64,000 nt of DNA, from positions 285,212 through 349,211 of the forward strand of contig PGZV01000005.1 of assembly GCA_002841495.1 (NCBI GenBank), written 5' to 3'. The notes under the pieces are model-generated. The model ran no database searches. It worked only from the letters and a program-made list of their open reading frames with translations, and was not told where the DNA came from. The stretch comes from Firmicutes bacterium HGW-Firmicutes-2 (lineage in GTDB: Bacteria > Bacillota > Clostridia > Lachnospirales > Vallitaleaceae). Both the position numbers and the translations under genes were made by a program. Shown piece after piece: positions 1-64,000 of the stretch (within the stretch, counting starts at the first letter, position 1; every line of letters begins with the position of its first letter).

Positions 1-909
1 TTTGCTATGACACTAGAAGAATATATTTTAGATCCCCATGAACATAATTTTTTGTGTAATGGCTATAAAGTAGCATATCAAGGGCAAGCACCCATTTATT
101 GTTGGAAACGAACCGGACATGGCAATCAAACCATTTATGAGGCCATGAGTAATTCTTGTAATGTCGCCTTTATGGACATGGGTGAAGCCATTGGAAGAGA
201 ATTTTTCTATAATTATCAGCGTATGTTTGGGTTTGGTGCGGTGACCAACATTGATTTATTTGGTGAAGAAAGCTTTCGTGATTTGGTTTACAGTTATAAT
301 CAACTTAATCCTGTTGAAATACAGACCAGTGCCTTTGGACAAGGTTTTCAAGTGACACCTATGCAGCTGATTGCAGGATTTTCTTCTTTGATTAATGGTG
401 GTTATTTATATGAACCACAGTTGATGCGTCGCATTGTTTCAGAAGATGGTTTATTAATTGTAGATAACAAGCCTAAGCTTCAAAGAAAAGTTATTTCAGA
501 AGAGGTATCCTTTGAGACAAGTACAGCTCTTAGACATGTTGTGGACGAAGGTACGGGCAAAGGTGCTAAGATTGAGGGTTATTCCATCGGTGGTAAAACA
601 GGAACTGCAGAAAAAGGTAATAGAGAGACCAAAGACTATATCGTCTCATTTATCGGGTTTAGCCCAGTGGTTTCTCCTGAAATTGTTACCCTTGTCGTAG
701 TTGACGATCCGGTAGGCGTAGACGTAAACAGTCGTTATGCCGCTAGAATTTTTAAAGACATCATGGAGAATGTCTTGCCTTATCTGAGAGTCACGAAAGA
801 ATATGAGGCTGAAGTACCGGAAGTCATTATTGAGACAGAAGTAGTTGTTGAAGGTACTGAGGACGTTGAAGAAACTACAGAAGAAGAAACTACAGAAGAT
901 GTAGAATAA
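1..909 (+). CDS. Penicillin-binding protein, transpeptidase domain (C-terminal part)
   Basis: The gene enters from the left edge, so its start and N-terminal dimerisation domain are not seen. The visible 302 residues are the second half of a class B penicillin-binding protein transpeptidase (FtsI/SpoVD type), which cross-links peptidoglycan outside the membrane. A serine-Cys-Asn triad matching the SxN motif lies at 148-156 and the KTG motif (GGKTGTAEK) near 589-615; the active-site SxxK serine must lie upstream. The segment SAFGQGFQVTP is also typical of this class. No PASTA domain follows; instead the protein ends in a Glu/Thr-rich acidic tail (about 830-906). Its place directly before murE fits ftsI or spoVD of a division cluster; which of the two cannot be decided. 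Confidence 0.9.
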   Translation, partial: FAMTLEEYILDPHEHNFLCNGYKVAYQGQAPIYCWKRTGHGNQTIYEAMSNSCNVAFMDMGEAIGREFFYNYQRMFGFGAVTNIDLFGEESFRDLVYSYNQLNPVEIQTSAFGQGFQVTPMQLIAGFSSLINGGYLYEPQLMRRIVSEDGLLIVDNKPKLQRKVISEEVSFETSTALRHVVDEGTGKGAKIEGYSIGGKTGTAEKGNRETKDYIVSFIGFSPVVSPEIVTLVVVDDPVGVDVNSRYAARIFKDIMENVLPYLRVTKEYEAEVPEVIIETEVVVEGTEDVEETTEEETTEDVE

Positions 910-963
910 CTAGAGATAGAAAATAGAGATTATTAGAATGAAGCCATAGTATCGGAGGAAATC

Positions 964-2418
964 ATGAAACTAGCAGGATTATTAGAAAATCACACATATG
1001 AAATCGTACAAGGGGTATTAAATGTTAACATCAAGTCGATTCACCACGATTCAAGACGTGTTGAAGTAGGCTCATTATTTATTTGTATTGAAGGCTATGA
1101 AACAGATGGCCATCACTATATTCAAAGTGCTGTCAAGCAAGGTGCCGTTGCTGTAATCGTCACAAAAGATGTAAAGATTGAAGACTCTGATCTATTGGTT
1201 ATTAAAGTGAATGACGCAAGAGAGACCTTAGCCCATTTAGCAACACGTTTTTATAACCGACCAACCAGTCAATTTGGTTTAATTGGTGTAACAGGCACCA
1301 ACGGCAAAACCTCAACAGTCAATTTAATAGAGAGAATATTGAGGTATAGTGATAAGAAAACAGGGCTAATCGGTACAATAGAGAACAAGATTGATGATGA
1401 GGTTATCCCAACAGAGCATACAACACCGGACGCCCTCGAACTGCAACAACTTTTTGCTAAGATGGTAGAAGCCAATGTGAATGATGTTGTTATGGAAGTA
1501 TCCTCCCATGCCCTTGACCTAAAACGTGTATGGGGAGCAGAGTTTGATATCGCCGTTTTCACCAATCTGACTTTAGATCATTTGGATTATCATAGAACCA
1601 TGGAAGCTTATAGAGAGGCAAAAATAAAGCTCTTTATGATGGCCGATGATGCCGTTATTAACATTGACGATCCGGTGGGTGCCTACATAATAGAAAAAAC
1701 CACATCAGCACGGTTATTAACTTATAGCTGTCTGAATCCTGAGGCAAGTCTATATGCTGGTGACATCCATATTGATATAAGAGGTACACATTTTTTATTG
1801 AATTATGAAAGTAAGGTTTATAAAGTTGATATACAAACGCCAGGTCGATTTAGTGTCTATAATGCTCTAGCAGCTATAGGTGCCTCGCTACTTAGAGGTG
1901 TGGATTTAGAAAAGATAATTGAAGCATTGGGCAAAAACAGTATTGTTGAAGGTAGGTTTGAAGTCATAGAGAGCCAAACAGGGTATTGTGCTATCGTAGA
2001 CTATGCTCATGCACCAGATGGACTGGAGAACGTGCTTAAAACTATTCGAGAATTTGCAAAAGGTAGAGTCATCACCGTATTTGGCTGTGGAGGTGATCGA
2101 GATCGATCAAAACGACCAATTATGGGCCGTATAGCAGCAAATTACTCAGATTATACAGTGATCACATCAGATAATCCTAGAACGGAAAATCCTCAAGCCA
2201 TTATGGATGAAATAGAAGTCGGTGTAAAACCGTTGAATAAGTCTTATATTCGTATTGAGGATCGAATAGCTGCCATAAAGCATGGTTTGGACAATGCAGG
2301 GAAGGATGATATTGTACTTGTAGCAGGAAAAGGGCATGAAGATTATCAAATCATAGGTAAAACCAAGATACATATGGATGACAAAGAGATTATTAGGTCT
2401 CATATTCAGGAGGCCTAA
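964..2418 (+). CDS. murE: UDP-N-acetylmuramoyl-L-alanyl-D-glutamate--2,6-diaminopimelate ligase
   Basis: Cytoplasmic Mur ligase that adds the third amino acid to the UDP-MurNAc dipeptide using ATP. The 484-residue product has the usual three domains: an N-terminal UDP-binding domain, a central ATPase with GVTGTNGKTS at residues 108-117, and a C-terminal ligase domain. The DNPR motif at residues 404-407 is the known signature for meso-diaminopimelate rather than lysine, so the cell wall is inferred to be DAP-type. The ATG follows a GGAGG site at a good distance. It ends one base before the TTG start of murF, so the two are almost certainly co-translated. Confidence 0.96.
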   Translation: MKLAGLLENHTYEIVQGVLNVNIKSIHHDSRRVEVGSLFICIEGYETDGHHYIQSAVKQGAVAVIVTKDVKIEDSDLLVIKVNDARETLAHLATRFYNRPTSQFGLIGVTGTNGKTSTVNLIERILRYSDKKTGLIGTIENKIDDEVIPTEHTTPDALELQQLFAKMVEANVNDVVMEVSSHALDLKRVWGAEFDIAVFTNLTLDHLDYHRTMEAYREAKIKLFMMADDAVINIDDPVGAYIIEKTTSARLLTYSCLNPEASLYAGDIHIDIRGTHFLLNYESKVYKVDIQTPGRFSVYNALAAIGASLLRGVDLEKIIEALGKNSIVEGRFEVIESQTGYCAIVDYAHAPDGLENVLKTIREFAKGRVITVFGCGGDRDRSKRPIMGRIAANYSDYTVITSDNPRTENPQAIMDEIEVGVKPLNKSYIRIEDRIAAIKHGLDNAGKDDIVLVAGKGHEDYQIIGKTKIHMDDKEIIRSHIQEA

Positions 2419-2419
2419 C

Positions 2420-3820
2420 TTGAAGAGAATATCTTTTGAACAGATATCCAATGCAGTTGAAGGCACTTTTATTAACAGAGAGTTATTAGGGAAAAAATAT
2501 ATAAATCAAGTTACCATCGACAGCCGACAAGTACAGAAAAACGACTTGTATATTCCAATTATTGGAGAACACTTTGATGGTCATGATTTCATTAAGGAAG
2601 CGATAGCAGCAGGTGCCATATGTGTTTTTTCCAGATCAATAGAAGAAGTTCCACAAGACGTTCCGGCAATTATAGTAGAGGATACTAAAAAAGCACTTGG
2701 ACGATTAGCGGCTTTTTATAGACAACAATTTACTATCCCTTTTATTGGAATTACAGGTAGTGTCGGTAAAACCAGTACCAAAGAGATGTTGGCAAGTATT
2801 CTAGGAACGAAGTTCAAAGTGCATAAAACCGATGGCAATTATAATAATGACATTGGTCTTCCATTATCCATATTATCTCTTGAACCGGAGGCTGAGGTTG
2901 CGGTCATAGAGCTTGGTATGAACCATTTTGGTGAGATTGATTATCTTGCTGATATATTAAAACCTGAGATTGGCATGATTACAAATATTGGGGTGTCTCA
3001 CATCGAGTTTCTTGGGTCTCAAGAGGGTATATTAAAGGCGAAAACAGAAATGTTACCCCATATACAACAGGAAGGTCTGATTGTCGTTAATGGAGATGAC
3101 ATATATTTAAAGTCAATCAAACCTCAATATGGTCGTAGAGTGAAAACATACGGTTATGGCGAGGGTAATGACTGTTGTGTTGTCAACTATCAAGTACTAG
3201 GCAAAGGTAGACAAAAAATGACAGTGGCCACAGATCGGGGTATTTACAGTATGACAGTGAATTATCCTGGTGAACACATCTTATTGAATGCATTAGGTGG
3301 CATATTAATCGGTGAACACCTAAGCGTTGAGAAAGAAGATATTATAAAGGGTATTTTACAATACGAACCGGCCAAAATGCGTTTGAATGAATACAAAATC
3401 GGTGAGCGGCTTAGAATTATTGACGATGCTTACAATGCAAGTGTAGATTCCATGAGTGGTGCCCTAAAAACACTCGGTGCTCTGAAAGAAACCACTGAGA
3501 GAAGTGTAGCGATACTTGGTAGTATGTTTGAAATGGGATCTTATTCAAAAAAAGGACATGAAGAAGTCGGCCATCAGGTTATTAAGAGTAAGCCGGATGT
3601 ATGTATATTGATTGGAAAAGAAGCCAAATGGACATATGATGTTATAAGGCGTTTTGAAACTAAAGCCATCAATACTCATTATTATGAAAGTGTGGAAGCG
3701 TTTTTGCCATTAATAGAAGACCATATTATGGAGCATGATATCGTATTGTTGAAAGCATCAAGAGGTATGGCTTTTGAAAGAATTCGAGAAGCTTTGATAA
3801 GAAAGTTTGAGGTAGAATGA
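2420..3820 (+). CDS. murF: UDP-N-acetylmuramoyl-tripeptide--D-alanyl-D-alanine ligase
   Basis: Adds D-Ala-D-Ala to the UDP-MurNAc tripeptide, finishing the soluble peptidoglycan precursor. The 467-residue product carries the Mur-ligase P-loop GITGSVGKTSTKEM near residue 109 and the family segments ELGMNHFGEI and DDAYNAS. I place the start at the TTG at 2420 because AGGAGG at 2408-2413 sits six bases before it and the protein then begins MKRISFEQI, a normal MurF N-terminus; an in-frame start further upstream would lie inside murE without a ribosome binding site. The stop overlaps the mraY start (ATGA). Confidence 0.95.
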   Translation: MKRISFEQISNAVEGTFINRELLGKKYINQVTIDSRQVQKNDLYIPIIGEHFDGHDFIKEAIAAGAICVFSRSIEEVPQDVPAIIVEDTKKALGRLAAFYRQQFTIPFIGITGSVGKTSTKEMLASILGTKFKVHKTDGNYNNDIGLPLSILSLEPEAEVAVIELGMNHFGEIDYLADILKPEIGMITNIGVSHIEFLGSQEGILKAKTEMLPHIQQEGLIVVNGDDIYLKSIKPQYGRRVKTYGYGEGNDCCVVNYQVLGKGRQKMTVATDRGIYSMTVNYPGEHILLNALGGILIGEHLSVEKEDIIKGILQYEPAKMRLNEYKIGERLRIIDDAYNASVDSMSGALKTLGALKETTERSVAILGSMFEMGSYSKKGHEEVGHQVIKSKPDVCILIGKEAKWTYDVIRRFETKAINTHYYESVEAFLPLIEDHIMEHDIVLLKASRGMAFERIREALIRKFEVE

Positions 3821-4785
3821 TGGAACTGATTGCAGTTACCCTTGGGGCAACCTTATTGACAGCAGTGCTGGTTCCTGTATGCTTGCCCTATTTAAGAAAA
3901 TTGAAGTTTGGTCAATTCGTAAGAGATGACGGGCCAAAAAGTCACCTGAAGAAGTCAGGTACACCGACCATGGGTGGTTTGATTTTCATGACACTCATTC
4001 TACTCATAGGTGGTATCATGGCTATTAGAATACCGACCATCTTTCCAGTATTGATAGTTAGTGCTGGTTTTGCAGTAATCGGATTTGTGGATGACTACAT
4101 TAAAGTGGTCAAAAAAAGATCTCTTGGTTTGAAGGCATATCAAAAACTACTTGCCCAATTGCTGATCACCGCTGGATTTCTAGTATACTTATACAACAAT
4201 GTAGCAGAAGTTACAACGCTGATTGTGCCCTTTATTAGAGGTGGGCTTATAGACCTTGGTTGGTTCTATGTTCCATTTATACTGATATTTATACTAGGAA
4301 CAGTCAATGGTGTTAATTTGACAGATGGTATAGATGGTCTAGCTACTTCTGTAACCATAGCGGTTTTAACCTTTTTTCTAGTTATAGATCTTATGGTCGG
4401 TACTAATTTGGCACCGCTTCTTGGCGTAGCTATTGGTGCACTACTCGGATTTCTAATCTATAACAGCTATCCTGCCGCCTTATTTATGGGTGATACAGGT
4501 TCCCTTGCGCTCGGAGGACTGGTTGCAGCAACGGCTGTATATATGAAACTACCATTGATGATCTTGTTTGTCGGTGTCATATATTTAATCGAAGTGATAT
4601 CTGTCATACTGCAAGTGATTTATTATAAAAAAACCCAAAAAAGATTGTTTAAAATGGCACCAATCCATCATCATTTCGAGTTGTTGGGTTGGAAGGAAAC
4701 AAAAATTGTCTATGTCTTTACCATTAGTACCATCATCATGTGTCTCATTAGTTACATTGGTATCATGATTCATTTTGGACTATAA
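3817..4785 (+). CDS. mraY: Phospho-N-acetylmuramoyl-pentapeptide-transferase
   Basis: Integral membrane enzyme that moves phospho-MurNAc-pentapeptide to undecaprenyl phosphate, giving lipid I. The product is 322 residues with about ten membrane segments. Diagnostic motifs are present: GTPTMGG near residue 47, the FVDDYIKV aspartate pair, NLTDGIDGL, and the HHHFE triple histidine loop near residue 286. Length is typical. The start overlaps the murF stop; ATG at 3820 is an equally possible start. The usual neighbours murD and murG are absent here. Confidence 0.96.
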   Translation: MMELIAVTLGATLLTAVLVPVCLPYLRKLKFGQFVRDDGPKSHLKKSGTPTMGGLIFMTLILLIGGIMAIRIPTIFPVLIVSAGFAVIGFVDDYIKVVKKRSLGLKAYQKLLAQLLITAGFLVYLYNNVAEVTTLIVPFIRGGLIDLGWFYVPFILIFILGTVNGVNLTDGIDGLATSVTIAVLTFFLVIDLMVGTNLAPLLGVAIGALLGFLIYNSYPAALFMGDTGSLALGGLVAATAVYMKLPLMILFVGVIYLIEVISVILQVIYYKKTQKRLFKMAPIHHHFELLGWKETKIVYVFTISTIIMCLISYIGIMIHFGL

Positions 4786-4810
4786 AAAGCATACTTGTAG
4801 GGAGTTATCT

Positions 4811-5956
4811 ATGGAACATAAGAAAGTAAAATCAAATTCAACGACACTCATCACAAAAGGCAGAACAGATATTACCTTGGTATTTGTTGTACTTCTGCTC
4901 ATGGTTTTTGGTATCGTTATGATCTATAGTTCAAGCTATTATTCTGCATACGCTCACTATGGTAACCATAATCATTTTTTCATACGTCAAGTCATTTGGG
5001 TGGTTGTCGGTGCGGTTGTCATGTTCATAGTTTCAAGAATTAATTATAGACTATTTCTTAAGTTTTCAGGGTACTTCTATGTCATCATGTTGATCATGTT
5101 AGTGTTGGTTTTACTTCAACCAGAGGACATAAACGGCTCTAAGAGATGGTTGACCTTAATTGGTAATATCAGTATCCAACCTTCTGAATTGGCCAAGGTC
5201 GTGTTGATTATGGCGATGAGTAGTTTGATGGCCGGTTTCGAAAAATATATAAACAATATTAAGGCACTTGGCGTAGTGCTTGCTGCTACGGCTTTGCCTG
5301 TCCTTTTGATTGGCGTTGAAAACCTAAGTACAGCCATTGTTATCACGGCGATCATTGGCGGTATGATACTTGTGATGTATAAGAATGTACCTAAACTTAT
5401 CCTAATTGCATTACCACCTCTTATTTTACTCGGGTTCATTTTCTTTCAAGTGGCGGGTTATCGAAGCTCTAGGATTGACATATGGCTAAACGGTCCTTTT
5501 ACAGATCCTTTAGGAAAAGGCTTTCAGACCATTCAATCCTTGTATGCCATTGGATCTGGTGGTTTCTTTGGTGTAGGACTTGGGAAAAGCATACAAAAAA
5601 TCGACTTCATTCCTGAAGCCCATAATGATATCATCTTCTCGATTATATGTGAAGAATTAGGATTGTTTGGCGCTATTGCCATCATCATGCTATTTGCTTT
5701 ATTATTATGGCGTTGTCTTGAGATTATCCGTTCTTCAAGCGCAGTTGTGGAGATTCTAATTGTGACGGCGGTCATGGTTCATATTGGCTTGCAAGTATTC
5801 ATTAACATAGGCGTTGTAACCAATACGATTCCGGCAACAGGGATACCATTGCCCTTTATTAGTTACGGTGGATCTTCATTGATATTTTTGCTTGTAGAAT
5901 TAGGACTTGTACTCAATATTGCCAGACAAAACGCAGGTAGATTGGATCGTTTATAA
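4811..5956 (+). CDS. ftsW: FtsW/SpoVE-type SEDS peptidoglycan glycosyltransferase
   Basis: Polytopic SEDS-family membrane protein that polymerises lipid II, at the division septum (FtsW) or in the spore cortex (SpoVE). The 381-residue product has about ten membrane segments and the conserved loop PEAHNDIIFSIICEELG, followed by IPLPFISYGGSS near the C-terminus. The ATG at 4811 has a GGGAG site six bases upstream; an in-frame TTG at 4775 overlaps mraY and lacks a site. Sequence alone does not separate FtsW from SpoVE; its place between mraY and ftsQ is used by both in Firmicutes. Confidence 0.9.
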   Translation: MEHKKVKSNSTTLITKGRTDITLVFVVLLLMVFGIVMIYSSSYYSAYAHYGNHNHFFIRQVIWVVVGAVVMFIVSRINYRLFLKFSGYFYVIMLIMLVLVLLQPEDINGSKRWLTLIGNISIQPSELAKVVLIMAMSSLMAGFEKYINNIKALGVVLAATALPVLLIGVENLSTAIVITAIIGGMILVMYKNVPKLILIALPPLILLGFIFFQVAGYRSSRIDIWLNGPFTDPLGKGFQTIQSLYAIGSGGFFGVGLGKSIQKIDFIPEAHNDIIFSIICEELGLFGAIAIIMLFALLLWRCLEIIRSSSAVVEILIVTAVMVHIGLQVFINIGVVTNTIPATGIPLPFISYGGSSLIFLLVELGLVLNIARQNAGRLDRL

Positions 5957-5957
5957 A

Positions 5958-6719
5958 ATGAGACAGAAAGTTGTTGCTATGAAAAAAAGAAGAAAAGAAA
6001 AACATGAAGGACATTCCGGACGTTTTCTAATAGGTTTGATCATCGTTACCATTTTGTTGGTTGCCTTGCTCTATACTCTTCTTGAGCTTGCAAGTATTAA
6101 AGATATTGTCGTAAGCGGTAATTTCCAATACTCAAAAGAAGAGATTATTGACATGGTTCAGGTTCAAAAAAATTCTAATGTTATCGAGGTTTTTTTTAAT
6201 AAGGAAAAAGACTATTCAAAATACCCATATATCAAAGAGGTAGAGATTCAGTATAATGGGTATAATAAACTACACATTATCGTTACTGAAAAAGAGGTGA
6301 TTAATTACATCAAGTATCAAGATCAGTTTCTTGCTTTAGATAAGAATGGGTATATCATCGCCTATCAGAAGAAGCAGAAGGCGGGTATACCCATTGTAGA
6401 AGGGTTGTATCTTGGTAGCGCAGTTATTGGTGATAGGCTGGATATTCAGTCAGAAGTACTGACGACACTATTGGAACTTCATCACTTGAAATCCAAATAT
6501 CAAGTACCAATAACCCATATTGAGTTTCCTACAAACGATCTGAAAGCATTGAATCTTTATGTGAATAACATCAAAATAGAACTGGGACAAGCAACCCAGT
6601 TGGACATGAAAATGAGAAATGCCGGTGATGTCATGAAAAAATTGCCTTCCGATTTATCAGGAACCCTTAACTTAGAACAAGATGGTCAACAATTCATCTT
6701 TAAAAAAAATGAGGAATAA
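5958..6719 (+). CDS. ftsQ: Cell division protein FtsQ/DivIB
   Basis: Bitopic division protein of the FtsQ/DivIB family, which links FtsL and FtsB partners to the septal synthase. The product has a basic cytoplasmic start (KKRRKEKHEGH), one membrane segment at about residues 22-42, then a POTRA-like domain (IKDIVVSGNFQYSKEEI) and a beta domain with the family segment FLALDKNGYII. The start could be ATG 5958 or ATG 5979; neither has a strong ribosome binding site, and 5958 directly follows the ftsW stop. It is the last gene of the mur-fts run before a gap with a new promoter. Confidence 0.88.
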   Translation: MRQKVVAMKKRRKEKHEGHSGRFLIGLIIVTILLVALLYTLLELASIKDIVVSGNFQYSKEEIIDMVQVQKNSNVIEVFFNKEKDYSKYPYIKEVEIQYNGYNKLHIIVTEKEVINYIKYQDQFLALDKNGYIIAYQKKQKAGIPIVEGLYLGSAVIGDRLDIQSEVLTTLLELHHLKSKYQVPITHIEFPTNDLKALNLYVNNIKIELGQATQLDMKMRNAGDVMKKLPSDLSGTLNLEQDGQQFIFKKNEE

Positions 6720-6731
6720 ATGAAATACTTG

Positions 6732-6760
6732 TTGATTAATCAGATGAAAAACTATATTAT
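6732..6760 (+). promoter_or_regulatory. Putative sigma-A promoter for ftsZ
   Basis: TTGATT at 6732-6737 and TATTAT at 6755-6760 are exactly 17 bases apart, in the 132-base gap between ftsQ and ftsZ. This suggests that ftsZ has its own promoter in addition to read-through from the mur genes. Confidence 0.5.
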
Positions 6761-6851
6761 AGACATAAGAAAAGTACCTTATTCGTGATAATTAGCCTAG
6801 TGCTACAGATATATGAAAAATGACATGGCTTAGCTGTGAGGAGGATATGAA

Positions 6852-8042
6852 TTGTTGGAGATTAATATGAGCGATCGAAGTAATATTGCAAAAATAGTTG
6901 TTATTGGAGTAGGCGGCGGCGGAAACAATGCTGTGAATAGAATGGTTGAGGATGCAGTCACAGGTGTTGAGTTTGTTGCTGTCAATACAGATGTTCAAGC
7001 TCTCAATGGATCAAAAGCAAAAAACAAAATACAAATTGGTGAAAAGTTGACCAGAGGATTGGGCGCAGGTGCTAAACCTGAGATCGGTCTTAAAGCAGCA
7101 GAAGAAAGCCATGATGAACTGGCACAGATTATTAAAGGTTATGATATGGTATTTATAACAGCTGGTATGGGAGGCGGTACAGGTACCGGAGCTGCGCCTG
7201 TCATTGCGAATATTGCCAAACAACAGGGGATTTTGACTGTTGGCGTGGTAACCAAGCCTTTTGAATTTGAAGGCCGTGGGCGCATGCAGAACGCTGACCA
7301 AGGTATTATTGAGCTAAAAAAGAATGTAGATACATTAATCGTTATACCAAATCAGAAACTTTTATCTGTTGTAGATCGTAGAACCACCATGAGAGATGCA
7401 TTTAAAAAAGCGGATGAAGTCTTACAACAAGGTGTTCAAGGCATATCTGACTTGATTTACACGCCGGGTATTATTAATTTGGACTTTGCTGACGTAGCAA
7501 CTGTTATGAGTGATAAAGGTGTAGCCCATATCGGTATTGGTCGAGCAAAAGGTGATAATAAGGCGGAAGAGGCTGCAAGGCTTGCTATTTCCAGTCCGTT
7601 ACTTGAAACAACCATTGACGGTGCTAAGCATATGCTGATTAATATCAGTGGTGATTTAAACATGTCTATGTTTGACGCCAATGACGCTATCCAATTAATA
7701 CAAGAAGCAGCAGGATATGATGCCAATGTTATCTATGGACAAAGTATAGATGAGAATCTTGATGATGAATTGGTTGTTACAGTGATTGCAACCGGATTTG
7801 AAGCTAAAGCAGTAGATCCTTATCAAACGACCACATACAAAGAGCGTATGGATTCATCTAATATAAAATATGGACAAAGTAATGAAGAAAAAAGAGAAGT
7901 GGTTGTAGAACAACAGAAGGAAGTGGAGACAGAAAAGACGGTGACACAGGAAAGAGAAGTGGCGGTAAAAACAGATAAGTATGTTTCAACCGATGACCAA
8001 CCTATTGACATTCCACCATTCCTGCAAAGACGTAAAAAATAA
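6852..8042 (+). CDS. ftsZ: Cell division GTPase FtsZ
   Basis: Tubulin-like GTPase that forms the Z ring. The N-terminal GTPase domain shows [15 protein letters not shown] and the tubulin signature [10 protein letters not shown] near residue 110. A variable charged linker (about residues 320-380) leads to the C-terminal tail [12 protein letters not shown], which binds FtsA, SepF and other anchors. I choose the TTG at 6852: GAGGAGGAT at 6838-6846 is ideally spaced, and the resulting MLEI start matches other Firmicute FtsZ proteins. The ATG at 6867 is an alternative. The 396-residue length is normal. Confidence 0.97.
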
Positions 8043-8062
8043 ATAGCATTTAATAAAATACC

Positions 8063-8096
8063 CCAAAGCATGGTTACATTGGTGACCATGCTTTGG
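8063..8096 (+). repeat. Inverted repeat after ftsZ
   Basis: CCAAAGCATGGT (8063-8074) and ACCATGCTTTGG (8085-8096) form a perfect 12-bp stem with a 10-base loop between ftsZ and nrdR. There is no T-run on either side, so it is not a standard terminator; it may stabilise the ftsZ transcript or act as a weak stop. Confidence 0.6.
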
Positions 8097-8116
8097 CTTG
8101 AAGAAGGGGATCGAGT

Positions 8117-8572
8117 ATGAAATGTCCTTATTGTGGCACGGAAAGTATTAAAGTAATAGATTCTAGACCATCTGAAGAGAATAATGCCATTAGGCGAAGA
8201 AGACAATGTGAGAATTGTGAGAAAAGGTTTACAACCTATGAAACCGTAGAAAGTATGCCGCTCATCATTGTAAAGAAAGATAACTCTAGAGAGCCATACT
8301 CTAGAGATAAACTCATGTCCGGATTGGTTAGGTCCTGTCACAAAAGACCGGTGGCCATGAAGAGTATCGATGCGCTTGTAGATGATATTGAAAACCAGCT
8401 CTACAATGCTATGAAAAAAGAAATAGATTCCAGTCAGATTGGTGAAATAGCCATGGAAGGTCTCAAAACATTGGATGAAGTTGCCTATGTTAGATTTGCC
8501 TCCATATATAGGGAGTTTAGAGACATCAATACGTTTATGGATGAACTGAAAAAAATTCTCAAAGAAAAATAA
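8117..8572 (+). CDS. nrdR: Transcriptional repressor NrdR
   Basis: Zinc-ribbon and ATP-cone repressor of ribonucleotide reductase genes. The 151-residue product has the expected ribbon cysteines C3, C6, C31 and C34, the basic stretch NAIRRRRQCENC, and an ATP-cone domain over about residues 49-139. Length matches the family. It follows the ftsZ hairpin and ends just before a strong terminator, so it is the last gene of this transcript. No recognisable NrdR box was seen nearby. Confidence 0.96.
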   Translation: MKCPYCGTESIKVIDSRPSEENNAIRRRRQCENCEKRFTTYETVESMPLIIVKKDNSREPYSRDKLMSGLVRSCHKRPVAMKSIDALVDDIENQLYNAMKKEIDSSQIGEIAMEGLKTLDEVAYVRFASIYREFRDINTFMDELKKILKEK

Positions 8573-8592
8573 ATTATTTAACAACATTTTAT

Positions 8593-8638
8593 AAAAGCTT
8601 TTGTCTGCTTTCGGCGGACCAAAAGCTTTTATTTTTTT
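8593..8638 (+). terminator. Rho-independent terminator after nrdR
   Basis: AAAAGCTTTTG (8593-8603) pairs with CAAAAGCTTTT (8620-8630) around a GC-containing loop, followed by a run of seven T. It separates nrdR from comM. Confidence 0.85.
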
Positions 8639-8681
8639 GAGATAATAGTAGAAGTGTCAAAAAAACTAAGGAGGGAACAAG

Positions 8682-10217
8682 ATGTACAACCATGTATTAA
8701 GTGCTGCATTGCAAGGGGTAGAAGGTCATGTAGTTCAAGTTGAAGTGGACATATCCAATGGATTTCCAAGATTTGACATTGTAGGTATGCCGGATTCGGC
8801 GGTCAAAGAATCTGTAGACCGCGTAAGAACAGCGCTTAAGAATTCGGGATTTGATTTTCCGACAGAGAGGATTACCATTAATCTGGCACCGGCAGAGTTA
8901 AGAAAAGAAGGGGCCGGTTATGACCTCTCTATAGCCCTTGGCATATTAACTTGTAAGCAGAATGAACTGTTAGAAGCATGTAGAGATATGCTTATACTAG
9001 GGGAATTATCATTAAGTGGTGAAGTCAAACCTGTAAATGGTATTCTACCCATGGTGCATTCTGCCTTTAAAGCGGGCATTTCCCATTGTATGGTTCCGAG
9101 TGCCAACAAAAAAGAAGCAGGTGTTATTTCGGGTATGAAAGTCATAGGGGTCGATAATTTACAACAGGCAGTTGGTCATTTGCTGGGGATTAACATTATT
9201 AAACCCACATCAGTGGATGTTAAGTCTTTATTCTGTAAAGATAAGACGTCTTATCATTATAATTTTTCGGATGTTAAGGGTCAAGAAAACGTGAGAAGAG
9301 CCTTAGAGGTTTCAGCTGCCGGTATGCACAACGTCATCATGATCGGACCACCGGGTGCCGGTAAAACTATGATGGCAAAAAGATTGCCATCCATATTACC
9401 GGGTTTAAGCTTTGAAGAGAGCATTGATATTACCAAAATCTATAGCGTATCCGGCAAAATTAAAGATGGAGAGTCATTAATTGTCAAACGCCCTTTTAGA
9501 TCACCTCACCATACCATATCCAACGCAGCGTTAATCGGTGGTGGTGCTTTGCCAAAACCGGGAGAAATATCTTTAGCTCATCAGGGCGTTCTCTTTCTGG
9601 ATGAATTACCGGAATTTCAAAAAAATGTGATTGAAGTGCTTAGGCAACCCATAGAAGAAGGTGAAGTCACGATATCAAGAGTCAATCGAACTGTAGATTT
9701 TCCGGCAAAATTCATGATGGTTTGTTCAATGAACCCATGTCCTTGCGGCTATTATCCGGATGTTGAAAAATGTAGTTGTACACCTTTACAGATCAAAAGA
9801 TATCTAAGTAAAATAAGTGGACCCCTATTGGACCGCATAGATTTGCATGTAGAGGCCTCAACAATAGATTTTGAGGCATTAAGCAACCATGATCTATCAG
9901 AGAGTTCGGAAGTCATTATGGAGAGGGTTTTGAGCTCACAGCGCATCCAAGAAGAGCGGCATAAGCAAATAGGTATCATATATAATGCTCACTTAAGTGC
10001 ATCTGATATCGATAAAATATGTAATTTAGATCAAGATAGTAAGAGAATGGTTAAGTTTGCCTTTGAGAAAATGGGTTTGAGTGCACGTGCTTATCATAGA
10101 ATCCTTAAAGTCTCAAGAACCATAGCAGATCTTGAAGCCTCGGACATAATTAGAGAGAACCATGTAGCAGAAGCCATACAATACAGAACTTTAGATAGAA
10201 AATATTGGAATAGGTAG
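8682..10217 (+). CDS. comM: YifB/ComM-family Mg chelatase-like AAA+ ATPase
   Basis: Homologue of ComM, a hexameric AAA+ helicase that promotes branch migration during integration of transformed DNA. The 511-residue product has an N-terminal Lon-protease-like fold (about 1-170), then the Mg-chelatase AAA+ core with Walker A GPPGAGKTMMAKR near residue 222, Walker B LFLDELPEF, and the cysteine-containing segment MNPCPCGYYPD. The C-terminal helical domain ends with AIQYRTLDR, as in the family. AGGAGGG precedes the ATG. dprA follows after seven bases, so the pair forms a DNA-uptake or recombination unit, although no uptake machinery lies in the window. Confidence 0.93.
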   Translation: MYNHVLSAALQGVEGHVVQVEVDISNGFPRFDIVGMPDSAVKESVDRVRTALKNSGFDFPTERITINLAPAELRKEGAGYDLSIALGILTCKQNELLEACRDMLILGELSLSGEVKPVNGILPMVHSAFKAGISHCMVPSANKKEAGVISGMKVIGVDNLQQAVGHLLGINIIKPTSVDVKSLFCKDKTSYHYNFSDVKGQENVRRALEVSAAGMHNVIMIGPPGAGKTMMAKRLPSILPGLSFEESIDITKIYSVSGKIKDGESLIVKRPFRSPHHTISNAALIGGGALPKPGEISLAHQGVLFLDELPEFQKNVIEVLRQPIEEGEVTISRVNRTVDFPAKFMMVCSMNPCPCGYYPDVEKCSCTPLQIKRYLSKISGPLLDRIDLHVEASTIDFEALSNHDLSESSEVIMERVLSSQRIQEERHKQIGIIYNAHLSASDIDKICNLDQDSKRMVKFAFEKMGLSARAYHRILKVSRTIADLEASDIIRENHVAEAIQYRTLDRKYWNR

Positions 10218-10224
10218 GTGTCTT

Positions 10225-11361
10225 ATGAGTCACAGAAAATATTGGTTATGGATGACAAGATTACCCGGAATTGGTTACAAGAAATTGAAGATTCTTATTA
10301 ATACATTTAAAACACCCTATGCATTGTATTATGCAAAAGCAGAAGCGATAGCCCTTTGCATGCAACATCCTGTATTTGATAAGAAAGACTTAAAAACGCT
10401 ATTGGATGCTCGAGACCTTAAGTCTTTGATTGCTTATGAAAAGCGGTTAGAAGCCTTGAATATTCATTATGTCACCATAAGTGATGAAGCATATCCGGCA
10501 CAGTTGTTTAGTCTATTTGATCCACCTTATGTTTTGTATTACCGTGGCAAACTTATAGAACATCCATTGTCAATTGGTATGGTTGGTTCTAGAAATTGTA
10601 CACCCTATGGTAGGAAAGTGGCAGAGTATTACGCTGAGCAACTTGCCACCAATGAGATAAATATAATCAGTGGCATGGCTAGAGGCATTGATAGCTATAG
10701 TCATATAGGCGCACTCAAAGGCAACGGATTTACGACGGCCATATTAGGGTGTGGTATTAATATTTGTTATCCTAAAGAAAATGAGACACTTATGACAAAC
10801 ATAATAAAGAATGGATGTGTTATCTCGGAATACGGTTTAGATGTTGTTCCAAGACCCGGCTTATTTCCCATGCGAAACCGATTAATCAGTGCACTAAGCA
10901 ATGGTATTTTATTGGTTGAAGCGCGAGAAAAAAGCGGTTCCCTTATAACGGTTGATTTTGCACTGGAGTATGGAAAAGACATATTCGCTATACCGGGCGA
11001 TGTTTTAGGCGGCACCAATAGAGGGTCTAACAATATAGTTAGAATGGGAGGTAAACCGGTATTCTCAATCGAAGACATACTTGAAGAATATTCAATTTTT
11101 TCAACAAATAAACACACAATTATTGACGAAATTGAAAAAACACTTGAAGAAAAGGAAAAAATAGTATATTCTTGTATAAGTCTTGCCCCGGTCTTTATTG
11201 ATGAGATTGCAAGACAAATTGAGATGTCCATGAATGAGTTACAATTTATACTTACCAAACTTGAAATAAAAGGCGCTGTGATTCAGTTGCCAAACAAATA
11301 TTATATACGAGATCATCCAAGAGGCAGTAAAGTAAACGCAGTCATAAGTGAAGGCATCTAG
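10225..11361 (+). CDS. dprA: DNA-processing protein DprA/Smf
   Basis: Cytoplasmic protein that loads RecA on incoming single-stranded DNA. The 378-residue product has an N-terminal helical (SAM-like) region, a central Rossmann-like DprA domain with GSRNCTPYG near residue 119, GMARGIDSYSH, AILGCGINICYP and FALEYGKDIFAIPG, and a C-terminal winged-helix DML1-like domain from about residue 305. Start and length are normal. It sits between comM and topA, a conserved order in clostridia. Confidence 0.95.
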   Translation: MSHRKYWLWMTRLPGIGYKKLKILINTFKTPYALYYAKAEAIALCMQHPVFDKKDLKTLLDARDLKSLIAYEKRLEALNIHYVTISDEAYPAQLFSLFDPPYVLYYRGKLIEHPLSIGMVGSRNCTPYGRKVAEYYAEQLATNEINIISGMARGIDSYSHIGALKGNGFTTAILGCGINICYPKENETLMTNIIKNGCVISEYGLDVVPRPGLFPMRNRLISALSNGILLVEAREKSGSLITVDFALEYGKDIFAIPGDVLGGTNRGSNNIVRMGGKPVFSIEDILEEYSIFSTNKHTIIDEIEKTLEEKEKIVYSCISLAPVFIDEIARQIEMSMNELQFILTKLEIKGAVIQLPNKYYIRDHPRGSKVNAVISEGI

Positions 11362-11410
11362 CTTGGCAGTTTACCGCTAATAGGACTATGAGATCTATAG
11401 GAGGATAACT

Positions 11411-13467
11411 ATGGCCAAGAACCTTGTCATTGTTGAATCGCCTGCAAAGGCTAAAACAATTAAAAAATTTTTAGGACCTAATTATAAAATAGAAGCTTCT
11501 ATGGGTCATGTCCGGATATTGAAAACGACTTTGAACCCAAATATATTACAATTAGGGGTAAAGGAGAATTGCTTGCTAAGCTTCGTAAAGAAGTTAAGAA
11601 AGCAACAAAAGTTTACCTTGCCACTGACCCTGATCGTGAGGGAGAAGCCATCTCATGGCACCTACTCCACTCCCTCAAGCTTGAAGATAAGAATACCTTT
11701 AGAATCACATTCAATGAAATTACCCAAAATGCCGTCAAAGACTCAATAAAAAATGCCAGAGAAATAGATATGAATCTTGTTGATGCACAACAAGCAAGAA
11801 GATTATTAGATAGAGTAGTCGGTTATAAAATGAGTCCCGTATTATGGAAAAAAGTAAGAAAAGGTCTTAGTGCAGGTCGTGTTCAATCCATTACACTGAA
11901 ATTGATATGTGATAGGGAACATGAGATCAATGATTTTATCCCTGAAGAATATTGGAGTTTGGATGCTAAGTTGGAGATCAAAGAAACACAGGATATCTTC
12001 ACGGCCAAGTTCTATGGAACTTTAGATGAAAAAGTGGAGTTGAAAAATGAACAACAAGTCAAGGACATACTGGAAGACCTCAAAGGTAAATCATTTAAGA
12101 TCTCCAAAATCCTAGAAAAAGAAAGAAAAAAGAAGACAGTACTGCCCTTCACTACAAGCACTTTGCAACAAGAAGCATCAAAAAAATTGAATTTTACAGC
12201 AATCAAAACCATGAGAATTGCGCAGCAGCTTTATGAAGGTGTTGAGGTCAAAGACGAAGGAACCATAGGCTTAATAACATATTTGAGAACGGATTCTACA
12301 AGAATCTCAGAAGAAGCACATAACAATGTTATTGAATATATAATGAATCATTATGGAGAGGCTTATGCCAATTCAGCCCAAAGTCAAGAGAAGAAGAAGG
12401 AGGGTGTCCAGGACGCTCATGAGGCCATTAGACCTTCTTATGTTCATCTTAGCCCAGATGAGATCAAGTCATCTTTAAGCCGAGACCAATACAAATTATA
12501 CAATCTAATATGGAGACGCTTTGTATCCAGTAGAATGATGCCGGCAATCAACATTATAAAATCTGTAAAAATCGACGCCGGCAATTATAGATTTACTACA
12601 GCTTTGTCTACCCAGTTGTTTGACGGTTTCTTAAAAGTATACAAGGAAGATGAAGAAAATGAAGACAAGCAATCCATATCCAAACTCAATGATACCTCCA
12701 AATTAAAAAAACTGGAGATGTTGGATGAACAACACTTTACCCAACATCCACCTAGATATACAGAAGCCAGTCTGGTCAAAACCTTGGAAGAAAATGGTGT
12801 TGGCAGACCCAGTACTTATGCACCCACAATAGCCACTGTCATGGCAAGAGGTTATGTTTCCAAAGAAAATAAACAACTTTTCCCATCAGAGTTGGGTGAG
12901 ATTGTGAATGAAATGATCAGCAGTTATTTTGACGGTGTAATTGATGTTACCTTTACAGCAAGTATGGAAAAGCAATTAGATGATGTTGAAATAGGTGCGA
13001 TGGAATGGAAAGATGTGCTTAGAAACTTTTTTCCTAATTTTGAAAAGAAGGTAAAAATTGCAGAAGAAGAAATAGAAAAAATTGAGCTTAAAGACGAAGA
13101 AACGGATATTCTGTGTGAAAAATGTGGACGTAACATGGTCATTAAAATGGGCCGATATGGTAAGTTCTTGGCTTGTCCCGGATTTCCGGATTGTAGAAAT
13201 GCCAAACCAATTCTAGAAAAAGTAGAAGATGTTCTATGCCATAAATGTGGTGGTGAAATCTTAGTGAAGAAAACCAAAAAAGGTCGTCGTTACTATGGCT
13301 GTGAACATAATCCGGAATGTGACTTTATGACTTGGAACCTTCCGACGACCATTAAATGTGACAAATGTAGCGCGATAATGGTGGATAAAGGCAAAAAATT
13401 AATGTGTAGTAATGATGAATGTAAGAATGTTGTGTCAAAAGAAGAAAATGTTGAAATAGTTAATTAA
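11411..13467 (+). pseudogene. topA: DNA topoisomerase I, frame-broken near the N-terminus
   Basis: Type IA topoisomerase that relaxes negative supercoils. Frame one from ATG 11411 encodes the Toprim start [17 protein letters not shown] and GHVR; at about 11513-11516 the reading passes to another frame that continues DIENDFEP and then [16 protein letters not shown]. About nine residues between GHVR and DIEN are missing compared with the family, an estimated 28-base loss. The rest is intact: the catalytic tyrosine in ITYLRTDSTR, and three C-terminal zinc ribbons (CEKCGRN, CHKCGGE, CDKCSA). The gene is normally essential in Firmicutes, so sequence error is more likely than a true null. Confidence 0.9.
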
Positions 13468-13471
13468 GACC

Positions 13472-13500
13472 TTGAATTTGCGTGCAATTTGTACTATAAT
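13472..13500 (+). promoter_or_regulatory. Putative sigma-A promoter for codY
   Basis: TTGAAT at 13472-13477 and a consensus TATAAT at 13495-13500 are 17 bases apart, 30 bases before the codY start and just after the topA stop. Confidence 0.7.
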
Positions 13501-13530
13501 TTATACAGGCTATAATCAGGAGGTAGAATT

Positions 13531-14298
13531 TTGAGCGTTCAATTGTTAGACAAAACAAGAAAGATAAATAAGCTACTACAGAAAACAGGCACCCAAAGAG
13601 TTATTTTCACAGATATCTGTGAAGTCATGAGTGATATATTAAATGCAAATGGACTTGTTCTTAGTAAGAAAGGCAAGTTATTGGCATCCTATTCTAAAGA
13701 TGGGATTCATGATATTGAAGAGCTTCTGACAGAAGAACTTGGAGAACTGGTGGATGAGCAACTCAATGAACGTTTGTTAAATATTTTATCCACAAAAGAA
13801 AATGTTAACATGGCAACTCTTGGATTCAGTGAGCGCATCAGTGCCTCCAAATTTGTTGGCATGATTGTACCTATTGATATAGCCAATGAAAGACTTGGAA
13901 CCTTTTTCATTTATAGGAATGAAGAGATGTTTGACATAGAAGATATTATACTTGGGGAATATGGTGCGACAGTAGTAGGGCTAGAAATAATGCGCTCTGT
14001 CAACGATGAAAATTCGGAAGCCATTCGAAAAACCAGCATCGTTAAGTCGGCTATAGGCACCTTATCTTTTTCGGAACAAGAAGCCATCAAGCATATATTT
14101 AACGAACTTGAGGGTACAGAAGGCATTTTGGTAGCGAGCAAGATAGCAGATCGGGTCGGGATTACCAGATCAGTCATTGTGAATGCACTCAGAAAGTTTG
14201 AAAGTGCAGGTGTCATTGAATCAAGATCACTTGGTATGAAAGGCACATATATAAAAGTACTAAACGACTTATTATTGGACGAAATCGGAAAAATATAA
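13531..14298 (+). CDS. codY: Global nutrient-sensing repressor CodY
   Basis: GTP- and branched-chain-amino-acid-responsive regulator of stationary-phase and motility genes in Firmicutes. The 255-residue product has an N-terminal GAF-like domain (about 1-155) and a C-terminal winged helix-turn-helix with ASKIADRVGITRSVIVNALRK near residue 205 and LGMKGTYIKVLN near the end. The TTG at 13531 follows AGGAGG at the right spacing and gives MSVQLLDKTRKINKLLQ, a normal CodY N-terminus. It lies directly upstream of the flagellar array, as in Bacillus, and may control it. Confidence 0.95.
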   Translation: MSVQLLDKTRKINKLLQKTGTQRVIFTDICEVMSDILNANGLVLSKKGKLLASYSKDGIHDIEELLTEELGELVDEQLNERLLNILSTKENVNMATLGFSERISASKFVGMIVPIDIANERLGTFFIYRNEEMFDIEDIILGEYGATVVGLEIMRSVNDENSEAIRKTSIVKSAIGTLSFSEQEAIKHIFNELEGTEGILVASKIADRVGITRSVIVNALRKFESAGVIESRSLGMKGTYIKVLNDLLLDEIGKI

Positions 14299-14323
14299 CC
14301 ATTATGGAGGGGGAGGTTGCGGA

Positions 14324-14352
14324 TTGTATATTTGCTTATAAACTGATACAAT
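14324..14352 (+). promoter_or_regulatory. Putative sigma-A promoter of the flagellar array
   Basis: TTGTAT at 14324-14329 and TACAAT at 14347-14352 are 17 bases apart, about 70 bases before flgB. Just downstream, 14364-14371 reads GCCGATAT, identical to the known sigma-D minus-10 octamer, but no TAAA lies at the usual 15-base distance. A vegetative start is therefore the better-supported reading. Confidence 0.55.
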
Positions 14353-14423
14353 ATATAGTGTGTGCCGATATAAATATGACACCTTAACCAATAATAAAAC
14401 AAAATGGATTTGGAGATGAAACG

Positions 14424-14798
14424 ATGATTAATAATCGACTTTTTCAAACAACCGATGTTATCAATAAAGCGCTTCAAGGAACATGGGCTAGAAATGAAAC
14501 AATATCCGCCAATATTGCGAATGTAGATACACCTGGCTACAAAAGGCAAGATGTGGTCTTTGAGACATATTTAAGAGATGCCATGAAGGGCACCGGAAAA
14601 ATCAGCCAAGAAGATTTATCAAGAATAACACCGAAAAGGATTCAAGATATGAGTTCTGCTAGTTACAGATTGGATGGAAATACAGTAGATATTGATACGG
14701 AAATGGGTTATCTAGCAGAAAATCAATTACGTTATAATGCACTCATCAGTCAAGTTAATTATAATTTTACTCGAATAAAAAGCGTTCTCAACAGTTAG
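14424..14798 (+). CDS. flgB: Flagellar basal-body rod protein FlgB
   Basis: Proximal rod subunit, exported through the flagellar type III gate. The 124-residue product has the N-terminal rod signature NETISANIANVDTPGYKRQDV and a C-terminal helix with LRYNALISQV typical of FlgB. It opens the array and is followed by flgC after 22 bases with its own AGGAGG site. Confidence 0.95.
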   Translation: MINNRLFQTTDVINKALQGTWARNETISANIANVDTPGYKRQDVVFETYLRDAMKGTGKISQEDLSRITPKRIQDMSSASYRLDGNTVDIDTEMGYLAENQLRYNALISQVNYNFTRIKSVLNS

Positions 14799-14820
14799 GC
14801 AATTATAAGGAGGAGATCAG

Positions 14821-15264
14821 ATGTCGTTTTTTGGTTCAATGAATGTCAGCGCTTCAGGGATGACCGCTCAAAGACTTCGTATGGATACGATTTCACAAAA
14901 CATTGCCAATGTTAATACAACCAGAGGTGAGAATGGCGGTCCGTACCGTCGTAAAACCGTTGTATTTGAAGAAATTCAAAGTCGAAATAATTTTAAAGGT
15001 ATGTTAAATGAATATTTAAATGAATACTCTGTTAATGGAGGCGTTAAGGTTTCAAGAATTATAGAAGACAATAAACCGCCAATTAGAGCTTATGATCCAT
15101 CTCATCCGGACGCTGATGATGAAGGCTATGTTTCTATGCCCAATGTGAATACCATTGAGGAGATGACCAACCTCATATCTGCGAATCGGTCATATGAGGC
15201 AAACATAACAGCTTTTAATGCATCCAAATCCATGATATCCAGTGCGCTTAATATTGGAAGGTAA
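14821..15264 (+). CDS. flgC: Flagellar basal-body rod protein FlgC
   Basis: Second proximal rod subunit. The 147-residue product starts with the rod motif SASGMTAQRLRMDTISQNIAN, has GPYRRKTVVFE, and ends with the FlgC-specific PNVNTIEEMTNLISANRSYEAN. Length is typical. Strong AGGAGG site upstream. Confidence 0.96.
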   Translation: MSFFGSMNVSASGMTAQRLRMDTISQNIANVNTTRGENGGPYRRKTVVFEEIQSRNNFKGMLNEYLNEYSVNGGVKVSRIIEDNKPPIRAYDPSHPDADDEGYVSMPNVNTIEEMTNLISANRSYEANITAFNASKSMISSALNIGR

Positions 15265-15274
15265 GGTGACATAA

Positions 15275-15577
15275 ATGAACATTCAACCCGTTAATCAGAT
15301 TCAGTCTTTGATGACGCCAAATAAGACAGAAGTAGACTTCAAAGAACAATCACCATTTAAGGCATTGTTTAATGCAGCCATGAGTAATATTGAAGATACT
15401 AACAACTTAACAAAAAAAGCAGATCAAATGAGCTTGGATTTCGCAGTTGGCAAAATAGATAATATTGCAGATGTTATGATTGCTCAAGAAAAAGCAAGTA
15501 TAGCACTTCAATTCACAGTTCAACTTAGAAATAAGCTTTTGGATGCTTATAATGATATTATGAGGATTCAATTATAA
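15275..15577 (+). CDS. fliE: Flagellar hook-basal body protein FliE
   Basis: Small protein joining the MS ring to the rod. The 100-residue product has the FliE core, with SPFKALFNAAMSNIEDTN and the C-terminal IALQFTVQLRNKLLDAYNDIMRIQL-type segment (15509-15574). It follows flgC by ten bases, the usual order. Confidence 0.95.
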   Translation: MNIQPVNQIQSLMTPNKTEVDFKEQSPFKALFNAAMSNIEDTNNLTKKADQMSLDFAVGKIDNIADVMIAQEKASIALQFTVQLRNKLLDAYNDIMRIQL

Positions 15578-15621
15578 GCTCGTACGTTTGTTAAAGATGT
15601 TATAGGATAAGGAGTGGCAGA

Positions 15622-17223
15622 ATGCCTGAATTTATAACGAATTTTTCCAATCAGATTACAGAATATTGGAATAAATTTACACGGACTCAAAAAATACAGA
15701 TTATCGGTATCTTTTTAGCAAGTATTGCTGCTTTGGTTATTTTGGCAGTTGTTTTAAGTAGACCTAATATGATCATTTATGCTGATAATCTGACACCGGA
15801 TCAAATGACTGCGATGGTGGAAATCTTAACAGCTAACAATATCGCACACAGATACGAAGATAACGCATCGACCTTATATGTAGATAGCCGTAAGTTCCAA
15901 GATGCGAAGCTATTGTTATTTGAACAAGGCATATTATCAGCAACAACCTTTCAGTGGAAAGAGGCGTTTAATACATCTTTAACCACAAGCAGTGATGACC
16001 GAGCCATGATGCAGCAGTTGGCCTTTGAGAATGAACTTGGCGGTTTAATTGAATTAATTGATAAAGTCAAGTCTGCAAGGGTTAAAATAGTACTACCGGA
16101 TACCCAACGGTTTGTACTTCAACAAGATAAAGTAGCATCGGCATCTGTTATACTAACAACGAATGGAGAATTAACTGAGGATCAAGTTTATGGTATTGCA
16201 TCCTTTGTGGAAACCGCTGTTGACAACTTATCCATTGGTAACATAAAAATACTGGATTCCAATGCGAAGTTATTATTTAACGGTAGTAACGATAGCAGTA
16301 TATTTGGAAGCCTTAATTCTCATATGGATTATAGAGATGCATACGAAGCAAAATACGAGAGAACCATTGAAAGCTTATTACTGGCTCGTGGAGAATTTGA
16401 TGACGCAGTTGTAGGTGTTAACCTGAAAATAGATTTTGACAGCGTCAGCAGTCAGTCAGAAGTATACAGCATTGCAGAAGGAGAAACTGAGCCTTACCCT
16501 ACAAGGGTTTATATTTATGAGTCTACTGGCACTTCTACGGATGCAGGCGGTATTCCCGGAACAGATACTAATGCAGACACGCCTACTTACCCTATCGATG
16601 GTGGTGGTGGTTCTGAAAGTGAAGTATTTATTTCTGATAAAGACCTAGTACCGAATTCAACCATTACAAAAACAGTGAGAAGTATCGGTAATATTATACC
16701 TGAAGACTCAACGGTAACGGTTACTTTGAATAAGTATATTTATCATAGACAGGCTTTATTAGAGGAGCAAGGTGCATTAGAAGATACCACATGGGAACAA
16801 TATCAAGAGGATAATAGTATAAGGAATGCTGTTGAAGTGGATCCGAATATTGTACAATTGATTGCCAATGCATCTAATATTGATGAAGTTTTTGTAATGG
16901 CATACGAAGTACCTGTATTTGTTGACACGCCAATAGTAGAGAGCCAAGTTGCAGATTATATACCTGTCATCATTATCATTCTTATGATTGCCTTACTGGG
17001 CTATGCGGTTTATAAAGGAACAGAACCGGTTGAGATTACGGAAGTAGAGCCGGAATTATCTGTTGAAGACATGTTGGCGACTACTAAAAGTGGCGATGAG
17101 TTAGAAGCCATAGAATATGACGGGAAATCAGAAGCAAGGGTTCAGATTGAACGATTTGTAGATGAAAACCCGGATGCAGTGGCACAGCTTTTAAGAAATT
17201 GGTTAAATGAGGATTGGGAGTGA
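15622..17223 (+). CDS. fliF: Flagellar MS-ring protein FliF
   Basis: Forms the MS ring in the cytoplasmic membrane on which the basal body is built. The 533-residue product has one membrane segment at about residues 27-46 and a second at about 446-466. Between them lie the secretin-like ring-building motifs, with DDRAMMQQLAFENELGGLI and a low-complexity Gly/Thr/Ser-rich insertion (near 16520-16620) that replaces the usual loop. The C-terminal cytoplasmic tail, with VDENPDAVAQLLRNWLNED, binds FliG. Length is close to that of other Firmicute FliF. Confidence 0.95.
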   Translation: MPEFITNFSNQITEYWNKFTRTQKIQIIGIFLASIAALVILAVVLSRPNMIIYADNLTPDQMTAMVEILTANNIAHRYEDNASTLYVDSRKFQDAKLLLFEQGILSATTFQWKEAFNTSLTTSSDDRAMMQQLAFENELGGLIELIDKVKSARVKIVLPDTQRFVLQQDKVASASVILTTNGELTEDQVYGIASFVETAVDNLSIGNIKILDSNAKLLFNGSNDSSIFGSLNSHMDYRDAYEAKYERTIESLLLARGEFDDAVVGVNLKIDFDSVSSQSEVYSIAEGETEPYPTRVYIYESTGTSTDAGGIPGTDTNADTPTYPIDGGGGSESEVFISDKDLVPNSTITKTVRSIGNIIPEDSTVTVTLNKYIYHRQALLEEQGALEDTTWEQYQEDNSIRNAVEVDPNIVQLIANASNIDEVFVMAYEVPVFVDTPIVESQVADYIPVIIIILMIALLGYAVYKGTEPVEITEVEPELSVEDMLATTKSGDELEAIEYDGKSEARVQIERFVDENPDAVAQLLRNWLNEDWE

Positions 17224-17227
17224 TAGA

Positions 17228-18235
17228 ATGGCAAGTCAACAGCAGCGTGGTATTGAAAAAGCAGCAATATTGCTAATAGCTCTCGGTCCTGAGAAATCTT
17301 CTATGATTTTCAAACACTTGAAAGAAGAAGAGATTGAAGAATTAACCTTACAGATTGCCAATACCAGAGCAATATCACCAAAGGACAAAGAAACCATTAT
17401 TAATGAATTTTATCAGATTTGTTTGGCACAGTCCTACATTGCTGAAGGTGGCATAGGCTATGCAAAAGAACTTCTAGAAAAAGCGCTTGGAACAGATCGA
17501 GCGATGGAAGTGATTGGAAGACTGACATCATCTCTTCAAGTAAGACCATTTGAATTTGTTAGAAAAACAGATCCTGGACAATTGCTTAACTATATACAAG
17601 ATGAGCATAATCAGACTATTGCTTTAATTCTATCTTATTTAAATCCTCAACAAGCATCTATGGTTCTGGCAGCACTACCTCAAGAAAAACAGGCAGATGT
17701 CGCCAGAAGAATTGCACAGATGGACAGAACTTCACCGGATGTCATTAAAGATGTGGAAGATGTTTTGGAAAGAAAATTATCCTCTCTCATGACCCAAGAT
17801 TTTACGATTGTTGGTGGTGTAGATGCTATCGTACAAATACTCAACTCGGTAGATCGTAGTACAGAAAAGCATATCATGGAAACCCTTGAGATTGAAGATA
17901 CAGAATTAGCTGAAGAGATTCGTAAAAAGATGTTTGTCTTTGAAGATATTTTGTCATTGGATGACCGTTCGATACAAAGAATCTTACGTGAAGTGGATAA
18001 TAATGAACTCGGCATTGCTTTAAAAGGTTCAGGAGAAGAAGTGCAAAAGGTAATATTTAATAATCTTTCCAAACGCTTAGCGGCTATGATCAAAGAAGAA
18101 ATGGAGTTTATGGGACCTATTCGTTTAAAAGATGTTGAAGAATCACAACAAAAAATTGTTAACATCATTAGAAAACTAGAAGATGCCGGCGAAATCGTCA
18201 TATCACGTGGTGGAGGGGATGAGATTATTGTCTAA
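17228..18235 (+). CDS. fliG: Flagellar motor switch protein FliG
   Basis: Rotor protein that takes torque from the MotA stator and sets direction. The 335-residue product has N, middle and C armadillo-like domains, with GIEKAAILLIALGPE at the start, the EHPQ-like segment DEHNQTIALILSYLNPQQAS, and the charged torque helix DDRSIQRILREVDNNELGIALKG near residue 250. ATG 17228 follows GGGAG with an eight-base gap; the ATG lies just after the fliF stop. In-frame codons before it are inside fliF and lack a site. Confidence 0.96.
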   Translation: MASQQQRGIEKAAILLIALGPEKSSMIFKHLKEEEIEELTLQIANTRAISPKDKETIINEFYQICLAQSYIAEGGIGYAKELLEKALGTDRAMEVIGRLTSSLQVRPFEFVRKTDPGQLLNYIQDEHNQTIALILSYLNPQQASMVLAALPQEKQADVARRIAQMDRTSPDVIKDVEDVLERKLSSLMTQDFTIVGGVDAIVQILNSVDRSTEKHIMETLEIEDTELAEEIRKKMFVFEDILSLDDRSIQRILREVDNNELGIALKGSGEEVQKVIFNNLSKRLAAMIKEEMEFMGPIRLKDVEESQQKIVNIIRKLEDAGEIVISRGGGDEIIV

Positions 18236-19022
18236 GATTATTAAAGCACCCTTTGTATCCATGTCGGAAATACGTAAAAAAATTCAAACAATAGATCCCC
18301 AGAATCCCAAAATCATACACCCTGTTGAAAAAGAAATTGGCGAAGATGATTTTGGCACCTTGGACGGATCCCAGCATAATGAATATGAAGGAGAAGCCAT
18401 TGATGACGATGTGATTGATGGCTCTCATACTATTGCCGTAGAGGAAACAGAGGTCATGGTTAAAGAAATGCTGGATGAAGCCTATATCAAAGCGGAGCAG
18501 ATTAAAGAACAAGCTAGAGAAGAAGGCTTTGAATCCGGTTATGAAGAAGGTATAGTAGCAGCTAGGTCAGCCATAGATCTAAAAATGAATCAACTTGAGC
18601 AAGAACGTGAAACCATGTTAGAGCAGAATATGGTTTATATTCGTGATTTTGAACCAAAAGTAGCTGAAATCATCAGTCAATTGCTTCATAAGATGATTGG
18701 AAGATATGCAGACGATCCTGACATTATACTATATCTGGTAAGACTTGCTTTTGAAGAAATCAACATTTATGGCAGTATTGTCATAAAATGTTCACCTGAA
18801 GATTTTGATCATCTTGTGTCACATAAAGATGAGTTGAGTGAGAACTTAAGTGAAAAAGTGAATTTGGAAATACTTAAAGAAATTACTTTAGATAAGAACC
18901 AGTGTTTGATTGAAACCGATATGGGAAACATTGATTGTAGCTTACAGGTTAGGCTTGATAGTTTACAAAAGGAACTTAAGTTAATAAAAGAAAGTCTGGG
19001 AAGTATGACTTCAGGCCACTAG
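18228..19022 (+). CDS. fliH: Flagellar assembly protein FliH
   Basis: Regulator and tether of the FliI export ATPase. The product is acidic and helical, with a long coiled coil (about residues 85-150, including EQAREEGFESGYEEG, a glycine-repeat segment typical of FliH) and a C-terminal domain that resembles V-ATPase subunit E. The TTG at 18228 (MSKIIKAP) lies nine bases after a GAGGGG site and overlaps the fliG stop by eight bases; ATG 18219 is possible but too close to that site. FliH is poorly conserved, so the call leans on position between fliG and fliI. Confidence 0.88.
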   Translation: MSKIIKAPFVSMSEIRKKIQTIDPQNPKIIHPVEKEIGEDDFGTLDGSQHNEYEGEAIDDDVIDGSHTIAVEETEVMVKEMLDEAYIKAEQIKEQAREEGFESGYEEGIVAARSAIDLKMNQLEQERETMLEQNMVYIRDFEPKVAEIISQLLHKMIGRYADDPDIILYLVRLAFEEINIYGSIVIKCSPEDFDHLVSHKDELSENLSEKVNLEILKEITLDKNQCLIETDMGNIDCSLQVRLDSLQKELKLIKESLGSMTSGH

Positions 19023-19033
19023 AGAGGGTACAT

Positions 19034-20338
19034 ATGATCAGCATGGACAAGTATAAGGCCTTGGTCGAAAAATCTTATATAAAGCATCTGGGCAGGGTTA
19101 GCAAAATTATTGGATTAACCATTGAATCCCTAGGACCCAGTGTCAATCTTGGGGAGCTATGTACCATAAGCTCTCCTATTAGTGGTGCAAAAGTTCTTGC
19201 AGAAGTGGTAGGGTTTAAAGAAAATAAGATTTTACTCATGCCTTTGGATGACCTAGCAGGTGTTGGTCCGGGTTGTATTGTAGAAGCAATTGGCCATGAG
19301 CTTAGAATATCTGTAGGCAGTCGATTGCTGGGGCGTATTGTAGATGGCCTTGGGAAACCGATTGACGAATTGGAACCGGTCTATTCAAAAGAAATGTACC
19401 CTATAGAGCAAGGTGCGCCGGATCCTTTAAAGAGAAGCAGGATTACCGAGGTATTGCCTATGGGTGTCAAAGCAATAGACGGTATATTGACCATAGGTAA
19501 AGGACAGAGGGTGGGTATTTTTGCCGGTAGTGGTGTTGGTAAAAGCACTTTGCTAGGTATGATTGCTAGAAATACTCACGCAGATGTAAATGTTATAGCC
19601 CTAATTGGAGAACGTGGACGAGAGGTACGCGAATTTATTGAAAAAGACCTTGGTGAAGAAGGTCTGAAACGTTCCGTTGTCGTTGTGGCGACATCAGATA
19701 AGCCGGCACTCATAAGACAAAAAGCTGCAAAAACAGCAACCGCCATCGCGGAATATTTTAGAGACCAAGGCAAAGACGTGATGTTAATGATGGATTCTTT
19801 GACACGTTTTTCAATGGCTCAACGAGAAATCGGTCTAGCTATAGGTGAACCGCCTGTTAGTAGGGGTTATACCCCATCGGTCTTTGCAGTTATGCCAAAA
19901 CTTTTGGAAAGAGCAGGAAATTCGGATGTAGGATCTATAACAGCTTTGTACACGGTATTGGTGGATGGGGATGATATGAATGAACCTATTACGGATGCAG
20001 CTAGAGGGATACTAGATGGCCATATTGTTCTGTCAAGGCGTTTGGCTAATAGAAACCATTATCCTGCAATAGACATACTACAGAGCATATCAAGGGTTAT
20101 GACAGACATTGCATCAACAGAGCATATTGAGCTGGCTAATAAGCTTAAATCAAGCTTAGCTGTCTACAATGATGCAGAGGACTTGATTAATATTGGTGCA
20201 TACGCTAAAGGTAGTAATCCGGAAATTGACGATGCAATAAAAAAATACCAACAGATTAAGGCATTTTTAACACAATATACCCATGAAAATTATGATTTTG
20301 ATGAAGTTGTTGACAAATTAGGAAAAATATTTGAATAG
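19034..20338 (+). CDS. fliI: Flagellar protein export ATPase FliI
   Basis: Hexameric F1-like ATPase that energises substrate unfolding at the export gate. The 434-residue product has an N-terminal beta barrel, Walker A GSGVGKSTLLGMIAR near residue 165, the arginine-rich LIGERGREVREFIE, Walker B MLMMDSLTRFSMAQREIGLA, and GEPPVSRGYTPSVF. All match FliI rather than F1 ATPase subunits. Good GAGAGGG site. Confidence 0.97.
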   Translation: MISMDKYKALVEKSYIKHLGRVSKIIGLTIESLGPSVNLGELCTISSPISGAKVLAEVVGFKENKILLMPLDDLAGVGPGCIVEAIGHELRISVGSRLLGRIVDGLGKPIDELEPVYSKEMYPIEQGAPDPLKRSRITEVLPMGVKAIDGILTIGKGQRVGIFAGSGVGKSTLLGMIARNTHADVNVIALIGERGREVREFIEKDLGEEGLKRSVVVVATSDKPALIRQKAAKTATAIAEYFRDQGKDVMLMMDSLTRFSMAQREIGLAIGEPPVSRGYTPSVFAVMPKLLERAGNSDVGSITALYTVLVDGDDMNEPITDAARGILDGHIVLSRRLANRNHYPAIDILQSISRVMTDIASTEHIELANKLKSSLAVYNDAEDLINIGAYAKGSNPEIDDAIKKYQQIKAFLTQYTHENYDFDEVVDKLGKIFE

Positions 20339-20349
20339 GGTTGATATGT

Positions 20350-20802
20350 ATGGCTATGTTCCGTTATTCCATGGAAAACATTCTTAATGTAAAAATAAAA
20401 ATTGAAGAGCAAAAAAAAATGGAACTGGCAAAAGCCATGATGGACCTTAGGGTGGAAATTGAAAAGCAGGAAGGAATTAAGGCGGAGCTTGATATTACTA
20501 TAGATGCTTTTAGGGAACGACAAAAGCAATCCCAATCGGTTTCTGAGTTTCAAAGATTGAGTCATAATGTTAATTATTATGAAAAAGCCCATAAAGTTCA
20601 AAAGCAAATTGTTCTAAAAGCAGAAGCACTTGTGGAAAAGAGAAGAAAGGCATTACAAAAGGCCTTGGAAGAGAAAAAGATACAAGAAAAGTTAAAGGAA
20701 AAAGCTTTAAATATATTTTTAGAAGAAGAGAAATATAAAGAAATAAAGATACTGGATGAAATTGTAGGTTTTCGGTACTCTAAAAAATCCGATGAAGAAT
20801 AA
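20350..20802 (+). CDS. fliJ: Flagellar export protein FliJ
   Basis: Small coiled-coil stalk that inserts into the FliI hexamer. The product is about 150 residues, almost entirely charged alpha helix, beginning MAMFRYSMENILNVK, a typical FliJ start; two long heptad-like helices follow. ATG 20350 lies nine bases after AGGG; the TTG at 20341 is less likely. The family is weakly conserved but the position right after fliI is diagnostic. Confidence 0.88.
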   Translation: MAMFRYSMENILNVKIKIEEQKKMELAKAMMDLRVEIEKQEGIKAELDITIDAFRERQKQSQSVSEFQRLSHNVNYYEKAHKVQKQIVLKAEALVEKRRKALQKALEEKKIQEKLKEKALNIFLEEEKYKEIKILDEIVGFRYSKKSDEE

Positions 20803-20813
20803 AGGAGGTAAAA

Positions 20814-21545
20814 ATGGCAAGAGAAGAATCGGAAAATGAAAAAAACAATATAATAAAAATAGTTGGCGGTATTCTGGTTGGTTTATTGGTACTAGCCATT
20901 GCATTGGCTGCATTGATTAAATTTGATGTAGGCGGTTTAGGAACGAAGGTGATCGGACCTCTTATAAAAGATGTTCCTGTACTTAACTTGATTTTGCCCG
21001 AAATGCCGGAAGAAGTAATCAGTGAGGAAGACATAGAAGCTTATAATTTTACTACAGTGGACGAAGCTGTAGAAATATTGAAAATAACGGAAAAAATGCT
21101 AATGGAAAAGAGTGAAGAAGCCGAAAATATAAGTGAGCAATTATCAGCTTTGACAGCCGAAGTTGAACGCTTAAGGATATTCGAAGCCAACCAGGTTCAG
21201 TTTCAAGAAGACAAAGCCCGGTTTGATGAATTACTGGCGACAACTCCGGCGGCCATCGTCTATACAGAGTGGTTCGAAAAAATGTATCCGGAAAATGCCG
21301 TTGCTTTATATGAAGGCATGATCGGTTCAGTCATTTTCGATGAAACACTTAAAGAGACTGTGGACATTTATCAAAACATGAAGCCTGCTCAAGCAGCACC
21401 GGTTTTAGAGAGTATGAGTGTTACCCAAATGAATCAAGTGGCAGCTATTATCAAGGGTGTATCACCGGATCAAGCCGCTAAGATTATGGGCTTAATGGAA
21501 CCTAGAACCGCAGCAAGAATCACATCTTACATTTATCCTGAGTAA
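20814..21545 (+). CDS. MotE-like flagellar protein with MgtE N-type domain
   Basis: A 243-residue protein with a short charged N-terminus, one membrane segment at about residues 18-40, a coiled coil at about 95-135, and a C-terminal helical-repeat domain of the MgtE N-terminal type (KPAQAAPVLESMS, SPDQAAKIMGLME). This architecture is that of MotE (FlbB)-like proteins, periplasmic chaperones of stator assembly in other bacteria; in Gram-positives, proteins of this type sit between fliJ and fliK and are little studied. AAAGGAGG precedes the ATG. Role here is inferred from domain and place only. Confidence 0.75.
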   Translation: MAREESENEKNNIIKIVGGILVGLLVLAIALAALIKFDVGGLGTKVIGPLIKDVPVLNLILPEMPEEVISEEDIEAYNFTTVDEAVEILKITEKMLMEKSEEAENISEQLSALTAEVERLRIFEANQVQFQEDKARFDELLATTPAAIVYTEWFEKMYPENAVALYEGMIGSVIFDETLKETVDIYQNMKPAQAAPVLESMSVTQMNQVAAIIKGVSPDQAAKIMGLMEPRTAARITSYIYPE

Positions 21546-21546
21546 A

Positions 21547-21570
21547 GAACAATTTGCATGCAAATTGTTC
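21547..21570 (+). repeat. Perfect 24-bp palindrome before fliK
   Basis: The 24 bases are a perfect palindrome with half-site GAACAATTTGCA, starting one base after the stop of the preceding gene. No T-run follows. It could be an operator or a cruciform-forming processing site inside the array. Confidence 0.7.
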
Positions 21571-21575
21571 ATGAA

Positions 21576-21636
21576 GGAAAGCCAACAGAAGTTTTCAGCT
21601 AGTTATCAAAGCTGAAAACAATAAGAAAAGCTTTCC
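21576..21636 (+). repeat. Nested inverted repeats in the fliK leader
   Basis: An outer stem GGAAAGC (21576-21582) / GCTTTCC (21630-21636) encloses a perfect inner hairpin GTTTTCAGCT (21591-21600) / AGCTGAAAAC (21610-21619). The whole lies between the MotE-like gene and fliK. It has no terminator T-run, and probably forms RNA structure that sets fliK expression or transcript cleavage. Confidence 0.6.
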
Positions 21637-21672
21637 AGAAGAAAGAAAGAAGGAACAAGAAAGGAGACACTT

Positions 21673-23076
21673 ATGAATTCAGTTGCAAATCAAAATGTTG
21701 CAACATTGATGAATTCGAATTTTGGAACTCACAAAAGCAACAACAACTTAAACCATTTCTCAAAGAAAGAGTTCTCGAAGGTTTACAATCAGGAAAAAAG
21801 CATTCAGCAACTTGATAAAAAACAATTTGAAGCATTAAGTAATAAAAAAATGAACAAGCCTTCAAATGTTGAGACCGATAAAGCCGCTGTAAGCAAAAAC
21901 AGTGACTTACCCGGAAATCAAAATGATAAAATCAAGAAAATGAATGATAATGTAACAGCAACATCTGATTTAACTACCAAAGAGAAAGCAGTTGAGAAAA
22001 CCTCAGAGCTTGAGACTGTAATGGAAGACATGATCATGGTGGATTATAGTGCACTGGAGCAGATGGCTTTAATCATCGTAAGTGAATTATTAGGCATACC
22101 TGAGGAAACGTTACAGTTGAATCTGGAAACCATGGATATGAATGTTTTTGATCTATTGAACATGAACAGTCTATCAGAACTTCTTGGCAATGTATTTCAG
22201 TTAGAAGAAACCACCTTATTAACTCATAGCGAGGCATTTGAAAGCTTTAAAGCAATACAAACGGAGTTGAAAGCATTACTTGAGTCCGTAAATATGAGTG
22301 AAGAGGACATAATGGTGGCGATGGAACATCTAATGGAAGGCAAACCAACCTTGGTAGAAAACCAAGTGGTAGCGATGAATGGAGAAATGCCTTCAAGTGC
22401 GATAAGTACTGAAACAGAAGATGGCCAAGGTGATAAACAAGAGGTTAAGTTGGAAGTCCATGATATGAGAAGCCAAAAAGTCACAACTGAATATGATCAA
22501 AAGGAAACAGGTAAGCATAAAGGCGATCAGTCTTTTAACACATTGTTTTCTCAGAACATGACAGATCTAAAAGAAGTGGTTGTGGTGAATAAGGCTGGTG
22601 AAGTTAAATATCAGCAAGTGAGTACAAACGATATCATCAATCAGATTGTAACAAAAGCCATTGTTAATTTATCCGATACAAGAACGTCCATGAATCTGCA
22701 ACTAAACCCCGGCAACTTAGGAAAAATAGCTGTTTCGGTAGTAGCTGAGCAAGGTTTGGTAAAAGGGCAATTTGTAGCAGAAAATGAAGTGGTTAAACAA
22801 ATGATAGAGCGTAACATTGGACAATTGAAAAGTCAGCTTGAACAACAAGGCATTAAAGTTGATAAGATTGAAGTGACACTAGGCAATGCGAATTTACATT
22901 ATCAGCAGAAAGAGCAAAACGATCAACGTCAATCTTTTTATAAGACCAGACAAGACAGAATCAACCGTTTGAACCGACTTCACAATATTGAAGTGGCCCA
23001 ACCGGAAATCAAGTCAAAAGAGACTCCAAAAGATATGGATGGCAATACAGAGCATACCGTGGAGTACTTAGCGTAA
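21673..23076 (+). CDS. fliK: Flagellar hook-length control protein FliK
   Basis: Exported molecular ruler that ends hook growth by switching FlhB specificity. The 467-residue product has a long, low-complexity N-terminal region and the conserved C-terminal switch domain (Flg_hook) with MNLQLNPGNLGKIAVSVV near residue 340 and IERNIGQLKSQLEQQGIKVDK. It is followed by the hook cap gene flgD after 12 bases. The N-terminal part is not recognisable, as is usual for FliK. Confidence 0.9.
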   Translation: MNSVANQNVATLMNSNFGTHKSNNNLNHFSKKEFSKVYNQEKSIQQLDKKQFEALSNKKMNKPSNVETDKAAVSKNSDLPGNQNDKIKKMNDNVTATSDLTTKEKAVEKTSELETVMEDMIMVDYSALEQMALIIVSELLGIPEETLQLNLETMDMNVFDLLNMNSLSELLGNVFQLEETTLLTHSEAFESFKAIQTELKALLESVNMSEEDIMVAMEHLMEGKPTLVENQVVAMNGEMPSSAISTETEDGQGDKQEVKLEVHDMRSQKVTTEYDQKETGKHKGDQSFNTLFSQNMTDLKEVVVVNKAGEVKYQQVSTNDIINQIVTKAIVNLSDTRTSMNLQLNPGNLGKIAVSVVAEQGLVKGQFVAENEVVKQMIERNIGQLKSQLEQQGIKVDKIEVTLGNANLHYQQKEQNDQRQSFYKTRQDRINRLNRLHNIEVAQPEIKSKETPKDMDGNTEHTVEYLA

Positions 23077-23088
23077 GGTGGTGACAAA

Positions 23089-23640
23089 ATGGCAACTGTA
23101 GATTCTATTAAAGACATCATGGCCAAATATGGCATGGATGCAACAAAAGATAAAGCTAAGTCAGATAATCTGAATAAAGATGCTTTTCTACAACTACTTG
23201 TGACTCAAATGCGCTATCAAGACCCTTTAGAGCCAGCAAAAAATGAAGATTTTTTAGCTCAGATGGCACAGTTTTCATCCTTGGAACAAATGCAAAACTT
23301 AAACACAAGTTCAACCATGCAACAAGCTTATAGCTTAATCGGGAAAACGGTACTGGGTTTGTCTTACAATGAAGTTTCTGGTGAAAGCAAATATGTAGAA
23401 GGCGTTGTACAAAGTGTTACACTAAAAGGCGGAGAAGCATTTCTAAACGTGGATGGTGTGGATGTAGCACTAGCAAAAATTGAAGCCGTACTTAATGACA
23501 AGGCAACAAGCAACGAAGCTATGATTGATGCTATCAATAAGATTAATGAAGCTTTAGCAGGCATCAATGAAAAAATAGACCGTTTAACAGCAGGCGATAC
23601 AGAAGAAACATCAGTTGAAAATGTAGAAGAAGGACAATAA
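23089..23640 (+). CDS. flgD: Flagellar hook capping protein FlgD
   Basis: Cap that allows hook subunits to assemble. The 183-residue product has the FlgD signature LNKDAFLQLLVTQMRYQDPLEP near residue 27 and NEDFLAQMAQFSSLEQMQNLN. The C-terminal domain is short, as in many clostridia, and ends in an acidic tail. AAGGTGGTG site upstream. Confidence 0.95.
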   Translation: MATVDSIKDIMAKYGMDATKDKAKSDNLNKDAFLQLLVTQMRYQDPLEPAKNEDFLAQMAQFSSLEQMQNLNTSSTMQQAYSLIGKTVLGLSYNEVSGESKYVEGVVQSVTLKGGEAFLNVDGVDVALAKIEAVLNDKATSNEAMIDAINKINEALAGINEKIDRLTAGDTEETSVENVEEGQ

Positions 23641-23655
23641 GGAGGCGGACTAAAA

Positions 23656-24045
23656 ATGATTATTCAAAATAGACCCATACCGCCGATTAGACAGATTCAA
23701 GGAGAACTACAAAAAGCTAGACCTATAGAGAAAAAGAATCTAGACACCAATAAGTTTGCTGGAATATTACAGCAACAGATACAAAGTCAAGATAAGCTGA
23801 AATTCTCAAAACATGCCAGTATGCGTTTGGATGTAAGACAAATATCCTTGTCAGATGACCAAATGAACAGATTAGAAGCAGGCGTTAACAAAGCAGAGGC
23901 AAAAGGAATCAAAGAATCGCTTGTCCTTATGGATAATGTGGCCTTAGTCGTTAATATTGAGAATAAAACAGTTGTAACCGCTCTAGATCAATCAGAAGCT
24001 AGAGAACATGTATTTACAAACATAGATGGTGCTGTATTGCTATAG
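23656..24045 (+). CDS. Flagellar operon protein (TIGR02530 type)
   Basis: A 129-residue protein of the family that regularly lies between flgD and flgE in Firmicutes. Core motif: FSKHASMRLDVRQISLSDDQMNRLEAG-type segment (23812-23890), then SLVLMDNVALVVNIENKTVVTALD. No signal peptide or membrane segment. Its precise role in hook assembly is not established. Confidence 0.85.
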   Translation: MIIQNRPIPPIRQIQGELQKARPIEKKNLDTNKFAGILQQQIQSQDKLKFSKHASMRLDVRQISLSDDQMNRLEAGVNKAEAKGIKESLVLMDNVALVVNIENKTVVTALDQSEAREHVFTNIDGAVLL

Positions 24046-24126
24046 CCGGACCTCATGAAGGAAGCTATGAAACTTTAAATGACTGAGAAGTTTCGATACA
24101 GTATAGACATAAGGAGGTTGTACATT

Positions 24127-25428
24127 ATGATGCGTTCAATGTACTCAGGTGTTTCAGGTCTTAGGATTCACCAAACAAAAATGGATGTTATAGGTAATAA
24201 CATCGCTAACGTTAACACAGTTGGGTTTAAAAGTAGCCGTGTAACCTTTAGTGAAGTATTTAGTCAAACAATTCAAGGTGCCAGCGGCGCCAGTGAAAAT
24301 ACCGGCGGTAGAAACCCTATGCAAATAGGACTAGGCTCTTCTATATCTTCAGTGGATATTGATATGGGCGAAGGTGCTGCACAGCGTACGGACAATCCTT
24401 TAGATCTTAAAATTGAAGGCGATGGTTTCTTTGTTGTCAGTGATATTACAGGTAACAAGTTTACAAGGGCCGGTGCTTTTAGAATTGATGAAGCAGGCAA
24501 TCTGGTTACACCGGAAGGTCTAAATGTTATGGGTTGGAAAGCTGATCCGGCTACAGGCGTGGTGCAAAAGGGTCAGGTTCAACCGATTCAGATTCTAAAT
24601 CCTGTTAATCTTTATTCAGAACCGACAGCAACCAGCAATATTACTTTGTCGGGAAATATTAACATTAATGATACTCAATTATCAGACCCAGCCGGCGTGC
24701 CCTTTACAGCCAACTTTTATGATAGCTTAGGTTATAGATATACGGCAGAGTATCGTATGACCAATCAGCCAATAGGAAACGCGAACCAGTTTACCATCAC
24801 CTTAACGGATGCTGGCATCACAGATGCCAATGGTAACGTGGGCGTAGCTACAGGGTTAGCACCGATTGCTCAAGTCATAGAGTTTGATCCTGCCACAGGT
24901 AAGATTATTGCAGGTCCCGATACATTTAATATGACCAACTTGGTAACACCATTTTCAACGTTTAGCACCATGTCTGTTGACTTTGGAGACTTAACCCTAT
25001 TTGCAGGTAATACAACACTAGAGGCAATCTCAGGTGATATTAACGGTATAGGCGCAGGTAATCAAGCAGGTAGCATATCCGGATTTGAAGTTGGAGGCGA
25101 CGGTAAAGTTATAGGTCGATATACCAATGGACAAACCAAGTTATTAGGTCAGATTGTTATTGCAGCATTTCAGAATCCTTCAGGATTACAAAAAGTCGGT
25201 AGTAATCTTTTTATTGCAACAACCAACTCAGGCGACTTTGACGGTCTGGGTCAAGACATCACATCAAGGGGTGGAAGCTTCAATTCCGGCGTTCTTGAGA
25301 TGTCCAATGTTGACTTATCAAGAGAGTTTACAGAAATGATTACGACCCAAAGAGGTTTCCAAGCGAATTCCAGAATTATAACTTCTTCAGACGAACTACT
25401 ACAAGAACTTGTAAATCTTAAGAGATAA
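24127..25428 (+). CDS. flgE: Flagellar hook protein FlgE
   Basis: Subunit of the hook. The 433-residue product begins MMRSMYSGVSGLRIHQTKMD, with the N-terminal rod/hook signature NNIANVNTVGFKSSR, FlgE-specific middle segments (FTANFYDSLGYRYTAEYRM), and the C-terminal helix LSREFTEMITTQRGFQANSRII. ATG 24127 follows AAGGAGG by nine bases; in-frame codons from 24079 lack a site. Length is typical of short hook proteins. Confidence 0.96.
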   Translation: MMRSMYSGVSGLRIHQTKMDVIGNNIANVNTVGFKSSRVTFSEVFSQTIQGASGASENTGGRNPMQIGLGSSISSVDIDMGEGAAQRTDNPLDLKIEGDGFFVVSDITGNKFTRAGAFRIDEAGNLVTPEGLNVMGWKADPATGVVQKGQVQPIQILNPVNLYSEPTATSNITLSGNININDTQLSDPAGVPFTANFYDSLGYRYTAEYRMTNQPIGNANQFTITLTDAGITDANGNVGVATGLAPIAQVIEFDPATGKIIAGPDTFNMTNLVTPFSTFSTMSVDFGDLTLFAGNTTLEAISGDINGIGAGNQAGSISGFEVGGDGKVIGRYTNGQTKLLGQIVIAAFQNPSGLQKVGSNLFIATTNSGDFDGLGQDITSRGGSFNSGVLEMSNVDLSREFTEMITTQRGFQANSRIITSSDELLQELVNLKR

Positions 25429-25454
25429 TGGTAAAATTTAATAAATTGTGGTGT

Positions 25455-25482
25455 TTGTTCGGTTGCGCGTAGCAACCGACAA
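25455..25482 (+). repeat. Hairpin between flgE and flbD
   Basis: CGGTTGC (25460-25466) pairs with GCAACCG (25472-25478), extended outward with one bulge (TTGT with CAA). No T-run follows, so it is more likely to protect or separate transcripts than to end transcription. Confidence 0.55.
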
Positions 25483-25502
25483 CCCCTTAAAGGTGTGATC
25501 AT

Positions 25503-25697
25503 ATGATTTTTGTAACAAGATTGAACGGTCAAAGTTATTTGTTAAACAGCCGACTCATTGAATCGGCTGAGGAAAAGCCGGACACAACTTTAGTGCTAAC
25601 CAATGGAAAAATTATTATTATCAGTGAAAGTCTAGAAGAGCTTCAAAGGAAAATTATTAATTATGAAGCCAAAATACTCAATTATAAGACAGATTAG
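25503..25697 (+). CDS. flbD: Flagellar protein FlbD
   Basis: A 64-residue protein of the short Firmicute/spirochaete FlbD family (unrelated to the Caulobacter regulator of that name). It begins MIFVTRLNGQSYLLNSRLIES, has the signature TTLVLTNGKIIIISES, and a short C-terminal helix. Function is unknown, but it lies between flgE and motA in many flagellar arrays, as here. Confidence 0.9.
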   Translation: MIFVTRLNGQSYLLNSRLIESAEEKPDTTLVLTNGKIIIISESLEELQRKIINYEAKILNYKTD

Positions 25698-25725
25698 AGT
25701 GAATGAATAAGATCGAGGTGGACAT

Positions 25726-26517
25726 ATGGATATTGCAACGGTTATAGGTTTGGTGGCAGGTGTTTTCTTTTTTGCTATGTCAATAATACTGGATAAAGGA
25801 CTTACAGGTCTATTGGCATTTTGGAATGCACCTTCTGTTATGATTACCTTTGGTGGTGCATTTGCCTCCGTTTTGATTATTCACCCCATGGACAAATTTA
25901 TAAACGCATTAAAATCGGTGACAAAAGCATTTAAAAACACAATCATGGATGAAGCCGGCGTTATTAGAAACATCATTGAATTATCAAATGTCGCGCGTAA
26001 AGAAGGGCTACTGGCTCTTGAAGAAGCGGCAGATAACATCGATGATGATTTTTTAAAGAAGGGGATTATGTTGGTTGTTGACGGCACAGACCCGGAACTT
26101 GTAAGAAATATCTTGGAAACGGAATTGATTTTTATCGGAGGTAGGCACAGGGAAGTCGCCACCTTCTGGGAAAAACTTGCAGAAATGGGACCTGCTTGGG
26201 GGATGATTGGTACCCTAATCGGCCTCATCAATATGCTTGGAAGTTTGGATGACCCCTCTGCCATTGGTCCTGCTATGGCGGTTGCCTTGTTAACCACCAT
26301 GTATGGATCCCTTCTAGCCAACCTAGTAGCAACCCCTTTTGCTGAAAAACTTAAGATTAAAAGTGGGCAAGAAATGTTGTTAAAAGAGGTTATGATTGAA
26401 GGGTTATTATCCATTCAAGCCGGAGAAAATCCAAGAGTTATTGAAGAAAAGTTAAAAGCTTTCTTAGCACCGGTTCTTAGAGCTTCACTCAATCCTAACG
26501 AAAAAGAGGGTGAGTAA
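25726..26517 (+). CDS. motA: Flagellar motor stator protein MotA
   Basis: Proton- or sodium-conducting stator subunit of the membrane. The 263-residue product has four membrane segments (two near the start, two at about 150-205) and the conserved loop RREVATFWEKLAEMGPAWGMIGTLIGLINML-type segment near 26143-26235. The cytoplasmic domain carries charged residues that touch FliG. motB follows directly, with its ATG two bases after the stop. Confidence 0.95.
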   Translation: MDIATVIGLVAGVFFFAMSIILDKGLTGLLAFWNAPSVMITFGGAFASVLIIHPMDKFINALKSVTKAFKNTIMDEAGVIRNIIELSNVARKEGLLALEEAADNIDDDFLKKGIMLVVDGTDPELVRNILETELIFIGGRHREVATFWEKLAEMGPAWGMIGTLIGLINMLGSLDDPSAIGPAMAVALLTTMYGSLLANLVATPFAEKLKIKSGQEMLLKEVMIEGLLSIQAGENPRVIEEKLKAFLAPVLRASLNPNEKEGE

Positions 26518-26518
26518 G

Positions 26519-27358
26519 ATGAAGAAGAGAGAAGAAGAAGCAAAAAAAGGGTCTCCCGCTTGGATGGCAACATATGGCGATATGGTGACACTTTTACTTT
26601 GCTTTTTTGTACTATTGTTTTCCATGTCCAGTGTAGATATAAGGAAGTTTAAGGAAGCCATCGCCTCTTTCAATGATCAGATAGACATCATGCCCGGTGG
26701 TGAAGCCCTTGTTGAGGCTGATTTAATAACCAATGGTGTGAATCAACTGAGTGACATTCAGATTATAGTAGAGAATAATCTTTCACAGGGATCTGAGGGC
26801 ACAACACAGTCAGATGAAGAACTAACTGATGATCAGAAAAAGGCAATTGCCTTAGATGAAGCAAGAGAAGTATATGAACGGGTTAATGAATACTTAACAG
26901 ATAAAGGTGTTAGAGAAGAAGTGGACGTTAGCTATGCTCTTAATTTCGTCAAGATTACAATACCGGGTGAAGCCTTATTTGACAGTGGTCAAGCAGTCAT
27001 CAAACCGGAAGCTTTAAATGTCATTTCTATATTAGGAGAAATGATTCAAGGCCAAAGGTTCGAAACCTATAACATTCAGATTGAAGGCCATACAGATAAT
27101 GTACCGATTAGAACCGCTTTTTTTCCCAGTAACTGGGAACTGTCGGCCAGTAGAGCCATAGCGGTTGGTAAATATCTTATTGACAATATGGGCTTTAGTG
27201 AAGAAAAAATCGCATGCACGGGTTATGGTGAATATCGACCAATCGTGAGTAATGACAGCAATGTGAATCGAGCCAAGAACAGAAGAGTCGAGATGAAAAT
27301 TGTACTTCAAAGTGAAGAGGTACATATAGAAGAGTACAATACCATCAATGCAGAGTAA
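26519..27358 (+). CDS. motB: Flagellar motor stator protein MotB
   Basis: Stator partner that anchors to peptidoglycan. The 280-residue product has a basic N-terminus, one membrane helix with the ion-binding aspartate in PAWMATYGDMVTLLLCFFVLL (about residues 15-35), and a C-terminal OmpA-like domain with IQIEGHTDNVPI, NWELSASRAIAVGKYL and RAKNRRVEMKI. ATG 26519 has AGAGGG eight bases upstream; GTG 26510 would overlap motA. Confidence 0.95.
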   Translation: MKKREEEAKKGSPAWMATYGDMVTLLLCFFVLLFSMSSVDIRKFKEAIASFNDQIDIMPGGEALVEADLITNGVNQLSDIQIIVENNLSQGSEGTTQSDEELTDDQKKAIALDEAREVYERVNEYLTDKGVREEVDVSYALNFVKITIPGEALFDSGQAVIKPEALNVISILGEMIQGQRFETYNIQIEGHTDNVPIRTAFFPSNWELSASRAIAVGKYLIDNMGFSEEKIACTGYGEYRPIVSNDSNVNRAKNRRVEMKIVLQSEEVHIEEYNTINAE

Positions 27359-27394
27359 TGAATCCAAGAACTTTGATGGAATAAAGGAGTAATT

Positions 27395-27958
27395 ATGGCT
27401 AAGAAAAAACAAGCAGAAGTAGACGAGGATGGCGTAGAAAAGGTAGCTAAAAAACCACAGGATAAAAGCAAGATTGTTATGATGATTGGTGTTGTTCTGA
27501 TTATTGTATCCTTGATTTTTTCAATGATTTCATTAATTACGATTATGGGTATCAGTAAAGCACTAAGAGGTGAAGAGGCGGCGGCAGAGCTGGAAGAAAA
27601 CGGTCCGCCACAAATATCTGTGAATGATATTGAACCTTTCACTTTCTCTGAAAAGTTTATTTTTATTTATAATGACCAAAATTCAAGCAGAGTCCATAAT
27701 GTGGTTGTAGAAATAGGTGTCGGTATTTTAAAGACAAATAGAGATGCTGGCAAAGTGTTGGAAACGATGACAACACGTGAAACCATTTTAAGAGACGGCA
27801 TTGAAACATTGATGAAATCCAAAACTTATGAGGATTTTGCTAGTGCTGATTCTACAAGCGCTTTAAAGAATGAGATTCTTGCCTATTTACAAACCCGACT
27901 TGAATCAGAATCCATCGTGGACGTTTACTTCAACAATTTATTAACATCATCAAAATAA
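27395..27958 (+). CDS. fliL: Flagellar basal-body associated protein FliL
   Basis: Single-span membrane protein that ring-wraps stators and supports torque. The 187-residue product has a Lys-rich cytoplasmic start, a membrane segment at about residues 29-52, and an extracellular stomatin-like FliL domain ending in LESESIVDVYFNNLLTS, a typical FliL C-terminus. AAAGGAG site upstream. Place between motB and fliM supports the call. Confidence 0.9.
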   Translation: MAKKKQAEVDEDGVEKVAKKPQDKSKIVMMIGVVLIIVSLIFSMISLITIMGISKALRGEEAAAELEENGPPQISVNDIEPFTFSEKFIFIYNDQNSSRVHNVVVEIGVGILKTNRDAGKVLETMTTRETILRDGIETLMKSKTYEDFASADSTSALKNEILAYLQTRLESESIVDVYFNNLLTSSK

Positions 27959-27997
27959 TAGAAAGCATGATGACATAACAAAAAAGGTGGTGAAGTG

Positions 27998-28945
27998 ATG
28001 GGTGAGGTATTATCTCAAAATGAAATAGATGATCTGTTGAATGCGCTTAACGCATCTGCTAAACATGTCAAGGAGTACGATTTTGCAAGACCTTCCAAAT
28101 TTGCCAAAGAGCATCTCAGAACATTAGAGATTATTTTTGAGCATTATGCAAGACTTGTATCGACGGCTTTACCTGCCTATATGCGAACTTCCTGTCAAGT
28201 AGAAGTCATCAATTCAGAAGCCGTATCTTTTTCAGAATTTTCAAACGCTTTGTCCAACCCAATATTACTTGGCATCATGGATTTATACCCTTTAAAAGGC
28301 AATGTATTGATGGATTTTTCTGTGAAAATAGGTTTTTCTATTATTGATCGACTTTTAGGTGGTAAGGGAGAGACTTTAGACAAAGAAAGAGACTTTTCTG
28401 AAATCGAGCTCGCCATCATTGAAAAAATCATGGTCATATGTGTAGATCTATTGGTAGAACCATGGGAGAACGTGGTCGGACTTGAACCTCGACTAGAAAA
28501 GATTGAAACCAATTCCCAGTTTGCTCAGGTTATATCACCAACAGAAATCATCGCCCTTATAACTTTGAATCTTAGAATCGGTAATGTTGAAGGATTGATC
28601 AATATTTGTATCCCTTATACATGTATCGAACCTATTATAGATAAGCTGAATACAAAGTTCTGGTTTTCACAAATGACGGAATCTAACGAAGAAGTTTATA
28701 GAGACATCATAGAAAAAAGAATTGCCCAAGCACAGATTCCTATTAAGGCGATTCTTGGCAAAAGCGTTATAACAGTCAATGATTTTATTAATCTTCAGAT
28801 CGGTGATATTATTAAGTTGGACAAGAAAATTACCGAAGATATAGAAGTGAAAGTTGGAGACTTAGAAAAGTTTACAGCTAAAGCTGGATTGTTTGAAAAG
28901 AAAAATGCGGTTCAAATCGTTTCAATTATACGGAAGGAGGAATAA
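27998..28945 (+). CDS. fliM: Flagellar motor switch protein FliM
   Basis: C-ring protein that binds phosphorylated CheY and reverses rotation. The product (316 residues) begins MGEVLSQNEIDDLLNAL, the CheY-binding N-terminal motif, followed by the CheC-like middle domain (YDFARPSKFAKEHLRTLEIIFE and LLGGKGE) and a C-terminal SpoA domain. The linker between the two first motifs is about 20 residues shorter than I expect for clostridia. ATG 27998 follows AAGGTGG; GTG 27995 is also in frame. Confidence 0.95.
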   Translation: MGEVLSQNEIDDLLNALNASAKHVKEYDFARPSKFAKEHLRTLEIIFEHYARLVSTALPAYMRTSCQVEVINSEAVSFSEFSNALSNPILLGIMDLYPLKGNVLMDFSVKIGFSIIDRLLGGKGETLDKERDFSEIELAIIEKIMVICVDLLVEPWENVVGLEPRLEKIETNSQFAQVISPTEIIALITLNLRIGNVEGLINICIPYTCIEPIIDKLNTKFWFSQMTESNEEVYRDIIEKRIAQAQIPIKAILGKSVITVNDFINLQIGDIIKLDKKITEDIEVKVGDLEKFTAKAGLFEKKNAVQIVSIIRKEE

Positions 28946-28948
28946 GTT

Positions 28949-30142
28949 ATGGGAGAAATGTTATCTCAAGAGGAAATAAACGCTCTACTTAGAGGCTTAG
29001 ATGATGATGAAGATACAACCAAGACTGAGGCGCCTGTTAATGTGCTTAGTGATGTGGATAAAGATGCCATTGGAGAGGTTTCAAACATTAGTATGGGAAC
29101 AGCAGCAACCACTTTATTTAGTTTGGTTAATCAAAAGGTGGTTATAACAACACCGACTGTATCCCTGGTACACTGGGATGATATCGTTCAGGAGTATTCA
29201 AGTCCTTGTGTTGCCATACAAATTGTTTATAAGGAAGGTCTAGAAGGGACCAATCTGCTTATTTTAAAAGAAGAAGATGTTAGAGTTATTACGGATTTAA
29301 TGATGGGTGGCGATGGAAGCAATCCAGATACGGAACTATCTGATCTTCATCTTAGTGCGATTAGTGAAGCCATGAACCAAATGATTGGGTCAGCAGCGAC
29401 GTCCATGTCATCTATGTTTCATAAGAGAATCGATATCGCACCGCCTATATCGAACCATTTGGATCTGACTGAATCCTTTGATCAAACGGAGTTGTCCGAG
29501 TTTTTAGGTGGCGAATTTATTCGTGTATCTTTCAGATTACAGATTGGTGACTTGGTCGATAGTGAAATGATGCAGCTGTATCCGGTTGAATTTGCTCAAA
29601 AAATCACGGATAATTTCTCAAATACAAAAGAGAAAGAAGAACCGAAAGTAGAAAAACCTGCGGCAAATCAAACCCAACAGAATCAACAAGCTGGTACACC
29701 ACAACCACAGATGCAGTATCAACAACCGGACATGAATCAACAAATGAACCAAAGTATGAACCAACAAATGAATCAAGGCATGATGCCACCGGGCTATAAT
29801 CAAAATGGTATGAGTCCGTCCCATCAAAGAAATGTTGAAGTCCAACAAGCTCAATTCCAGAGCTTTGATATGGGTTCTTTTGTACAGCAAAAAGAAAATA
29901 TAGATTTGATTATGGATGTACCTCTTGAAGTGACGGTAGAACTTGGTAGAACCCATAAGTCGATTCATGATATATTAGAATTTGCACCTGGTACCATCAT
30001 AGAGCTTAATAAGCTAGCAGGAGAACCGATTGATGTACTGGTTAATGGTAAAATCGTAGCTAAAGGAGAAGTTGTTGTTATTGATGAAAACTTTAGCATA
30101 CGTATAACGGATATCATCAAGCAAGCCGGACAAATTTTATGA
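28949..30142 (+). CDS. fliY: Flagellar motor switch phosphatase FliY (FliN-type)
   Basis: C-ring protein that combines a CheY-P phosphatase with a FliN switch domain. Order: N-terminal EMLSQEEINALLRGLDD (CheY binding), two CheC-like phosphatase centres (KDAIGEVSNISMGTAATTL near residue 36 and ISEAMNQMIGSAATSM near 135), a Gln/Asn/Met-rich linker with repeated MNQ units (about 230-300), and a C-terminal SpoA/FliN domain with DVPLEVTVELGRT. The 397-residue length is FliY-like, longer than plain FliN. Good AAGGAGG site. Confidence 0.95.
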   Translation: MGEMLSQEEINALLRGLDDDEDTTKTEAPVNVLSDVDKDAIGEVSNISMGTAATTLFSLVNQKVVITTPTVSLVHWDDIVQEYSSPCVAIQIVYKEGLEGTNLLILKEEDVRVITDLMMGGDGSNPDTELSDLHLSAISEAMNQMIGSAATSMSSMFHKRIDIAPPISNHLDLTESFDQTELSEFLGGEFIRVSFRLQIGDLVDSEMMQLYPVEFAQKITDNFSNTKEKEEPKVEKPAANQTQQNQQAGTPQPQMQYQQPDMNQQMNQSMNQQMNQGMMPPGYNQNGMSPSHQRNVEVQQAQFQSFDMGSFVQQKENIDLIMDVPLEVTVELGRTHKSIHDILEFAPGTIIELNKLAGEPIDVLVNGKIVAKGEVVVIDENFSIRITDIIKQAGQIL

Positions 30143-30161
30143 TATACATTTTAATGAAGTA

Positions 30162-30170
30162 TGTTATAAT
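30162..30170 (+). promoter_or_regulatory. Extended minus-10 promoter-like element before cheY
   Basis: TGTTATAAT at 30162-30170 is a perfect extended minus-10 in the short fliY-cheY gap. No good minus-35 is visible. The same nonamer precedes rpsB and the pyruvate:ferredoxin oxidoreductase gene. The region next to it appears to have lost sequence (see cheY), so the call is tentative. Confidence 0.35.
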
Positions 30171-30187
30171 GAAATAGATGCATTTGT

Positions 30188-30511
30188 ATGAGAATGATGA
30201 TTAAGGACATTCTATCCAAAAATGGTTATACCGTTGTTGGTGAAGCTGAGAATGGTTTAAAAGCGGTTGAAAAATTTACAGAGTTAAATCCAGACCTAGT
30301 AATTATGGATATTACCATGCCGGAAATGGATGGTATTGAGGCAGTTAAAGCTATAAGAGGTATAAACGGTAATGCGAATATCATCATGTGTTCAGCTATG
30401 GGTCAGCAAGCTATGGTTATTGAATCCATTCAAGCAGGCGCAAAAGACTTCATTGTTAAGCCTTTTCAAGCAGAACGTGTTATTGAGGCGGTTTCAAAAG
30501 TTACGGGCTAA
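30188..30511 (+). CDS. cheY: Chemotaxis response regulator CheY, N-terminus missing
   Basis: Single-domain receiver that carries the phosphoryl signal from CheA to FliM/FliY. The visible 107 residues begin at MRMMIKDILSKNG, which corresponds to about residue 14 of a normal 120-residue CheY. The phospho-acceptor aspartate in VIMDITMPEMDG and the conserved lysine in KDFIVKPFQ are present. The first beta strand and the acidic pair that binds magnesium (VDDAAF in relatives) are missing, and no ribosome binding site precedes any start. I infer a deletion that removed about 13 codons and the site; a functional CheY would need them. Confidence 0.85.
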   Translation: MRMMIKDILSKNGYTVVGEAENGLKAVEKFTELNPDLVIMDITMPEMDGIEAVKAIRGINGNANIIMCSAMGQQAMVIESIQAGAKDFIVKPFQAERVIEAVSKVTG

Positions 30512-30527
30512 AGGTTAGGAGCTCAAG

Positions 30528-30911
30528 ATGGATCTAAAGGATTATTTTCAATTTGTTACGGTCATTATACTTTTTTTTGTGATTCTATGGGCTGCCTATA
30601 TGACGACTAGATTCCTTGGTAATTTTCAAATGAACAAAAGCAAAGGCAACAATTTGAAGATTATTGAAGTGATGCCTGTAGGGCCCCAAAAAACATTGCA
30701 GTTAATACGTATTGGTAGTGAGTACATGGTCATTGGTGTCTCAAAAGACCATATCACCTTTGTTCAGTCAATCGATGAATCTAAGTTGACATTTCCAGAA
30801 AATAATAATGAGACCGTAATCCCCTTTAGTGCATATATGAAAAAATTTGTTTCTAAACATCATGATAGCAATAATAAATTAGGGGAAGATATAGATGAAG
30901 GCAAACAATAA
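30528..30911 (+). CDS. fliO: Flagellar biosynthesis protein FliO
   Basis: Scaffold for assembly of the FliPQR export core. The 127-residue product has one membrane segment at about residues 8-30, then the FliO segment LKIIEVMPVGPQKTLQLIRIG and YMVIGVSKDHITFV. The C-terminal tail is charged and poorly conserved. It overlaps fliP by 17 bases, a sign of coupled translation. Confidence 0.9.
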   Translation: MDLKDYFQFVTVIILFFVILWAAYMTTRFLGNFQMNKSKGNNLKIIEVMPVGPQKTLQLIRIGSEYMVIGVSKDHITFVQSIDESKLTFPENNNETVIPFSAYMKKFVSKHHDSNNKLGEDIDEGKQ

Positions 30912-31689
30912 AAAGCGTGCTATAACCTTAATGTTGATGACGGTTATGTTCCTTTTGTTTTTTGGTAATACCACAATCAGGTCCCATGCCACAGAAACAA
31001 ACAATGCACCAATCCCCTTTTCATTTGATTTGAGTGTTGGTGCTGCAGAAGATGGACAAGATGTAGTGAGTAGTATTCAAATTCTCGTAATTTTGACACT
31101 CATATCTCTTGCGCCATCTATTCTTATAATGATGACTTCTTTTACGAGAATCATCGTTGTGTTGCATTTTGTAAGAAGTGCCTTATCAACACAACAAACA
31201 CCACCGAATCAACTTTTGGTTGGTTTGGCTTTATTTTTGACGTTGTTTATCATGAGCCCTGTTATCAGCCAGATCAATGTAGATGCAATGCAGCCTTATG
31301 CTGCAGGAGAAATATCACAGGAAGTAGCTATAGAACGGGGTCTTGCACCTATAAGAGAATTTATGTTGGGGGAGGTAAATCCTAAGGATTTAGCTCTTTT
31401 TATGGATATTGCCAATATGGAAGCTGTAGAGACCTATGATGATATACCAACAGAAGTGATTATACCTGCTTTTATAATCAGTGAACTTAGGGCAGCTTTT
31501 ATAATCGGCTTTTTGATATATATTCCCTTTATCGTCATTGATATGGTCGTGGCTTCAGTGTTGATGTCCATGGGTATGATGATGTTGCCACCGGTTATGA
31601 TATCGATGCCCTTTAAGTTACTCTTATTTTTAATGGCAGATGGATGGGGACTTATTATTGGTAGATTGGTAGAGACGTTTTATGATTAA
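30895..31689 (+). CDS. fliP: Flagellar export gate protein FliP
   Basis: Core of the type III export channel in the membrane. The 264-residue product has a cleavable-type signal peptide at about 1-32, then four membrane segments. Signatures present: LISLAPSILIMMTSFTRIIVVL, LSTQQTPPNQLLVGLALFLT, and FIIGFLIYIPFIVIDMVVASVLMSMGMMM-type segment (31498-31584). Length is normal. Confidence 0.97.
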   Translation: MKANNKKRAITLMLMTVMFLLFFGNTTIRSHATETNNAPIPFSFDLSVGAAEDGQDVVSSIQILVILTLISLAPSILIMMTSFTRIIVVLHFVRSALSTQQTPPNQLLVGLALFLTLFIMSPVISQINVDAMQPYAAGEISQEVAIERGLAPIREFMLGEVNPKDLALFMDIANMEAVETYDDIPTEVIIPAFIISELRAAFIIGFLIYIPFIVIDMVVASVLMSMGMMMLPPVMISMPFKLLLFLMADGWGLIIGRLVETFYD

Positions 31690-31700
31690 GAGGTGGGAAT

Positions 31701-31973
31701 ATGAGTGAAGATCTGGTAATTGATTTGATGCAACAAGCCGTTATGACGGTCATTATTGTGTCCGGACCATTACTAATGTTAGCCTTAGTCGTTGGATTGC
31801 TCATCAGTATTTTTCAGACGATAACATCTATTCAGGAGCAAACCTTGGCTTTCGTGCCCAAAATATTTGCCGTTTTCTTAGGTGTTTATTTTTTTGGACC
31901 ATGGATGATGGGGCGAATGGTTGACTTCTTTGTTCAGGTCGTAGATAATTTCGGTCAATACATAATAAGATAG
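31701..31973 (+). CDS. fliQ: Flagellar export gate protein FliQ
   Basis: Two-helix membrane subunit of the export channel. The 90-residue product has hydrophobic segments at about 14-36 and 51-73 and the FliQ signature LVVGLLISIFQTITSIQEQT. It sits in the usual fliP-fliQ-fliR order with an AGGTGGG site. Confidence 0.95.
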   Translation: MSEDLVIDLMQQAVMTVIIVSGPLLMLALVVGLLISIFQTITSIQEQTLAFVPKIFAVFLGVYFFGPWMMGRMVDFFVQVVDNFGQYIIR

Positions 31974-31983
31974 GGGATGGGAT

Positions 31984-32772
31984 ATGCAGCTATTATTATC
32001 TGATCCTTATATGTTTCTTGATGCTTTACTATTAGTTTTTGTTCGTGCTTTAGGGCTTTTATTAATTGTTCCGGTATTTGGTAACCGAAGTGTCCCCTAT
32101 ATGGCTAAAATTGCAGTCACCTTTTTTCTGACTGTGATACTAATGGCCACAATACCCTTTGAGCTAACTGTATCCAGTAGAGATGTGGTTAACTTTTCGG
32201 TCATGGTTATTAAAGAATTTTTCGTCGGATGGGTTATTGGCTTTGGCGCTTACATCGTGTTTTCTATCGTAACATTATCCGGCCAATTTATTGATGCTCA
32301 GATAGGCTTCTCTATGGTGAATGTATTTGACCCTACCAGTCAGATTCAATTAACCATAACCGGTAACTTATATTATTATCTGTTAATTATGATTACCTTA
32401 GTGACCAATGCCCACCATATGTTTTTAAGAGCATTAATTAACAGCTATCACCTGATACCTTTAGGACAGATGACCATCTCCAATCAACTATATTCAAGTA
32501 TCATTGAATATATGAAACAGTACTTCGTATTGGCACTCCAAATAGCAGCCCCCATATTTTTTGTTATGATTATTACAAATGTCGTACTTGGTGTCCTAGC
32601 CAGAGCTGTACCACAATTGAATATGTTTGTTATCGGATTTCCGATTAAAATATTACTGGGCTTAATTACAATCTATTTGACATTAAGTTTATTCTCAATC
32701 ATTAGTGACGTAATCATCAGCGATGCAGAAAAGCTGATGCAAGATATTATAGAAGGTATGATGCCAAGATGA
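31984..32772 (+). CDS. fliR: Flagellar export gate protein FliR
   Basis: Caps the FliPQR channel. The 262-residue product has about six membrane helices, with RALGLLLIVPVFGNRSVPYMAK near the start and QLNMFVIGFPIKILLGL near the end, both FliR signatures. The stop overlaps the flhB start (ATGA). Confidence 0.95.
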   Translation: MQLLLSDPYMFLDALLLVFVRALGLLLIVPVFGNRSVPYMAKIAVTFFLTVILMATIPFELTVSSRDVVNFSVMVIKEFFVGWVIGFGAYIVFSIVTLSGQFIDAQIGFSMVNVFDPTSQIQLTITGNLYYYLLIMITLVTNAHHMFLRALINSYHLIPLGQMTISNQLYSSIIEYMKQYFVLALQIAAPIFFVMIITNVVLGVLARAVPQLNMFVIGFPIKILLGLITIYLTLSLFSIISDVIISDAEKLMQDIIEGMMPR

Positions 32773-33905
32773 TCAACGAAAAAAATAGATGTATAATCCT
32801 ACCCATGCACCTTCAGCTTTTTGCGGAGGGTGGTGGTGGTGGCGAAAAGACAGAACAAGCAACGCCAAGGAAAAAGGAGAAGGCGAGAGAAGAAGGTCAA
32901 GTCGCTAAGAGCAATGAGATTACGACGACCTTCATGTTGGTCATTATGTTTGCTTCCATAAAAATATTAGGACCTGATATCATTAATCGAACCATAGGAC
33001 TCATGGTAGAGATTACCAACCTCTTTGGAACTTCTGAAATTACGCCGCATTTTGCAAATAAACTGATGCAACATATATGGATTGAAGGTGCATTTATGAT
33101 TGCCCCTTTGTGCTTTATATCATTTGTAGTTGCTTTTTTAGCAAACATCCTTCAAGTTGGGTGGAAGCCGAGTATGAAGCCTATGCAACCCAAGCTTAGC
33201 AATATCAGTCCAATTAGTGGTTTGAAAAGGATGTTTTCATTAAAAACGGTGGTAGAACTGATTAAGTCTATTATTAAAATAGTCATCATCATGATTATTG
33301 TTTACTTCTCATTAAGAGAATATGAGAACCTGATTTATTTGTTTTATGAGTTACCCATACTTGAGACCTATGCTCTGATTATGAATATAGCCCTTGACTT
33401 GGGCATACGTATTGGCATGTTTTTTATGATTGTAGCCGTTATTGATTATATATACCAGAAATTCAGCTTAGCTAAAAAGTTGAAAATGTCAAAACAAGAG
33501 ATTAAAGATGAATATAAACTATCTGAGGGTAATCCGGAAATTAAGTCTAAAATTAGACAAAGGATGAGAGAAGCATCTATGCGACGCATGATGCAGGATT
33601 TACCTAAAGCAGATGTTGTTATCACCAATCCAACCCATTTTGCTGTTGCCATAAAGTACGATGAACAGACATATGGTGCACCTTATGTATTGGCAAAAGG
33701 GGCCGATATCATGGCCGGAAGAATTAAATCAAAAGCCAACGAGCTGAACATTCAGATTGTTGAGAACAAGCCTTTGGCCAGAACATTGTATTATACAGTT
33801 GAGATCGGAGATGAAGTGCCGCCGGAACTTTATCAGACTGTTGCCGAAGTATTGGCATTTGTATATAACTTGAAGAATAGTCAGAAAGAAGGTGCTAGAG
33901 TATGA
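32769..33905 (+). CDS. flhB: Flagellar export switch protein FlhB
   Basis: Membrane protein that switches export from hook to filament substrates after self-cleavage. The 378-residue product has a cytoplasmic N-terminal part with HLQLFAEGG and EKTEQATPRKKEKAREEGQ, four membrane segments (about 45-225), and a cytoplasmic domain with the autocleavage motif NPTHFAVAIKY near residue 285. The motif is intact, so cleavage is expected. It ends overlapping flhA by four bases. Confidence 0.97.
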   Translation: MINEKNRCIILPMHLQLFAEGGGGGEKTEQATPRKKEKAREEGQVAKSNEITTTFMLVIMFASIKILGPDIINRTIGLMVEITNLFGTSEITPHFANKLMQHIWIEGAFMIAPLCFISFVVAFLANILQVGWKPSMKPMQPKLSNISPISGLKRMFSLKTVVELIKSIIKIVIIMIIVYFSLREYENLIYLFYELPILETYALIMNIALDLGIRIGMFFMIVAVIDYIYQKFSLAKKLKMSKQEIKDEYKLSEGNPEIKSKIRQRMREASMRRMMQDLPKADVVITNPTHFAVAIKYDEQTYGAPYVLAKGADIMAGRIKSKANELNIQIVENKPLARTLYYTVEIGDEVPPELYQTVAEVLAFVYNLKNSQKEGARV

Positions 33906-35938
33906 AGATGAAAGCTGGGGATATCATCATTGGTATGTTTCTTATCATGGCCATAATCATCATGATATTACCTATACCTTCAATCTTCTTGGACTTATTT
34001 ATCACCTTGAATATTGCCTTGGCATTGATTATTTTATTCAATGCTCTTTTTGCAAAAGAAGCGCTTGAAATGTCTTCATTTCCTTCTATTTTGCTTTTTG
34101 TAACAGTTTATCGATTGGCCTTAAACGTTTCATCGACTAGATTGATTTTAACAACAGGTGAAGCAGGTAATGTGATAGAGACCTTTGGAGGTTTTGTTGG
34201 TGGTAGTGATCTGATTGTAGGAATTGTCATCTTTATCATTTTAGTCATCATTAACTTTATGGTTATCACAAAAGGTTCAGAGAGGGTAGCAGAAGTAGCA
34301 GCAAGATTTACACTAGATGCTATGCCCGGTAAACAGATGGCCATTGATGCGGATTTGAACTCTGGACTTATTGATGAGCTTCAAGCCAGAGAAAGACGAC
34401 AAAAAATACAGGATGAAGCCAGTTTCTACGGTTCCATGGATGGTGCCAGTAAATTCGTAAAAGGGGATGCTATCGCCGGTTTGATCATTACCATGATCAA
34501 CATTACTGGCGGTATATTAATTGGTATTTTCAACAAGGGTATGGAAGTCAGTGAAGCCCTTAGTGTTTATACTATACTTACTATTGGTGACGGTCTGGTC
34601 AGTCAGATTCCTGCATTACTCATCTCCCTTGCAACAGGTATTTTGGTGACCAAAGTATCCAGAGAGGCAGACGTCAGTGATACACTGTTAAAAGAACTGG
34701 GTTCGATGCCCAAAGTTCTGTATTTAGCAGGTAGTGTTTTAATATTTCTTGGAATCGTCACCCCACTTAATCCGATTATCGTCAGTGGATTCGGACTTGG
34801 TATTGTTTTAATAGGTAGAAGGATGCAAAATGAAATGCAGGTTCAGGCAATTGAAGAAGAAATCTCATCAGAAGATGTTGAAGCAGAAGCGGTTAGGAAG
34901 CCGGAAAATGTCGTATCCTTATTGCAAGTGGATCCTATAGAACTGGAATTTGGTTATGGTATCATTCCTCTTGCTGATGTCAGCCAAGGTGGAGACCTTC
35001 TGGATCGGGTGGTTATGATTCGTAGACAGATTGCTCTGGAATTAGGTACAATTGTCCCAATTATAAGGCTTAGAGACAATATTCAGCTGAATCCAAATCA
35101 ATATATAATCAAAATCAAAGGTACACAAATAGCAGAAGGTGAGATACTTTTTGACCATTACATGGCTATGAACCCCGGTTACGTTGAAGAAGAAATTGAT
35201 GGCATAGAGACCATTGAACCGGCCTTCAGACTACCGGCATTATGGATAACAGAAGGACAAAGAGAGAGAGCCGAAACTCTTGGCTACACCGTTGTCGACC
35301 CGCCTTCTATTATTGCAACCCACTTGACGGAAATTGTAAAAGAGCATTTACATGAGCTTCTAACGCGACAAGATGTCAAAGTATTGATTAATAATGTCAG
35401 CGAAAATCATCCCACATTGGTTGAAGAATTAGTACCCAAACTGTTGTCTGTCGGTGAAATTCAAAAAGTGCTAATGAACATGTTAAAGGAAGGCATATCC
35501 ATTAGAGATTTGGTAACTGTCTTTGAGATTCTAGCAGACAATGCCAGTACATCCAGGGACCCGGACTTATTAACAGAATATGTAAGACAGGCTTTAAAAC
35601 GTTCTATAAGTGCGAAATTCTTTGATGGTGATACCAATCAAGTGATTACCTTAGACCCGACCATAGAACAGTTGATTATGGACCATGTCAAACAATCTGA
35701 GCAAGGTACTTATCTTACGTTAGATCCTGAATCCATGGAGAAGGTTTTAAATGCAACCGGTTCGGAAGCGGAAAAGTTAGTTGCCTCAGGACGCGTACCA
35801 ATTATCTTGACGTCACCTATCGTTAGAATATATTATAAAAGAATGATTGAAGAGCGTTATCCGGATATTATTGTCATATCATATAGTGAACTTGATCCAA
35901 CGATCGAATTACAATCAGTAGGGATGGTGACCATATAA
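33902..35938 (+). CDS. flhA: Flagellar export gate protein FlhA
   Basis: Largest export gate component: eight membrane helices in about residues 15-325 and a large cytoplasmic ring domain that docks chaperone-substrate pairs. Signatures seen are RLALNVSSTRLIL, TKGSERVAEVAARFTLDAMPGKQMAIDADLN-type segment (34272-34359), ARERRQKIQDEASFYGSMDGASKFVKGDAIAG and, near the C-terminus, LPIILTSPIVRIYYKRM-like sequence. The 678-residue length is typical. Its last base is the first base of flhF (TAATG overlap). Confidence 0.97.
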   Translation: MKMKAGDIIIGMFLIMAIIIMILPIPSIFLDLFITLNIALALIILFNALFAKEALEMSSFPSILLFVTVYRLALNVSSTRLILTTGEAGNVIETFGGFVGGSDLIVGIVIFIILVIINFMVITKGSERVAEVAARFTLDAMPGKQMAIDADLNSGLIDELQARERRQKIQDEASFYGSMDGASKFVKGDAIAGLIITMINITGGILIGIFNKGMEVSEALSVYTILTIGDGLVSQIPALLISLATGILVTKVSREADVSDTLLKELGSMPKVLYLAGSVLIFLGIVTPLNPIIVSGFGLGIVLIGRRMQNEMQVQAIEEEISSEDVEAEAVRKPENVVSLLQVDPIELEFGYGIIPLADVSQGGDLLDRVVMIRRQIALELGTIVPIIRLRDNIQLNPNQYIIKIKGTQIAEGEILFDHYMAMNPGYVEEEIDGIETIEPAFRLPALWITEGQRERAETLGYTVVDPPSIIATHLTEIVKEHLHELLTRQDVKVLINNVSENHPTLVEELVPKLLSVGEIQKVLMNMLKEGISIRDLVTVFEILADNASTSRDPDLLTEYVRQALKRSISAKFFDGDTNQVITLDPTIEQLIMDHVKQSEQGTYLTLDPESMEKVLNATGSEAEKLVASGRVPIILTSPIVRIYYKRMIEERYPDIIVISYSELDPTIELQSVGMVTI

Positions 35939-37104
35939 TGAAGATCAGAAAATATGAGGGCGCCAATGAAAAGGACGCCATGCTCAAAGTAAAAGAAGAG
36001 CTAGGTAAAGAAGCTTTGATTGTAAGCGTTAAGAATATTAAGCCAAGAGGCTTCTACAAACTATTTAAAAAGCCATATGTAGAAGTGACGGCAGCCCTTG
36101 ATGACCATAGTGTATTGGATGATGGTGATAGGGAACCTAATTTCTTGAGAAAAAGGCAGATACAAAAGACCTTCCAGCCATCTGAACAAGAAGAACGTGA
36201 TGGAGAAAGTGAAGCAAAAGCTTATCTTGAGAAGTTCAAATCCTTAATGGATAAAATACCGGATGAGAGCAGAAGAGATAGGGCAGAAAAACAGGAGGTT
36301 GAAAGCAACCATGAAGTTGTGAATGCATCTGTTATCAAAGTGGTCTACGAACAACTCATCGACCATGAAGTTCGAGAAGAGATCGTGAACCAACTTACCG
36401 CTGGTATTTCAGAGTTAAACAGTGATGATCAAGAAGATTTCACAGATGTTATAGCAGTCGTCTACAAACGCATCATCAAACTTTTATCCGATCATGCTAC
36501 CATTAACAAAGATAAAAAAAATACCGTCTTTTTTGTCGGGCCGACAGGTGTAGGTAAGACGACAACCATCGCCAAAATCGCATCCTTTTTTACACTGAAC
36601 ATGGGTAAGGATGTGGCACTCATCACTTCAGATACATATAGAATTGCAGCAGTAGAGCAACTAAGAACCTATGCAAATATCTTAAACATTCCCATAAAGG
36701 TTGTTTATTCAAAAGAAGAATTAACAGAAGCAGTAGATGATTTTAAAGATAAAGACTTAGTACTGATCGACACAGCAGGTCGTTCTCATAAAAATGTAGA
36801 GCATCAAAATGAGTTAAAAGGATTACTTAATGCGGTAGATGAAAAAGAAGTATATCTTGTACTCAGTGTAGCAACAGGCTACAAAGATCTTATGAACATA
36901 ACCAGTGTGTATGACACCATGACAGATTACAAGATTATATTTACCAAACTAGATGAAACGACGAGTTACGGCAATGTATTGAATGTGAAACTAGCGACTG
37001 GGGCAAAGCTATCTTATGTAACATTTGGACAAAACGTTCCTGATGATATCAGTGACATCAATCCGCATGAAATTGCTAGACAAGTATTAGGGGGCAATGA
37101 ATGA
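35938..37104 (+). CDS. flhF: Flagellar biosynthesis SRP-GTPase FlhF
   Basis: SRP-type GTPase that sets where and how many flagella are built, together with FlhG. The 388-residue product has the basic N-terminal B domain (MKIRKYEGANEKDAMLKVKEELG), a helical N domain, and the G domain with GPTGVGKTTTIAKIA at about residue 201, DTYRIAAVEQLRTYA, and DTAGRSHKN. It overlaps the flhG region, and translation is probably coupled. Confidence 0.95.
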   Translation: MKIRKYEGANEKDAMLKVKEELGKEALIVSVKNIKPRGFYKLFKKPYVEVTAALDDHSVLDDGDREPNFLRKRQIQKTFQPSEQEERDGESEAKAYLEKFKSLMDKIPDESRRDRAEKQEVESNHEVVNASVIKVVYEQLIDHEVREEIVNQLTAGISELNSDDQEDFTDVIAVVYKRIIKLLSDHATINKDKKNTVFFVGPTGVGKTTTIAKIASFFTLNMGKDVALITSDTYRIAAVEQLRTYANILNIPIKVVYSKEELTEAVDDFKDKDLVLIDTAGRSHKNVEHQNELKGLLNAVDEKEVYLVLSVATGYKDLMNITSVYDTMTDYKIIFTKLDETTSYGNVLNVKLATGAKLSYVTFGQNVPDDISDINPHEIARQVLGGNE

Positions 37105-37105
37105 T

Positions 37106-37987
37106 ATGGATCAAGCGGCTAATCTAAGAAACATTGTAAAAAGAGCTGATGCAAGTATTAAACCTATTGGCGCCCGTGTTATTACTGTGACAAGTGGTAA
37201 AGGCGGTGTTGGTAAGTCCAATGTATCTGTAAATCTGGCTATTCAATTCAAGAAACTTGGAAAAAGAGTTATTATTTTTGATGCAGATTTTGGGTTGGCC
37301 AATGTAGAGGTCATATTTGGCATTGTTCCAAAATACAATATGTTTGACATGATCTATAATAATAAGGAAATTACTGAGGTTCTGACATCAGGTCCACTTG
37401 GGATTGAATTCATATCAGGTGGTTCAGGTGTTCAGGAACTGCTGCGTTTGGATAAAAATCAATTGGCCTTTATGATTGAAAAACTATATGAATTAGACCG
37501 TTTAGCTGATATAATAATCATTGATACAGGCGCAGGCATATCGGATACAGTTTTGGACTTTGTGGCGGCTTCGAGTGAAGTACTGTTAGTAACAACACCG
37601 GAACCCACTTCCATCACGGATGCTTATGCAGTTTTAAAAGCCATTAAGCGTCGTCATGATAATGTTGATCAGAAGATTATTAATTTATTGGTCAACAGAA
37701 CAGATAGTACAGCAGAAGGCAAAGAAATTTTTAACAAGCTCAATAAAGTTACCAATAAATACCTTGATCTAGAATTGACGAATATAGGGTATTTGCCAAA
37801 TGACAAGCACTTAGTTAAAGCTGTAGTTGAACAAAAACCTGTATCCATTTTATTTCCAAAATCCATAATAACGAGGGGTTTTGAAGAATTGGCAGACAGG
37901 ATGATTAACGGGACCGTACAGTCGGAACAAGAGCGGGGTCTAGGCAACCTTTTTACCAATATATTAAGATTAAAAAAATTCACATAA
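37106..37987 (+). CDS. flhG: Flagellum number regulator FlhG (MinD/ParA ATPase)
   Basis: MinD-like ATPase (YlxH) that stimulates FlhF and guides C-ring assembly. The 293-residue product starts MDQAANLRNIVKR, which includes the DQAxxLR motif that activates FlhF, then the deviant Walker A TSGKGGVGKSN near residue 30, DADFGLANVEVIFG, and DTGAGISDTVLDF. ATG 37106 is better spaced from the GGGGG site than ATG 37097, which is also in frame. Confidence 0.94.
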   Translation: MDQAANLRNIVKRADASIKPIGARVITVTSGKGGVGKSNVSVNLAIQFKKLGKRVIIFDADFGLANVEVIFGIVPKYNMFDMIYNNKEITEVLTSGPLGIEFISGGSGVQELLRLDKNQLAFMIEKLYELDRLADIIIIDTGAGISDTVLDFVAASSEVLLVTTPEPTSITDAYAVLKAIKRRHDNVDQKIINLLVNRTDSTAEGKEIFNKLNKVTNKYLDLELTNIGYLPNDKHLVKAVVEQKPVSILFPKSIITRGFEELADRMINGTVQSEQERGLGNLFTNILRLKKFT

Positions 37988-37998
37988 GGATGGTGGCT

Positions 37999-38658
37999 AT
38001 GTATAAAGGCATTGAGGTAGGGGATAAGATTGAACTTGAGGTTCAACAACTCATGGGAGAAAAACAAGAAAAGTATATAAGTAAGATACAGGATGTCTCA
38101 GATACAGGAGAAATTACCATACTTGCGCCAATGGAAAGCGGTAGAATCATCACATTAGAGCTTAACCAGAATTATGGTATGTGTGTTTATACAAGCAATG
38201 GCTTATATAGATGTGAAGTAGCAGTAACGGAACGCATAAGGGATGACAAATTATACCTCATCAAGCTTGAAGTTCAAAGTGCACTTCAAAAATATCAACG
38301 TCGTCAATATTATCGTTTGGATTGCATGTTGACGTTTCACTACAAAGACGATCATAATGGAGAATGGCAAGAAGGTATTATCCTTGACATTAGTGGTGGT
38401 GGTATTCGTTTTACTTCCAAAAAACAACTATTGGATAAAAAGGGCGTCATTAACCATCTACAATTAAACTATGACCAAGAAGAAAGTCATCTCTATCTTT
38501 CCGGCGTTATAGTAGACTCATCCAATTTAAGGGCACAAGATAACATCTATGAAAATCGCGTTGTCTTTGATGAAATAACCATAGAAGAAAGAGAAATAAT
38601 CATTAAATTTATTTTTGAAGAGGAAAGGCGCCGTAGAAAAAACAAAAAAGGATTGTGA
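37999..38658 (+). CDS. PilZ-domain c-di-GMP-binding flagellar brake protein
   Basis: YcgR/DgrA (MotI)-type protein of about 220 residues. An N-terminal YcgR-like beta domain (IEVGDKIELEV) is followed by a PilZ domain with the two c-di-GMP ligand motifs: the arginine motif in YQRRQYYRLD near residue 103 and DISGGGIRF near residue 131. Both are intact, so binding is expected. Relatives act on MotA or FliG to slow the motor when c-di-GMP is high. ATG 37999 fits the AAGGATGG site better than ATG 37990. Position between flhG and cheB supports a motility role. Confidence 0.88.
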   Translation: MYKGIEVGDKIELEVQQLMGEKQEKYISKIQDVSDTGEITILAPMESGRIITLELNQNYGMCVYTSNGLYRCEVAVTERIRDDKLYLIKLEVQSALQKYQRRQYYRLDCMLTFHYKDDHNGEWQEGIILDISGGGIRFTSKKQLLDKKGVINHLQLNYDQEESHLYLSGVIVDSSNLRAQDNIYENRVVFDEITIEEREIIIKFIFEEERRRRKNKKGL

Positions 38659-38662
38659 TCAT

Positions 38663-39739
38663 ATGGAAAAAACAAAAAAAGTTCTTATAATCGATGACTC
38701 TGCATTCATGAGAAGGGTGATTAGTGATATAATTAGTTCTGACAGTAGATTTGAAGTTGTCGGAACTGCATCTAATGGTAAAGAAGGTCTTGAACAGGTT
38801 AAAGCGCTAAACCCGGACGTCATATCACTAGATGTTCAAATGCCGATTATGGATGGACTTACCATGTTAAAAAGACTTCAGTCAACGATGCCAACCCCGG
38901 TTGTTATGATGAGTACCCTCACAAAAGAAGGTGCAAAAGAGACAATAGAAGCATTGGAGCTTGGAGCCATAGATTTTCTAGGTAAGCCTAGTAACATATT
39001 TAAGGTTAACTCGGATGAGATAAAAGAAGAGTTATTAGAAAAGCTCTATCTGGCAGCCAATGTGGGAAAACGCACAGTCGTTGAAATGAAGCCACCTGCA
39101 ACAAGTACCTTCCAGTCAAGTCAAAAGACTGTAAAGATCCCTATGAAACAAGGTGTGTGTAATAAGCTTGTTGCAATAGGGACATCTACCGGTGGTCCAA
39201 GAGCACTACAATATGTGCTGCCTTATCTACCACCTAATATTGACGCCGGTATTGTCGTGGTACAACATATGCCACCAGGGTTTACAAAATCTTTGGCAAA
39301 TAGGTTGGACCAGCTAAGCAGTATTCATGTTAAGGAAGCTGAACATGGTGATATTATTAAGAACGGATGGGCTTATATAGCACCGGGCGATCGTCATTTA
39401 CTCGTGAGCGAGAAAACCGATGGCTCACTCTACATAGAGTTGTCGGATGAAGAACCGGTAGGTGGTCATAAACCGGCAGTTAATATTATGATGCGTTCAA
39501 TAGCGAAACTGCAACAGAGACAGTATGTTGGAGTCATCATGACCGGTATGGGCGCAGATGGTATGTTAGGACTTAAAGAACTAAGTAATAAGAAAGATAT
39601 TCATATTGTTGCTCAAGATGAAGCTTCATGTGTGGTATATGGTATGCCAAAATCAGTGGTAGAAGCAGGTCTTGCCAACGAAATTGTGTCACTAAATAAA
39701 ATATCAGAAACGATTACCAAGAAATTGGGGGTGCTTTAA
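38663..39739 (+). CDS. cheB: Chemotaxis protein-glutamate methylesterase CheB
   Basis: Demethylates and deamidates chemoreceptors for adaptation. The 358-residue product has an N-terminal receiver domain (LIIDDSAFMRRV, phospho-Asp in VISLDVQMPIMDG) and a C-terminal esterase domain with the catalytic serine in GTSTGGP near residue 175, the histidine in QHMPPGFT near 201, and the aspartate in TGMGADGM near 296. Complete. It overlaps the start of cheA by one base. No cheR, the opposing methyltransferase, occurs in the window. Confidence 0.96.
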   Translation: MEKTKKVLIIDDSAFMRRVISDIISSDSRFEVVGTASNGKEGLEQVKALNPDVISLDVQMPIMDGLTMLKRLQSTMPTPVVMMSTLTKEGAKETIEALELGAIDFLGKPSNIFKVNSDEIKEELLEKLYLAANVGKRTVVEMKPPATSTFQSSQKTVKIPMKQGVCNKLVAIGTSTGGPRALQYVLPYLPPNIDAGIVVVQHMPPGFTKSLANRLDQLSSIHVKEAEHGDIIKNGWAYIAPGDRHLLVSEKTDGSLYIELSDEEPVGGHKPAVNIMMRSIAKLQQRQYVGVIMTGMGADGMLGLKELSNKKDIHIVAQDEASCVVYGMPKSVVEAGLANEIVSLNKISETITKKLGVL

Positions 39740-41702
39740 TGGACGTAATAAGCCAAGCGATAAGGACTTAATCAATGAAGTATTTAGATCAGCTCATACA
39801 TTAAAAGGTATGGCGGCAACTATGGGCTTTAAGAGAATGAATCAATTGACCCATGATATGGAAAATGTATTATCAGAGATCAGACTGGGTAATATGTCAA
39901 TTGATCCTGTGTTGTTAGATACAATGTTCAAGTGTTTGGATGCATTGGAGCAATATGTGGAATCCATTGTGCAAACAGGCAATGAAGGTGAAAATGAGTA
40001 TAAAGCTATAATTGAAGCACTGAATGCTGCTCTTAATGGTGAAAAAAAGCCGGAAGTAGAAACCGTAAAAACAGAAGTAAGCGTAAGTCAAGATACGAAA
40101 ACAGAAGGAATAGTGAATGAACGGAAGCATCAAGCCTTAATTTTTACAGATTTTGAAAGACACGCAATCGTTGAGGCAAAAAAAGAGAATTTAAAAAGCT
40201 ACGGTATAACCATCTATTTATCAGAAGGATGTGTGCTTAAATCAGCAAGAGCCTTCATAATATTCAGAACCTTAGAAAAACTAGGATCAATTATAAAATC
40301 CAATCCAGCCGTTCAAGACATAGAAGATGAGAAATTTGAATATGATTTTTCTGTTGTCGTCGTGTCATCAGAAGGGGAAGATAAGTTTCTACATGATCTG
40401 GGAAACATTGCTGAAGTGGAGAAAGTACTAATCGATGAAGTTGATCTAGAAACTGCGATAACGGCTCCTGTAAGTGAAGAAGATGATCTAAGGGATGAAG
40501 ACGAAGAGCATCAAAAAGGAAGAACAAAAGACTCAGATTCCAAGTCTGCAAATAAGCCGGTAACCAATAGAACCGTTAGGGTCGACATTGAAAGATTAGA
40601 TACCTTAATGAACCTGGTAAGTGAATTAATCATTATAAAGAACGGTCTGTTAACGGTTGAGAATTCAAACACCAATTTTGGTGAACAAATTGAATATCTA
40701 GAAAGAATCACGACCAATTTACATGACGCCGTCATGAAGGTTAGAATGGTACCGATTGAAAGAGTGTTTAATAGATTCCCAAGACTTATTCGGGATTTAT
40801 CAAGGAAACTTAACAAACAAATGGTTTTACATATGTCAGGTGAAGAGACAGAACTGGATAGAACCGTTATTGATGAGATAGGAGACCCATTGGTTCACCT
40901 TATTCGTAATGCAGGTGATCATGGTCTTGAGACACCGGATACACGTGTAAGAAGCGGAAAAGATGCAACAGGAAACGTTTATCTTAAGGCCTATCAAGAC
41001 GGCAATAATGTTGTTATTGAAGTTGGTGAAGATGGTGCAGGTATAGATGTTGCAAAAGTCAAAAACAAAGCCATTAACAGTGGCGCGATTAGTTATGATC
41101 AAGCAAACTCAATGAACGACCAAGAAATTATTGATCTTCTATTTAGACCAAGTTTTTCAACAGCAGATAAGATTTCGGATGTATCCGGTCGAGGTGTTGG
41201 TCTGGATGTCGTAAAGACTAAGATTGAAGCTCTTGGTGGTATTATTGAGGTTAAGACGGCACTTGGTAAAGGTAGTACCTTTATCATTAGATTACCGTTA
41301 ACCTTAGCAATCATACAAGCATTGATGGTTCAACTGAATGATGAGAAATATGCAATACCGCTTAATTCCATTCAGAATATTGAAGATGTGAAAATATCGG
41401 ATATCAAGTATATTCAAGGCTCAGAAGTGATTAACCTTAGAGGACGCGTTATTCCGATTATCAGATTACATGAGAAACTGGATCTACAAGAACAAAATGA
41501 TAACAAGACATCCATAACAGTGGTTATCGTGAATAAAGGTGACAAGTTGGCTGGGTTTGTCGTAGATTCACTCATTGGACAACAAGAGATTGTCATCAAG
41601 ACACTAGGAAAATACTTAACGAACTTGAGAATGATAGCCGGTGCAACAATACTTGGTGACGGTGAAGTTGCTTTGATACTTGACGTTAATTCACTGGTAT
41701 AA
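39739..41702 (+). pseudogene. cheA: Chemotaxis histidine kinase CheA, N-terminus deleted and frame-broken
   Basis: Receptor-coupled kinase. From ATG 39739 only ten codons (MDV...) can be read before a stop at 39769-39771; the real sequence resumes in another frame from 39747 (NKPSDKDLINEVFRSAHTLKG). About 28 residues of the first P1 helix are missing, an estimated 85-base loss at about 39744-39747. The phospho-histidine codon is present at 39795. The rest is intact: P2 region, P3 dimer helices (IERLDTLMNLVSELIIIKNGL), P4 kinase with LIRNAGDHGLE and GRGVGLDVVKTKIE, and P5 CheW-like domain. Without the lost part no proper start exists. Confidence 0.9.
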
Positions 41703-41716
41703 TGGAGGGTATTAAG

Positions 41717-42184
41717 ATGGATAATAATGAAAATGCACAAAAAATGGAATTGTCTCAATTTATCGTGGTAAAATTAGGAGTCGAGCAATATGGTATTAAT
41801 ATTCAATATGTCCAAAACATCGTAAGGATGATTAACATCACCCGTGTACCTAAAGCGCCATATTACATTAAGGGCGTCGTCAATCTACGCGGTGATATTA
41901 TTCCGGTTATGAGTATAAGACTAAAATTTGATATGGAAGAAGATGTTCTGTCGGACAGTACGCGTATTATATTTGTCAAGTTAGAAGGTAACGAGATTGG
42001 CTTAATCGTTGATGAAGTCAAAGAAGTCATCCAACTATCCGATGCGGACATCGACAACATCAGTAGAGAATCGCATGAAGAAAAAGATGCCTATGTTTTT
42101 GGAGTAGGAAAAATCGGTCAGTCCCTTGTAACGCTCTTGAATATTGATGAGCTTATCAAGGTCAACGACCCTTTAAAAGCATAG
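41717..42184 (+). CDS. cheW: Chemotaxis coupling protein CheW
   Basis: Adaptor joining receptors to CheA. The 155-residue product is one CheW fold, with VVKLGVEQYGINIQYVQNIVR, APYYIKGVVNLRGDIIPVMSIR and IGLIVDEVKEVIQL, all family signatures. ATG 41717 has GGAGGG seven bases upstream; ATG 41702 overlaps the cheA stop and is less likely. Confidence 0.96.
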   Translation: MDNNENAQKMELSQFIVVKLGVEQYGINIQYVQNIVRMINITRVPKAPYYIKGVVNLRGDIIPVMSIRLKFDMEEDVLSDSTRIIFVKLEGNEIGLIVDEVKEVIQLSDADIDNISRESHEEKDAYVFGVGKIGQSLVTLLNIDELIKVNDPLKA

Positions 42185-42197
42185 AAAGGAATAGGTG

Positions 42198-42818
42198 ATG
42201 ATGGATAATTTTGATAACATTGATAGTGTCCAAATGGATATATTAAAAGAAATCGGTAACATCGGAGCCGGGAATGCAACAACAGCTTTGTCACAACTGA
42301 TTAACAGACGTATTGATATGGGCATACCGGTTGTAAAAGTATTGGAGTTTAAGGATTTATCAGAGGTTTTAGGCGGTGCGGAAAACCCAATAGTCGGCAT
42401 ATTACTGGGTCTTGAAGGTGATATTAGCGGTATGATTATGTTTGTTCTCGAACAATCTGCAGCCCATATACTTATCAATATGCTGATGGGTAAGAATATT
42501 GATAACTTTGAGGATTTTGACGAAATGGATTTATCCGCCTTAAAAGAGATCGGTAACATCATTTCTGGTGCTTACTTATCCTCGTTGTCCTCATTGACCA
42601 GTTTGAGGATTCTTGCAACTGTTCCCTATATGGCAATTGACATGGCCGGTGCTATACTCAGCGTACCGGCAATCGAGTTTGGTAAAGTAGGTGATAAAGC
42701 GCTTCTGATTCAAACCGATTTTGGTGGTGATCGTGAAAATGTTTTCGGGTATTTCATACTAATACCGGACATGCCTTCATATGGCATAATATTAAGAAGT
42801 TTGGGGATTGATACTTAA
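42198..42818 (+). CDS. cheC: CheY-P phosphatase CheC
   Basis: Removes phosphate from CheY and binds CheD in adaptation. The product (about 206 residues) has two pseudo-symmetric catalytic centres: LKEIGNIGAGNATTALSQL near residue 14 and LKEIGNIISGAYLSSLSSL near residue 115, each with the expected Glu and Asn. ATG 42198 or 42201 fit the AAAGGA site. The product ends where cheD starts. Confidence 0.94.
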   Translation: MMDNFDNIDSVQMDILKEIGNIGAGNATTALSQLINRRIDMGIPVVKVLEFKDLSEVLGGAENPIVGILLGLEGDISGMIMFVLEQSAAHILINMLMGKNIDNFEDFDEMDLSALKEIGNIISGAYLSSLSSLTSLRILATVPYMAIDMAGAILSVPAIEFGKVGDKALLIQTDFGGDRENVFGYFILIPDMPSYGIILRSLGIDT

Positions 42819-43306
42819 TGGCTGCAAATATGATTAAAGTGGGGATGGCAGATTTAAACACTTGTAAATCGCCAGATGTTCTGACAACGCTTGGATTGGG
42901 TTCTTGTGTCGGCATCATATTATATGATCCTATTACAAAAGTCAGCGGTTTAGCCCATGTAATGCTACCGGATAGTACGCAAATTAGAAATAATAGCAAT
43001 GTAGCAAAATTTGCAGATACAGCGATTGATCAGCTCATCAAAGATATGGAATTGTTAGGTGCCAAAAGAAACAGACTTGTATCCAAAATAGCCGGAGGTG
43101 CTCAAATGTTTTCATTTGGTAGCACCAATGACTTAATGAGAATCGGAGAGAGAAACGCAGTTGCTTCAAAAAAGAAGCTCGATGAATTAAGGATTAGGCT
43201 ATTATCAGAAGATATAGGTGAAAACTATGGTAGGACCATAGAGTTCTATTCAGAAACAGGAGATTTGCTTATCAAGACAATAGGTAAACCTCCAAAAACA
43301 ATATAG
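42818..43306 (+). CDS. cheD: Chemoreceptor glutamine deamidase CheD
   Basis: Deamidates receptor glutamines and stimulates CheC. The 162-residue product carries the catalytic cysteine C30 in TLGLGSCVGIILYD and the histidine H47 in GLAHVMLPDS, plus KIAGGAQMF. Normal length. The start overlaps the cheC stop by one base. Confidence 0.96.
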   Translation: MAANMIKVGMADLNTCKSPDVLTTLGLGSCVGIILYDPITKVSGLAHVMLPDSTQIRNNSNVAKFADTAIDQLIKDMELLGAKRNRLVSKIAGGAQMFSFGSTNDLMRIGERNAVASKKKLDELRIRLLSEDIGENYGRTIEFYSETGDLLIKTIGKPPKTI

Positions 43307-43316
43307 TGAGGTTATT

Positions 43317-43601
43317 ATGCCATTTAAAAATCTGAACATCATTATAATGCTGATAGCTGGCATTATTGTTACAGTTATAAGCATGATTTCCAAATACGCC
43401 TTGAATCATCTTGTTTATACTTTGATGATTGTTTTGATTATCTTTTTTATCTTGGGAACGGTGATACAAACGATGTTAAATAAGATTACCGAAAAGGCAG
43501 AACTAACAGCAAGAGAAAAGGAAAAACAATTATTAGACAGGGAAGTTAAAAGCCTTGAAGAAGGAAAAGAAGCGTCTAAAGATATAGATGATGAATCCTA
43601 A
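43317..43601 (+). CDS. Small two-span membrane protein between cheD and the sigma factor
   Basis: A 94-residue protein I cannot assign. It has two hydrophobic segments (about residues 8-24 and 32-51) and then a strongly charged helical cytoplasmic tail rich in Glu and Lys (KITEKAELTAREKEKQLLD). AGTGAGG precedes the ATG. It lies between cheD and the FliA-type sigma gene, where small membrane proteins of unknown role are also found in related clostridia; a motility link is inferred from position only. Confidence 0.7.
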   Translation: MPFKNLNIIIMLIAGIIVTVISMISKYALNHLVYTLMIVLIIFFILGTVIQTMLNKITEKAELTAREKEKQLLDREVKSLEEGKEASKDIDDES

Positions 43602-43670
43602 TTATGGTTAAGTGTCATGAAAGTACAAGGGTATTATTTTGACAAATTAGCTCGTTAATGGAGGCACAAA

Positions 43671-44438
43671 ATGGAAAAGCTAAGCACAGATAAGCTATGG
43701 GAGATATACAGCCAAACCAAAGATAAAAAAATCAAAGAACAGTTAATCATAGAGTATTCCCAGGTGGTCAAGTATGTAGCCGGTAGATTAAGTATGTACT
43801 TAGGCAATAACGTTGAATTTGATGACCTGGTAGGTTATGGCGTTTTTGGATTAATTGACGCCATTGACAAGTTTGACTATGACAAAGGCATTAAGTTTGA
43901 GACCTATGCTTCCCTTAGAATAAGAGGCGCAATCTTAGATAACATAAGAAAAATGGATTGGATTCCAAGATCCGTAAGGAAAAAGCAGAAGGACATTGAA
44001 CGGACGTATCAGAAATTAGAATCAGAACTTAACCGACCGGTCACAGATTCAGATATGGCTGAGGAAATGAATATTACGGTAGATGAGTATTTGAAATGGC
44101 AAGATCAAACGAAAGCATTAAAACTCACTTCTTTGGAAGATTATGTTGAAAAGGGCGGAGAAAGCAATGTAGAACCTCTTAACAGGTCAAGATTCATGCT
44201 TCCGGAAGCGAATTTAGAAAAAAAAGAGTTAAAAAAAATGTTGGTCGAAGCAATTAAGAACTTGTCTGAGAAAGAATGTAAAGTGATTACTTTGTACTAT
44301 TATGAAGAATTAACATTAAAAGAAATCAGCCAAATCATGGAAGTATCCGAATCAAGAATCAGTCAATTGCATACAAAGGCACTTGGAAAAATGAAGCAAT
44401 TATTGGGGAATAATATTGAATTGCTATCATCACTTTAA
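43671..44438 (+). CDS. sigD: FliA/WhiG-family RNA polymerase sigma factor (SigD)
   Basis: Sigma-28 type factor that directs late flagellar and chemotaxis genes. The 255-residue product has region 2 with EFDDLVGYGVFGLIDAIDKFDYDKG and YASLRIRGAILDNIRKMDWIPRSVR (recognition of the minus-10), region 3, and region 4 with LTLKEISQIMEVSESRISQLHTKALGKMK (minus-35). No anti-sigma flgM lies in the window. ATG follows TGGAGG. Placing the sigma gene late in the fla/che array means its dose depends on reading through more than 29 kb, as in Bacillus. Confidence 0.95.
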   Translation: MEKLSTDKLWEIYSQTKDKKIKEQLIIEYSQVVKYVAGRLSMYLGNNVEFDDLVGYGVFGLIDAIDKFDYDKGIKFETYASLRIRGAILDNIRKMDWIPRSVRKKQKDIERTYQKLESELNRPVTDSDMAEEMNITVDEYLKWQDQTKALKLTSLEDYVEKGGESNVEPLNRSRFMLPEANLEKKELKKMLVEAIKNLSEKECKVITLYYYEELTLKEISQIMEVSESRISQLHTKALGKMKQLLGNNIELLSSL

Positions 44439-44450
44439 AGGATGGTGTTT

Positions 44451-46058
44451 ATGGGAGCTAACATTAATGACGGCTATTTTGAGATTAAGTCAGGCAGTGA
44501 TGGATTTTATTTGGAAGTTCTTGAAGCCAAAGAAGGTGGCAAGAACGTAGAGATTCAAGAAATAACAAATGAGCTTAAAAATATGAATATTGAAACGTAT
44601 GACCTTGCATCATTAGAAGAACTTATAATGATGGAGGGCTTTGAACGTATAGAGATGAAGATTGCAGAACCGATTGAAGTGCCGGATGAAGATGATGAAA
44701 GCTTTAGAATTGAGATTTCTGAAAACAAGATGTCTGCTTATGTAACGTTCTATAAGTCAAGTAGACCATACAATAAAGAAGAAATCATCAAGGATCTTGG
44801 TTCGAGAGGGGTTAAGCATGGAATCGACGTAGAAATGTTAGAGGCCCTTGATGTTGAAAGAGAAGTCAATAGTGCTTACTTGATCGCAAAAGGCACACCG
44901 CCTACGCATGAAACAGAAGCGGTCATTGAACATTTTTTTAAGACGGAAAACGATGTACGTCCTACGATGGATGCGGAAGGGAATGTGAATTATCATAAGC
45001 TTAATGTTATCGCTCATGTAAAGACCGACCAACTTTTATCTAGGCTTATTCCTGGCACCAAAGGCGTCGATGGTATTGATCTTCATGGCAATCTGCTTAC
45101 ACCCAAGAAAGCAAAGTTAGTCAAACTGAAATATGGTAAAAATATCTCGATTAATGACGACAAGACAGAACTTTATGCTGCATGCGATGGTCTCGTTAAG
45201 ATTGTTGATGATAAAGTTGTAGTTAATGATGCGTATGATGTACCAAACAATGTGGGCAATTCTACCGGAGATATTGATTTTGACGGCACCGTTATTGTAC
45301 ATGGTAATGTGATTACCGGTTTTAAGGTTAAGGCCAGAGGCGATATTGAAGTACTAGGTGTTGTTGAAGGTGCTGAGATTATTTCGGGTGGTAGTATCAT
45401 TCTTCATAAAGGTATTCAAGGTATGGGAAAAAGCAATATACAAGCCGCCAATAATATCAAAGCTAAATATATTGAAAACGCCAATGTTACTGCCGGAGGT
45501 GATATACATAGTGAAGCCATCTTACACAGTATTGTCACCTGTAAAGGTACCATAACCGTAGAAGGAAAAAAAGGTATGATTTCAGGTGGTACGGTACGTG
45601 CCGGACAAGGTGTAACCACTAGGATTCTTGGTTCCCATATGGGTACCATTACCAATGTGGAAGTGGGCATAGATCCCATAATGTTATCAGAATATGGAGA
45701 GTTAAAAAGAGAAATTCCTAAAATGGAAAGTGAATTATCAAAAATCGAACAAGTCATTCAATTGCTTAATAAGAGAAAAGAGATGGCAGGAAAACTTGAT
45801 AATGATAAACAGGAAATGTATATGTCCGCTGTACGTAATAAAATTTTCCTGACCAACAAACTCACTCAAAGCAAAAAGAAATTCGAAACCATGCAAACTG
45901 AAGTTGAAAATAAAAATGCCGGCGTCGTAAAAGTTAGCCATGAATTGTATACAGGCGTCAAGGTTTCCATCGGTAATATAAGCACACATATCAGGGACGA
46001 AATCAAAGGTGTTATCATTACTAAAAAAGGTGCCGATATAAAAGTATCATCACTATAG
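44451..46058 (+). CDS. FapA-like (DUF342) polymer-type protein
   Basis: A 535-residue protein of the FapA/DUF342 family. After an N-terminal charged domain (1-170) comes a right-handed beta-helix of short turns (for example GDIDFDGTVIVHGNVITGFKVKARGDIEVLGVVEGA-type repeats around 45261-45374), then a coiled coil at about 405-460 and a final beta segment. Members are called flagellar assembly protein A in some genomes, but their molecular role is unclear. It follows the sigma gene by 12 bases and shares its transcript. Confidence 0.85.
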   Translation: MGANINDGYFEIKSGSDGFYLEVLEAKEGGKNVEIQEITNELKNMNIETYDLASLEELIMMEGFERIEMKIAEPIEVPDEDDESFRIEISENKMSAYVTFYKSSRPYNKEEIIKDLGSRGVKHGIDVEMLEALDVEREVNSAYLIAKGTPPTHETEAVIEHFFKTENDVRPTMDAEGNVNYHKLNVIAHVKTDQLLSRLIPGTKGVDGIDLHGNLLTPKKAKLVKLKYGKNISINDDKTELYAACDGLVKIVDDKVVVNDAYDVPNNVGNSTGDIDFDGTVIVHGNVITGFKVKARGDIEVLGVVEGAEIISGGSIILHKGIQGMGKSNIQAANNIKAKYIENANVTAGGDIHSEAILHSIVTCKGTITVEGKKGMISGGTVRAGQGVTTRILGSHMGTITNVEVGIDPIMLSEYGELKREIPKMESELSKIEQVIQLLNKRKEMAGKLDNDKQEMYMSAVRNKIFLTNKLTQSKKKFETMQTEVENKNAGVVKVSHELYTGVKVSIGNISTHIRDEIKGVIITKKGADIKVSSL

Positions 46059-46117
46059 GCGTTTATGCATAGCATTTGCATTCAAACCAGACGGATCTGG
46101 ATTAAGGAGGTGTGCTT

Positions 46118-46429
46118 ATGCCTATTAGACCAATCGATTTACAAGTTGCCATACCAAAGATGTCAGAAGTTTCAAGAATAAGTCATTTAGACCAACAAAA
46201 ATCAGGATTGTTACATGATCAGGGTTCTTTAGCTACGGATAGAGGTAAACACAAAGAAGGTCAAACTGTCTTTGCATTACAAAAAGATGCCAAAGCAGGC
46301 ACAGATGCGGATGCACGTAAAAAAGGACATAATGAATATCAGAACAATCGAAAAAAAGCAAATAAAAATAGTATAAAAGACCCGGTACAGCCACCAAAAT
46401 CAGACCATAAAATTGATATTAGAATTTAG
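46118..46429 (+). CDS. Small basic protein of unknown function
   Basis: A 103-residue, highly charged protein without cysteine or membrane segments. It starts MPIRPIDLQVAIPKMSEVSRISH and becomes Lys/Asn/Asp-rich and probably unstructured in the second half. AAGGAGGTG gives a strong start at ATG 46118. I do not recognise a domain. It lies between the DUF342 gene and a DUF6115-like gene and so belongs to the tail of the motility array. Confidence 0.75.
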   Translation: MPIRPIDLQVAIPKMSEVSRISHLDQQKSGLLHDQGSLATDRGKHKEGQTVFALQKDAKAGTDADARKKGHNEYQNNRKKANKNSIKDPVQPPKSDHKIDIRI

Positions 46430-46438
46430 GAGCATAAC

Positions 46439-46954
46439 GTGACAATATATGATGGATTAACACTAGGTTTTATTGCAGTAGGTATATTGTTTATCGTATT
46501 AAGTTTTCTATATGATAGGACTAAAAAAACGATCGATCAAGATGAAGCAGCCCTAGAAGACGAAACTTTTCGGAAACAAATCAGTATCATCAATGAGAAA
46601 ATTGTGGAAATGAATGAATACCATGATTATGTTCAAAAAGAAATGGAAAAAAAGCATAAAGAACTTCTATTCCTTTATCAAATGATTTCTGAAAAGGAAA
46701 AATTGGTGCGTCAAATTCAGGTTGCACATCATGAAGATACACCAATGCATGAAGTCCCGAAAGCATTCATTGGAGTAAATGCAAAAGTGAATACAGAAGA
46801 AGAAAAAACAGAAGAAAAAAAAATCAGTACCACCACCAACACCAATATGAAGATATTGGAAATGAAGAGTCAAGGTTATCAAGCATCTGAAATAGCCAAA
46901 ATATTAAACATAGGCCAAGGTGAAGTACAGCTGGTTATCAACCTATTTGAATGA
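46439..46954 (+). CDS. Membrane-anchored protein with C-terminal helix-turn-helix-like segment (DUF6115 type)
   Basis: A 171-residue protein with one N-terminal membrane segment (about residues 7-24), a long charged coiled coil (about 40-95), a Glu/Lys linker, and a C-terminal segment MKSQGYQASEIAKILNIGQGEVQLVINLFE-like (46861-46951) that resembles a sigma-region-4 or MerR type helix-turn-helix. This layout is that of the DUF6115 family; its function is unknown. GTG start after AGGAG. Membrane anchoring of a DNA-binding-like helix pair is unusual. Confidence 0.72.
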   Translation: MTIYDGLTLGFIAVGILFIVLSFLYDRTKKTIDQDEAALEDETFRKQISIINEKIVEMNEYHDYVQKEMEKKHKELLFLYQMISEKEKLVRQIQVAHHEDTPMHEVPKAFIGVNAKVNTEEEKTEEKKISTTTNTNMKILEMKSQGYQASEIAKILNIGQGEVQLVINLFE

Positions 46955-46961
46955 GGTTTAT

Positions 46962-47228
46962 ATGGAAAAAATGGAAGTGAAAGGCTTTTTAAAAGGCATA
47001 GGGATGACTTTGATTATCATGTCTATCGTTTTTTATGGGCTCATTGTCAATCTGCAAACGACTCAGAACAAACCAATATATACCAATGAAGAAATCGTCG
47101 AAATGGCCAGAGATTTAGGTATGATTTACATAACGGAAATCAAGGATGTTGACCTATTGACAAAGGATTATATTATAAAAATGGCGAAAAGCTATGGTAT
47201 GGATTATAAGGAAGCAACTTCGAAATAG
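46962..47228 (+). CDS. Small single-span membrane protein
   Basis: An 88-residue protein with a short cytoplasmic start, one membrane helix (about residues 9-28), and an outside helical domain with two similar segments, NEEIVEMARDLGM and KDYIIKMAKSYGM. No family recognised. ATG 46962 has GAGG just upstream. It is the last gene before the weak terminator and the rpsB promoters, so it closes the array. Confidence 0.7.
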   Translation: MEKMEVKGFLKGIGMTLIIMSIVFYGLIVNLQTTQNKPIYTNEEIVEMARDLGMIYITEIKDVDLLTKDYIIKMAKSYGMDYKEATSK

Positions 47229-47246
47229 TAGAAGTTACTTCCTTTA
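47210..47246 (+). terminator. Weak terminator at the end of the motility array
   Basis: GGAAGCAACTTC (47210-47221) and GAAGTTACTTCC (47231-47242) pair over 12 bp with one mismatch, followed by TTTATT and then a T-rich stretch. The first arm overlaps the end of the preceding gene. Confidence 0.5.
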
Positions 47247-47324
47247 TTAATGATTGATTTTTTTAGTATGGTCAAAGGTTAAATAAACCCAACGTTTAGG
47301 ACCCCAAGTTCAATCGGAAAGTTG

Positions 47325-47333
47325 TGTTATAAT
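47325..47333 (+). promoter_or_regulatory. Extended minus-10 promoter-like element upstream of rpsB
   Basis: TGTTATAAT at 47325-47333, without a clear minus-35. It would add a longer leader to rpsB than the better promoter just downstream. Confidence 0.4.
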
Positions 47334-47335
47334 GC

Positions 47336-47364
47336 TTGCTAAAGTGACCTTGATATGATACAAT
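47336..47364 (+). promoter_or_regulatory. Putative sigma-A promoter of rpsB-tsf
   Basis: TTGCTA at 47336-47341 and TACAAT at 47359-47364 are 17 bases apart, with a TG one base before the minus-10. The resulting leader of about 100 bases before rpsB includes short inverted segments and is where S2 autoregulation would act in other bacteria; no known S2 motif was recognised. Confidence 0.6.
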
Positions 47365-47475
47365 AGCAGACGTGAAAATAGCACGCATTTGGATTTTTGA
47401 CAAGGTGCCACCAAAGTGTGGTCTGTGAAAAAGATGAAAAATGCGGAAGAAATCAACCAAAACGGAGGTACTAAA

Positions 47476-48195
47476 ATGGGCGTTATTTCAATGAAACAAT
47501 TACTAGAAGCAGGAGTTCACTTCGGTCATCAAACAAGAAGATGGAACCCAAAAATGAAAGAGTATATCTACACTGAAAGAAATGGGATATACATCATTGA
47601 CTTACAAAAAACAACTGGTCTTGTTGACAAAGCATACTATGCAATTAAAGATGTCGTAGCTGATGGCGGCACAGTATTGTTTGTCGGTACAAAAAAGCAA
47701 GCACAAGAATCCATCAAATCAGAAGCAGAACGTTGTGGCATGTTCTACATCAATCAAAGATGGTTGGGTGGAATGCTAACAAACTTCAAGACCATTCAAG
47801 GTCGTGTGAAACGATTGAAAGAACTTGAAAGAATGCAAGAAGATGGTTCATTTGATTTATACACAAAAAAAGAAGTCATCGGTATGAAGCATGAAATGGA
47901 AAAACTTGAGAAAAACCTTGGTGGTATCAAGGAAATGAAGAAAATTCCTGATATTATTTTTATTGTAGACCCAAGAAAAGAAAGAATTGCAATACAAGAA
48001 GCACATATTCTAAATATTCCTCTTGTATCCATTGTAGATACAAACTGTGATCCGGACGAAATCGATTATGTTATTCCAGGTAATGATGATGCCATCAGAG
48101 CTGTAAAATTATTAACAGGAAAAATGGCAGATGCAGTTATTGAAGCAAATCAAGGATTACAAAACCATCCAGCAGAAGAAGCGCAAAAAAAATAA
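47476..48195 (+). CDS. rpsB: 30S ribosomal protein S2
   Basis: Ribosomal protein of the small-subunit back side, needed for S1 binding and mRNA entry. The 239-residue product has [22 protein letters not shown], the S2 signature, and [20 protein letters not shown]. The ATG at 47476 follows ACGGAGG; in-frame GTG at 47416 lies in the leader and lacks a site. tsf follows after 23 bases. Confidence 0.97.
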
Positions 48196-48218
48196 GATAA
48201 CATTATGGAGGTAAGATC

Positions 48219-49139
48219 ATGGCAGTTACAGCAGCAATGGTAAAAGAATTAAGAGAAAGCACCGGCGCAGGTATGATGGATTGTAAAAATGCATTGACTG
48301 AAGCAAATGGGGACATGGAAAAAGCAGTAGAGGTACTAAGAGAAAAAGGTCTTGCAAAAGCAGCTAAAAAAGCAGGTAGAATAGCAGCAGAAGGACTTGT
48401 AGATACATTTGTTGATGGCAACATCGCTTCAATTGTTGAAGTGAATTCAGAGACAGACTTTGTGGCCAAGAATGACTTGTTCAAAAATTATGTTAAAGAA
48501 GTGGCTAAACAAGCAGCAAAAACAACAACAGAAGATATTGACAGCTTTTTGGCTGAAGAAAGTCTTTTTGTAGCCGGTTCAACAGTTAACGAAGTTTTAA
48601 CCAGTAAGATATCCGTTATTGGAGAAAACCTAAAGATTAGACGTTTCAAAAAAGTAGTCGTTGAAAACGGAGTTGTTGCTTCTTACATCCATATGGGTGG
48701 CAAGATTGGCGTACTTGTAGAACTTGAGTCAGATGTGGTAAATGATGCCGTTGTTGAATGCGGACGCAACCTTGCTATGCAAATTGCAGCAGTAAGCCCA
48801 CTTCATGTTGACCGTTCAGAAGTTTCAGATGAATACGTTGAAAAAGAGCGTTCAATTCTAAAAGAACAAGCAAAAAATGAAAATCCGGACAAACCGGACA
48901 GCATCATTGATAAAATGATTATAGGCCGTTTGAATAAGCAACTCAAAGAAATCTGTCTTTTGGATCAACCCTATGTAAAAGACGGTGATTTAACAGTGGC
49001 GAAATATGTTGAGCTAGTTGCCAAAGAGCAAGGCGCTAACCTTAAAGTCAAGGCATTTACACGTTTTGAAACAGGCGAGGGTATTGAGAAGAAATCAGAA
49101 AACTTTGCTGAAGAAGTTGCAAGACAAATGCAAAGCTAA
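48219..49139 (+). CDS. tsf: Elongation factor Ts
   Basis: Nucleotide exchange factor for EF-Tu. The 306-residue product has the N-terminal UBA-like helix domain with VKELRESTGAGMMDCKNALTE, the core signature SETDFVAKNDLF, and the second subdomain with MQIAAVSPL. Length is normal for a Firmicute. A strong terminator follows. Confidence 0.97.
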   Translation: MAVTAAMVKELRESTGAGMMDCKNALTEANGDMEKAVEVLREKGLAKAAKKAGRIAAEGLVDTFVDGNIASIVEVNSETDFVAKNDLFKNYVKEVAKQAAKTTTEDIDSFLAEESLFVAGSTVNEVLTSKISVIGENLKIRRFKKVVVENGVVASYIHMGGKIGVLVELESDVVNDAVVECGRNLAMQIAAVSPLHVDRSEVSDEYVEKERSILKEQAKNENPDKPDSIIDKMIIGRLNKQLKEICLLDQPYVKDGDLTVAKYVELVAKEQGANLKVKAFTRFETGEGIEKKSENFAEEVARQMQS

Positions 49140-49152
49140 AAGTATAAATGAA

Positions 49153-49178
49153 GAAGCACGGTTGTGCTTCTTTTTTTT
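49153..49178 (+). terminator. Rho-independent terminator after tsf
   Basis: GAAGCAC (49153-49159) and GTGCTTC (49164-49170) form a 7-bp stem with a GGTT loop, followed by eight T. Confidence 0.9.
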
Positions 49179-49230
49179 AGACTGGTAAATAATCCAAACT
49201 TATGTTAAATTAATTATTAGAGGTGTTGAG

Positions 49231-49935
49231 ATGTCGAATTATAAAAGAGTATTGTTAAAACTTAGTGGTGAAGCACTGGCAGGCGACAAGTCCGTAGGGT
49301 TCGATGAAACCAACGTGATGGTTGTAGCAAACCAGGTAAAAAAGCTGATTGAAAAAGGTGTTGAAATCGGTGTGGTTATTGGTGGCGGCAACTTTTGGCG
49401 GGGAAGAAGCAGTAAAATAATGGATCGGACCAAAGCGGATGAAATCGGTATGATGGCAACCATCATGAATGCCTTATACACATCAGCGATGTTTCGAACC
49501 ATTGGTATTGATACCATTGTACAAACCCCTTTTGAGGTAGGTATGATGACAGAACGCTTCTCTAAGGATTCAGCAGTGAATCATTTGAAAAACGGCTGTG
49601 TGGTCTTTTTTGCCGGCGGTACAGGTCATCCTTACTTTTCAACGGATACAGGTGCAGCACTTAGAGCTATCGAGATTGAGGCTGAGATTATACTACTGGC
49701 TAAAAACATCGATGGCGTCTATGACTCAGATCCAAAGATCAATGATCAAGCGATTAAGTATGATACCATCAGTTTATCAGAAGTTATAACAAAGAATCTC
49801 AAAGTCATGGACCATACGGCAGCTATTATGTGCCTTGAGCACAAGATGCCTATGTCAGTATTTTATTTAAATGATGAAGACAGTATCGTCAACGCCGTCA
49901 GTGACAAAATAAATGGAACCGTTGTAACGGTATAG
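49231..49935 (+). CDS. pyrH: Uridylate kinase
   Basis: Hexameric UMP kinase giving UDP for nucleic acid and peptidoglycan precursors. The 234-residue product has the amino-acid-kinase start RVLLKLSGEAL, GVVIGGGNFWRGR, and FFAGGTGHPYFSTDTGAALRA, as in bacterial PyrH. AGAGGTGTTGAG precedes the ATG. frr follows after 11 bases. Confidence 0.97.
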   Translation: MSNYKRVLLKLSGEALAGDKSVGFDETNVMVVANQVKKLIEKGVEIGVVIGGGNFWRGRSSKIMDRTKADEIGMMATIMNALYTSAMFRTIGIDTIVQTPFEVGMMTERFSKDSAVNHLKNGCVVFFAGGTGHPYFSTDTGAALRAIEIEAEIILLAKNIDGVYDSDPKINDQAIKYDTISLSEVITKNLKVMDHTAAIMCLEHKMPMSVFYLNDEDSIVNAVSDKINGTVVTV

Positions 49936-49946
49936 GAGGACTTAGT

Positions 49947-50501
49947 ATGTATGATGAATTGAAAAAATATGAGGACAAAATGGATAAAACAGTCCAAGTA
50001 CTTGAAGGTGAGTTTATCAGTATTCGTGCAGGAAGAGCTAACCCTCATGTTCTTGACAAAGTGACGGTTGATTATTATGGTCAACCGACACCTCTCAACC
50101 AAGTTGGCAATATTACAGTACCTGAAGCAAGGGTACTTATGATTCAACCTTGGGATGTTAAGATTGTAAAAGACATTGAGAGAGCGCTACATGCCTCAGA
50201 CATCGGTATAACACCAAACAGTGATGGTAAGATTATTCGTTTAATTTTTCCGGAGCTAACGGAAGAACGCCGTATGGAACTAACAAAAGACATCAAGAAA
50301 AAAGGCGAAGAATCAAAAATCGCCATAAGAAATATACGACGTGATGCCATCGACCATTTTAAGAGAGCTGAAAAAGCCCATGAAATTACAGAAGATGATT
50401 TGAAAGATTTGGAAGATCAGACTCAAAAATTAACAGACCGTTTTATCTTAGACATAGATAACCATGTGACGAACAAGACAAAAGAGATCATGACCGTATA
50501 A
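49947..50501 (+). CDS. frr: Ribosome recycling factor
   Basis: Splits the post-termination ribosome with EF-G. The 184-residue product has the three-helix bundle and hinge domain; signatures are FISIRAGRANPHVLDKVTVDYYG and VPEARVLMIQPWD, and RRDAIDHFK near the C-terminus. Strong TAGGAGG site. Confidence 0.97.
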   Translation: MYDELKKYEDKMDKTVQVLEGEFISIRAGRANPHVLDKVTVDYYGQPTPLNQVGNITVPEARVLMIQPWDVKIVKDIERALHASDIGITPNSDGKIIRLIFPELTEERRMELTKDIKKKGEESKIAIRNIRRDAIDHFKRAEKAHEITEDDLKDLEDQTQKLTDRFILDIDNHVTNKTKEIMTV

Positions 50502-50525
50502 GTTAAAACAGTAGATACAGTGATT

Positions 50526-50550
50526 GCCCCTCGTAGGAGGGGCGTTTTAG
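50526..50550 (+). terminator. Putative terminator or attenuator between frr and uppS
   Basis: GCCCCTC (50526-50532) pairs with GAGGGGC (50537-50543), followed by a short GTTTTAG. The T-run is weak, so partial read-through to uppS is likely. Confidence 0.6.
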
Positions 50551-50582
50551 TAGAGGCATGAATATACTATATTGAGGTGGCT

Positions 50583-51314
50583 ATGGCCGATATGACAACA
50601 ACAGACCAATTGAATATACCAAAGCACGTTGCCATTATTATGGATGGTAACGGCAGATGGGCAAAGAAACAAGGGAAAAATAGGACCTATGGACATAAAA
50701 GCGGGAGTGATAACCTGAAGGTTATTGCTCGTGCTGCTAGTAGCATGGGCATTAAGTTTCTCACTGTGTATGCCTTTTCTACAGAAAATTGGAAGCGACC
50801 CTCTTCGGAAGTTTCTTTTTTGATGGGATTATTGCGCCAGTATTTAAAAGACAGCATAAAAAACGCCCAAAAAGACAATATGCGGGTTATTGTAATCGGA
50901 AGAAGGTCGGACTTGGAGCCGGACATCAAAGAAGCCATTGAAAGCTTAGAGGCTGCATCAAAGAATCATACAGGATTGACCTTGCAGATTGCTATAAATT
51001 ATGGCGGAAGAGATGAGATTATTAGAGCGATTAAAGCTTATGAAATAGAAAAAGAAAAGAACCCTAACATAGAATTAGATGAAACCCTATTTGGAGATTT
51101 TTTAGATACCAAAGATATTCCGGATCCGGAACTCATGATAAGAACCAGTGGTGAAGTCAGATCCAGCAACTTCTTGATTTGGCAATTGGCTTACAGTGAA
51201 TTTTTCTTTGTGAAAAAGCACTGGCCGGAATTTACTAGTGAAGACTTGATGGAGGCGATAAAAGCCTACAATAAAGTGAGTAGAAGATTTGGAGGTCTTA
51301 AAGATGAAAGCTAG
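50583..51314 (+). CDS. uppS: Undecaprenyl diphosphate synthase (isoprenyl transferase)
   Basis: Cis-prenyltransferase that makes the C55 carrier for cell-wall synthesis. The product is about 243 residues, with the catalytic aspartate in HVAIIMDGNGRWAKKQGKNR near residue 21, YAFSTENWKRP, and DPELMIRTSGEVRSSNFLIWQLAYSE-type segment near 51126-51200. ATG 50583 has GAGGTGG upstream; GTG 50577 and ATG 50592 are in frame. It overlaps cdsA. Confidence 0.96.
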   Translation: MADMTTTDQLNIPKHVAIIMDGNGRWAKKQGKNRTYGHKSGSDNLKVIARAASSMGIKFLTVYAFSTENWKRPSSEVSFLMGLLRQYLKDSIKNAQKDNMRVIVIGRRSDLEPDIKEAIESLEAASKNHTGLTLQIAINYGGRDEIIRAIKAYEIEKEKNPNIELDETLFGDFLDTKDIPDPELMIRTSGEVRSSNFLIWQLAYSEFFFVKKHWPEFTSEDLMEAIKAYNKVSRRFGGLKDES

Positions 51315-52107
51315 AATTATAACATCAGTTATATTATTGCCGTTAATCATTTTTTTATTATGGTATGGTAAACTACCATTAATCATTGTTCTTTGTGGTG
51401 TAACCATCATAGGCCTTCATGAATTTTTTAACGCTGTAAGGCTAGAAGATCAACTTATAAGGGGCATGGCATTTCTACTTGTTATGATGACCTATGTTTT
51501 CTTCTGGTTGGGAGATTATACCTATATGAATCTATCCGTTTTAATATTCATAGCTTTGGCTTTAGGTGTTTATGTTTTTAAATACCCTAAGATTTCTTTA
51601 GAACAATTAGGCTTCTTAGCCTTTGGTATTATTTATATTCTCTATTTGTTGCTACACATAGCTTTTGTGAGAGAGACCACACCGGAGGGTATATGGTCAG
51701 TATGGCTTATATTCATCATTGCTTTTGGTAGTGATAGTTCGGCCTACTTTGTAGGGGTTAATTTCGGGAGGCATAAGTTGGTACCAAAGCTAAGTCCAAA
51801 AAAAACCATTGAAGGTGCTGTTGGTGGCATTGTGGGTGCAGGTATTTTATGTACAATTTTTGGTGTCGTTATGCAACAATATGGTTTTGTGGACACCTGG
51901 GTGACATTACCTATGTATTTTGTAATCGGTATTCTAGGTTCAGTGGTCTCCCAGATTGGTGACTTAGTCGGATCAGCCATGAAGCGACAAACACAGATCA
52001 AAGATTTTGGCACCATCATACCCGGACACGGTGGTATCTTAGACCGACTGGACAGCATACTTTTCACAGCACCATATGTCTATATCATCGTAACTATGCT
52101 ATACTAG
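51304..52107 (+). CDS. cdsA: Phosphatidate cytidylyltransferase
   Basis: Membrane enzyme that makes CDP-diacylglycerol. The 267-residue product has about eight membrane segments and the CdsA signature near the C-terminus: VVSQIGDLVGSAMKRQTQIKDFG and IPGHGGILDRLDS. ATG 51304 lies eight bases after a GGAGG site inside the end of uppS. Confidence 0.96.
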   Translation: MKARIITSVILLPLIIFLLWYGKLPLIIVLCGVTIIGLHEFFNAVRLEDQLIRGMAFLLVMMTYVFFWLGDYTYMNLSVLIFIALALGVYVFKYPKISLEQLGFLAFGIIYILYLLLHIAFVRETTPEGIWSVWLIFIIAFGSDSSAYFVGVNFGRHKLVPKLSPKKTIEGAVGGIVGAGILCTIFGVVMQQYGFVDTWVTLPMYFVIGILGSVVSQIGDLVGSAMKRQTQIKDFGTIIPGHGGILDRLDSILFTAPYVYIIVTMLY

Positions 52108-52138
52108 AATTTAGAGAAATAATATAAAGAGGGTACAT

Positions 52139-53275
52139 ATGCGTAAAATAACCATACTAGGATCGACAGGATCGATTGGTAAACAGACTCTGGAAGTCAT
52201 CAGAGAGCAAAAAAACATTGAAGTTGTCGCATTGACAGCCAATCAGAATATAGAGTTACTTGAACAACAGATTATAGAGTTTAAACCCAAATGTGTTGTG
52301 GTCATGGATGAAAAAAAAGCCATGAAACTACAGAAGATAATTGGTAGCAAGACGGAAGTTTTATGGGGTATGGATGGTTTAATAACCGTGGCAACCCTTA
52401 GTGAAATCAACCTAGTCGTAACAGCAATAGTGGGTATGATTGGGCTTAGGCCAACCATAGCTGCTATTAAGTCAGGCAAAGACATTGCACTGGCTAACAA
52501 AGAAACACTGGTAACAGCCGGTGCTATCATTATGGATTTGGTAAAAAAACATAAGGTTCGGTTATTACCTGTAGATAGTGAGCATTCAGCCATCTTTCAG
52601 TGCCTAAACGGCGAACAAGCATCAGCGGTTGAATCCATTATCTTAACAGCTTCAGGTGGACCATTTCGTGGGTATACGAAGGCGCGTTTAGAAGAAGTGT
52701 CATTGGAACAGGCATTAAAACATCCCAACTGGTCCATGGGTGCCAAGATTACTGTAGACTCATCTACACTCGTAAATAAGGGACTAGAAGTGATAGAAGC
52801 CAAATGGTTGTTTGATTTAAGTAGAGAACAGATACAGGTGGTTGTTCATCCTCAAAGTATCGTCCATTCCATGGTAGAATTCATTGACGGATCCATCATC
52901 GCTCAAATGGGATTACCGGATATGAAGTTGCCCATACAATACGCATTGGCATATCCGGACCGAGTAAGCAACCCATATCCAAGATTAAAGCTAAATGAAA
53001 TCGGCACACTAACCTTTGAAAAACCGGATTTACAAGTTTTCAAAGGATTGGCGTTGGCATATGATGCTTTAAAAGAAGGCGGTTCTATGCCGATTGTCTA
53101 TAACGCTGCGAATGAAACGGCAGTTGCCATGTTTTTGAAACAAGAAATAAAGTATAAAGATATTGTCAAAATCATAGATCATGCTATGACAAAGCATCAT
53201 GTGACAGTATGTAAAGATGAAACCGAAGTAATAGAAATAGAGAGCTGGACAAAGAATATTGTCAGAAATAGGTGA
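52139..53275 (+). CDS. dxr: 1-deoxy-D-xylulose 5-phosphate reductoisomerase
   Basis: Second step of the MEP isoprenoid pathway, NADPH-dependent. The 378-residue product has the nucleotide motif GSTGSIGKQTLEV near residue 8, ANKETLVTAGAIIM, LPVDSEHSAIFQCL (metal and substrate binding), and PNWSMGAKITVDSSTLVNKGLEVIEA-type segment near 52730-52800. With ispG downstream it shows that this organism uses the MEP route. Confidence 0.97.
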   Translation: MRKITILGSTGSIGKQTLEVIREQKNIEVVALTANQNIELLEQQIIEFKPKCVVVMDEKKAMKLQKIIGSKTEVLWGMDGLITVATLSEINLVVTAIVGMIGLRPTIAAIKSGKDIALANKETLVTAGAIIMDLVKKHKVRLLPVDSEHSAIFQCLNGEQASAVESIILTASGGPFRGYTKARLEEVSLEQALKHPNWSMGAKITVDSSTLVNKGLEVIEAKWLFDLSREQIQVVVHPQSIVHSMVEFIDGSIIAQMGLPDMKLPIQYALAYPDRVSNPYPRLKLNEIGTLTFEKPDLQVFKGLALAYDALKEGGSMPIVYNAANETAVAMFLKQEIKYKDIVKIIDHAMTKHHVTVCKDETEVIEIESWTKNIVRNR

Positions 53276-53280
53276 TAAGT

Positions 53281-54315
53281 ATGAGCATTTTAGTATCCGT
53301 ATTAATATTCGGATTAATTGTATTGATACATGAATTAGGACATTTTTTATTTGCTAGAAAAGCAGGCATATTGGTGGAAGAATTTGCCATCGGCATGGGT
53401 CCGAAGATTGTAGGTAAAAAAGTAGGAGATACCTTGTATTCCATAAGAGCCATTCCTTTTGGTGGTTTTTGCAGAATGCTTGGTGAAGATCAAGAAGTGG
53501 AAAACGACCCTAGAGCGTACTCAAGCAAGTCACCATGGGCCAGATTCCAAGTTATTTTTGCAGGTCCCTTGTTTAATTTTATATTAGCATTTTTGTTTTC
53601 AATTGTGTATATCAGTTTGGTTGGCGGCACAACCTCTACCATCAGTGAAGTTGTAGAAGGCTATCCGGCATATGAGTCCGGAATACAAGTAGGTGACCGT
53701 ATTGTGGGCTACAATAATAAAACAGTCCTAACATCCAAGGAAGTTAGGATCTATCTAAACTCAGAAAAACCAAGTCAAATGGAGTTGACCGTCAAACGTG
53801 GCGGCGAGAAAATAAGCTATGTGATGGAACCGATCATGGGAGAAGACGGAATCTATCGTCTTGGGGTTAATTTTGCACTGATTGACATTAGAAATCCCAT
53901 AGAAATCCTTAAAAATGCGGCGATAGAAATCGTATTTTGGATAAAAATCGTCATCTATTCCTTAGGCTTGTTGGTGACCGGTGGCATATCCGGAAATGAT
54001 ATTGCCGGTCCCGTGGGGATTGTTGGTGAGATCAGCAGCGGTTATCAAGAGAGTATTCAATACGGTATAAAATCCGTCATAGCCACAGTGTCCTTTTATA
54101 TTGTGCTGCTAAGTGCGAACCTAGGTGTTATGAACCTGTTACCTATCCCTGCTCTTGACGGCGGTCGAATCGTTTTCATAGCGATAGAGGCTCTAAGAGG
54201 CAAACCTGTTGATCCTAACAAAGAAGGTTTTATTCACTTTGTCGGTTATGTATTGCTCATGATTTTAATGGTGCTCATTTTGTTTAATGACATTTTTAAA
54301 GCCGCTTTTTCATAG
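53281..54315 (+). CDS. rseP: Site-2 intramembrane protease RseP/RasP
   Basis: Zinc metalloprotease that cuts transmembrane segments of anti-sigma factors and signal peptide remnants. The 344-residue product has the zinc motif HELGH at residues 17-21 in the first membrane helix, a PDZ domain at about residues 120-195, and the third ligand region LLPIPALDGGR near residue 283. ATG 53281 is preferred to GTG 53272, which lies too close to the dxr stop. Confidence 0.95.
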   Translation: MSILVSVLIFGLIVLIHELGHFLFARKAGILVEEFAIGMGPKIVGKKVGDTLYSIRAIPFGGFCRMLGEDQEVENDPRAYSSKSPWARFQVIFAGPLFNFILAFLFSIVYISLVGGTTSTISEVVEGYPAYESGIQVGDRIVGYNNKTVLTSKEVRIYLNSEKPSQMELTVKRGGEKISYVMEPIMGEDGIYRLGVNFALIDIRNPIEILKNAAIEIVFWIKIVIYSLGLLVTGGISGNDIAGPVGIVGEISSGYQESIQYGIKSVIATVSFYIVLLSANLGVMNLLPIPALDGGRIVFIAIEALRGKPVDPNKEGFIHFVGYVLLMILMVLILFNDIFKAAFS

Positions 54316-54339
54316 AAAGTGAAACCCCATACAAGAAAA

Positions 54340-54449
54340 GAAGCTTCGCTTCGTTATGAGCTCTGCTCATATTTCTGAACGGTTCGACAGGAAAGATTTT
54401 TGACGTAATCTGCCACGCTTCAAGGCTGAGTACTAAAGTATAACTTTCC
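54340..54449 (+). repeat. Hairpin-rich intergenic segment
   Basis: The 165-base gap after rseP holds several inverted repeats: GAAGC/GCTTC with a triloop (54340-54352), ATGAGC/GCTCAT with a triloop (54356-54370), and a distant pair GGAAAG (54390-54395) / CTTTCC (54444-54449). No gene or promoter is evident. It may be a dispersed intergenic element of this genome or a transcript-end structure; no T-run follows any stem. Confidence 0.5.
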
Positions 54450-54480
54450 AAGAGAACAAGAGAACAAAGGAGATAAAATT

Positions 54481-55650
54481 ATGTTGAATTTTGAATTTGA
54501 TAATAAAACAAAAATAATATTTGGAAAAAAAGTAGAAGAACAGGTTGGTGAGCTAACAAGAGCCAATGCAACAAAAGTGTTGCTCCATTATGGTGGTGGT
54601 AGCATCAAAGCAAGTGGTCTGTATGACCGAGTGATAAACAGCTTAAAAGAAGCCGGTGTTGCGTATGTAGAACTTGGCGGTGTTGTCGCCAATCCAAGAG
54701 TAAGTTTGGTACGTGAAGGCATAAAGTTATGCCGCGAAGAACAAGTAGACTTTATCTTGGCCGTTGGCGGTGGTAGTGTCATAGATTCAGCCAAAGGTAT
54801 AGCAGCAGGTTTCTATTACCAAGGCGATGTATGGGAATTATATATGAGAGAAGGCACCTTTGATGCCTGTCTACCAATAGGTGTTGTACTTACAATCCCC
54901 GCAGCAGGCAGTGAATCCAGTGGTGGATCCGTGGTTACCAATGAAGATGGTCTATGGAAAAGAGATATTGGTAGTTTGAATCTTAGACCGGTATTTGCCC
55001 TTCTTAACCCAGAGTTGACCTATACCTTACCGAACTATCAAACGGCATGCGGCATATCAGATATGTTGGCCCATGTTATGGAACGATATTTTACCAGAGT
55101 CATTAAAGTGGATCTAACAGATCGATTGGCTGAGGCAATTATGAAGAGTGTCATCAAGCAAGCCCATATTCTGAACCATATGCCGGATGACTATGATGCC
55201 AGAGCAGAGATTATGTGGGCAGGTACATTGGCACACAATGATTTGGTGGGTACTGGACGACAAGGCGATTGGTCATCCCATGGTATCGAACATGAACTCA
55301 GTGGCATCTATGATATTGCTCACGGCGCAGGTCTCAGCATTGTTTTCCCAGCATGGATGAAACATGTCTATAAAACAGATATACCTCGATTTGCCCAATT
55401 TGCGAACCGTGTGTTTGATATAGAAATCAATACCATGAACCTTGAAGAAACAGCGATCAAAGGTATTGAAGCTATGGAAAGTTTTTATACACTAATCGGT
55501 ATGCCTACGCGACTCACACAAGTAAATATTGATGACACACGATTTGAAGAAATGGCCGACAAAGCCACCAGTAACGATACAACCACTATGGGTTCTTTTG
55601 TACAGTTAACTAAAGCGGATATAATGGCAATCTTTGAATTGGCAAAATAA
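54481..55650 (+). CDS. Iron-containing alcohol dehydrogenase (butanol dehydrogenase type)
   Basis: Group III metal-dependent alcohol dehydrogenase, likely NAD(P)H-dependent reduction of aldehydes in fermentation. The 389-residue product has the nucleotide-binding GGGSVIDSAKGIAAG near residue 98, AAGSESSGGSVVTNE, and the metal histidines in LAHVMERYF, SHGIEHELSG and DIAHGAGLSI. Closest in pattern to the BdhA/YqdD subfamily. ACAAAGGAG site upstream. Substrate cannot be read from the sequence. Confidence 0.93.
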   Translation: MLNFEFDNKTKIIFGKKVEEQVGELTRANATKVLLHYGGGSIKASGLYDRVINSLKEAGVAYVELGGVVANPRVSLVREGIKLCREEQVDFILAVGGGSVIDSAKGIAAGFYYQGDVWELYMREGTFDACLPIGVVLTIPAAGSESSGGSVVTNEDGLWKRDIGSLNLRPVFALLNPELTYTLPNYQTACGISDMLAHVMERYFTRVIKVDLTDRLAEAIMKSVIKQAHILNHMPDDYDARAEIMWAGTLAHNDLVGTGRQGDWSSHGIEHELSGIYDIAHGAGLSIVFPAWMKHVYKTDIPRFAQFANRVFDIEINTMNLEETAIKGIEAMESFYTLIGMPTRLTQVNIDDTRFEEMADKATSNDTTTMGSFVQLTKADIMAIFELAK

Positions 55651-55709
55651 AGATATTAAGAAGCGAGATTATTATGACTTTTATTACTTTTAATGGACAT
55701 TCCGTCTTA

Positions 55710-55738
55710 TTGACGATGGACCTGTTTTGTGATAAAGT
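55710..55738 (+). promoter_or_regulatory. Putative promoter of the ferritin-like gene
   Basis: TTGACG at 55710-55715 and TAAAGT at 55733-55738 are 17 bases apart, with TG before the minus-10, in the gap after the alcohol dehydrogenase. Confidence 0.5.
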
Positions 55739-55802
55739 ATTAACACACAACAACTTCAACTAACATTTTATAAACTATTTATTATGGAAAAGAGGGATTA
55801 AG

Positions 55803-56258
55803 ATGAAACCATCATTTTCAAATCTAGAAGTCATTAAATTTGCTATAGGCATGGAAGATATGGGTATTGTATTTTATGAAGATTATGCTAAGAAGTCCGA
55901 TGGAGAGATTAGAACACTATTCTTAAGACTGGCAGATGATGAACGTCGCCACAAAGCATTTTTTCAAAGCCTATTAGATGATACCGAAAAAGAAGCAGGC
56001 GCTTTTGACTATATGTTTGATGAATCCGTAACCAGTTTTTTTGAAGCATTTGCTCAAAGTGCAGGATTCTCAAGAGAAATCAAAGACATTGAAACCAATA
56101 GAGAAGCCATCTTAGAAGGCATAACTACAGAAACACTAACCATTGAATATTACAAAGATTTACTAACGTATTCCAAAGAAAAAACTAAAGAAACATTGGA
56201 AATCATCATCAAAGAAGAAGAAGGACATTTAGCACTGCTTAATGGATTACTTAAATAA
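55803..56258 (+). CDS. Rubrerythrin-type ferritin-like diiron protein
   Basis: A 151-residue four-helix bundle of the rubrerythrin/ferritin-like group. Diiron ligand motifs are seen: E in GMEDMGIVFYEDYAK, DDERRH near residue 46, and a second pair, TTETLTIEYYKD and KEEEGHLALL near the C-terminus. There is no rubredoxin domain, so it is a stand-alone bundle (erythrin type). A peroxide- or oxygen-detoxifying role is inferred. Its 3-prime side carries the structured RNA segment below. Confidence 0.88.
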   Translation: MKPSFSNLEVIKFAIGMEDMGIVFYEDYAKKSDGEIRTLFLRLADDERRHKAFFQSLLDDTEKEAGAFDYMFDESVTSFFEAFAQSAGFSREIKDIETNREAILEGITTETLTIEYYKDLLTYSKEKTKETLEIIIKEEEGHLALLNGLLK

Positions 56259-56269
56259 TACTAAAGTTT

Positions 56270-56433
56270 AAATATTTAAAGCAATATCGACCATGAAGTT
56301 CCTGGAACAGTGTGTATGAATTAAGCAAGACAGCAGGAGCTGTCCGCCGACTTTTGGTGCAGGACGCACCAATCGGAGGCCGTAGTCATACATACTGTGG
56401 AAGGGTTTTCATGGGACCCACTTTGAAAATATT
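56270..56433 (+). ncRNA. Candidate structured non-coding RNA or 3-prime UTR element
   Basis: A 164-base segment with strong nested pairing. Outer pairs: AATATTTAAAG with CTTTGAAAATATT; CCATGAA (56291-56297) with TTCATGG (56408-56414); CAGTGTGTATGA (56308-56319) with TCATACATACTG (56386-56397, one G-U). Inside are two hairpins: GACAGC-AGGA-GCTGTC (56329-56344) and a longer one, CCGCCGA with TCGGAGG (one mismatch) enclosing TTGGTGC-AGGAC-GCACCAA (56344-56379). Both loops contain AGGA. It is not a recognised riboswitch, 6S, SRP, tmRNA or RNase P. No good promoter is visible, so it may be processed from the rubrerythrin mRNA. Confidence 0.55.
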
Positions 56434-56457
56434 AGAGGAATTTCATAGATTAAAAAA

Positions 56458-56495
56458 GAACTGACTCAGATTATATTCTGAGTCAGTTCTTTTTT
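56458..56495 (+). terminator. Strong rho-independent terminator
   Basis: A perfect 13-bp stem, GAACTGACTCAGA (56458-56470) with TCTGAGTCAGTTC (56477-56489), with a six-base loop and a run of T; an A-run on the other side makes it able to act in both directions. It ends the rubrerythrin and structured RNA transcript. Confidence 0.92.
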
Positions 56496-56539
56496 ACATA
56501 TGGTTAAAGGGTCAAAACTAAGTTTCACTAAATTGACCA

Positions 56540-56568
56540 TTGATTAATACCTTCTCTACCTTTACAAT
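56540..56568 (+). promoter_or_regulatory. Putative sigma-A promoter of ispG-polC
   Basis: TTGATT at 56540-56545 and TACAAT at 56563-56568 are 17 bases apart, about 70 bases before ispG and just after the terminator. Confidence 0.6.
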
Positions 56569-56636
56569 AAAGAATGTACAACATAACAAGAAAAGATGAA
56601 ATAGACGTCACAAAGACATAACATATAGAGGTGCAT

Positions 56637-57652
56637 ATGAACAGAACACAGACCAGAACCATACAAATAGGTGATGTGACCATAGGCGGCGGCAATAAGA
56701 TTGCCATACAATCTATGACCAACACCAAAACAGAAAATATAGAAGCCACCGTTCATCAGATTCTTGAACTGGAGCAAGCCGGATGCGATATCATTCGTGT
56801 AGCCGTGCCCAGCATGGAAGCTGCTCTGGCCATTAAGTCCATTAAGAAACAGATTCATATACCCCTAGTTGCTGACATACATTTTGATTATAGACTGGCA
56901 TTAGCATCTATCGAAAACGGCGCGGATAAGATTCGAATCAACCCCGGTAATATAGGTTCCATGGATCGACTAGGAAAGGTCGTGGATGCCTGCAAGGCAA
57001 GAAATATACCTATTCGTGTAGGTGTGAATAGTGGTTCACTTGAGAAGGAAATCTTAGCCAAGTATGGACATCCGACAGCGGAAGCCTTAGTAGAGAGCGC
57101 CCTTAATCAGTGTAGAGCCATAGAGGCATTAGGTTATGATCAATTGGTGGTATCCATCAAGTCGTCAGACGTCATCAAATCCATAGAAGCTTATAGACTC
57201 ATTACAAAAGAAATCGATTATCCCCTTCATCTTGGTATCACAGAGTCTGGAACAGCATGGGCAGGGACCATCAAATCCGCCGTAGGACTTGGCGCCATGT
57301 TGGCAGAAGGTTTTGGAGACACCATACGCGTGTCTTTAACAGATAAACCAATAGAAGAAATAAAAGTAGGCAAACAAATATTGAAGTCACTGGGCTATGA
57401 GAACCATGGCATAGAGATTATATCCTGTCCCACGTGCGGACGAACAGACATTGATCTGATTGGTATCGCCACATGGGCTGTATCGTCAATGGACCGGGTG
57501 AAGCCAGAGAGGCAGATATCGGTCTTGCCGGTGGTAAAGGTGTCGGTATAATCTTTAAAAAAGGGGTCATCATTAAAAAAGTCAAAGAAGAAGAATTGGT
57601 AGAAGCCTTGATGACAGAAATAATGACCACGAATAAGGTGATAAATCCGTGA
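56637..57652 (+). pseudogene. ispG: 4-hydroxy-3-methylbut-2-en-1-yl diphosphate synthase, frame-broken near the C-terminus
   Basis: Iron-sulfur enzyme of the MEP pathway. Frame one (ATG 56637) is normal through the TIM barrel (QSMTNTKTENIEATVHQI, VADIHFDYRLA, RINPGNIG) to the first cluster cysteine pair in [16 protein letters not shown]. At about 57471 the reading jumps to another frame, which continues [21 protein letters not shown] (with the third cluster cysteine) and ends at 57652. About 18 residues between GIA and MGC are missing, an estimated 52-base loss. As drawn, neither frame alone holds all three cysteines. The end overlaps the polC start. Confidence 0.9.
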
Positions 57653-60600
57653 GTGAAAAATTAGATGAAGTATTTAGAGGTATCCCCTTAACCGGTCAGC
57701 TGAATCGGGTGTTTGATGATGCCATTGTAGAAAATGTATACTTCAATAAAGAACAAAATAAACTCTATATACAGATGTTACTAAAACAGGTCATTCATCC
57801 TCAGATCATCCATTTATTAAGAGATAAGATTATGGAATTCTTAGATGAAGAAGGCCTATTTGTGCGTATAGAAGAACGTTACGCAGCCAATCATGGCCTA
57901 GATATAAAAGACCTATATGCTTATTATCAACCAAGTCTCATGTATCTCATCAAGGAAGAAAGCCCTTTTGTTGCAGCCAAGTTAGGTTTGCTAGAACCAC
58001 AGTGGGTAGACGGACAACTGACCTATGCTTTGGAAGAATTTGATTATGATTATATGAAGCAATATACTATTGATGAATTTATTCAATTGACCTTTAAAAT
58101 GAAATTTGATGTAGATTTAAAAGTTGCCTTTATAAGGAAAGAAAAACACCAAAGTGTTTTTGAAGAGTTTGTAGAGAACCGTAAAAGAGAAGAGAAAAAA
58201 CTAATAAAAAGCATGATGATCTCCGGAAACAACCCATCTCAATCCGCGGTAAAAGAGGTCAAAGCTCCGGAAATGCCAAAAGGAAAAGGCAAGCCATTAC
58301 CGGAAAATCTAATAATCGGAAAAAAAGGCATCAGTGGTGTTATTACGAAGATCAAAGACTTAAACGGTGACTATGATAGCATCATCATTGAAGGTTATGT
58401 CCTAAGTCAAGAGGTTCGCATAACAAAAACAGGTAAAGTGTTGCTGATTATGGATGTCACGGATTTTACGGATTCCATTACGTGTAAAGCCTTTTTGAAA
58501 AAAGAAGAGTTTGATGATCGTATTGCCTCTATGTTATCAAAGAACATGTTTGTACGACTGGAAGGTCGTGTTGCCTTTGACTCATTTTCTAATGAACTGG
58601 GTATTATGATCAGTATCATGGAAAAGATAGATGATTTTAGATTGAAAAAGATGGACAATTCAGAAATGAAAAGAGTCGAGTTGCATGTTCATACCCAGAT
58701 GAGTGATATGGATGGTATGACCAGTGCTAAGAACCTAATAAAAAGGGCGAAGGAATGGGGACACAAAGCCATGGCCATAACGGACCATGGTGTGGTTCAA
58801 GCGTTTCCGGAGGCTTTTCATGCCATTGATCCGTCAGATGATTTTAAGATTCTTTATGGTGTTGAAGCCTATTTAGTGGACGATCTAAAAGACATCATAA
58901 GGCATCCGAGAGGTCAGAATCTAAACAGCGAATATGTGGTCTTTGATATTGAGACAACAGGGTTTTATGCAGGAAAAGATAAGATTACGGAGATTGGTGC
59001 TGTCAAGATCAAAGAAGGCAAGATTGTAGAGCGTTACGGCACCTTTATTAACCCACAGCGGAGCATACCAATCAAAGTACAACAATTAACAGGCATCGAT
59101 ATAACCATGGTCAAAGACGCCCCTACGATCCAAGAAGAGCTGACGAACTTTTTGGCGTTTTGTGGAGACAGTATTCTAGTTGCCCACAATGCGGACTTTG
59201 ACTTGGGTTTCATTGAGTGTTTTGCTAAAGAACTAGGCATTGAAGTGAAAAACACCACCCTTGACACGTTAGAACTTGCCAGGATATTTCTACCAAGTCT
59301 ACACAACCACAAGCTTCAAACCATTGCTAAGCATTATAATGTACCCTTGATTAACGCCCACCGAGCTGTAGATGATGCAGAAGCAACCGCCCACATACTC
59401 CTTAAGATGTTTGAGCACATGAATCAAATCAACATTCATACCATAGAAGGTATCTTAACATACGCCAATCAATCCATAAGAGATGTAAAGAGGCTCCGAG
59501 CGGCTCATGCGATTATATTGGTAAAGAACCTCGTTGGTCTTAGGAACTTATACGAATTGATATCAAGATCCCATTTGGATTATTTTTATAGACAGCCCAA
59601 GATTCCCAAAAGTGTTTTTAACGAATTAAGAGAAGGTCTGTTAATCGGCACAGCCTGTGAAGCCGGAGAACTTTACAAAGCCGTACTGGAAGACAAGCCC
59701 AAAGAAGAAATAGACCGACTCTGTGATTTCTACGATTATTATGAGATACAGCCCATTGCCAACAATGAATTTTTAATCCGAAACGAGGCTGTCGACGACT
59801 GGGACGCACTAAGAGAAATCAATAAGAAAATCGTCACCCTTGGAGAAGAACATCAGAAGATGGTGGTCGCAACTTGTGATGTTCACTTTATTGATCCGGA
59901 AGATGAAGTGTACAGACGTATTCTAATGGCAGGAAAAGGCTTTGGGGATGCGGATCAGCAAGCACCGTTATATTTTAGAACAACAGATGAGATGCTACAA
60001 GAATTTGCCTATTTAGGTCGTGATAAAGCCTATGAAGTGGTGGTTACCAACACCAACAAGATTATGGACAGCATAGAGAAGATTGACCCTGTACCACCAG
60101 AAAAATACCCACCGGTTATAGAAGGTTCAGATGAGACCCTGACCAACATATGTCATGAAAAAGCTATGTCCATCTATGGAAAAAATCTACCACCTCAAGT
60201 CAAAGAAAGACTGGATAGAGAGCTTAATTCCATCATTACCAATGGTTTTGCCGTGATGTACATCATCGCTCAAAAACTGGTATGGAAATCCATGGAAGAC
60301 GGCTACTTAGTCGGTTCAAGAGGTTCAGTCGGATCCTCTTTTGCAGCCACCATGGCCGGCATTACAGAAGTTAACCCACTACCAGCTCATTACATATGTC
60401 CAAACTGTCATTACACGGATTTTGAGTCTGATGTCATCAAGGACCATTCCGGTAATTCAGGTTGTGACTTGCCGGATGCTAATTGTCCAAAATGTGACAC
60501 CCTGTTAATCAAGGAAGGTCATGATATTCCTTTTGAGACTTTTCTTGGCTTTTATGGCGACAAAGAACCGGATATTGACCTGAATTTTTCCGGTGAATAT

Positions 60601-62037
60601 CAAGCCATTGCCCATCAGTATACAGAAGAGCTTTTCGGTGTGGGCCATGTATTTAGAGCAGGCACCATAGGTACACTCGCTGAAAAAACCGCCTTTGGCT
60701 TTGTGAAGAAATACTTTGATGAACATCATCAAACCCCCAGAACAGCAGAGATTAACCGATTGGTACAAGGTTGTACAGGTGTTAGAAGAACCACGGGACA
60801 ACATCCGGGCGGTATCATTGTTGTGCCCAAAGATCAGTCCATATATAAGTTCACACCGGTACAACACCCGGCCAATGATCAAAGTACCACCATTATTACC
60901 ACTCACTTTGATTATCATTCCATTGACCATAATTTATTAAAGCTGGACATACTGGGTCATGATGACCCTACCATGATTCGTATGCTTGAAGATTTGACAG
61001 GTGTGGATGCGACGACAATCCCACTATATGAACCCAAAGTTATGTCTCTCTTTCTTGGACTGGATGCTCTTGGCATTACAGCTGACCAAATAGGCGGGAC
61101 CAATCTAGGTTGTCTGGGAGTACCTGAGTTTGGAACGGAATTTGTTATTCAAATGCTCCAAGATACCAAACCAAAAAGCTTTTCGGATTTGTGTCGCATA
61201 TCCGGGCTGTCCCACGGTGAGAATGTATGGCTTAACAATGCACAAGAGTTGATTAGGGATAAAAAAGCCAACATCAAAGAGATTATATCCACCCGTGACG
61301 ACATCATGACCTATCTGATTCATATGGGCGTTGACAAAGGCCTTTCCTTTAAGATCATGGAAAACGTTAGAAAAGGTAAAGGCTTGATACCGGATATGGA
61401 AACCGCTATGAAAGAGGCAAATGTACCTGAGTGGTACATCTGGTCATGTAAGCAAATCAGGTATATGTTTCCCAAAGCCCATGCAGTGGCTTATGTGATG
61501 ATGGCTTATCGCATCGCCTATTATAAGGTATACTATAAAGAAGCTTATTATGCGACATATTTTAGCATCAGGGCGACGGATTTCGATTATGGCACCATGT
61601 GCCATGGTAAGCATCACTTGGAACAACATATGCAACTCCTAAAAGCCAAAGAATCACGGGCAAAAAGTCGTGAGGTGGATCCGGATGAAGGTGGCTTGCA
61701 GAAATTTACCAAGAAGGACAAAGATACGATTAAAGATATGAAAATCGTTCAGGAAATGTATGCCAGAGGCATCGAGTTTCTCCCTTTGGATCTGTATACA
61801 GTGGATGCTAAGAAGTTTCAGATTATAGACGGTCATATAATGCCGGCTCTGAGCGCCCTTCAAGGCCTAGGGGAGAAGGTGGCAGAGAACATCGTACTTG
61901 AACGGGAGAAGGGACCTTTTATATCCATCGAAGATCTAAGGGTCAGAACCAAGATCAGTAAGACTGTTATTGAGATTATGAAAGATAATGGTATTCTGGA
62001 CGGCATGCAAGAATCCAATCAATTAAGCTTATTCTAA
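57649..62037 (+). CDS. polC: DNA polymerase III PolC-type alpha subunit
   Basis: Main replicative polymerase of low-GC Gram-positives. The 1462-residue product has an N-terminal domain and OB fold (to about 330), a PHP domain with [15 protein letters not shown] near 345 and [15 protein letters not shown], an inserted DEDDh 3-5 exonuclease with [11 protein letters not shown] near 430 and HNADFDLGF, the zinc cluster CPNCHYTD...CPKC near 917, and the polymerase core with catalytic [13 protein letters not shown] near 973 and [15 protein letters not shown] start overlaps ispG. The gene is complete and intact. Confidence 0.97.
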
Positions 62038-62126
62038 ACCTTAAGTGTAGAGTTGATTTGTATGAAATAAAAACATTAAAATTATTCGATTGTGTAAGAT
62101 TAAGGATGTTTTTTTAAGCAAGGTTG

Positions 62127-62160
62127 TGTTATAATATCAAAGTACATTGTATACAATGTA
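62127..62160 (+). promoter_or_regulatory. Promoter-like element with palindromic operator upstream of the pyruvate:ferredoxin oxidoreductase gene
   Basis: TGTTATAAT at 62127-62135 is an extended minus-10. Directly after it, 62143-62160 is a perfect 18-bp palindrome (half-site TACATTGTA, core TTGTATACAA), so it would cover the transcription start. The GTATAC core is the type bound by GntR-family regulators. This is the best-looking operator in the window. Confidence 0.55.
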
Positions 62161-62262
62161 TGTTATTAATATAACTAACTCAATTTTTTTAACAGGTAAA
62201 AGCATATTTATTGTACTAATAAAATACATGACTAATTCATTAGTGTGTGGTGTTTTTATGTA

Positions 62263-62271
62263 TGATATAAT
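62263..62271 (+). promoter_or_regulatory. Second extended minus-10 element in the same leader
   Basis: TGATATAAT at 62263-62271, without a clear minus-35. The rest of the 440-base gap between polC and the next gene is AT-rich, with a low-GC hairpin (62326-62358, AAAATTATT with AATAATTTT) and a second small hairpin (62417-62437, GGTTAGAG with CTTTAACC). No open reading frame in it has a convincing start. Confidence 0.35.
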
Positions 62272-62453
62272 ATAAAATAGCGTCAACCATATTGTTTATA
62301 TCAATTATTAAAAACTTAAGGCATAAAAATTATTGTTATTTGGTCATCAAATAATTTTAATTTATGTTGTTTTGTGGTTTTTAATGGCTGGTGTAAACAC
62401 TATGGTAAGCTAACAAGGTTAGAGTGTCACTTTAACCAACCGTCAATCTTTAA

Positions 62454-64000
<1,547 letters not shown>

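Follow-up and report, generated by a model that had tools for sequence, protein, structure and literature searches.

The DNA analyzed in this study (the window) is a stretch of 64,000 nucleotides whose host, judged from its sequence, is Petrocella or a near relative. As shown in Table 1, a gene of the rubrerythrin family at this locus is followed by one copy of a repeat, here termed element A, and by an intrinsic terminator; the gene downstream of the copy is ispG/GcpE. The copy lies in sense orientation in the 3′ UTR of the rubrerythrin gene, 21 nt past the stop codon and ahead of the terminator, and is probably transcribed within that UTR. The fold of positions 56270 to 56495 was confirmed with an MFE of -91.7 kcal/mol (z = -9.99; shuffles, mean of -48.96 with a standard deviation of 4.28), and none of the 200 dinucleotide shuffles that served as a control reached the native stability. 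The first-pass annotation had described nested stems with two AGGA-type hairpin loops, a near-perfect 12-bp middle stem, and a perfect terminator. The nested stems and both loops were recovered at 56291 to 56414, with the outer stem pairing 56291-56298 to 56407-56414 and its extension pairing 56300-56303 to 56402-56405, and the middle stem was found to consist of 13 contiguous pairs (56307-56319/56386-56398). The terminator is indeed a perfect stem, of 19 bp (56452-56470/56477-56495), with an A-run and a T-run. It is separate from the repeated unit, since the conservation among copies, which spans from about AGCCAACATCGACC to GGGACC (56279-56418), ends at that GGGACC (56413-56418). The minus strand of 56270-56495 has nearly equal stability (z = -9.65), and the strand is therefore not assignable from folding energy alone.

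Table 1. Features of the rubrerythrin-ispG locus (positions in the window).
Feature	Position	Strand	Basis or remarks
Rubrerythrin-family gene, upstream	55803..56258	+	PF02915, 1.1e-13
Element A copy	56279..56418	+ (GGA-bearing)	Conserved (A/G)GCCAACATCGACC to GGGACC; ~40 copies per Petrocella genome
Outer stem, 5′ arm	56291..56303	+	CCATGAAG plus extension; fold; helix 1, 99.7% of cells paired
Middle stem, 5′ arm	56307..56319	+	Fold; helix 2, compensatory changes in 11/12 consensus pairs
Hairpin 1, loop AGGA 56335-56338	56329..56344	+	GGA in 48/48 copies; helix 3
Hairpin 2 base, CCGAC/GGAGG	56346..56380	+	Alignment rows L066, L067, L105, L077; sequence inspection
Hairpin 2, loop AGGAC 56361-56365	56354..56372	+	GGA in 47/48 copies; helix 5, 100% of cells paired
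Middle stem, 3′ arm	56386..56398	+	Fold and covariation analysis
Outer stem, 3′ arm	56402..56414	+	Fold and covariation analysis
Bidirectional intrinsic terminator	56452..56495		Fold; belongs to the locus, outside the repeat

The two loops of the window copy (AGGA and AGGAC) are shorter than the ideal ANGGAN hexaloop; AUGGAU is the loop of hairpin 1 in about half of the copies and that of hairpin 2 in half of them. The CCGAC/GGAGG base of hairpin 2 possibly forms tandem G-A pairs, and in the four copies listed for it in Table 1 this base is fully Watson-Crick, with GTCGG. At 56499-56537, the window contains a short, partly palindromic repeat, GGGTCAAAACTAAGTTTCACTAAATTGACC, with roughly 100 or more matches over three Petrocella relatives.

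Compensatory changes among homologues, on which the first-pass annotation had made its structure depend, were found: in the alignment of 48 copies (A1), 98.4% of the cells pair, and 23 of the 40 pairs have changed on both sides. Compensated cells number 113, compared with 28.7 in shuffles. None of 500 shuffles equals A1 on any measure, and slid-partner controls pair at 33 to 45%. The wobbles differ between the strands; i.e., on the GGA strand there are 59 derived G-U cells versus 5 A-C cells, in 16 versus 4 pair-columns (p = 0.012, an approximate value because the counted copies are related), and the related elements of genome G011 give 12 versus 1. An A-C cell here is a G-U on the other strand, and the G-U excess therefore indicates that the GGA strand has been kept foldable. 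From these comparisons, this strand is likely to be folded in vivo; the wobble asymmetry alone fits either RNA or single-stranded DNA. Of the 96 loops, 95 retain GGA, which bears out the earlier description of two loops with the GGA that CsrA-type proteins recognize. The loop length is 4 to 6 nt, exactly CAUGGAUG is found in 50 of the 96, and the two GGA sites are separated by about 24 nt.

In the genome of the window (G000), dozens of copies of the ~140-bp repeat were found, with 78 to 99% identity. With R1, a covariance model trained on Petrocella copies only, 38 copies were found in G000 and 31, 25, and 46 in three congeners (E ≤ 0.01), counts that were taken from search results and may be too low. 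R1 also detected five copies each in G004 and G013, which belong to two other genera of the same family. By DNA search, the repeat was present in 4 of 41 genomes, all Petrocella, and absent from the 37 others of the family and order; the right-end sequence also occurs in the records of Petrocella sp. FN5 and Firmicutes bacterium HGW-Firmicutes-3. The copies are intergenic, palindromic, modular, and sometimes tandem, and they carry no open reading frame. Truncated fragments that lack the 5′ part number 20, versus 6 that lack the 3′ part. The sequence in the window is one of dozens of dispersed copies instead of the stand-alone undescribed small RNA that had been proposed.

Upstream of some copies, modules C and B are found in a fixed order, as at L059:861-1120 (G000:C15:79170-79390), and composite C/B modules occur at about 16 further places in G000. 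Module B (about 16 copies in its own genome) has stems unrelated to those of element A and the same layout, with two hairpins bearing ACAUGGAUGU-type loops; these hairpins are on the strand opposite to the GGA strand of element A. An extra palindromic module (CTCATAAGAAAG...CTTTCTTATGAAATTT, enclosing a GCATCATGTC hairpin) sits at an identical place inside several copies (L072, L080, L081, L086, and L090). A pattern scan of viral contigs gave 50 matching contigs, none of which carries the repeat, and these short-pattern matches were rejected as chance. A contig considered as a further copy (L143, RUG13884) was rejected, as it has only a 20-mer in common and the repeat is absent.

Element A is a mobile dispersed repeat. 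At the rubrerythrin-ispG site, it is absent in G003 and G002, where a different terminator is found, and is reduced to a remnant in G001, where the terminator of the locus is retained. The site of L065 carries the repeat in G000 and G002 and lacks it in G001 and G003, and that of L085 carries it in G000 and G001 and lacks it in G002 and G003. At one further intergenic site, the composite of L073 and those of L180 and L185 are in opposite orientations among Petrocella species. At the orthologous positions L068:1346-1500 and L100:1490-1642, the repeat core swaps subfamily as a block; the 60-bp flanks are 95 to 100% identical and the element is 90% identical, a pattern that resembles gene conversion between copies or a replacement in place. 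No target-site duplication was found, the flanking words being of no greater length than those of shuffled pairings (4.51 versus 4.69). Element A thus shares dispersal, presence/absence polymorphism, and lack of coding capacity with classical DDE-type MITEs but not their target-site duplication. The first-pass annotation had named identity with a known mobile element or MITE as grounds for refutation; the sequence is a dispersed mobile repeat, but no previously described element was found to match. The proposal of a stand-alone conserved small RNA, or of a 3′-UTR-derived regulator functionally linked to rubrerythrin, agrees with the sense orientation of the window copy and with its place between the stop codon and the terminator, whereas the absence or decay of the repeat at the orthologous locus and the dozens of copies elsewhere in the genome refute a conserved link and make this proposal highly improbable. 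A strain-specific effect of the window copy alone is possible.

The orientation of the copies was scored relative to genes defined as the longest open frames, not by curated annotation, and the bias was read from tandem-gene sites alone, since convergent sites score as opposite in every case and carry no information on orientation. A count of 35 out of 37 downstream genes in the opposite orientation was discarded, since it included convergent sites and overstated the bias. Of the 18 tandem-gene sites in G000, 16 have the GGA strand antisense to transcription, the window copy being among the two in sense orientation, and the same holds for 12 of 13 in G011; the bias is not general, with a ratio of 5:7 in G076, G239, G065, and G120. 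As the GGA strand is mostly antisense at these sites, most copies would not be present in neighboring mRNAs as GGA RNA. GGA copies in mRNAs may be harmful and lost, or the bias may follow from the mode of insertion. The right end of element A is often less than 40 bp from the stop codon of a gene that runs toward it. This position, together with the good folding of the minus strand, is consistent with a REP/ERIC-like stabilizer or terminator of mRNA 3′ ends that acts on the same strand as the adjoining gene and carries UCC loops in the mRNA, but the wobbles kept on the GGA strand weaken this reading, which we consider improbable.

The architecture of element A is very probably that of TwoAYGGAY (RF01731). 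The first-pass annotation matched the structure to no common RNA class, and this holds insofar as no Rfam family matches anywhere in the window at the gathering score; given the RF01731 architecture, however, the class is not wholly undescribed. The window copy does not match RF01731 even at E ≤ 10, and the top-scoring copy of the genome reaches 19.3 bits, compared with a gathering cut-off of 43 that no tested copy passes, so that by the Rfam criterion element A falls outside the family. Low-threshold Rfam matches to microRNAs derive from the terminator hairpin and were rejected as chance. In the reverse direction, R1 matches the RF01731 loci L223 (6.5e-8), L227 (1.4e-6), L288 (3.5e-6), and L287 (3e-5), which are in three other genera and have the same coordinates as the RF01731 matches, and nothing else at that level. 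Since R1 misses 35 of the 39 RF01731-bearing loci, the kinship is real for some members only. RF01731 is itself dispersed in relatives: G011 contains 18 weak to moderate matches, and the single-contig genome G076 contains nine near-identical copies with the inverted terminal repeats AATGATATAAA/TTTATATCATT.

RF01731 was found in 29 of 291 Clostridia genomes; csrA is present in 25 of these 29 and in 70 of the 262 genomes without RF01731 (p = 4.6e-10, in a statistic that treats genomes as independent, although they are related). When only good assemblies are considered, the corresponding fractions are 22/23 and 65/214. The four csrA-negative exceptions are fragmented or incomplete assemblies, and other members of their family carry csrA. 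RF01731 is nearly confined to csrA-bearing, flagellated Clostridia. Because csrA and flagellin go together (95/110), the association of RF01731 with CsrA is inseparable from one with motility; among flagellin-positive genomes only, the comparison (25/95 versus 2/15, p = 0.35) is not significant.

The loops of element A follow CA(N)GGA(N)G, which CsrA and RsmE are known to prefer. Element A has GGA in hairpin loops, the consensus CANGGANG, and two sites at bridging distance, as CsrA targets do, and the csrA gene that the first-pass idea of a CsrA-sequestering RNA entails is present as a single copy in the genome (G000:C20:48278-48436). The most likely function is the binding of CsrA by copies that are transcribed, predicted from sequence with a probability of about 0.5, and the prediction that CsrA is the ligand of the GGA loops stands at the same even odds. 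A copy transcribed on the GGA strand (for the window, within the rubrerythrin 3′ UTR) would present both loops, ~24 nt apart, to one CsrA dimer, and the transcribed copies would serve as scattered sites or decoys for CsrA. The further prediction of a net sponge effect in the cell appears unlikely.

The main rival to CsrA binding is a nonautonomous element acting at the DNA level, of a REP/REPIN- or IS200/IS605-like kind, in which the GGA strand would fold as single-stranded DNA and the hairpins would be handles for a transposase or recombinase, with no RNA function. The dispersed, polymorphic, modular, and tandem copies, the excess of 5′-truncated over 3′-truncated fragments, the lack of target duplications (as in single-strand mechanisms), and the mostly antisense GGA strand at tandem-gene sites all favor this rival, and strand-specific wobble is also expected if one DNA strand is recognized. 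On the other hand, element A, module B, and the RF01731 elements of other genera are unrelated in sequence and all carry paired A(N)GGA(N) loops, for which one widespread binding protein is a simpler explanation than many transposases, and the near restriction of RF01731 to csrA-positive, flagellated genomes also argues against a purely DNA-level role. We regard the DNA-level element as a serious possibility that falls short of being likely.

Element A is a new, Petrocella-centered mobile repeat family with TwoAYGGAY architecture, and TwoAYGGAY-type RNAs can spread as repeats. Tentatively, and with more doubt than confidence, TwoAYGGAY itself may be a class of mobile repeats, not a family of small RNA genes, in which unrelated families converge and seed CsrA sites. 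If this is true, mobile-repeat families (A, B, and others in at least 10 Clostridia families) would spread the paired A(N)GGA(N) fold through csrA-bearing genomes, mobile DNA would seed the chromosome with CsrA-binding sites and perhaps create a distributed sponge for CsrA, and Rfam matches to RF01731 would need a different reading. CsrA-sequestering RNAs have been demonstrated mainly in Gammaproteobacteria. For Clostridia, the question was raised in 2014 by Gardner and Eldai (PMC4333381), who predicted CsrA binding by TwoAYGGAY and by the reverse complement of Bacillaceae-1, with its two predicted CsrA motifs, and no settlement of it was found in the literature. A strongly covarying family of 40 copies in a genome that has one csrA gene, in a genus that has cultured members, makes this question testable.

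Among known systems, the ERIC, BOX, and REP repeats and MITEs resemble element A as high-copy intergenic palindromes of ~140 bp that are modular or tandem and have no open reading frame, whereas in element A no target duplication was found, one strand is constrained, and the GGA loops are conserved. RF01731 has in common with it a long basal stem, a junction, a pair of adjacent hairpins whose loops read A(Y)GGA(Y), and multiple copies in relatives; the stem sequences of element A are different, however, and its loops are often shortened to AGGA or AGGAC. Bacillaceae-1 (RF01690) gives a weak minus-strand match at 56330-56394 (17.2 bits, E = 0.9, far under the 35-bit cut-off), which places its reverse complement on the GGA strand, but it is a short element that lacks the long outer stem of element A. 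CsrB/CsrC and RsmX/Y/Z likewise have several GGA hairpin loops and are proposed to titrate CsrA dimers; they are single regulated small RNA genes, whereas element A is a repeat dispersed over the genome, each copy having two sites.
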